Shown: one piece after another, positions 1-34,995 of the stretch | How the letters are laid out: the number at the start of each line of letters is the position of its first letter | Numbering within the stretch: position 1 is the first letter of the stretch | From: Alphaproteobacteria bacterium | GTDB taxonomy: Bacteria > Pseudomonadota > Alphaproteobacteria > Micavibrionales > Micavibrionaceae | Direction of reading: 5' to 3' | Assembly: GCA_025451095.1 (NCBI GenBank) | Contig: JANWLB010000003.1 | Location: forward strand, 1-34,995 | DNA length: 34,995 nucleotides | Position numbers and translations under genes: made by a program | Notes under the pieces: model-generated | Databases searched by the model: none | What the model was told of the DNA's origin: nothing | What the model saw: only the letters and a program-made list of their open reading frames with translations

Positions 1-8
1 ATCAATTG

Positions 9-791
9 ATGGAATCCTGGCTTGAACAATTCATGGTGCAGGGCGTCTTCGCCTTTATCCTTGTCTTCGTGCGCATGGGGGCGGCCATAACCATCATGCC
101 GGGCGTCGGCGATTCCCTGACGCCCCAGAGTATACGTCTTTATATAGCGCTCGGCCTTTCCGCCGTCCTGGCGCCGGTTGTGTCGCCGCATCTGCCGCAT
201 CCGGTGCCGGGCGCGATCGCCCTTTTCGCATTGATCATCATGGAATTTATCATTGGACTTTTCTTTGGCACCATCGCCCGCATTCTGATGGCCGCGCTTG
301 ATACGGCAGGCATGCTAATTTCCATGGCTTCCGGCCTCGGCAACGCCCAGGTATTCAACCCCGGCTTTTCGACTCAGGGCTCGCTTGTCGGCGCCTTTCT
401 GTCCATGACAGGCATGGTCATGCTCTTTGCCATGAACCTGCATCACATGCTGTTTTATGGGCTGGTCGGCAGCTATGAGATGTTTCCGGTAGGCAGCATT
501 CCCGACACCGGATCGATGGCCGAACTTATGGCGCAGGCGCTCTCGACCAGTTTCCTGATCGGATTCCAGATCGCGGCGCCCTTCGTCGTATTGTCGCTGA
601 TGGTTTATATCGGCATGGGTATTCTGTCGCGCTTAATGCCGCAGATACAGGTCTTTATGCTGGCCATGCCGCTCCAGATCTTATTGTCGCTTCTGACCTT
701 GAGCCTGATCATCTCCAGCATCATGTTATTCTGGGCAGGCAAATTCCAGGAAGGCCTGACATTCTTCCTGAGCGTTGGTGAAGGTCAATAG
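9..791 (+). CDS. fliR: Flagellar biosynthetic protein FliR
   Basis: Multi-pass membrane protein with FliR-like composition, directly followed by flhB; ATG at 9 (ORF track begins at TTG 6). The upstream part of the gene may lie at the window edge. Confidence 0.9.
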   Translation: MESWLEQFMVQGVFAFILVFVRMGAAITIMPGVGDSLTPQSIRLYIALGLSAVLAPVVSPHLPHPVPGAIALFALIIMEFIIGLFFGTIARILMAALDTAGMLISMASGLGNAQVFNPGFSTQGSLVGAFLSMTGMVMLFAMNLHHMLFYGLVGSYEMFPVGSIPDTGSMAELMAQALSTSFLIGFQIAAPFVVLSLMVYIGMGILSRLMPQIQVFMLAMPLQILLSLLTLSLIISSIMLFWAGKFQEGLTFFLSVGEGQ

Positions 792-793
792 GC

Positions 794-1870
794 ATGAGTG
801 AAGGCGAAGCGCCCGACGATTCCCAGAAGACAGAAGACCCCACCCAGAAACGGCTTGAGGAAGCGCGCCGCAAGGGGCAGGTTGCCGTCTCGCGGGAGCT
901 GAACAACTGGATCATGCTGCTGGCAGGGACAATACTGATCGGCACGGCCGCGTCGCCCATGATGTCGCATATGCAGGCGCACCTGAAGACGTATCTTGAA
1001 AAGGCGTGGGACTTTCCGCAGACGCCGGGCGGCCTTTCCATCGTCCTCGGAGATTCGTTCAAAATTGTTCTGGGCATGCTCCTGCTGCCGTTTCTCGTTC
1101 TTATGGCGGCAGCGTTTATCGGCCCGTTTATTCAGGTAGGGCCGATTTTCGCGCCTGACGTCATCAAGCCGGATCTTGGAAAAATATCACCGTTTTCTGG
1201 ATTCCAGAGGTTGTTCTCGAAACGGGCGTTGATGGAGTTTGCCAAGGGTCTGCTCAAGATGGGGCTGATCAGCACCGTGGGCTTCATCATACTGAAGCCC
1301 TATTTCGCGGGCCTTGAACACATGGTTGGCCTGCCGGTCCCGCTGCTTCTGGATGAAATGCAGGCTATGGTCATAAAGCTTTTGATTGGCGTGCTGGTCG
1401 TTCTGGTTGTTCTGGCAGTCATAGATACGCTGTATCAGCGTACCGAACACTATAAGAAGATGCGTATGACCAAGCAGGAACTCAAAGACGAACACAAGCA
1501 GATGGAAGGAGATCCGCACATCAAGGCGCGGCTGCGGCAGTTGCGCACCGAACGCGCCCGTGCCCGCATGATGCAGGCGGTTCCCAGGGCCGATGTGGTC
1601 ATCACCAACCCGACCCACTATTCTGTGGCATTGAAATACGACCCTGAGGAAATGGAAGCGCCCATGTGCATAGCCAAGGGCATCGATGACCTGGCGCTGC
1701 GTATCCGGGAAACGGCAAAGAAGCACGATGTCGTCATCTATGAAAACCCGCCGCTGGCCCGCGTCCTTTACAGCACCGTCGAAATCGACGAGGCTGTGCC
1801 GCCTGAGCACTACAAGGCCGTTGCCGAGGTCATTTCCTACGTCTTCAAGCTCAAGGGCAGGCTGAATTAA
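794..1870 (+). CDS. flhB: Flagellar biosynthesis protein FlhB
   Basis: N-terminal 'QKTEDPTQKRLEEARRKGQVAVSRELN' and the autocleavage motif 'VVITNPTHYSVALKYD' (NPTH) are diagnostic of FlhB/YscU. Confidence 0.97.
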   Translation: MSEGEAPDDSQKTEDPTQKRLEEARRKGQVAVSRELNNWIMLLAGTILIGTAASPMMSHMQAHLKTYLEKAWDFPQTPGGLSIVLGDSFKIVLGMLLLPFLVLMAAAFIGPFIQVGPIFAPDVIKPDLGKISPFSGFQRLFSKRALMEFAKGLLKMGLISTVGFIILKPYFAGLEHMVGLPVPLLLDEMQAMVIKLLIGVLVVLVVLAVIDTLYQRTEHYKKMRMTKQELKDEHKQMEGDPHIKARLRQLRTERARARMMQAVPRADVVITNPTHYSVALKYDPEEMEAPMCIAKGIDDLALRIRETAKKHDVVIYENPPLARVLYSTVEIDEAVPPEHYKAVAEVISYVFKLKGRLN

Positions 1871-1926
1871 CAAGGCGATATGGCATATTTCCGGCCCGGG
1901 GCTAATCTGATAGTCTTGCAAAGCAT

Positions 1927-4434
1927 ATGACGACCGATCACGCTGCCTTTATTGCCCGCCACCACCGCATGCCGCCGCCGGAAAAACCGCCGGAAGGCCC
2001 GCACCACTTCGGCATGATCGTGGCCACAATTCTCATCATTCTTTACCTGTCTGTTTGCCTGGGCGTTGCGGTGGCCATGGATATACGCAAGGAAGCGGTC
2101 ATGGCCGCGGGGGTGGCTTTCATGGTGGCGGCCGGAATTGCCATTCTGGTGCAGCGCGTGTTCGATATACGCTCCACCCGGGAAAAGGAGCGCGAACTTC
2201 TGGCCGAGGTGCTGGAAGGCAGCCGCGGCGCCCGCCTGATCACGGACAAGACGGACAAGACGGTTTACGTGAATCAGAAATTCAGGATTTTGTGCGAAGG
2301 CGTGGGTACGCCCTCGCTGTCAAGCCTGATCCTGCTTTTTCACGGCGATATCGAGGCCGGAGCCCATTTTAGGCAGCTGGCGGACCAGGTTCACCGCGGC
2401 CTGACCGATTCGGTCGATCTGTGCAGCACCCATGGCGGCCGCGAGACGTGGTATGAGATCACCGCGCAGCCGATCCCCGGTTATGCCGGGCATACTCACT
2501 GGCGTGTTGACGACATCACACAAAAACGCTCTGCCGATCGCGGTATACGTGACGAGCGGGAGAAGCTGATTGATTTCACGGACAACGCCCCGGTCGGATT
2601 TTTCTCGGTCGATGAGGAAGGCCGCTTCGTCTTCGTGAATGCAACCCTGGCCCGCTGGCTGGGCGAGGATATCCAGACTCTGCTGCGTGAAGGGACGCTT
2701 CACACCTATTTGCAGGATCCGCCGAAAAACGCGCATTCTTATGATATTCTTCCCGGCGGCGGCGCCAAGCAGATGACAGAAGTCGTTATGAAGGGGCAGG
2801 GCGGGCGGACTTTCGCCGCCTCCATCAGCCAGGCGGTCGTTCACGAGGCGCCCGGTATTGTCCGCACGCGCGGCGTGGTCCATGACCTGACGGCGGAGCG
2901 TGCGATGCGCCAGGCGCTGCAGGCGTCTGAAGACCGGTTCCAGAGATTTTTCGAAGAAGCGCCGCTCGGCATCGCCGTCCTGAATTCACAGGGCGTTCTT
3001 GCCGATGTCAACCCGGCGCTGGCCGCCATGCTCGGCTATAGCGTGGAAGATCTGGAAGGCCGGTATCTGGAGGCGCTCATCCGTGAGGACAGGCGGGCAG
3101 AAAGCCTGGAGGCGCTGCGGCGCACCGCTGATGGACGCAGCCTGCGCGCGCCGATGGAGGTGACGCTGCTGGGGGAGGGGCGCGAGGTCGTGGTGCAGAT
3201 GTATGCGAGGCGTCTGGGCGGCAGCGACAACAGCGTTTTGCATTTTATCGACCTGACGGACCAGAAGGCGCTGGAGGAGCAGTTCGTTCAATCGCAGAAA
3301 ATGCAGGCTATTGGTCAGCTGGCGGGCGGTGTTGCGCATGATTTCAACAATCTTCTGACCGCCATGATCGGCTTTTGTGACCTGCTGCTGCTGCGGCATA
3401 AGCCGGGCGACCCGTCCTTCTCCGATATTATGCAGATCAAGCAGAACGCCAACCGCGCGGCCAACCTTGTCCGGCAACTTCTGGCCTTCTCGCGCCAGCA
3501 GACCTTGCGGCCGCGTGTGCAGGATATTGGCGATATCCTGACGGAGGTTTCGCATCTTCTGCGCCGCCTTATCGGTGCGAACATCGAACTGGATGTCGTG
3601 CACGGCCAGAATCTTGGGTTGGTTCGCGTCGACGTGGGCCAGATGGAACAGGTTCTGATCAATCTGGCCGTCAATGCCCGTGACGCCATGGAGGGCGGCG
3701 GCAAGCTGACGATCAGGACCTATGCGTTTTCCAACAAGGCGCCGATGGAGCGTGGCAGCGACGACATGCCGCCGGGGCACTGGGTGGCGCTGGAAGTATC
3801 CGACACCGGTTGTGGTATACCTGCGGAAAACCTGACGCGTATTTTCGAGCCTTTCTTTACCACCAAGCAGGTCGGTCAGGGCACGGGCCTGGGGCTGGCA
3901 ACCGTCTACGGCATCGTGCGGCAGACGGGGGGCTATCTGCATGTCGACAGCACCGTGGGCAAGGGCACGTCTTTCACGATCTATCTTCCGCGCCTGGCAG
4001 AAGGAGAGGTGGTGCAGCCGGTCGAGGTCGAATCCGACGACAGCGCGTCGGCGCATGATCTGACTGGCACGGCCTGTATCCTGCTGGTCGAGGATGAGGA
4101 TGCCGTGCGCACTTTCAGCGCCCGCGCTCTGACCAACAAGGGTTATGAAGTGCTTGAGGCGGAAAGCGGTGAGTCCGCGATCGAGGTCATAAGCCGCCAG
4201 CAGCAGGGCAGGAAGCTCGATCTGCTGGTGACGGATGTGATCATGCCGAACATGGACGGGCCGACTCTGGCAAAGTATATGCGGGAGCGCGATCCCGGTC
4301 TGAAGATCATTTTTATCTCAGGCTATACGGAAGAAAAACTGAAAGATCATATGGGTGACAATATCTGGTTCCTGCCCAAGCCCTTTACGCTCAAGCAACT
4401 TGCGGCGAAGGTGAAAGAGGCGCTTGAGGAGTAG
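1927..4434 (+). CDS. cckA: Hybrid sensor histidine kinase CckA-like (2 TM segments, PAS domains, HisKA/HATPase, receiver)
   Basis: H-box 'MQAIGQLAGGVAHDFNNLLTAMIGFCDLL', HATPase 'GTGLGLATVYGIVRQTGG', C-terminal receiver 'ILLVEDEDAVR...LLVTDVIMPNMDGP...FISGYTEE...FLPKPFTLKQL'; fliR-flhB-cckA order. Confidence 0.9.
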   Translation: MTTDHAAFIARHHRMPPPEKPPEGPHHFGMIVATILIILYLSVCLGVAVAMDIRKEAVMAAGVAFMVAAGIAILVQRVFDIRSTREKERELLAEVLEGSRGARLITDKTDKTVYVNQKFRILCEGVGTPSLSSLILLFHGDIEAGAHFRQLADQVHRGLTDSVDLCSTHGGRETWYEITAQPIPGYAGHTHWRVDDITQKRSADRGIRDEREKLIDFTDNAPVGFFSVDEEGRFVFVNATLARWLGEDIQTLLREGTLHTYLQDPPKNAHSYDILPGGGAKQMTEVVMKGQGGRTFAASISQAVVHEAPGIVRTRGVVHDLTAERAMRQALQASEDRFQRFFEEAPLGIAVLNSQGVLADVNPALAAMLGYSVEDLEGRYLEALIREDRRAESLEALRRTADGRSLRAPMEVTLLGEGREVVVQMYARRLGGSDNSVLHFIDLTDQKALEEQFVQSQKMQAIGQLAGGVAHDFNNLLTAMIGFCDLLLLRHKPGDPSFSDIMQIKQNANRAANLVRQLLAFSRQQTLRPRVQDIGDILTEVSHLLRRLIGANIELDVVHGQNLGLVRVDVGQMEQVLINLAVNARDAMEGGGKLTIRTYAFSNKAPMERGSDDMPPGHWVALEVSDTGCGIPAENLTRIFEPFFTTKQVGQGTGLGLATVYGIVRQTGGYLHVDSTVGKGTSFTIYLPRLAEGEVVQPVEVESDDSASAHDLTGTACILLVEDEDAVRTFSARALTNKGYEVLEAESGESAIEVISRQQQGRKLDLLVTDVIMPNMDGPTLAKYMRERDPGLKIIFISGYTEEKLKDHMGDNIWFLPKPFTLKQLAAKVKEALEE

Positions 4435-5074
4435 GCGTATTTTTGTCCTGAAGAAGGCTCTTAAAGCTTTTATCGCTGGCGATGACGCCGCAATCTCCTA
4501 AAATCCACAAGAGACACCCGATCAGAAGCCCTGCATCCCGTTTAACAATCGCCGCGTAAGCGAGCGAAGTTTTTGACAGGGCAATATCAATAGCCGATGT
4601 CGTTGATACAGGATATTTTGCCAGAGGCCTGAACAGGGTACGCAGAATTTTTGATCCGCTATGTTCCCTGCGCTGCGCGAAGTTATGCAGTCCGTCCTCG
4701 AATATCAGTGAGAGCCCCTGTCCGCCAATTAGGGCGCTGCCAAACATCTGCGAATTCTGGGCCGGGCTGCCCATACCGCTGTAACCGAGAGTGGCAGCGC
4801 CCAGCAAAATCATAAGGCCTGTGGGGACGCGCATGCGGGGATGACGGTCCATCAGGGCAAGACCTGCATCGGCTAAAAGGAAGATAAGGCCCGACGTCTG
4901 TTCCATGGCATTGGGTACGCGCCCCGTCAGAAAATAATCTTTTCCAATCAAAAGAGCGTCGCCCAGCGCGAAAGAGGCGCCGCCAATTTTTCCGGAATGG
5001 CTGATAAAAAACTGGGCCGGCCGTGTATGGACGGCAGCATTGAACAGGGTGGTGAGCGCGCCTCTGAGCATCAT
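4391..5074 (-). CDS. Hypothetical multi-pass membrane protein
   Basis: Hydrophobic ORF; the ORF track extends to 5257, but the internal ATG at 5074 (MMLRGALTTLFN) avoids overlap with the neighbouring ORF and removes a non-hydrophobic N-terminus. Its 3' end overlaps the 3' end of cckA (convergent). Confidence 0.6.
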   Translation of the reverse strand: MMLRGALTTLFNAAVHTRPAQFFISHSGKIGGASFALGDALLIGKDYFLTGRVPNAMEQTSGLIFLLADAGLALMDRHPRMRVPTGLMILLGAATLGYSGMGSPAQNSQMFGSALIGGQGLSLIFEDGLHNFAQRREHSGSKILRTLFRPLAKYPVSTTSAIDIALSKTSLAYAAIVKRDAGLLIGCLLWILGDCGVIASDKSFKSLLQDKNTPTPQAPLSPSPQVA

Positions 5075-5093
5075 GGGCGCAACCTCATCTCCT

Positions 5094-5513
5094 TTAAGAT
5101 ACAACAGGACGTAAAGCTGCGGAGGCAGGCAGATTTTGTCCTGGATTGACCGCTGACACAACTGCGGGACGGGTATTGGTTTCCGGGAGGGGCGGCAGGG
5201 CATTGTTAGCAAGTCTGTAACCGCCGAGGGCGCCGCCGACAAGGCCGATCGCGCCATAGATTCCCATGTACCAAAGTGCGCCGAGTTCCTGACGTCGGTG
5301 CAAATGGCCTCCTGCTATAGCCATAGCCTGACCGCCGAAATAACCGCCCAGGGCTCCGCCTATAACTTTGGTGGCAAAGCGCGCCTCAGGCGATGTGATG
5401 GAATTGAAGACATTTGAAATGCCGCTGAAGGCGTTTCCCACACCGTAGAGTGTCAAAGCCACGCCTGCGCCAATTACGCTGACAGCGGCCACTTTTTCTA
5501 AAATCTCGCTCAT
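5094..5513 (-). CDS. Hypothetical membrane protein with glycine-zipper-like segments
   Basis: 140-codon ORF, MSEILEKVAAVSVIGAGVALTLYG..., several Gly-rich hydrophobic stretches (GGALGGYFGGQAM, GAIGLVGGALGGY); likely operon with 4391-5074. Confidence 0.6.
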   Translation of the reverse strand: MSEILEKVAAVSVIGAGVALTLYGVGNAFSGISNVFNSITSPEARFATKVIGGALGGYFGGQAMAIAGGHLHRRQELGALWYMGIYGAIGLVGGALGGYRLANNALPPLPETNTRPAVVSAVNPGQNLPASAALRPVVS

Positions 5514-5658
5514 ATCGCCCTCATCTCAGGTTTAAAACTTGGCTATGAAAATAGAGATGTTTTTACAATATGTCAATAAAAACCAGACCCATTCCCGACT
5601 CTCCCATTCCGGGCTAAAATGGCGCTCTAAAAACTATAAAAAACGGAACAGGGAACAT

Positions 5659-6108
5659 ATGAACGACGACAATAAGCCGGATTTGAGCCGGCTCTCCGGC
5701 GTTGACCGCTGGGCTATCCGGGGTGCCGCCTTTACCTCCACGCTGACGTCTTTCGCACGGGAGGATATCGAAGCCCATCCGGCGCGCTATCCCCTGTATG
5801 TCGCCTGTATCGGCCTTTTCTGCGTCCCGGTGGCCGGTTATGCGGTCGTGGCGGCGACGGCTTTAAGCGCCTGGGCGGGATGGCCGGAGCCGATGGCCCG
5901 GGCCGAGCGCCGTCTGAAGGACGCCTTTAACGAGCAAAGCCTGGCCAACAAATACGGCCCCTATGTAAGCGCCGATCCTGCCCGGCCCGAGCAGTTGCGC
6001 GTCGACAGGAGGGGGCTCGTTACCGATACCGCCTGCCAGGCTGCCAATGATGCCTGGCAGTCGACCCGCACCGCCTGCACCCGCCTGTCACGCTGTCTTT
6101 TCGGTTAA
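5659..6108 (+). CDS. Hypothetical protein with one hydrophobic segment
   Basis: ORF with internal ATG at 5659 (MNDDNKPDLSRLSG) preceded by 'aacaggga', the likely RBS; hydrophobic core PLYVACIGLFCVPVAGYAVVAATALSAWAG. Confidence 0.55.
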   Translation: MNDDNKPDLSRLSGVDRWAIRGAAFTSTLTSFAREDIEAHPARYPLYVACIGLFCVPVAGYAVVAATALSAWAGWPEPMARAERRLKDAFNEQSLANKYGPYVSADPARPEQLRVDRRGLVTDTACQAANDAWQSTRTACTRLSRCLFG

Positions 6109-6126
6109 AAACCCGATTTTATTGAT

Positions 6127-6141
6127 GTTCTTTTATTGTTC
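6127..6141. promoter_or_regulatory. Alphaproteobacterial-type LexA/SOS box GTTC-N7-GTTC upstream of recA
   Basis: Exact match: gttc ttttatt gttc, about 150 bp before the recA start. Confidence 0.75.
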
Positions 6142-6181
6142 TTTTTTCGGCTGGACAAAAAGAACAAAGAGTGTACATTGA

Positions 6182-6193
6182 GAACAGATGTTC
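6182..6193. promoter_or_regulatory. Palindrome GAAC-AGAT-GTTC (Gram-positive LexA/DinR-like box GAACN4GTTC) upstream of recA
   Basis: agaacagatgttct seen directly between the SOS box and recA. Confidence 0.45.
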
Positions 6194-6291
6194 TGGCCCG
6201 ATTCGCCGGAGCCGCCATTGAAACACCAGTTTAACTATGCAAAAAAGGGGATGATCGTATGTCAGTCACAGCATTAAGGACGGGGGAACCC

Positions 6292-7416
6292 ATGAACAAG
6301 CCGAATACGGGCGAAAGACAAAAAGCCCTGGATGCCGCTCTTTCGCAGATCGAGCGCGCTTTCGGCAAGGGCTCCATCATGAAGCTCACGGGTGAGAACG
6401 CCACCGCGCATGTGGAAGTGATCTCCACCGGTTCGCTGGGGCTGGACATCGCGCTGGGAATCGGCGGCCTGCCGCGCGGGCGGATCACGGAGATTTACGG
6501 GCCGGAAAGCTCGGGCAAGACGACGCTGGCGCTGCAGGTGATTGCCGAGGCGCAGAAGGCGGGAGGTACCTGTGCGATCGTCGATGCTGAACACGCGCTC
6601 GATCCGTCCTATGCGAAAAAGCTGGGCGTTGATATCGACAATCTTCTGATCTCGCAGCCTGACGCCGGTGAACAGGCGCTGGAAATTGCCGATACATTGG
6701 TCCGCTCTGGCGCTGTCGATGTTCTGGTCGTTGACTCGGTCGCGGCCCTGGTGCCCCGGGCCGAGCTTGAAGGCGAAATGGGCGACTCGCATGTCGGCCT
6801 TCAGGCCCGGCTGATGAGCCAGGCACTGCGCAAGCTGACGGGATCGATTTCCCGCTCGCGCTGCGTTGTTATTTTCATCAACCAGATCCGCATGAAGATC
6901 GGCGTGATGTTTGGTTCGCCCGAGACGACAACCGGAGGCAACGCCCTGAAGTTCTATGCTTCCGTCCGTCTGGATATTCGCCGTATTGGCTCGATCAAGG
7001 AGCGCGAGACGGCTGTTGGCAACCAGACGCGCGTCAAGGTGGTTAAGAACAAGATGGCCCCGCCGTTCCGTCAGGTCGAATTTGATATCATGTACGGCGA
7101 GGGCATTTCCAAGACAGGAGAGCTCGTCGATCTTGGTGTTGCCAGTAATCTCGTGGAAAAAGCGGGTGCGTGGTTTGCCTATGACGGCCAGCGCATCGGT
7201 CAGGGCCGGGAGAACGCCAAACAATTCCTGCGCGATAATCCCGAGCTGGCGGCCAAACTCGAATCCACGATTCGCAAGCAGGCCGGTGTTGTCGCTGATG
7301 CACTTCTGGCGGGCCCCTCTTCCTCAGAAGAGGCGGCGGAAGCAGCGGAAGGTCCCGATGAGGAGGATTCAGCCGGTGAAAAGACTCCGCGGGGTAAAAA
7401 GAAGGCCGCGGGCTAG
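6292..7416 (+). CDS. recA: Recombinase RecA
   Basis: '[35 protein letters not shown]', '[37 protein letters not shown]'; probable start at 6292 ([17 protein letters not shown]); ORF track extends to 6259. Confidence 0.98.
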
Positions 7417-7436
7417 ATCAGGTTCATGTCTGAAAG

Positions 7437-7468
7437 GTCCCCCGGAGGTTGGCCGGGGGACTTTTTTT
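7437..7468 (+). terminator. Rho-independent terminator downstream of recA
   Basis: GTCCCCCGG-N7-CCGGGGGAC followed by T7. Confidence 0.9.
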
Positions 7469-7521
7469 ATGCCTTTTCAGCAGTGTTTGGAAGTCGGGGC
7501 CGGACAAGGTATAGTTAAGCC

Positions 7522-8211
7522 ATGTCTGATCTTGAGCTTTTCAATATTCCCCTTTTTGACGGGGCGTCGCCGGAGACGCTGGAAAAGTTTGCGCGGCTGG
7601 TTGCGCACAAGACAGTTGAGGCTGGCGGTGTGCTTTTTCGTCAGGACGACGAAGGCACGGAAGCCTTTATTGTCATCAAGGGTGCGATCCGTATCGAGCG
7701 CCTGGCGGAGGATGGTAAATATATTCTTCTGAATATACTGGGACCCGGGGAGATATTCGGCGAGATGGCGCTGATAACCGGCAACCGGCGAACAGCTCAG
7801 GCGGTGGCGCAGTGCGAATCTGCCGTGATGATTATTCGCAAGCCGAACTTCCAGATGATGATGCGCCTTCATCCACGCATGAGCGAGCGCCTGATGTGCG
7901 TCTTAAGCGACCGGCTCACTCATACAGGAATCAAACTGGAAGAAACAGGTCTGAATTCTCTCAAAAGCCGGCTCGCCGGTGTTCTTCTTGATCTGCTAAA
8001 CCGTTTTGGTGACCGGCAGGGCGCCGAACCCGCGCTTTTCATCAAGCTCACTCAGAGCGATCTGGCAGCATTGGCGATTTCCAGCCGCGAGCATGTGAAC
8101 AAACTTATTAAAGCCTGGGAGCGCGAAGGCATTATTGATTTTAACCGTGGGAACATTAAGGTAATAGCCTACGACAAGCTCAGGGAAATAAACGATAATT
8201 CCGGCCTGTGA
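7522..8211 (+). CDS. Crp/Fnr-family transcriptional regulator, CRP-like with canonical cNMP-binding cassette
   Basis: Phosphate-binding cassette 'FGEMALITGNRRTAQAVA' and HTH 'LTQSDLAALAISSREHVNKLIKAWEREGII', in which SREHVNK aligns with the CRP recognition helix SRETVGR. Confidence 0.9.
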   Translation: MSDLELFNIPLFDGASPETLEKFARLVAHKTVEAGGVLFRQDDEGTEAFIVIKGAIRIERLAEDGKYILLNILGPGEIFGEMALITGNRRTAQAVAQCESAVMIIRKPNFQMMMRLHPRMSERLMCVLSDRLTHTGIKLEETGLNSLKSRLAGVLLDLLNRFGDRQGAEPALFIKLTQSDLAALAISSREHVNKLIKAWEREGIIDFNRGNIKVIAYDKLREINDNSGL

Positions 8212-8222
8212 TCTCCATCACA
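8207..8222. promoter_or_regulatory. Perfect CRP-type operator TGTGA-N6-TCACA
   Basis: tgtga tctcca tcaca; overlaps the stop codon (8209-8211) of the Crp-like gene and lies 63 bp before the next start codon. Confidence 0.65.
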
Positions 8223-8285
8223 GCGTATTTTCTTTAGGTTTTCTAGCGTCGTCTCGTCCGAAGCATCTAGCAAAAGGAGAGACAG

Positions 8286-9455
8286 ATGAGCACGACACCT
8301 AAAGACTTAAACACAGTAGCAAATGCATCAGGTGAGCGTCCGGCGGCTGAAGATCTGCGGCAGATTATTTCTGCTGCTGCTGATCCCAAATCCATCATTT
8401 CCGCTTTTGGCGGACCGGGAAGACTGAACTTCGTCCTGCAGGCCCTGGACCGAATGGACCAGGCCTGTCCGGACGTGGGTTATCACGTTTTCCGGCGCAT
8501 ACCGGGAGAAAGCGGGCCACAGGCGGCAGAGCGCCTGTGCTGCCTCATGCAGGAGTGGGATGACGGCTTGCGGCCGAGTTTTCCGGCACTGGCGCGTGCC
8601 TGGCTTAAAGAGCTGGGCATCGATCAGGAATCCTCGGCTGCGAAGATTCTGATGCTGGCCGCAGCCCGGGCAGAGATGGTGAAAGGCATCGTTCCGCTCT
8701 GTGCAAAGCCTGCGAATGACGAACCGGATTATCACAACCGGTCGCACTACCTGCAGGTCTTCCAAACCTGCTGTTATCTGCTGCAGGCGCAGCGTGAACT
8801 GCAGCAGACGATGCTGCTGTCCGCGCAGAACGATCCGCTCCTGCAGGCCCAAATAGGTGACTATGACGCCTGTACCCTGATGATTGACGGCATCACGCAT
8901 GATGTTGATCATCCCGGCTGCGGCAACCCCAAGGACCCGCTTTCACAAAAGCAGGTGCGCTTTTACAACGAGGACGTTTCGTCGTCTACGCTGTATCCGC
9001 TTGTCCTTGGCGTCGTCGGCGGGGCGAAGGAGACGGGCAGTTTCTATTCCATCTACGAAACTCTCAACCGCTTTACCGATCCGGGCACGCCACGAGGCGA
9101 TGCCCGCAAGGCGATCGAGGGCTTCAGGAATGGACAGACGCCGGAGCAGAGCGCGGATTATTTTGTCCGTCCTGATGCCGCGTTTTGGGCCTGTGCTGCC
9201 ATTCTCACTGACGCTGACATTCTTTTATCGGCGGCCTGCGGCGAGGAGGCTTTTGCGCGGGGTGGCACCAAGCTGACGAAGGAGGCGGGCAAGGCCGGCC
9301 TGTCGATGGACTTCACGACAACGGCCTCGCGGCAGTTCTTCTTCGACAATATCGTCGGGCCTGAAGGCCTGCTCAGCGGTCCTGCGCGCATTCTGTTCAA
9401 CCCGATCTATCAGCAGATGCGTCAGAAGAATGAACTCGCTCTGAAACCGTCCTAA
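8286..9455 (+). CDS. Class I (eukaryote-type) 3',5'-cyclic nucleotide phosphodiesterase-like HD protein
   Basis: 'DYHNRSHYLQVFQ' (YHNxxH), 'DGITHDVDHPGCGNP' (HDxDHPGxxN), 'FYNEDVSSSTLYPLVLGVV' (cf. PDE YNDxSVLENHH) and downstream Asp in 'AAILTDADILLSA' match the ordered metal-site motifs of PDEase_I. Good RBS aaaggaga. Confidence 0.72.
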   Translation: MSTTPKDLNTVANASGERPAAEDLRQIISAAADPKSIISAFGGPGRLNFVLQALDRMDQACPDVGYHVFRRIPGESGPQAAERLCCLMQEWDDGLRPSFPALARAWLKELGIDQESSAAKILMLAAARAEMVKGIVPLCAKPANDEPDYHNRSHYLQVFQTCCYLLQAQRELQQTMLLSAQNDPLLQAQIGDYDACTLMIDGITHDVDHPGCGNPKDPLSQKQVRFYNEDVSSSTLYPLVLGVVGGAKETGSFYSIYETLNRFTDPGTPRGDARKAIEGFRNGQTPEQSADYFVRPDAAFWACAAILTDADILLSAACGEEAFARGGTKLTKEAGKAGLSMDFTTTASRQFFFDNIVGPEGLLSGPARILFNPIYQQMRQKNELALKPS

Positions 9456-10156
9456 AGAATTAAGGTCCGGCCCTTCCCGTCTTTCCGGGCGGGGCCGGAC
9501 TCTTTTTTGGATAGCCTGTCAGCCAGCCTGGTGGGCTCCGGCAGCCGGTGTTTTCTCAGGCAGGCCATGACGATCTCCAGGGCTTTTTCATGACTGATCC
9601 GATGTCCCGGTGAGATAAACAGCGGCTTTACGTTTGTCTTGCTGCGCAGAACTGTGCCGATTTTCTCCCCTTTATCCATGAGAGCGCTGGTGTCGCCCTT
9701 GTTCGGCCCCGGCTCTTTATAGACACCCGCCAGGCGCTTTTTGGCCACACCCACCGCCGGCATATTGGCCAGGACACCGACATGACTGGCGATGCCCAGG
9801 CGGCGGGGATGGGCAATTCCGTGGCCGTCGATCATCAGCAGGTCAGGCTGACGGGGCAGTGTTTTCAGCGTGTCCAGAATGATGGGCGCCTCGCGGAAAG
9901 ACAGCAGGCCTGGCACATACGGGAAGGGCGTGGGTTGTTCCACGATATTTGAAAAAGACAGCTCCAGGGTCTGCGCCTCCATCAGAACGATCGCGCAGCG
10001 GCTGATGTTCAGGGCAGGATCGTAGCCTACATCAATCCCGGCGATCAGGCGGATGGCCCGGCCTTCATCTTTGATGCGGACTTTATGCCGCAGTTCCTTC
10101 TGAAGGGCGACGGCTTCGGCGGTGGTGCGGGGCCAGAGATAATTTTTCTCAAGCAT
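9452..10156 (-). CDS. nfi: Endonuclease V (deoxyinosine 3' endonuclease)
   Basis: 'AGIDVGYDP', 'PYVPGLLSFREAP', 'LLMIDGHGIAHPRRLGIASHVGV', 'KPLFISPGHRIS' are EndoV motifs. Confidence 0.93.
   Translation of the reverse strand: MLEKNYLWPRTTAEAVALQKELRHKVRIKDEGRAIRLIAGIDVGYDPALNISRCAIVLMEAQTLELSFSNIVEQPTPFPYVPGLLSFREAPIILDTLKTLPRQPDLLMIDGHGIAHPRRLGIASHVGVLANMPAVGVAKKRLAGVYKEPGPNKGDTSALMDKGEKIGTVLRSKTNVKPLFISPGHRISHEKALEIVMACLRKHRLPEPTRLADRLSKKESGPARKDGKGRTLIL
9465..9508 (+). terminator. Rho-independent terminator for the PDE-like gene, embedded in the 3' coding end of nfi
   Basis: GTCCGGCCC ... GGGGCCGGAC followed by TCTTTTTT. Confidence 0.7.
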
Positions 10157-10200
10157 AGATTGTTTTGGCTGCCGGTTTGATTGGTTTTCTTCCCTAAAAT

Positions 10201-10533
10201 TTATTTTGGGAACAGCTTGTTAAGCAACCAACACTCAAAACGGGATTTAGGGCCTGAATTTAGAACTTCTTCCACTTCCGATCTTGTAAAAAAAATCTTT
10301 GCAAAAAGCATCCAGGATACAAAGGAAGCATAAACTAAAATACACCCGTAAAATATAACCGCAACAGTGGTAACAATAACATCTATCAGAAGGTTGTCCG
10401 TAGACACGATTGTATCTGCGCCCGTATAATCAATCATAAGTAAGAAGCCAAATTTTAAAAAAGCCAAAAGGAAGCATAGAAACGTGACGCAAGCAGCGGC
10501 TACGCGCCGCCCATGTTTTTTGTTGTCCTGCAT
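10201..10533 (-). CDS. Hypothetical small membrane protein
   Basis: 110-aa ORF with several hydrophobic segments; lower GC than flanks; located just downstream of smpB. Confidence 0.55.
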   Translation of the reverse strand: MQDNKKHGRRVAAACVTFLCFLLAFLKFGFLLMIDYTGADTIVSTDNLLIDVIVTTVAVIFYGCILVYASFVSWMLFAKIFFTRSEVEEVLNSGPKSRFECWLLNKLFPK

Positions 10534-10555
10534 ATATGTTCTCTATCTTAAAGGT

Positions 10556-11050
10556 TCAGCCCCGTTCCCGCATGATGCGCGCTTTTTGCCGGCCCCAGTC
10601 GCGCTTCTTCTCGGTGTCACGCTTGTCGTGCAGCTTTTTGCCCTTGGCCAGGGCCATCTCCAGCTTGGCCATGCCGCGGCCGTTGAAATAAAGCTTTGTC
10701 GGGATGATCGTGTACCCTTCGCGCGTGACTGCGCCCATCAGTTTGTTGACCTCGCGTTTATGCAGAAGCAATTTGCGCGGCCGTTTGGGTTCGTGCTGAA
10801 GATGCGCGCCGGCGGGCGCATATTCCGGGATATGGCAGTTGAACAGCCAGATCTCGCCCTTGCGCGGCCCGACATAGGACTCTTTTATGCTTCCTTGGCT
10901 GTGACGCAGCGACTTGACTTCGGTGCCGGTCAGGGCGATGCCGGCCACAAATGTTTCTTCCAGGTGATATTCATAGCGGGCGCGCCGGTTGTCGGCGACC
11001 GTGGCATCGACGGACAGAAGCCCTGACTTTCCCTTATTCTTCTTCGTCAA
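10556..11050 (-). CDS. smpB: SsrA-binding protein SmpB
   Basis: '[22 protein letters not shown]', '[17 protein letters not shown]', '[24 protein letters not shown]'. Confidence 0.97.
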
Positions 11051-11054
11051 GACG

Positions 11055-12008
<954 letters not shown>

Positions 12009-12290
12009 TTAAGTGACTCCTATATGAGTTCGGTTATATGTCCGGGGTAAGATTAGCGCACAATTGACGCTTTCGCAGTATAAAACCCCGATCTTGACGA
12101 TTTTCATGCCCCGGCTCACGGCTGCCCCGTGCGTGAGCCGTACCGACAGGGCCGCCTTTTATCCCCTGTAGATGGCTGGGGCAAAGCCCCAAATGCATGT
12201 TGCGATAATATATTTATTGTGCTTTGTTTCATGTGCATCCGCCTTTTTGAAGGATAATTTTAACAGGGACGGGCGGGCTCCGATAAAGCG

Positions 12291-13619
12291 ATGATAAATC
12301 TGAAAAGATCCGGCTATATCTTTGTTTGCGCAGGCTTTGCGCTTTTCGCTACGGCGGCGTCCGCGGCCACGCCGGACGATATTGCCGCTGCTGCCGCAGC
12401 GGCCTATGCGGGCGTCACGGCGCCTGCCGCAGAAACCCTTTTTGTTCCCACGAGCGGCTGGCTGGTTGGTCCTGCCTCCATTGCGGCTGCCGAGGAAAAA
12501 GAGACTCATCTGCCCTGTGTCATGATGAATCAGTATGACAATGGTTATGTGATGCGTTTTTCCGGGGGCGGCGGCAAGGTGTTCGCCCTGGCCGTCGATT
12601 TCCGGCAGTCCGTCTTCCGGCCGGGAGAGCATTACTCCATAACCATGGTTTTACCGGACTTCGACAAGACGCTCGATGCCCTGGCTTATAACGACGGCAC
12701 GCTCATCATTAACATGCTCGATCTTGAAGGCATGGCTGAAAAAATTGGTGGGGCGGAAAGCATGACACTTAAAGTCGGGGGCAAGGCCCTGAATTTCTCG
12801 CTGATCGGCGCGGCCGAAGGGCTGCAGCGCATCGATGGCTGTTACGATCCGGCGCAGGAGCCGTCACGCAAGGCGGCAGCCGCCGCAGCCGAGTCGGGCA
12901 TTCAGGCCGGCATGAAAAGTCTTTACACAACGAAACAAGAGGCGCCGGCGGAAAAAGCCGCCGCCGCTTTGCCGCCTCGCTCACCGCCATCATCACCGTC
13001 TCCGGTGTCAGCTCCGTCCGCAGCTACACAGGATAATTCCGCACAGGATACAAATGCCGGGGATCAGAAAGCGTCCGGCGGTCTGAGCGTGGACTCGCTT
13101 CTGAAGGCGGCGGCCGATAAAGCGGCAGGCCTGGCGCCATCTGCTGGCATGACATCTACGACGCCTGGCAAGGAAGGCCGTGTCGTTCCGCCCGGGCAGC
13201 AGCTGGCCCAAAACTGGAGCTCCCCGTTTTCCGACAAGGAAAGACAAAAACAGATGATGCCGCGGATGATCACGCCGGCATCGACCGGTCCTTCTGCCGC
13301 CGTGCAGCGCGGACCGAATTCGCCGACAGCTGCCGGCACCATGTCACGCAACTGGCAGGCCCTGCGCGGATCAAGCCTGCGTGAGGTTCTGGATGTATGG
13401 GCCAGCAATGAAAATGCCCAGCTGGTCTGGATGGCGGGGCACGATTTCGATGTGAAGGATTCCTTAAGCGTGCGCGGACCGTTTGAATCGGCTGTGCTCA
13501 GCCTTCTGGAGCAATATGGCGGCGACAGAAAAAAGCCGGTGGGCCGGATTTACAAGGATCAGGGCCAGAACAAAAAGATTTTGCTGATCGAGCTTGAGTC
13601 AGAGACGCCCCCGGGATGA
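12291..13619 (+). CDS. Exported protein with a C-terminal TcpQ-like domain and a novel N-terminal domain
   Basis: Signal peptide MINLKRSGYIFVCAGFALFATAASAA; C-terminus 'NWQALRGSSLREVLDVWASNENAQLVWMAGHDFDVKDSLSVRGPFESAVLSLLEQYG' resembles the TcpQ (toxin co-regulated pilus biosynthesis protein Q) pattern; Pro/Ala-rich linker between them. Confidence 0.65.
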   Translation: MINLKRSGYIFVCAGFALFATAASAATPDDIAAAAAAAYAGVTAPAAETLFVPTSGWLVGPASIAAAEEKETHLPCVMMNQYDNGYVMRFSGGGGKVFALAVDFRQSVFRPGEHYSITMVLPDFDKTLDALAYNDGTLIINMLDLEGMAEKIGGAESMTLKVGGKALNFSLIGAAEGLQRIDGCYDPAQEPSRKAAAAAAESGIQAGMKSLYTTKQEAPAEKAAAALPPRSPPSSPSPVSAPSAATQDNSAQDTNAGDQKASGGLSVDSLLKAAADKAAGLAPSAGMTSTTPGKEGRVVPPGQQLAQNWSSPFSDKERQKQMMPRMITPASTGPSAAVQRGPNSPTAAGTMSRNWQALRGSSLREVLDVWASNENAQLVWMAGHDFDVKDSLSVRGPFESAVLSLLEQYGGDRKKPVGRIYKDQGQNKKILLIELESETPPG

Positions 13620-13764
13620 ACCGGGTCGGAAAAGGCTGAATATGAGCCAAATACGGCGATAAATGAGGCAAAATAAGTGAAAACCCCCTTTGCTTTCGTT
13701 TGCCATACTATGTATTCTGCTGGGGGGTAGATTGAAATCCTAAGGGATTTACGGGGAGCATCAC

Positions 13765-16365
13765 ATGAATATTCGGAACGGGCTTTTATCAACAGCACTG
13801 TGCGGCAGTCTTCTGGCTTTTGCAGCAGGAACGGCAAATGCCGCGACCGGGCAAATTCTTCAGCCGGACAGCAACTGGGCGGTTTCAAAAATCGCCGCGA
13901 AGCAGGCGGGCGGTGAAGCCTACTGCGCCCTGGCCCGCAGATTTCAAAATGACCTCGTCCTTACGCTGGCCCGCAACAGCGGTGAAGAAAACTCGCTCGC
14001 GCTCGATTTTCAAAGAGAGTCTCTGGATAAATCCAAGAATTATACGGTGACGGTCAGCCCCGGCGGCGGTTTGCAGCGCTCCTTCGATATTCGCCCGGTT
14101 TCCGGCCGCGCCCTGGTTTTGCGGCTGGGCCGCGACAGCGCGTTCTATGACGCGATGGGCCAGTCCGGCACGCTTGAAATTAATGTAGGCGACAAATCTT
14201 ATGCCTTCAGTATGCCCGACATGCAAAGCGGCCAGAGCGATCTGGATAACTGTCTGGCCTCCTTGGGAGGCGCTGCGCCGTCAGAGGCGAAGATGGATGA
14301 GAATGTCGCGCCGCAGGAACAGGCTCAAGTCGAGACTCAAGTTCCAGAGGCACCCGCAGCACCGGTTTCGGATCAGGCGCTAAGTAACGTGCAATCAGGT
14401 CAGCCGCCGGTACAAGAGATGGCGGTTGCCGAAGCTCAGGCCCCGCAGAGAATGGCTGAGGCCGCGCCTGCCGTTGCGCCGCCGCTTTCAGCCCCGCCGG
14501 TTCCGCTGAGGGCACCCATTCCGGCTAGCGCGGCCGACGCGGCAGCCGGGGAGGCCCTGGCGCTGCGTGAAGAGAACACCCGCCTGCGTAACGCGCTGGA
14601 GCGTGAACGCCGCGAGTTTGAGAATAAATATATGGAGCAGGGCAGCGGCAGCAATCAGGCGGCCGAGCTGAACGAAAAAATCCGGCTTCTTGAGGCGGAG
14701 AACGCCAATCTGAAGATGCAGCCCACGGCTTCCGTCACGCCCACGCCGCCGCCGGCTTCCTGCCCGGTCGTGGCAGAGGCCGCTACATCGGCAGTGCCCC
14801 CGGAAGAGCTTGCTGCCCTGCGCGCTGAAAACGTAACGCTCAAGCAGAAGGCTGAAGCCTTAAGCACGCAGCTGGCGCTGGCCCAGCAGGAATCGGCGCA
14901 GAAGGCAGCGCTTCCTTTGGTTGACGATAAATCGAAGGCGGAGATAAGCGGTTTGCAAAGCCGCGTTCAGGCGCTGGAAAGCGAAAATACGAGCCTGAAA
15001 GACTCACTGAAGACTGCGCAGGCTGCCCCCGCGCCCGCAGCGGCCGGTACGGTCACGATCGCGCAGCTGCGTTCGGTTGAAGAACAGCTTAAAGGTGTGG
15101 AGGCGGAGCGTGACCGTCTTTCGGCACAGATTGAATCCATGGCCAGCAGCAAGGAAGACGTGGCGACGGGCGGTATTTCGTCTCCCGACTGGAACCTGGA
15201 GCAGGCAACGCGCCGCTTTAACGAGGCGGAGCGCGAAATTCGGCGCCTCGGTTCGGAGATGGAGCGCGAGCGGGGCCAGTGCCAGACTGCAAAAAAGGAA
15301 ATAGAATACAAGCTCTTCGATCCGGCAATCGCATCGCAGGAGCAGATTTCAAAGCTTATGAGCCTGGAGGAAGAGGCCAGAACAGCCACGGCTGCGCTTG
15401 AGACTCAAAAGGCTGACTATGAGGCGAAGATCGCCGCCCTTCAAAAAAATGCGGCGGATTCCACCAGCAAGGCCGACGCCGAGGCGCAGAAAACCGCCTA
15501 TGAAAGTCAGCTGGCCACCATAAGGCAGGCCCTGAGCGCCCGGGAAGCGGAGCTGAACGATTCAGCGGGACGTATTGCAGCTCTGCAAGGTCAGCTGGAA
15601 ACCGCGCAGGCGCATGCCGCACGCGTGCCGCCGGTTGAATTCGAGAATATAAAGCAGGAGCGCGACCTGCTGCTGAAAAAAGTCAGCGTGCTGGAAGGCG
15701 AGAAGGGACGTCTGGTCAGCCAGCTGGCGCAGATATCTTCTGCTTCGGGCGCGCAGCCGGTCGCCGCAAATGTAGCGGCGGGGTATGGCTCTTCGTCATA
15801 TGAAGCGGCGGCATCAAGTCCGGCGCCGGTTTCTTTGCAATCCGTACCGGTGGCGGTTGCCGATATTCCACCGGCAATGGCTGCACCTGTTTCGGGTCCG
15901 CCGTTGATGTCGTCTGCGGAACTGCAGTCGATGCTGGGGAAGGCTCACATTGCCCTGAAAGGGGACGTCAGCGCCGTGAAAGGTGCAACAGGTCCGGGCT
16001 TTGTTGCCTATGGCTGGGAAACGGGCAGCCTGTTCGGCAGCGCCGAGCAGCAGGCCATGACGCAGCCGGGCCAGTTTGAGTCTCTGGTGCAGCAATATCT
16101 CGATAAGACCAAGAGGCGCTGCGGCGGTGATTTTGCCTCGGTTCCGGGAGCTACGGCGGAAGCCGGTGGAATCCGGGCGGCGGCCTTTGAAATTGCCTGT
16201 ATGGGCGGTTCGGGCAATGCCTCGGCTTCCCTGTTGTTTTTCAGCCGGGAGGGCCGGTTTACGGCCATCGCCCATGAATCGGCTGTCGAGGGCATGGATC
16301 TGGGCATGGATGCCCGGGACAGTCTGATGTCCCTGCTGGTGCCTGGCAAAGTAGTGTCCAACTAA
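13765..16365 (+). CDS. Exported large coiled-coil protein with an N-terminal domain related to the preceding gene
   Basis: Signal peptide MNIRNGLLSTALCGSLLAFAAGTANAA; central heptad-rich coiled coil; C-terminal globular region with Cys residues (KRRCGGDF, EIACMGGSG). Confidence 0.65.
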   Translation: MNIRNGLLSTALCGSLLAFAAGTANAATGQILQPDSNWAVSKIAAKQAGGEAYCALARRFQNDLVLTLARNSGEENSLALDFQRESLDKSKNYTVTVSPGGGLQRSFDIRPVSGRALVLRLGRDSAFYDAMGQSGTLEINVGDKSYAFSMPDMQSGQSDLDNCLASLGGAAPSEAKMDENVAPQEQAQVETQVPEAPAAPVSDQALSNVQSGQPPVQEMAVAEAQAPQRMAEAAPAVAPPLSAPPVPLRAPIPASAADAAAGEALALREENTRLRNALERERREFENKYMEQGSGSNQAAELNEKIRLLEAENANLKMQPTASVTPTPPPASCPVVAEAATSAVPPEELAALRAENVTLKQKAEALSTQLALAQQESAQKAALPLVDDKSKAEISGLQSRVQALESENTSLKDSLKTAQAAPAPAAAGTVTIAQLRSVEEQLKGVEAERDRLSAQIESMASSKEDVATGGISSPDWNLEQATRRFNEAEREIRRLGSEMERERGQCQTAKKEIEYKLFDPAIASQEQISKLMSLEEEARTATAALETQKADYEAKIAALQKNAADSTSKADAEAQKTAYESQLATIRQALSAREAELNDSAGRIAALQGQLETAQAHAARVPPVEFENIKQERDLLLKKVSVLEGEKGRLVSQLAQISSASGAQPVAANVAAGYGSSSYEAAASSPAPVSLQSVPVAVADIPPAMAAPVSGPPLMSSAELQSMLGKAHIALKGDVSAVKGATGPGFVAYGWETGSLFGSAEQQAMTQPGQFESLVQQYLDKTKRRCGGDFASVPGATAEAGGIRAAAFEIACMGGSGNASASLLFFSREGRFTAIAHESAVEGMDLGMDARDSLMSLLVPGKVVSN

Positions 16366-16386
16366 CTGAAAAACCTGTAATTTCTA

Positions 16387-16418
16387 AAAAGCGGCGTCCC
16401 CGGGGGCGCCGCTTTTTT
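16387..16418 (+). terminator. Rho-independent terminator
   Basis: AGCGGCG-TCCCCGGGGG-CGCCGCT followed by T-tract, 20 bp after the stop at 16365. Confidence 0.9.
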
Positions 16419-16517
16419 ATGCCCGGCGCGTAGATATCGAAAATTTATTTCAAATTTTATTAAAATTCTAAAGCAGTTAGTAACCTTTTGAGACGTAAGA
16501 TAAAATCAGGATGGTTC

Positions 16518-16536
16518 CTTACTTTTGGTTAACCAT
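16518..16536 (+). promoter_or_regulatory. Candidate CtrA-type box (CTTA-N7-TTAACCAT)
   Basis: One mismatch to TTAA-N7-TTAA, with the extended TTAACCAT half-site, 46 bp upstream of the EAL gene. Confidence 0.4.
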
Positions 16537-16581
16537 TTTACGACATTATGAGTAAGCGCGTAATTTTGGGGTTCACTTTTT

Positions 16582-18393
16582 ATGTCTGATATCTGGCTTA
16601 AGCATCTGTCGGCGACGCTCTCTGAGCATGGCCTGATCGCATACATGTGGAATGCGAACGAAGACCGTTTTCAGTGGGCGGGCAATGCACGGGTGGTCCT
16701 GGGCCTGGAAATTCAGGATCAGCCCCAGAATAATGCTCAGTTTCATAAAATGATCAACCCGCAGCAAGCGCCGCAGCGCCTGGCCACGCTGCATGAGCTT
16801 ATGGGCCGCGTGACGGCCGCCGGCGATGCGAAAATAGTTTCTGGTTTTACAGCCCATTATAAAATCCGCCGCGGCGATGGCGCGCACGTGGATGTCGAGG
16901 AATCGACCACGATGCATATCGAGGAAGGTACAGGGCACAAACTTCTTTGCGGCTTTCTGAAGGTCAAGGCTGCAGAGCCCCTTGTGCACACAGGCGGTAA
17001 CGCGCCCGGCAAGATTATAATGCCCGAAACGATTCATGATTCGGGAACGTGCCATCACGGCCGGCTCAGTATTCGCTACAAGGTCGATGAATGGATGACT
17101 ATGGGTCTTGGCCAGTCAGCGGTCGGCTATCTGCTTGTGGTGGGCATGGACAGGCTTTCGTTGATGAACGAAGCCTTTGGTGCCCGCTATGCAGATGAAC
17201 TGATTGAAAAGACAGGCCTGCGCCTGCGCCAGATCACAGGCGATACCGGCTATGTTTCCCGCATTGATGGCGACGTTTTCGGCATTTTGTTCCCGCAGGC
17301 GCCGCACAATGAGATGGCGGCCGTGGCGCAGTTCATGCTCAACAATTTTTACGACACTCCGATCCAGACCAGCAAAGGTCCAATCGGGATCAGCATCTCT
17401 GTGGGCGGCATAGCGCTGGATTGCCAGAGTGCTCGTGATTCCGCGACATTAATTACACGGGCGGAAATGGCGATGCAGGCCGCCAAGGAAAAGGGGCGCA
17501 GCTGCTTTGTGTCTTATCAGGAAGCGGTCAGTCAGGCTGTCAGCAACCGTATGCTCCTCGAATCGGGCGATGAATTCCTCAGGGCGCTTAAAGACAACCG
17601 CGTCCGTCTGGCATTCCAGCCGATCCTGAATTCGAAATCGCATGATGTGACGTTCCATGAATGCCTGATCCGCATGATCGATGAGAACGGAAAAATTCTT
17701 CAGGCCGGGCAGTTCGTTCCCGCCGTCGAAAAGCTGGGCTTAAGCCGGCTGGTCGATCAGTATTCTATCCGCATGGCGGTTCAGGAGCTAAGCCTGTTCT
17801 CGAATCTTGAGCTCTCTGTCAACGTTTCAAATATGACCCTGACCAATCAGGACTGGCTGCGGAGTCTTGTGTCGGCGCTGCGCGACCGGCCGAGTCTGGC
17901 CCGTCGCCTGATTATTGAAATTACGGAAAGCGCAGCGATAACGGATATTGACCGGACTGTACGCGTTGTCAGGACGCTTAAGGATCTGGGTTGCCGCGTG
18001 GCGCTCGACGATTTCGGCACGGGTTATACGGCCTTCTCCCAGATCCGCGACATGGATATCGACATGGTCAAGATCGACAAGTCGTTCATACGCAATATCG
18101 GAGAAGACCAGAACCATCTCTTCATCAAGGCGCTTCAGCTTTTGGCCGACGGCGTCAATGTGGAGACTGTGGGCGAGGGCGCTGAAACGATGGCCGACGC
18201 GCAGCGTCTTGCCGGCGACGGCATCGACCATATCCAGGGCTATGTCTTTGGATTTCCGGCGATTGAACGCATCTGGCTGCCCAAAAACCACGTATTTCGC
18301 CAGATTCCGACGGAGATTCAAAAGCCCGCCGTCTCAACCGGCGAAGTTCATGAGCAGGTGATGGAAGATATCGCCGCGTGGGGTTACCGCTAG
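16582..18393 (+). CDS. Degenerate GGDEF / intact EAL domain protein (probable c-di-GMP phosphodiesterase)
   Basis: GGDEF position reads 'RIDGDVFGILF'; EAL signatures 'FHECLIRM', 'LSVNVS', 'IIEITES', 'ALDDFGTGYTAF', 'VKIDKSFIRNI', 'ETVGEGAET', 'IQGYVFGFP'. Confidence 0.9.
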   Translation: MSDIWLKHLSATLSEHGLIAYMWNANEDRFQWAGNARVVLGLEIQDQPQNNAQFHKMINPQQAPQRLATLHELMGRVTAAGDAKIVSGFTAHYKIRRGDGAHVDVEESTTMHIEEGTGHKLLCGFLKVKAAEPLVHTGGNAPGKIIMPETIHDSGTCHHGRLSIRYKVDEWMTMGLGQSAVGYLLVVGMDRLSLMNEAFGARYADELIEKTGLRLRQITGDTGYVSRIDGDVFGILFPQAPHNEMAAVAQFMLNNFYDTPIQTSKGPIGISISVGGIALDCQSARDSATLITRAEMAMQAAKEKGRSCFVSYQEAVSQAVSNRMLLESGDEFLRALKDNRVRLAFQPILNSKSHDVTFHECLIRMIDENGKILQAGQFVPAVEKLGLSRLVDQYSIRMAVQELSLFSNLELSVNVSNMTLTNQDWLRSLVSALRDRPSLARRLIIEITESAAITDIDRTVRVVRTLKDLGCRVALDDFGTGYTAFSQIRDMDIDMVKIDKSFIRNIGEDQNHLFIKALQLLADGVNVETVGEGAETMADAQRLAGDGIDHIQGYVFGFPAIERIWLPKNHVFRQIPTEIQKPAVSTGEVHEQVMEDIAAWGYR

Positions 18394-18420
18394 GCGGCCT
18401 AAATTCCAGTCTGACTAATT

Positions 18421-20451
18421 CTAGACATCGATGTCGCGCACGAAAGCCGCGTTTTCCTGGATGAACTGGAAGCGGGCGTCGGCGTTGCGGCCCATCAGGC
18501 GCTCAACCAGGTTGTCGACATCCTCGCGCGTGGTGGCCGTTTCTCCCTTTCCCCCCTTGTCGAGATCGGTTTCAGGCGTAATGCCAAGCGCGGCCATAAC
18601 GTCGGGCAGGCTGACGCGGATCAGCGTGCGGGTTTCCGGGTTCATGGTGGTTTCTTTCAGCTGTTTTGCCGGCATTTCTCCCAAGCCCTTGAAGCGGCTG
18701 ATGTCCACTTTCCTGCCTTTGAGCTCCGTTTTCATCAGCTCTTCCTTGTGAGCGTCATCGCGTGCATAGAAGCTTGTGGCACCCGCGCTCAGGCGATAGA
18801 GAGGCGGCTGCGCCAGATAGAGATGCCCACGTTCGATCAGCGGACGCATCTGGGTATAGAAAAACGTAACCAGAAGGCTGGCGATGTGGGCGCCGTCGAC
18901 ATCGGCGTCGGTCATGATAATCGTTTTCTCGTAGCGCAGATTGTCGAGCGAGAAATCCTTGCCCGCGCCGCAGCCCATGGCCAGGATCAGGTCCTGAATT
19001 TCCTGATTGGCGCGGATCTTGTCTCCCGTGGCGCTGACGACGTTGAGGATCTTGCCGCGCAGGGGCAGGATGGCCTGCGTTTCGCGGTTGCGCGCCTGTT
19101 TGGCAGAGCCGCCGGCGCTGTCTCCCTCGACGATAAAAAGCTCGGTTCCGGCTGATTCTGTGCGACTGCAATCGGCCAGCTTTCCCGGCAGGCGCAGCTT
19201 GCGCGTTGCGCTCTTGCGCGCCATGGACTTGTCCTCGCGCAGCCGCAATCTCTCCTCGGCTTTGTTAATGAGGTGTTCCAGCAGGACGCGGCTGGCATTG
19301 GGATCAGCCGAAAGCCAGTGGTCGAAATGGTCTTTGACCGCGTTGTCGACCAGCCGTGTGACCTCGGTCGAGGACAGCTTTTCCTTGGTCTGGCCCTGAA
19401 ACTGCGGCTCACGGATAAAAACGGATAGCAGTATCGCCGCGCCGCTGACAATATCTTCGGTCGTGATCTGCGCCGTCTTTTTATTGCCGGTCATCTCGCC
19501 ATAGGCGCGCAGGCCCCGGGAAAGGGCATTGCGCAGACCCTGTTCGTGCGTGCCGCCCTGCGGAGTCGGAATGGTATTGCAATAAGAATGGATAAAGCCT
19601 TCGCCGTCTTCCGGCCAGGCAATGGCGATCTCGACGCGCCCTGCCTTGTCGGCCAGACTGATCTGGCCTTGAAACGGTGTTGGTGTCAGGGTCGGGCGTT
19701 TTTCCAAAGAGGCCTGCAGGAAATCCAGAAGACCTTTGGGAAAGCGGAACTTCTCCTCGGCGGGAATCGCGCTGTCTTTGTCCAGAAGTTCCTTGTCGCA
19801 GCGCCAGACAATCTCCACGCCTCTGAAAAGATAGGCCTTGGAGCGCGCCATCTGGTATAGCCATGCGGGCTTGAAATGAGCTTTCGTACCAAAGATTTCA
19901 GGATCGGGATGAAAGCAGACTGTTGTTCCGCTGCGATTGCCGGCGCTCCCCTTTTTTTCCAGTTTGCTTGTGACGTGGCCGCGCGCGTAAGACTGGCGGT
20001 AAAGGCTTTTGTCGCGTGCCACTTCGACCCACATCCAGTCGGAGAGAGCGTTGACAACTGAAGAGCCGACGCCGTGCAGCCCACCCGATGTTTCATAAAC
20101 CTTGCCGCTGAACTTGCCGCCGGAATGCAGCGTCGTAAAAATTACCTCCAGCGCGGATTTTTTGGGAAACTTGGGATGGTTGTCGACCGGTATGCCGCGG
20201 CCGTTATCCGTGATCGCCACGCTGTTGTCTGCGTGAAGAATGAGCTCAATTCTGTCGGCGTGACCGGCGACGGCCTCATCCATGGCATTGTCCAGAATCT
20301 CCCCCGCCAGATGGTGAAGGGCGCGCTCGTCTGTGCCGCCGATATACATGCCGGGGCGGCGGCGGACGGGCTCCAGCCCTTCCAGAACCTCAATATCGGC
20401 GGCGCCGTAGCCTTTTTTGCCTGCGGGAGCTGTGTTGAAAAGATCTGCCAT
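18421..20451 (-). CDS. parE: DNA topoisomerase IV subunit B
   Basis: 'EVLEGLEPVRRRPGMYIGGTDERALHHLAGEILDNAMDEAVAGHA', 'FIVEGDSAGGSAKQARNRETQAILPLRGKILNV', 'IIMTDADVDGAHIASLL'; length and insertions match ParE rather than GyrB. Confidence 0.95.
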   Translation of the reverse strand: MADLFNTAPAGKKGYGAADIEVLEGLEPVRRRPGMYIGGTDERALHHLAGEILDNAMDEAVAGHADRIELILHADNSVAITDNGRGIPVDNHPKFPKKSALEVIFTTLHSGGKFSGKVYETSGGLHGVGSSVVNALSDWMWVEVARDKSLYRQSYARGHVTSKLEKKGSAGNRSGTTVCFHPDPEIFGTKAHFKPAWLYQMARSKAYLFRGVEIVWRCDKELLDKDSAIPAEEKFRFPKGLLDFLQASLEKRPTLTPTPFQGQISLADKAGRVEIAIAWPEDGEGFIHSYCNTIPTPQGGTHEQGLRNALSRGLRAYGEMTGNKKTAQITTEDIVSGAAILLSVFIREPQFQGQTKEKLSSTEVTRLVDNAVKDHFDHWLSADPNASRVLLEHLINKAEERLRLREDKSMARKSATRKLRLPGKLADCSRTESAGTELFIVEGDSAGGSAKQARNRETQAILPLRGKILNVVSATGDKIRANQEIQDLILAMGCGAGKDFSLDNLRYEKTIIMTDADVDGAHIASLLVTFFYTQMRPLIERGHLYLAQPPLYRLSAGATSFYARDDAHKEELMKTELKGRKVDISRFKGLGEMPAKQLKETTMNPETRTLIRVSLPDVMAALGITPETDLDKGGKGETATTREDVDNLVERLMGRNADARFQFIQENAAFVRDIDV

Positions 20452-20544
20452 AAAAAGTGCTCAATCGGTCTTTATAGTGGTTTTCAGGAGTCTTAGCCGT
20501 TATGATTGATACCCAATGGAAGCTGTTTTGAGAAGCCAAACCAG

Positions 20545-21417
20545 ATGAATAAGGCCAAAAAAAGAGTGAATAAGGCTTTCAGGGGCATCTACGGGCGAGC
20601 GCTGACCCGTACCCGGACTCCCCGGGACGAAGATACGATCACTGACAATTATATAGGCGCCGGGTGGCTTTTGTCCCAAATGGATATTGCCGCCGGAATC
20701 AGGGCTCATAATTACGTGGGCGACCGGACGGTGACGGTGGGGCTTGATGCCATGTCATTTCAGAAGCCGGTTTTTGTCGGCAACCTGGTTTCCATCTATA
20801 CGGAAGTCGTCAGACAGGGGCGCAGTTCGGTGGACATCAGGGTCGAGAGCTGGGCTAAAAAGGGAAAAGTGCGTGAAAAAGTCACGGAAGGACTTTTTAC
20901 CTTCGTTGCAATCGATGGAAATCACAGACCGATGGAGATTAGGCAGCAACCCAAAAAGGACAAAAAGGGAAAGCTGCCGCCACCGATGTTTTTTGCGCGC
21001 CCTCCTCACCAGCATACGCCCGCATCCAATGCACCGTCGGAAACAAAGCGCCCCCGTCTGGTCGTCGTGCCGCGGCAAAGAGACAAAAATTACCTGGGCG
21101 ACATATTCGGCGGCTGGGTGCTGGATCATATGGATGTGGCCTGCGCTCTCGAAGTGGAGCGGCATGTGGGGCCAGGCCTCCGTCCGGCAACTGTGGGGAT
21201 TGAGGCCATGAGTTTCGATAGGCCTGTATTCGCAGGCGACGAGCTGGGGTTTTATACAAAAGTTGTCAAAACCGGGAATAAATCTATTTCCGTGAAAGTG
21301 GAGACATGGGCAACCAGGCATGAAAATGGCAGGCAGGAAAAGGTGACGGCAGGCGTTTTCACCTATGTGATCGTCGGCGCCGACAGAAAAACCGTTCCGG
21401 TCCAGCCGAAACTTTGA
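20545..21417 (+). CDS. Double-hotdog acyl-CoA thioesterase (two tandem acyl-CoA hydrolase domains)
   Basis: Two repeats: 'NYIGAGWLLSQMDIAAGIRAHNYVGDRTVTVGLDAMSFQKPVFVGNLV' and 'NYLGDIFGGWVLDHMDVACALEVERHVGPGLRPATVGIEAMSFDRPVFAGDEL'. Start at 20545 (MNKAKKR) preferred over 20506. Confidence 0.85.
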   Translation: MNKAKKRVNKAFRGIYGRALTRTRTPRDEDTITDNYIGAGWLLSQMDIAAGIRAHNYVGDRTVTVGLDAMSFQKPVFVGNLVSIYTEVVRQGRSSVDIRVESWAKKGKVREKVTEGLFTFVAIDGNHRPMEIRQQPKKDKKGKLPPPMFFARPPHQHTPASNAPSETKRPRLVVVPRQRDKNYLGDIFGGWVLDHMDVACALEVERHVGPGLRPATVGIEAMSFDRPVFAGDELGFYTKVVKTGNKSISVKVETWATRHENGRQEKVTAGVFTYVIVGADRKTVPVQPKL

Positions 21418-21433
21418 TCGAAGGAAATACGAA

Positions 21434-22567
21434 ATGAGACAGTGCAGACATGTTTTTATCGCCCTGATCGCTTTTTTCATCTGTGTTCCGGTGGTACAGG
21501 CACAGATGCTGGATATACAAAAAATTCAGAAGATTCCCCGTTTCAAGGAGTTGACGGACGAGAAGTTTACCGCTGAAACCAATGCCGTGGAGGAAAAGCC
21601 TAAAGGCGATAAATATCTGGCATATCGCCTGAGGCTGCCAAAAGACTGGTCGAAAGTGCTCGAGGATGCGCCGCCGGAAGAAGAGGGCAGCGGTCAGGAG
21701 ATGAGCCGCCGTATTCTGGGCAAGGTGAACACTTATTTCAGCCCTGCCAATACGGATATCTTAAGCCGTTTTGAAGTGCGCGCGCTTGAGCTTGAGCATG
21801 ATATTTCCGCACGCAACTGGTTTCTGAATTACGTGCTGGTGAATGGCTATACACTTCAGGGCATGGAAGAGGTTTCTAACCGCCGCGTGGAGGCTCTCTA
21901 CGTGTTGCTGGAAAAGGACATTCCTTACATCGTCCGTACAGTGGCAGAGATCAATGGTTCGCGCATAGTTCTGGCGTCCTATTACATGCCTGATATGAGG
22001 TGGGAAGCCGAAAAGGCCATTCAGGAAAAAATCGTCGGCTCCTTCAAGTTTATAAAGCCGGAAAGGATCAGGATCGAGTCGGCGCGTACTTTTGCCTTTC
22101 TTGATATTCTTCGTTTCGATTACCCTGTTTCATGGCGACTATCGGCGCCGAATATTTATTCGACGGATGTCATGGATGCCAAGCTGGTGAGTTCGCCGGA
22201 TGACAAGATTCTCGACGGCGAAATTAGCGTCCATATCATATCCACGGAGCTGGATACGACTTTGGCGCAGGAAGTGCAGAACCTGAAAGGAGATATCACC
22301 GATACAGGTCTGGCTATCGGAAAGCTGATCGAGGTGCCCACCAATTACAAGTTTCATAATCATATCTATTTCAGCCGCGTCGAGGTATATCAGGCGAACG
22401 ACAAGCTGAAAAAGGTCGAGGAGCACGAATACTGGCTCGCGATCATGGCGGAGGACCGTTATTACTATATTGTGACAATGGTAACGCCCAGCCGTGGATC
22501 CAACTTCTACATATGGGTCCGTAATTCTGGCGCCTTTCAGACGGTCATTGAATCTCTGAGGCCCTGA
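21434..22567 (+). CDS. Exported protein of unknown function, possible tandem PsbP/Mog1-like repeats
   Basis: Signal peptide MRQCRHVFIALIAFFICVPVVQAQ; two halves each with a 'P.DW/PVSW' opening and an aromatic beta-rich body ending in a helix (EKAIQEKIVGSFKFI / FQTVIESLRP). Confidence 0.6.
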   Translation: MRQCRHVFIALIAFFICVPVVQAQMLDIQKIQKIPRFKELTDEKFTAETNAVEEKPKGDKYLAYRLRLPKDWSKVLEDAPPEEEGSGQEMSRRILGKVNTYFSPANTDILSRFEVRALELEHDISARNWFLNYVLVNGYTLQGMEEVSNRRVEALYVLLEKDIPYIVRTVAEINGSRIVLASYYMPDMRWEAEKAIQEKIVGSFKFIKPERIRIESARTFAFLDILRFDYPVSWRLSAPNIYSTDVMDAKLVSSPDDKILDGEISVHIISTELDTTLAQEVQNLKGDITDTGLAIGKLIEVPTNYKFHNHIYFSRVEVYQANDKLKKVEEHEYWLAIMAEDRYYYIVTMVTPSRGSNFYIWVRNSGAFQTVIESLRP

Positions 22568-22583
22568 TCCGGTTTGCGCAATT

Positions 22584-22623
22584 AAAAACGGCGCCTGGTA
22601 TTTCCGGGCGCCGTTTTCTTTTT
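22584..22623. terminator. Rho-independent terminator, probably bidirectional between convergent genes
   Basis: AAAACGGCGCC ... GGCGCCGTTTTCTTTTT hairpin between the stop at 22567 and the glnA stop at 22639. Confidence 0.85.
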
Positions 22624-22638
22624 CGGATGTTAGTTGTC

Positions 22639-24069
22639 TTAGGAGGAGTAATACATCTGGAATTCAATGGGGTGGGGCATTGTCTCATAGGCGTCGATCT
22701 CTTCCATTTTAAGATCAACGTAGCCTTCAAGAAAGTCTGTGGTGAAGACATCGCCCTTGAGGAGGAACTCATGGTCTTCCTGCAGGGATTCCATAGCCTC
22801 GCGCAGGGAGCCGCAGACGGTCGGCACGGCCGCCAGCTCTTCCTCGGGCAGTTCGTAAAGGTTCTTGTCGATGGCCTCGCCGGGGTGGATCTTGTTCTGG
22901 ATACCATCCAGGCCCGCCATCAGCATGGCGGCGAAAGCCAGATACGGGTTAGCGAGCGGATCAGGGAACCGGACCTCGACACGCTTGGCCTGCGGCGCCT
23001 TCGCGAAGGGAATCCGGCATGAAGCCGAGCGGTTCCGCGAGCTGTAAGCGAGCAGAACAGGCGCCTCGTAGCCCGGGACCAGACGTTTGTAGCTGTTGGT
23101 CGTCGGGTTGGTAAGCGCGTTCAGCGCGCGCGCATGTCTGATAATGCCGCCGATATAGTAAAGGCAGGTTTCGGACAGTCCGGCATAGCCGTCGCCGGCA
23201 AATATCGGCTTGCCGCCCTTGGAGAGCGACTGGTGCACGTGCATGCCGGAGCCGTTGTCGCCATAGACGGGCTTGGGCAGGAAGGTCGCTGATTTGCCGT
23301 AGGCGTGCGCGACGTTGTGCACGACATGTTTGTAAAGCTGGATGTTATCGGCCGAGTCGACGAGGGAAGAATATTTTATGCCCAGCTCCGACTGGCATGG
23401 CGCGACTTCGTGGTGGTGTTTTTCGACCGGCACACCCATCGTGCGCATGACGGTCAGCATTTCCGCTCGCAGGTTAGAGGAGCTGTCGACCGGGGCCTCG
23501 GGGAAATAGCCACCTTTGATGCGTGGACGGTGGCCCATGTTGCCGCCGTCATATTCAGTGCCCGAGTTCCAGGGGCCTTCCGCGCTGTCAATGCGGTAGC
23601 CGACGCTGTTCATGTCAACTTTGATGTGAACGTCATCGAAAATAAAAAATTCAGCCTCCGGGCCGAAATAGGCGGCGTCGGCCAGTCCGGTGGATTTGAG
23701 ATACGTCTCGGCGGCCTTGGCGATGGAGCGCGGGTCGCGGTTGTAGGGCTTGCCCGTCGTCGGCTCAAGGACGTCGCAGAAGATCTTCAGGGTTGTCTGC
23801 GCCGCGAACGGATCGGGGCAGACCTTCATGACATCCGGCTTCAGGAGCATGTCGGATTCGTTGATCGACTTCCAGCCGGCGATGGAGGAGCCGTCGAAGT
23901 AAATGCCTTCCTCGAGCAGGCCCTTGTCGATGGAATCGACGTGCTGCGCGGTGTGCTGCCATTTGCCGCGCATGTCTGTGAAGTTGAAATCAACATACTG
24001 GACCTCTTGTTCCTCGATAAGCTTGAGAAAATCGGAAACGGTCTTTATTTTCATAGTGTTGGCAGACAT
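22639..24069 (-). CDS. glnA: Glutamine synthetase type I
   Basis: '[17 protein letters not shown]', '[20 protein letters not shown]', '[13 protein letters not shown]', adenylylation region '[12 protein letters not shown]'. Start at 24069 ([14 protein letters not shown]) preferred over 24108. Confidence 0.97.
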
Positions 24070-24121
24070 GACTGATGACTCCAAATGAAGCAGGTTATTG
24101 CGTTGCACCTATGTAGAAAAC

Positions 24122-24136
24122 GCATATCTGATATGC
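24122..24136. promoter_or_regulatory. Perfect inverted repeat GCATATC-T-GATATGC upstream of glnA (candidate operator)
   Basis: 7-bp arms around 1 nt, about 53 bp before the glnA start. Confidence 0.4.
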
Positions 24137-24263
24137 ATTTGGAGGACAATAGCATGCAGCTTGAGTTGCGTCTACGGCCAATTTAAAAATTTCGATGGTT
24201 TTCGGATGGACAAAAACTTGTTCTTATCCCCTTTATCGGTGTAAAGAATTTTCTCTTTCCTGT

Positions 24264-24339
24264 GGCGGCTGTAGCTCAGGGGTAGAGCACTCGGTTGTGG
24301 TCCGAGTTGTCGCGGGTTCGAAGCCCGTCAGCCGCCCCA
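24264..24339 (+). tRNA. tRNA-His (anticodon GTG)
   Basis: Cloverleaf with encoded G-1 and CCA: ggcggctgtagctcaggggtagagcactcggttgtggtccgagttgtcgcgggttcgaagcccgtcagccgcccca. Confidence 0.96.
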
Positions 24340-24401
24340 TTTTTTCATATTTCAAATTTCGGAGAGGGTAGTCATGCCCTTTTTCCCTTCTATAATACCG
24401 C

Positions 24402-25880
24402 ATGGCATTTGAGCTTCTGACCACCGAGCAGATGGGCGCGGCGGAGCGCCGGGTGATCGAATCCGGGCGCCCAGGCTTTGATCTTATGCGGCAGGCCGGG
24501 CAGGGCGTGGCGGCGGCCGTCAATCACCGCTATCCCGGTCGTAAAATCCTGGTGCTGTGTGGCCCCGGCAATAACGGCGGCGATGGATTTATCTCTGCCG
24601 GAATTCTCAAAAAAAAGGGACATGGCGTGCGGCTGGCCTGCCTTGCCAATCCGGCGACTATGAAAGGCGATGCGGCACAAGCCGTGTCGGCATGGGATGG
24701 CGAAATCCTGTCTTTTAAAGATCTGGATGTGACGTCAGACGAAGTGGTTGTCGATGCCGTGTTCGGCTCTGGCTTTCGCGGCGATCTTCCCGCGGCGGTG
24801 CGCGCTCTGTTCCGGCAGATTGAGGCACAAAAAAATCCCGTCGTTGCCGTCGATGTCCCCAGCGGCCTGAACGGCAGCACGGGGGAGGTGACAGAAGGAA
24901 CGCCGAAATCAGCAATCAGTGTTTCTTTTTTTCGCAAGCGGCTGGGCCATGTTCTGATGCCGGGCGCCGCTTTCTGCGGCGAAATGATCGTTGCGGATAT
25001 CGGTTTGCCGGATTCTGTGCTCGAGGAAACAGGTTATGCGGCGCTTGAGAATGACCCGGCTTTGTGGCGTTCCTTCATCCGGCCCAAGATGGCGGGCGAC
25101 ACCAAATATATGCACGGACATGCGGTCGTTTACGGCGGCCCGCGAATGACCGGCGCAGCCTGTCTGGCGGCGCACGCGGCGCTGCGCGCGGGTGCTGGAT
25201 TATGCACGATTGCCGCCGCGCCGGAAGCGGCGGATGTCTATCGCCGCTATCTGCCCAATATCATGTATGAACCCTGCGCGGCGCCGGAAGATTTTATCTT
25301 GCATACAGGTGATGAGCGCCGCAACGCGGTGCTGATCGGGCCCGGCGCGGGTCTGGATGATGGCGGCAAGGGTTTGCGTCTCGCCGTGCGCGCTGTATGC
25401 GCCAGCGGCAAGGCGTATGTTCTGGACGCCGATGCCCTGAGCGCCTTCAAAAATCACGAGGGAGAGCTGGCGGAGAGTTTGAATGATCGCGGCATCCTGA
25501 CGCCCCATGAAGGTGAGTTCGGGCGCATTTTTCCTGATCTCGCCGAAGGCGTGAAAACGGAGCGGGTGCGCGCGGCCGCACAGCGTACGGGCGCTACGGT
25601 TCTTCTCAAGGGAGCGGATACGGTGATAGCCGCGCCTGACGGACGCATCGTCGTGAACGCCGGCGCGCCGCCGGCGCTGGCGACGGCAGGGTCGGGCGAT
25701 GTTCTGGCGGGCATGATCCTGGGGCTGCTGGCACGACACGTTCCGGTTTTCGAGGCAGCGTGTGCCGCCGCCTGGATGCACGGCGAAGCTGCCCGGCTGT
25801 TTGGCGGGGAAGGCCTTATAGCCACGGATATCATTGAGAAAATCCCTGCCGTTTTTAATGAATTGTTTGACAGGCCTTAG
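24402..25880 (+). CDS. nnr: Bifunctional NAD(P)H-hydrate epimerase / ADP-dependent (S)-NAD(P)H-hydrate dehydratase
   Basis: Epimerase 'VLCGPGNNGGDGFISAG', 'VVAVDVPSGLNGSTGEV'; dehydratase 'KYMHGHAVVYGGPRMTGA', 'LTPHEGEFGRIF', 'NAGAPPALATAGSGDVLAGMI'. Confidence 0.95.
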   Translation: MAFELLTTEQMGAAERRVIESGRPGFDLMRQAGQGVAAAVNHRYPGRKILVLCGPGNNGGDGFISAGILKKKGHGVRLACLANPATMKGDAAQAVSAWDGEILSFKDLDVTSDEVVVDAVFGSGFRGDLPAAVRALFRQIEAQKNPVVAVDVPSGLNGSTGEVTEGTPKSAISVSFFRKRLGHVLMPGAAFCGEMIVADIGLPDSVLEETGYAALENDPALWRSFIRPKMAGDTKYMHGHAVVYGGPRMTGAACLAAHAALRAGAGLCTIAAAPEAADVYRRYLPNIMYEPCAAPEDFILHTGDERRNAVLIGPGAGLDDGGKGLRLAVRAVCASGKAYVLDADALSAFKNHEGELAESLNDRGILTPHEGEFGRIFPDLAEGVKTERVRAAAQRTGATVLLKGADTVIAAPDGRIVVNAGAPPALATAGSGDVLAGMILGLLARHVPVFEAACAAAWMHGEAARLFGGEGLIATDIIEKIPAVFNELFDRP

Positions 25881-25929
25881 GCAGAGCTTTTCTATTTGAC
25901 AGGCTGATGTAGAATTCCCTGTGTAAGCG

Positions 25930-26745
25930 ATGTTTGCAGGAGAATTGATCGTGGATTTCAGCCTGATTCACAGTGCACTTGTTTTTTTCGTCGTCCTTTT
26001 CGGTGAAATTTTTGGATGTATATTCGGCGGCGGCGGATTTTTTATTCAGCCGGCGCTGCTGGTCGCGGGCATTCCCGCGAAAATGGCTGTTGCCAGCGAT
26101 ATTGCGGCGGCCGGCTTTGCTTCCCTGGGCTTTCTCCTGATGACAAGAAACCATTCAAGGCAGATCAGGCAGACAGCTTTTTATATGGCACCCACGCTAA
26201 TTCTGGGTGCGTTTACCGGAGGTCATATCCTGAAAACCATCCCGGAACATCTGGTTGAATTCCTGGTCCTGATCATCTGTGCGTCTGGGTTTATTTACGT
26301 CATTACCCATTTCAGGAAAAAACGGGATATTCCGGCCGCAACCGAAAGAACGCCTGTTACCCTGTGGAAAATGGCGCTCGTGGCGGCTGGGATGCTGCTG
26401 GGCTTTTACGACGGGGTTTCCGGCGCAGGCGGCGGTATTATCACGATCGCGACATTGTCGATGATTATGAGAAAAGATATGAAGACCACTATTAGCATGG
26501 CCAATTTCGTAAGTGCCACCAGTCTGCTCACCGCCGGGCTGACTTTCCTTTATCTGGGCTTGCTGGACCTGAAACTTCTGGCGCTGATGGTTCCTGCGGC
26601 TTTTCTCGCAGGCAGTTTTGCCGCCCGGATCAGTGATGTTTTGCCTGAGCGGCTGCTGCGGGGCGTTTATGCCGTGGTTTTGGCCGCCCTGCTTCTTTAT
26701 CTGGCCGGGGGCATGCTTCAGGATTACGGGCTGCTGCCATTATAA
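25930..26745 (+). CDS. Sulfite exporter TauE/SafE family permease
   Basis: Multi-pass; 'GGGGFFIQPALLVAGIPAKMAVASD' and 'GFYDGVSGAGGGIITIATLSMIM' are typical TauE/SafE repeats. Confidence 0.88.
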   Translation: MFAGELIVDFSLIHSALVFFVVLFGEIFGCIFGGGGFFIQPALLVAGIPAKMAVASDIAAAGFASLGFLLMTRNHSRQIRQTAFYMAPTLILGAFTGGHILKTIPEHLVEFLVLIICASGFIYVITHFRKKRDIPAATERTPVTLWKMALVAAGMLLGFYDGVSGAGGGIITIATLSMIMRKDMKTTISMANFVSATSLLTAGLTFLYLGLLDLKLLALMVPAAFLAGSFAARISDVLPERLLRGVYAVVLAALLLYLAGGMLQDYGLLPL

Positions 26746-26819
26746 ACTGTATAGACAAACCTCTGTAAAATAGCTAAAAAACCCTGTTCGCGGCAATCTG
26801 CACTGAATTTTCCAAGAAT

Positions 26820-26904
<85 letters not shown>

Positions 26905-26970
26905 GTCGGGTCCCGCCGGATTTTGACAAACTGAACGGTACTTTTTTAAAAATTTGAAAGATAAGGCGCC

Positions 26971-28404
26971 ATGAAGATCAAGGAACTGAAAAAAGACGGT
27001 CTGCACTATGAAATGGAAGTCACTGTCGAGGCCAGCGAGATTGACAGGAAGATCGATGAGCGTCTGCACGAAGTCGGCAAAACGCTGAAACTGCCCGGCT
27101 TTCGCCCCGGAAAGGTGCCCCTGAACATTCTTAAGCAGCGTTACGGGCGCTCCGTTATGGGCGATGTTCTTGAGGTCGCCGTCAATGACACCACTACGAA
27201 GGCGCTCCAGGAAAAGGGTCTGCGCCCCGCGCTTCAGCCCAAGGTCGAGGTGAAGCAGTTTGACGAGGGCAAGGATCTGACCTACACCGTGGCGGTTGAG
27301 CTGATGCCTGAGTTCAAAATTATGGACCTGAAAGCGATCAAGGTCGAAAAGCCGGTCACGAAGCCGGAGAAAAAAGCTATCGACGAAACGCTGGAGCGTA
27401 TCGCCAAACAGAACAGTGAGAGCGAGCCGATCAAATCGCCGCGCGGTGCAAAGGAAGGCGATATCCTGATCATCGATTTCCACGGCAAGACCAAGGCGGG
27501 CAAGGCCTATCCCGGCATGCACAGCCATGACCACAGGCTGGAACTGGGCAGCAACCAGTTCATTCCCGGCTTTGAGCCCCAGCTGGTCGGCAAGAAAGCC
27601 GGCGAGAAGGTTCATGTGGAAGTGACATTCCCCACACCGTATCACATGGCGGAGCTAGCCGGCGTTGAAGCCATCTTCGACGTTGATATTAAGGAGATTC
27701 ACGAGCCCAAGACGGCCGAGATCAACGACGAGTTCGCCAAAAAGCTGGGCTTCGACAACGAAAAGGCCCTGCGCGAGACAATCGAAAAGCAGATTAAGTC
27801 GCAGTACGACCAGTTCAGCCGCATGAAAATGAAGCGCGGCCTGCTGGATGCGCTGGACGAGGGGCATACATTCCCGATCCCGTCCGGGCTGATGAACATG
27901 GAGTTTGACAGTATCCTGCGCCAGATCAAGGCGGAGCGTCAGGCAGAAACCGTCAAAGGCAAGCCGGAACTGACGAAGGACGAAGAAGAAGAGCTGCATG
28001 CGATTGCCGAGCGTCGGGTGCGCCTGGGCATGGTGCTGGCCGAGATCGGGCGTCTGAACAATATCCAGGTTCAGGATCAGGAACTGCAGCGCGCCGTGAT
28101 CATGGAAGCGCAGCGTTACCCGGGCCAGGAGGCCGAGGTGTTTGAATTCTTCCGCAAGAATCGCCAGGCTCTGGAGTCACTCCGTGCGCCGGTGTTCGAG
28201 GATAAGGTCATCGACTTTATCGCTGAGCTGGCCTCTGTCACTGAAAAAGAGGTGACGCTGGAGGAGCTGACCGCCGAAGACGAGGAATCCTACCTTGAGA
28301 AGAAAGGCGGCAAATCGTCGAAATCTTCCGGCAAAGCCGAGGAAGGCAAGGGCGGGGGCTCGGACACGAAAAAGGCCTCCGGCGGTAAAAAAGCGGCGAA
28401 GTAG
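26971..28404 (+). CDS. tig: Trigger factor
   Basis: 'KLPGFRPGKVPLNILKQRYG' ribosome-binding signature; FKBP-like domain; position before clpP. Confidence 0.97.
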   Translation: MKIKELKKDGLHYEMEVTVEASEIDRKIDERLHEVGKTLKLPGFRPGKVPLNILKQRYGRSVMGDVLEVAVNDTTTKALQEKGLRPALQPKVEVKQFDEGKDLTYTVAVELMPEFKIMDLKAIKVEKPVTKPEKKAIDETLERIAKQNSESEPIKSPRGAKEGDILIIDFHGKTKAGKAYPGMHSHDHRLELGSNQFIPGFEPQLVGKKAGEKVHVEVTFPTPYHMAELAGVEAIFDVDIKEIHEPKTAEINDEFAKKLGFDNEKALRETIEKQIKSQYDQFSRMKMKRGLLDALDEGHTFPIPSGLMNMEFDSILRQIKAERQAETVKGKPELTKDEEEELHAIAERRVRLGMVLAEIGRLNNIQVQDQELQRAVIMEAQRYPGQEAEVFEFFRKNRQALESLRAPVFEDKVIDFIAELASVTEKEVTLEELTAEDEESYLEKKGGKSSKSSGKAEEGKGGGSDTKKASGGKKAAK

Positions 28405-28633
28405 TCAGCGCGATATGTCGGGAATCGTGCCCGGCCCCGATACCGTCCCTGTGCCGGCGCCGGGCGGCATGTGCTGACAAACGGCAGCGGCAAATAATAT
28501 AATGAAAATAATGCTGTGGAAGGCCGGTTTTTGGCCGCATGCCGCTCCGCCACCCCCTTGAATTAATCACTATACCGCTATACCGTTAATACGACACTTC
28601 TGACCCAATACTACAGCAGCGGGATATCCAGCC

Positions 28634-29275
28634 ATGAGCGAGCGCGACATTATTGACCTTACATACGGTTACCTGATTCCCACCGTCATCGAGCAGACAA
28701 ACCGGGGGGAGCGGGCTTACGACATCTACTCCCGCCTCCTGAAAGAGCGCATTGTTTTTCTTACCGGCGAGGTCAATGATCACGTCTCCAGTGTAATTTG
28801 CGCGCAGCTGCTGTTCCTTGAGTCAGAAAACCCCAAGAAGGACATTTCTTTTTACATCAATTCGCCGGGCGGTGTCGTGACCTCGGGTCTGGCCATGTAC
28901 GATACAATGCAGTACGTCAAGCCTGACGTATCCACCGTCTGTATCGGCCAGGCGGCCTCGATGGGCTCGCTATTGCTGGCTTCCGGCCACGCCGGCAAGC
29001 GTTATGCGCTGCCCCATGCCCGGATCATGATCCACCAGCCGCATGGCGGCGCGCATGGCCAGGCTTCGGATATCGAAATCCAGGCCAAGGAAATCCTGCG
29101 TCTTCGGGCCATGCTGAACGAGATTTATGTACGCCATACGGGCCAGAAGCTGTCCTCTATTGAAAAGGCAATGGACCGCGACAATTTCATGTCATCGGAC
29201 GAGGCTCAGAAATTCGGACTCATCGACCATGTCGTCAGGTCGCGCCCCGATACTGAAGAAAACGCGAAAAAATAG
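28634..29275 (+). CDS. clpP: ATP-dependent Clp protease proteolytic subunit ClpP
   Basis: '[33 protein letters not shown]', '[14 protein letters not shown]', '[10 protein letters not shown]'. Confidence 0.98.
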
Positions 29276-29389
29276 GTAAAACAAGCCGGATGCCTTGATT
29301 TGAAGGGGAATAAACCCATTTCAGAGATGGAGCCGGTATTTTGGCAACCTTCCCTTAACCACTGTGGCTTAGAGTTAGGAAGGGGCAGT

Positions 29390-29406
29390 TTAAGTTTTTC
29401 TTAACC
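29390..29406 (+). promoter_or_regulatory. Perfect CtrA-type box TTAA-N7-TTAACC upstream of lon
   Basis: ttaa gtttttc ttaacc, ending 24 bp before the lon ATG; an additional TTAACCA half-site at 29355-29361. Confidence 0.5.
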
Positions 29407-29430
29407 AGCGGGATATGAGGTCGTAAGCGT

Positions 29431-31845
29431 ATGATTGGTTTGTCTTCTAATAAAGAAACCGGCCTGCCTGTCCTTCCTTTGCGCGATATCGTTGTATTCC
29501 CGCACATGATCGTGCCGCTCTTTGTCGGCCGGGAAAAGTCGGTGCGCGCGCTGGAGCAGGTCATGCGCGAAGACAAGCAAATCCTTCTCGCCACCCAGAA
29601 AACCCCGGCGCAGGACGATCCTGGTCCTGACGATCTTTATTCCGTCGGCACAGTCGGCACGATCCTGCAGCTTCTCAAACTTCCTGACGGCACCGTCAAG
29701 GTCCTGGTCGAGGGTAGCAAGCGCGTTAGAATCAAGAAATGCGTTCTGAAGGATAATTTTCTCGAGGGCACGATTGAGCCGGTCGAAGACCAGACGCCGC
29801 GCGATGAGGAGCTTGAGGCACTGGCCCGCGCCGCTGTCGTGCAGTTCGAGCAATACGTCAAGCTGAACAAAAAAATACCGCCCGAAGTTATTGTTTCCAT
29901 CGCGCAGATTGATGAGCCGTCCAAGCTGGCTGACACGATCGCGGCGCATATGGCTCTCAAGATCGAGGAGAAGCAGCAGCTTCTGGAGCTGGCCAACACG
30001 GCCGACCGCCTGGAAAAGATTTTTGGCTACATGGAGGGCGAGATCGGCGTCCTTCAAGTGGAAAAACGCATCCGCAACCGCGTCAAGCGGCAGATGGAAA
30101 AGACGCAGCGCGAGTATTATCTCAACGAGCAGCTCAAAGCCATCCAGAAAGAACTGGGTGAAGGTGAGGGTTTCGACGAGATGGAAGAGCTCGCCAAGAA
30201 GATCGAGCAGACCAAGCTTTCCAAAGAGGCGCGTGAAAAGGCCGAGCACGAGCTTAAGAAGCTGCGCCAGATGAGCCCGATGTCGGCGGAAGCCACGGTC
30301 GTACGCAATTATCTGGACTGGATTCTCTCCGTGCCCTGGGACAAGCGCACGCGTGTGAAAAAAGACATCAAGGCCGCAAAAAAAATCCTGGATCAGGATC
30401 ATTATGGCCTGGAAAAAGTCAAAGAGCGCATTCTTGAATATCTGGCCGTCCAACAGCGGACCAAGAAGGTCAAGGGTCCCATTTTGTGCCTCGTCGGCCC
30501 GCCGGGCGTCGGTAAAACCTCGCTGGGCCAGTCCATTGCCCGAGCGACCAACCGCAATTTCGTGCGCGTGTCGCTGGGCGGCGTGCGGGACGAAAGCGAA
30601 ATCCGCGGCCACCGTCGCACCTACATCGGCGCGATGCCGGGCAAGATTATTCAGGGCATGAAAAAAGCCAAATCCAGCAATCCGTTTTTTCTGCTGGACG
30701 AGGTGGACAAGCTGGGATCAGACTGGCGCGGCGACCCGAGTGCAGCGCTGCTCGAGGTTCTTGATCCTGAACAGAATGGCAAGTTCAACGATCACTATCT
30801 TGAGCTGGATTACGATCTTTCCGATGTCATGTTCGTCTGCACGGCCAACACGACGGTGACCCTGCCGCGGCCCCTGCTGGACCGGATGGAGGTCATACGC
30901 ATTTCAGGCTACACTGAGGACGAAAAACTGCAAATCGTGAAGCAGCACATCCTGAAGAAGCAGATGAAGGGCGCCGGGCTCAAGCCGGGCGAGTGCAATA
31001 TCAATGACGGCGCAATACGCCATCTGATCCGCTATTACACGCGGGAGGCAGGCGTTCGTAACCTGGAGCGCGAGCTGGCCAATCTTTGCCGTAAGGCGAT
31101 CAAGGACATATTGATGCGCGGCCGCTCGAGGGTCAGCATCACATCCGGAAATCTTGAAAAATACGCCGGGGTGAAAAAATTCCGCTACGGTGAAGTGGAG
31201 GAACGCGACCGGGTCGGCGTCGTCAACGGCCTGGCCTACACGGAATTCGGCGGCGATCTTTTGTCGATCGAGGCTGTGACCATGCCCGGCAAGGAAGGCA
31301 AGGTTACGACAACCGGCAATATCAAGGAAGTGATGAAGGAATCCATCACAGTTGCTGAAATGCTTGTAAAGTCGCGGGCTTCGCAGCTGGGCATCGATTT
31401 CGGCAGACTGAACGAGCGCAGCATCCACGTGCACGTGCCTGAAGGCGCTACGCCCAAGGACGGTCCGTCGGCCGGTGCGGCGATGGTCACGGCCATTGTC
31501 TCGGCCCTGACAGGGATCGAGGTTCGCAAGGACGTCGCCATGACGGGCGAGGTGAATCTTCGTGGTTATGTGACGGCTATTGGCGGCCTGAAGGAAAAAC
31601 TTCTGGCGGCCCTGCGCGGCGGCATCAAGAAAGTTCTGATACCCAAGGACAATGAAAAGGATCTGGCTGAAATTCCTGACAAGGTGAAAAAAGGTCTGCA
31701 GATCATCCCCGTTAACACGATCGAAGAGGTTCTCTCCCACGCCCTGATCCGGCTGCCCGAGCCCTTGCCGCCCGAAGGCGAGAAGCTCGACCCGGCCGCT
31801 GTAAAAGGTGCGGACAACAAGGGCGAAGGCGTAATTCGCCATTGA
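29431..31845 (+). CDS. lon: ATP-dependent protease Lon
   Basis: Walker A '[18 protein letters not shown]', catalytic '[21 protein letters not shown]', '[22 protein letters not shown]'. Confidence 0.98.
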
Positions 31846-31969
31846 GCGGCCCCTGAAAAGCCATAGGATTAATTCATTCCGGTCAAGTGATTCGAGAGCG
31901 CAGGGCAGAGTCTTCTGCGCTTCCGGTTCTTTGGCCTTGTATATAAACCTAGACAAAGAGGGGTTCCCC

Positions 31970-32248
31970 GTGAACAAAGCAGAACTGATCAATGCCGTTG
32001 CCAAGAAAGCAGGCCTTTCCAAGGCGCAGGCGCAGAAAACCGTCGAAGCCACATTTGATACGATCCGCATGGCGCTCAAGAAAAGCAGCGATGTTCGTCT
32101 GGTCGGATTCGGAACCTTTACCGTTTCCCGCCGCGCCGCTTCGGAAGGGCGTAACCCCCGCACAGGCCAAAAAATCAAGATACCGGCCCGCAAGCAGCCG
32201 AAATTCCGTGCCGGCAAGGAACTGAAAGACGCCGTCAACGGCCGCTAG
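31970..32248 (+). CDS. hupB: DNA-binding protein HU
   Basis: 'NKAELINAVAKKAGLSKAQAQKTVEATFDTI...VGFGTFTVSRRAASEGRNPRTGQKIKIPARKQPKFRAGKELKDAVN'; GTG start at 31970. Confidence 0.97.
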   Translation: MNKAELINAVAKKAGLSKAQAQKTVEATFDTIRMALKKSSDVRLVGFGTFTVSRRAASEGRNPRTGQKIKIPARKQPKFRAGKELKDAVNGR

Positions 32249-32271
32249 TTTAAGTTTAGTGATCAAGGAAA

Positions 32272-32301
32272 AACCGGGCGTGTCCATGCCCGGTTTTTTT
32301 T
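32272..32301 (+). terminator. Rho-independent terminator downstream of hupB
   Basis: AACCGGGC-N8-GCCCGGTT followed by a T-tract. Confidence 0.9.
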
Positions 32302-32391
32302 AGAGAAGGGGGCTGTCCGAGAGGGATTGTCTTTTGTGTCCCGGCCTTGCTAAGATCTTTCCGGAAACAGAAAAAAAGCAGGGAGACAAAC

Positions 32392-32664
32392 ATGGCCGCG
32401 CAGGATCCGCTCGATACAATCCCCGATCATCTTAAGACGAAGTTCACCCCTTTGATCAGAAAAGCCTTTGAAGAAGTAAGGCAGCTGATGGCCGATGCTG
32501 AACAGGTACCGGACCCGGAGAGCGATCCCGTGCTGGTCAGGATGAGGACTACGGTCCTGGGGCGTGTGGAGATGCTTGCCGCCGAGTTTGAGGCCGATGG
32601 GGGTACCGAGGGCCAGTGGAATATCCTGGCTCCGGCTATAGATTACGGCCGCTTTAATCCTTGA
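32392..32664 (+). CDS. Hypothetical small acidic protein
   Basis: Start at 32392 (MAAQDPLDTIPDHLKTKF) preceded by 'agggaga' RBS; soluble, acidic. Confidence 0.6.
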   Translation: MAAQDPLDTIPDHLKTKFTPLIRKAFEEVRQLMADAEQVPDPESDPVLVRMRTTVLGRVEMLAAEFEADGGTEGQWNILAPAIDYGRFNP

Positions 32665-32701
32665 TTTTCCGTCCTGATGCCTTTAAAACCAGCCGTGGAA
32701 T

Positions 32702-32776
32702 GCGCGGTTAGCTCAGCGGTAGAGCAACTCGTTTACACCGAGTGGGTCGGGGGTTCAATCCCCTCACCGCGCACCA
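32702..32776 (+). tRNA. tRNA-Val (anticodon TAC)
   Basis: gcgcggttagctcagcggtagagcaactcgtttacaccgagtgggtcgggggttcaatcccctcaccgcgcacca; complete cloverleaf with CCA. Confidence 0.96.
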
Positions 32777-32817
32777 TTTAACACAGCAGTCCGGCAGCAG
32801 CATTGGAACATAGAATA

Positions 32818-34092
32818 TCAGGCTGTCTTGACTTTGGTTTTCTCTTTTTCTTTTGAACCTCCGCCTGAGGCGGCTTCTTTTTCAGCCAGATGCAAGGAAA
32901 AATCTCTGTAATTCCTAAGGCGGCTGAGCTGTATTTTGGCGGCGGTTATAAAATTCTCGCAAATGTTTTTCTCTTCCTTGCTCTGAACTTTTTCTTTCAG
33001 GGCCGTCATGACGGGAAGAAGGACCCGGTAATAGGTCTGGTTCGCAGCCAGTACCTGTTCCTCGGCGCGCATGATCAGCTCTTCGTGCCGGGGATGATTG
33101 GTCTGAATTTTATCTATGACATGACTGAGAACGCGGCGCATTGAGCGGGGAGCCCTGGGGCCGGGAATCAGAAGAAACGAAGCGAGGGTTATGCCATCCG
33201 TTTTTTCGCCTATATCCGGCAGATGGAAGCTCAGATCCTTTACGGGATCGGCGACGTCTTTGTGCTTCGCGATTTTAGGGGCGGAGTGCACCCTTAAAAT
33301 GCCCAGATCCTGCAAATCGATATCCAGTGGAACGGACCGTGTGAAGGGTGGGTCCTGGTCGACATAGCCATAGTTGAGCCAGGTATCGAGGGAATCGTAG
33401 GGGCCGTAATAGGCAAAGCATTCATTGGGGTTGTAACCCCTGTCTTCGGAAAGCGGCGGGGAACGGCCTATGCTCAGGTAGTTCTCTTCAAATTCCGCGC
33501 CGCCCTGAAAATAAGCGCCCCTGTGGTGATGGTTCATAAAATCAATGATGGGCATCAGGACAATGGTGGGCTCGGTGTCTCGTTTGTTCCTGTAGCCAAG
33601 GGTTCTGGTTCTCAGAAAAGAGTCGATAATAAGCTCTTCCCGCTTTCCCTCGCTCATCAGTTGTTCAAAGTGGAGAATGTTTCCAACGTTTCTTCCGCGT
33701 TTCACCAGTGCCAGAATTTCTGGCTTGTCCATTAAAAAAATCCAGGGCGATGTCTTGATGTGTTGGGGGACTTTTTTTGTAAGATTATAGAGTTCAAGAA
33801 TGGTTTCCATGATTTTGACGGCTTGTGGGGGTATATCCGGCTCATGGGACTTGATGACAAATTCATCGTTGACTATAGAAAGTTTGAATTTTTCGACAGG
33901 GGCCAGGGAGTCGTGGTGAACGCGGATCAGGGGCTGGCGCTTGTCGCTCGGCGGCGCTTCTATGGTCAGGTCGCCGCCCGATTCTTTCAAAATTATATTT
34001 TCAGCGAATGTGCCGCCGTTCTCTTTTGTCAGCGTATAAAGCCTCTCGATGCAACGCTCGATTTCCTTGTTTTCCGCGATAATTTTTACCAT
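32818..34092 (-). CDS. SET-domain / Rubisco-LSMT-like (SETD3-like) protein, putative protein methyltransferase
   Basis: 'SFLRTRTLGYRN...IVLMPIIDFMNHHHRGA' (cf. SR.F...L.P..D..NH) followed by 'NECFAYYGPYDSLDTWLNYGYVDQDPPF' (cf. EIFISYGP.SN.ELL..YGFV...NP) and a helical C-terminal region. Confidence 0.6.
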   Translation of the reverse strand: MVKIIAENKEIERCIERLYTLTKENGGTFAENIILKESGGDLTIEAPPSDKRQPLIRVHHDSLAPVEKFKLSIVNDEFVIKSHEPDIPPQAVKIMETILELYNLTKKVPQHIKTSPWIFLMDKPEILALVKRGRNVGNILHFEQLMSEGKREELIIDSFLRTRTLGYRNKRDTEPTIVLMPIIDFMNHHHRGAYFQGGAEFEENYLSIGRSPPLSEDRGYNPNECFAYYGPYDSLDTWLNYGYVDQDPPFTRSVPLDIDLQDLGILRVHSAPKIAKHKDVADPVKDLSFHLPDIGEKTDGITLASFLLIPGPRAPRSMRRVLSHVIDKIQTNHPRHEELIMRAEEQVLAANQTYYRVLLPVMTALKEKVQSKEEKNICENFITAAKIQLSRLRNYRDFSLHLAEKEAASGGGSKEKEKTKVKTA

Positions 34093-34249
34093 ATGAAATT
34101 CCCCGGGGCCCTTTTGTGACCGCTACATCGTTGCACATCAGGGCAGGCGTTTCAAGAAAGGCCGTGGGGGATTGCCCATGCTGCGTTGCGCATTGAAAAA
34201 TCCCGCAAAAAAGGCTAACAGATAGGCTTGAGCAGGGAGAGTGGGCTTC

Positions 34250-34995
34250 ATGATTATCGGCTGTCCAAAGGAAATCAAGGCGCAGGAGCACAGGGTCGGA
34301 CTTGTTCCTTCTTCGGTGAAGGAATTCGTTGCGCACGGTCACAAGGTTCTGGTTGAATCCGGTGCCGGTAACGGCATCAATTTTTCAGACGCTGATTATA
34401 TGGCTGCCGGCGCGGAGATCGGCAAGACGGCGAAGGACGTTTTTGCGCAGGCCGATATGATCATCAAGGTCAAGGAGCCCCAGGCGCAGGAATGCGTGAT
34501 GCTTCGTGAGGACCAGGTGCTCTTCACCTATCTTCACCTGGCCGCTGACCCCGAGCAGGCGAAGGGGCTCATGAAATCGCGCTGTGTCGCTATCGCCTAT
34601 GAAACCGTGACAGGCCGCGATGGACGCGGCTTGCCGCTGCTGGCGCCGATGAGCGAGGTGGCCGGCCGGCTTTCGGTTCTGGTGGGTGCTTTCAATCTTC
34701 AGAAGCATGCGGGGGGAACGGGCCGCCTGATTTCCGGTGTGCCGGGTGTTCTGCCGGCGCGAGTCCTCGTCATCGGCGGTGGCGTGGCGGGTTTCAACGC
34801 GGCGCGTGTCGCGGTCGGCATGGGGGCGGATGTCATGATCCTGGACAAAGACCATGACCGCATGCGTTTTCTCGACGATTATTTCCGTGGCGCCGCGCGC
34901 GTGGTCTATTCCAGCCGCGATGCGATCGAAAAGGCGCTGCCGTCTGCCGATCTGATCATTGGCGCCATCCTTATTCCCGGCGCTTCGGCGCCCAA
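34250..34995 (+). CDS. ald: Alanine dehydrogenase (5' part, runs off the window)
   Basis: Start ATG 34250; MIIGCPKEIKAQEHRVGLVPSSVKEFVAHGHKVLVESGAGNGINFSDADY...SGVPGVLPARVLVIGGGVAGFNAARVAVGMGADV; no stop before the window end, so absent from the ORF track. Confidence 0.92.
   Translation, partial: MIIGCPKEIKAQEHRVGLVPSSVKEFVAHGHKVLVESGAGNGINFSDADYMAAGAEIGKTAKDVFAQADMIIKVKEPQAQECVMLREDQVLFTYLHLAADPEQAKGLMKSRCVAIAYETVTGRDGRGLPLLAPMSEVAGRLSVLVGAFNLQKHAGGTGRLISGVPGVLPARVLVIGGGVAGFNAARVAVGMGADVMILDKDHDRMRFLDDYFRGAARVVYSSRDAIEKALPSADLIIGAILIPGASAP

Follow-up and report, generated by a model that had tools for sequence, protein, structure and literature searches.

The bacterial enzymes that have been studied as erasers of cAMP are mostly class III phosphodiesterases, and CpdA belongs to this class. 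In Pseudomonas aeruginosa, CpdA serves as the cAMP phosphodiesterase of the Vfr-CpdA loop (Fuchs et al., 2010, as cited in PMC6363681). At the clr locus of Sinorhizobium meliloti, the class III enzyme SpdA acts on 2',3'-cNMPs and does not cleave 3',5'-cAMP; its expression is independent of Clr, whose site is TGTTN8AACA, and the case illustrates that substrate cannot safely be read from a gene's place beside a Crp-like regulator (PMC4222275). Class I phosphodiesterases (PDEs) have been described from eukaryotes (PMC4222275). Among the regulators, GlxR of Corynebacterium glutamicum has the published consensus site TGTGANNTANNTCACA, and both GlxR and the CRP of Mycobacterium tuberculosis (Mtb CRP) carry Asn at the position of Ser128 of CRP (PMC4254451).

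The window analysed here, a stretch of 34,995 nucleotides from a member of the Micavibrionaceae, carries two plus-strand genes between recA (6259-7416) and the convergent nfi (9452-10156), which we take from its sequence to encode an endonuclease V-like protein. The two genes (crp and pde below) encode a Crp-like regulator and a PDEase_I-like enzyme. An earlier note on this DNA had read them, together with the palindrome between them, as a candidate self-contained circuit in which the regulator senses a cyclic nucleotide and controls the gene of the class I PDE-like enzyme that degrades it. The features of the locus are listed below.

7487-7515, plus strand: promoter-like match for the regulator gene, TTGGAA-17 nt-TATAGT, agreeing at 9/12 consensus positions (consensus match only)
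7522-8211, plus strand: Crp-type regulator gene, 229 aa, with a cNMP-binding domain and HTH_Crp_2 (Pfam; nearest PDB chains by sequence and fold; model pLDDT 88.9)
7756-7797, plus strand: phosphate-binding cassette, residues 79-92, FGEMALITGNRRTA, with E81, R90 and T91 (alignment to E. coli CRP)
8083-8103, plus strand: recognition helix SREHVNK, residues 188-194 (alignment to E. coli CRP)
8207-8222, plus strand: candidate operator TGTGATCTCCATCACA, with the palindrome extending to 8206-8223 (exact match)
8244-8249, plus strand: weak candidate -10 element TAGCGT for pde, read from the sequence (3/6 consensus positions, a weak inference)
8275-8279, plus strand: Shine-Dalgarno-like AGGAG, 6 nt 5' of the pde start codon (read from the sequence)
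8286-9455, plus strand: class I-PDE-like hydrolase gene, 389 aa (PDEase_I above cut-off; model; fold matches)
8730-8747, plus strand: YHNRSH, residues 149-154, catalytic and metal His of HN..H (family-invariant except N)
8898-8912, plus strand: HDVDH, residues 205-209, metal His-Asp and HD..H (H205, D206 and H209 invariant)
9216-9218, plus strand: D311, metal ligand in a DADI motif (invariant)
9330-9332, plus strand: R349, aligned with the invariant Gln that binds the purine in class I PDEs (profile alignment with PDE4, a provisional lead)

The promoter-like match at 7487-7515 would put the transcription start at or next to the ATG of the regulator gene, which suggests a leaderless mRNA. Recent foreign origin was considered on the basis of composition and set aside, as the signal is mixed: the GC content of crp is lower (0.526), but that of pde (0.585) matches its neighbours. 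Elsewhere in the window, 16582-18393 encodes a 603-aa protein that is GGDEF-EAL-like by eye.

Both domains of the regulator were identified above the Pfam cut-offs (cNMP_binding, PF00027, E=1.5e-22; HTH_Crp_2, PF13545, E=1.3e-14), and its nearest PDB chains are the cAMP-dependent regulators GlxR and Mtb CRP, both by sequence (E about 1e-24) and by fold (TM mostly 0.82-0.90). Residues were compared with those of E. coli CRP from MG1655. Gly71, Glu72 and Arg82 of CRP correspond to Gly80, Glu81 and Arg90 of the regulator, Arg123 is kept as Arg131, and Ser83 is replaced by Thr91; Gly80, Glu81, Arg90 and Ala92 are invariant across 16 regulator homologues, which bears out the cNMP cassette with ligand-holding Glu and Arg described in the earlier note. 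Of the C-helix base contacts of CRP, Thr127 is kept as Thr135 and Ser128 becomes Gly136, and because this base-contacting residue differs, the predicted ligand is given here simply as a cyclic nucleotide. The CRP recognition helix Ser179-Arg-Glu-Thr-Val-Gly-Arg185 aligns with Ser188-Arg-Glu-His-Val-Asn-Lys194 of the regulator, such that Arg189 and Glu190 match Arg180 and Glu181, Val183 is kept, and Lys194 takes the place of Arg185; the same Lys is found in GlxR and Mtb CRP, whose helix reads SRETVNK. The description of this helix as CRP-like was likewise borne out, and the TGTGA-type DNA specificity predicted from it is well founded. The activating-region residues His159 and Lys101 of E. coli CRP are absent from the regulator in the alignment to CRP. 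A role in Pycsar or CBASS anti-phage defence was considered and rejected: the PADLOC matches of the regulator cover only or mainly its cNMP-binding part, and the PDE has none.

The enzyme matches PDEase_I (PF00233) at E=3.7e-7, with 30.5 bits against a cut-off of 24.8, over profile positions 1-52 of 238. It carries HN..H at residues 150-154, HD..H at 205-209 and Asp at 311, and His150, His154, His205, Asp206 and Asp311 are unmutated throughout a 16-member alignment. Two outcomes that the earlier note named as refuting, a missing PDEase_I match and mutated metal ligands, were thus looked for and did not occur. Its AF2 model (pLDDT 85.6, pTM 0.89) gave PDB fold matches that were class I PDEs in 50/50 cases among the matches listed, with E about 1e-4, TM of 0.42-0.54 by query and about 14-16% identity. 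A generic HD-domain protein was rejected, since the listed fold matches are class I PDEs and no Pfam HD match is reported for the window's enzyme; in those homologues that show an HD match, it lies below cut-off. A profile of 16 homologues aligned by hhalign with a PDE4 catalytic domain over residues 149-386; this alignment is provisional, and the fold search agrees with it. PMC5617230 lists eight metal-pocket residues for class I PDEs, of which seven are present here; the exception is the His that stands three residues after the Glu, replaced by Ser232. In the provisional PDE4 alignment, the Gln that invariantly binds the purine in class I PDEs falls on Arg349, and no aligned homologue has Gln at this position, the 16 sequences showing Arg, Lys, Leu, Phe or Val. 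Because the purine Gln is replaced and a metal-pocket His is Ser, we name the protein class I-PDE-like and not a class I cNMP PDE: the earlier assignment stands for the profile, the fold and the metal ligands, but not for these two positions. With Arg349 at the purine-recognition position, hydrolysis of the regulator's own 3',5'-cNMP is put forward as a prediction. The same genome encodes a second PDEase_I-like protein, below the Pfam cut-off (G000:C112:20407-21246; L147, L173), whose gene neighbours are presumably acyltransferase-like and DAHP-synthase-like, as named by eye.

The perfect TGTGA-N6-TCACA reported between the two genes is exact at 8207-8222, and its extended form at 8206-8223 reads CTGTGAT-CTCC-ATCACAG. 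The palindrome runs across the stop codon of crp (8209-8211), and its end lies about 63-64 bases 5' of the pde start. It is rarer than chance: the perfect 10-base form is expected 0.04 times per window and was present in 4/100 shuffled windows, and the 12-base form, TGTGAT-N4-ATCACA, occurred in 0/100 shuffles. Three perfect 10-base sites exist genome-wide, which is about chance level, and the motif alone thus gives no sign of a large regulon; a genome-wide operator regulon is not supported on this count, the other two sites not lying clearly before a sensible gene.

Other families of the class commonly carry full-length homologues of the regulator (about 30-37% identity); within the window's own order none was found, the matches there being weaker and for the most part partial, and the scan of genome contigs returned one distant match in Rhodoferax. 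Six perfect TGTGA-N6-TCACA sites occur in 29 regulator-homologue loci (100,675 bases), compared with an average of 0.03 in the same loci for 29 other palindromes obtained by permuting TGTGA, and the proposed link between regulator and operator is strengthened accordingly. Some of them are located immediately beyond crp or in the interval that separates it from a cyclase gene (L117, L132), and other loci of the window's order, about 310 kb in total, hold no perfect site. A class III cyclase gene was detected with a custom-built HMM within about 1.5 kb of the regulator homologue at 8/29 loci, and Pfam confirms the cyclase at four of the eight (L117, L119, L122 and L132); three of the eight belong to a single genus, which leaves about six independent cases. 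These cyclase neighbours indicate that the regulator clade belongs to cyclase-linked signalling.

Class I-like PDEs are rare in Pseudomonadota, with PDEase_I above cut-off in 2/399 sampled genomes, namely the window's genome and G183. A perfect TGTGA-N6-TCACA lies upstream of the PDE-like gene of G183, and the distant family to which this genome belongs (f49; G183 and six relatives) has a PDE ortholog with a perfect upstream site in 7/7 genomes. The half-sites are invariant and the spacers vary, permuted palindromes are absent from the seven loci, and neither a crp homologue nor a cyclase lies beside the enzyme within the stretches examined. The window's enzyme is about 23% identical to this family (to L152). 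The association between operator and PDE gene proposed for the window is reproduced there, and the f49 sites are the strongest evidence that CRP-type control of PDEase_I-like enzymes is real. A general association of the operator with PDE homologues was rejected, as no perfect site was found in 25 loci from the order or in 14 class-wide loci; the site-PDE link is not universal, the perfect site occurring only at the window and in f49. Searches of genome contigs, viral contigs and plasmids with the enzyme gave no match. Among the order relatives, seven loci (L006, L007, L046, L047, L049, L051 and L053) encode N-terminal PDEase_I-like domains in proteins of up to 850-1550 aa, with tandem copies in two of them, and in L006, L007, L046, L047 and L049 an ORF of 60-80 aa abuts or overlaps the 5' end of the long PDEase_I-like gene. 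In L007 (1-2571), the PDE-like domain is followed by RTGGDELRLIF, which is GGDEF-like by eye; Pfam gave no GGDEF match.

The gene pair itself is absent from every other genome searched, and the conservation search proposed in the earlier note thus found the pair in one species only. A PDE homologue is present in 21/142 genomes of the order, a count that includes the window's genome, with about 25-39% identity in the rest, and no crp-like gene lies beside any PDE-homologue locus checked. The same-genus genome G001 has recA and a cyclase but lacks a PDE homologue, and what it offers for the regulator is limited to distant matches of the cNMP domain; downstream of its recA come a small gene and then sequence antisense to smpB. 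In G009, recA, nfi and smpB are clustered, recA and nfi are about 0.3-0.4 kb apart, and both crp and pde are missing, which indicates that, in this comparison, the two genes were gained or lost as a single block. The pair is therefore either an accessory insertion or a relic that other genomes have lost.

A single class III cyclase was found in the genome, a CHASE2-cyclase encoded on another contig. The earlier description of the circuit as self-contained does not survive this observation, and the remark that no cyclase is visible is true of the window but false for the genome. As the assembly is a draft (114 contigs, 85% completeness, 6.8% contamination), a single cyclase here means a single one detected. 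CHASE2-type class III cyclases occur in 38/58 relatives, with or without the PDE. The genome also encodes, at G000:C1:14517-15914 (L066), a cNMP-binding protein whose C-terminal part is EAL-like and which by eye resembles Bd1971 (PMC6717892), and a CRP-like site with one mismatch, TGTGACCTATGTCACC, lies upstream of it at C1:15988-16003. Other cyclic-nucleotide receptors are therefore probably present in the genome.

From the computed elements, which are the two protein families, the operator, the cyclase of the genome and the recurrence of the operator with the regulator clade and with PDEase_I-like genes, we derive a probable feedback circuit of the Vfr-CpdA kind with a divergent class I-like PDE. 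A cyclic nucleotide would rise, most simply 3',5'-cAMP made by the CHASE2-type cyclase; the cNMP-bound regulator would act at 8207-8222 on the enzyme promoter and change transcription of the hydrolase; and the hydrolase would in turn lower a cyclic nucleotide. If the regulator activates, the result would be negative feedback as in the Vfr-CpdA loop. The weak -10 element at 8244-8249, if used, would place the operator centre at -41.5, the position of a class II activator, in line with negative feedback; a promoter-like match is also present at 8171-8199, and use of this promoter would put the operator just after the transcription start, as for a repressor site, both being consensus readings only. 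The regulator in all likelihood binds 8207-8222. It very probably controls the enzyme gene and quite probably needs a cNMP to do so, and it is fairly likely that the enzyme cleaves a cyclic nucleotide. Whether ligand and substrate would be the same molecule is evenly balanced and, as the steps depend on one another, the loop as a whole is given an even chance. Weighing against it are the occurrence of the pair in one species, the chance-level number of sites in the genome, the replaced Gln and metal-pocket His of the enzyme, the Gly136 and the missing activating-region residues of the regulator, the lack of the site at PDE homologues outside f49, the ability of the palindrome to form a weak terminator hairpin, and the SpdA case.

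The hydrolase gene could be under the control of the regulator and yet its product act on something other than the regulator's ligand, such as 2',3'-cNMPs, pyrimidine cNMPs or another phosphodiester, in which case it would insulate or reshape the signal and not close a feedback loop. The loss of the purine Gln, which is missing from all aligned homologues, and the Ser at the metal-pocket His are consistent with this, and SpdA at the clr locus, a 2',3'-cNMP PDE, offers a precedent (PMC4222275); the modelled fold and metal site are nevertheless of the class I PDE type, and a CRP-type operator upstream of the f49 PDE genes fits cNMP turnover. We regard such a mismatch of ligand and substrate as somewhat unlikely. 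Taken further, the alphaproteobacterial PDEase_I-like family may form a separate class I branch in which replacement of the Gln brings another nucleotide preference, with the regulator, through Gly136, sensing the same non-standard nucleotide; this seems unlikely, and would, if true, amount to a circuit dedicated to some cyclic nucleotide that is not cAMP.

Two further explanations concern the palindrome and the pairing of the genes. The palindrome may mainly be a weak intrinsic terminator of the crp transcript, with an incidental match to the CRP consensus, given that it was flagged as terminator-like (a 7-pair stem followed by TATTTTCTTT) and its hairpin is predicted at -9.1 kcal/mol. This fold is ordinary, however (z = -1.26; 23/200 shuffles fold as well), 3/7 of its pairs are G-C, and TGTGA half-sites recur at the regulator homologues and the f49 PDEs with differing spacers, which a terminator would not need; we consider this explanation very improbable. 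Chance could instead have brought together two unrelated accessory genes, the regulator having other targets and the enzyme being controlled otherwise. The relatives searched lack an ortholog of either gene and gave no homologous pair, and a perfect 10-base site arises in about 4% of shuffled windows. Against this stand the extended site, which none of the 100 shuffles produced and which is placed exactly between the genes, the recurrence elsewhere of both the regulator-site and the site-PDE pairings, and the flanks in G009, where the two genes are missing together; chance neighbourhood is thus quite unlikely, and the feedback circuit remains our preferred reading.

Set beside the Vfr-CpdA loop, this circuit has in common a Crp-type regulator, responsive to a cyclic nucleotide, that is here predicted to act on the gene of a phosphodiesterase removing that nucleotide, and a putative binding site for that regulator upstream of the phosphodiesterase gene. 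It differs in that the window's enzyme is PDEase_I-like and not class III, and in the adjacency of the two genes. The regulator is closest to GlxR and Mtb CRP in sequence and fold and shares with them the R, E, V, N and K of the recognition helix, whereas identity is about 27%, their Asn at the Ser128 position is Gly136 here, and its clade is alphaproteobacterial with cyclase neighbours. The clr-spdA locus likewise has an alphaproteobacterial Crp-like regulator near a predicted PDE in a class III cyclase context (PMC4222275), but with a class III enzyme in place of a class I-like one and TGTTN8AACA in place of TGTGA-N6-TCACA. The window's enzyme resembles class I PDEs in its profile match, fold and HN..H, HD..H and Asp metal ligands, and departs from them at the purine Gln, at the metal-pocket His and in its low overall identity. 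The f49 genes encode a homologous, though distant, enzyme behind the same perfect operator and differ in having no crp-like neighbour in the stretches examined. Taken together, the operator in all seven f49 genomes and the adjacency in the window tie a class I-like PDE family to bacterial Crp signalling, and raise the questions of which substrates the bacterial class I-like enzymes use and whether Crp-PDE loops have arisen more than once with unrelated enzymes. The comparison suggests that the feedback design is one already known, and that the class I-like enzyme with an altered base-recognition residue is its new part.
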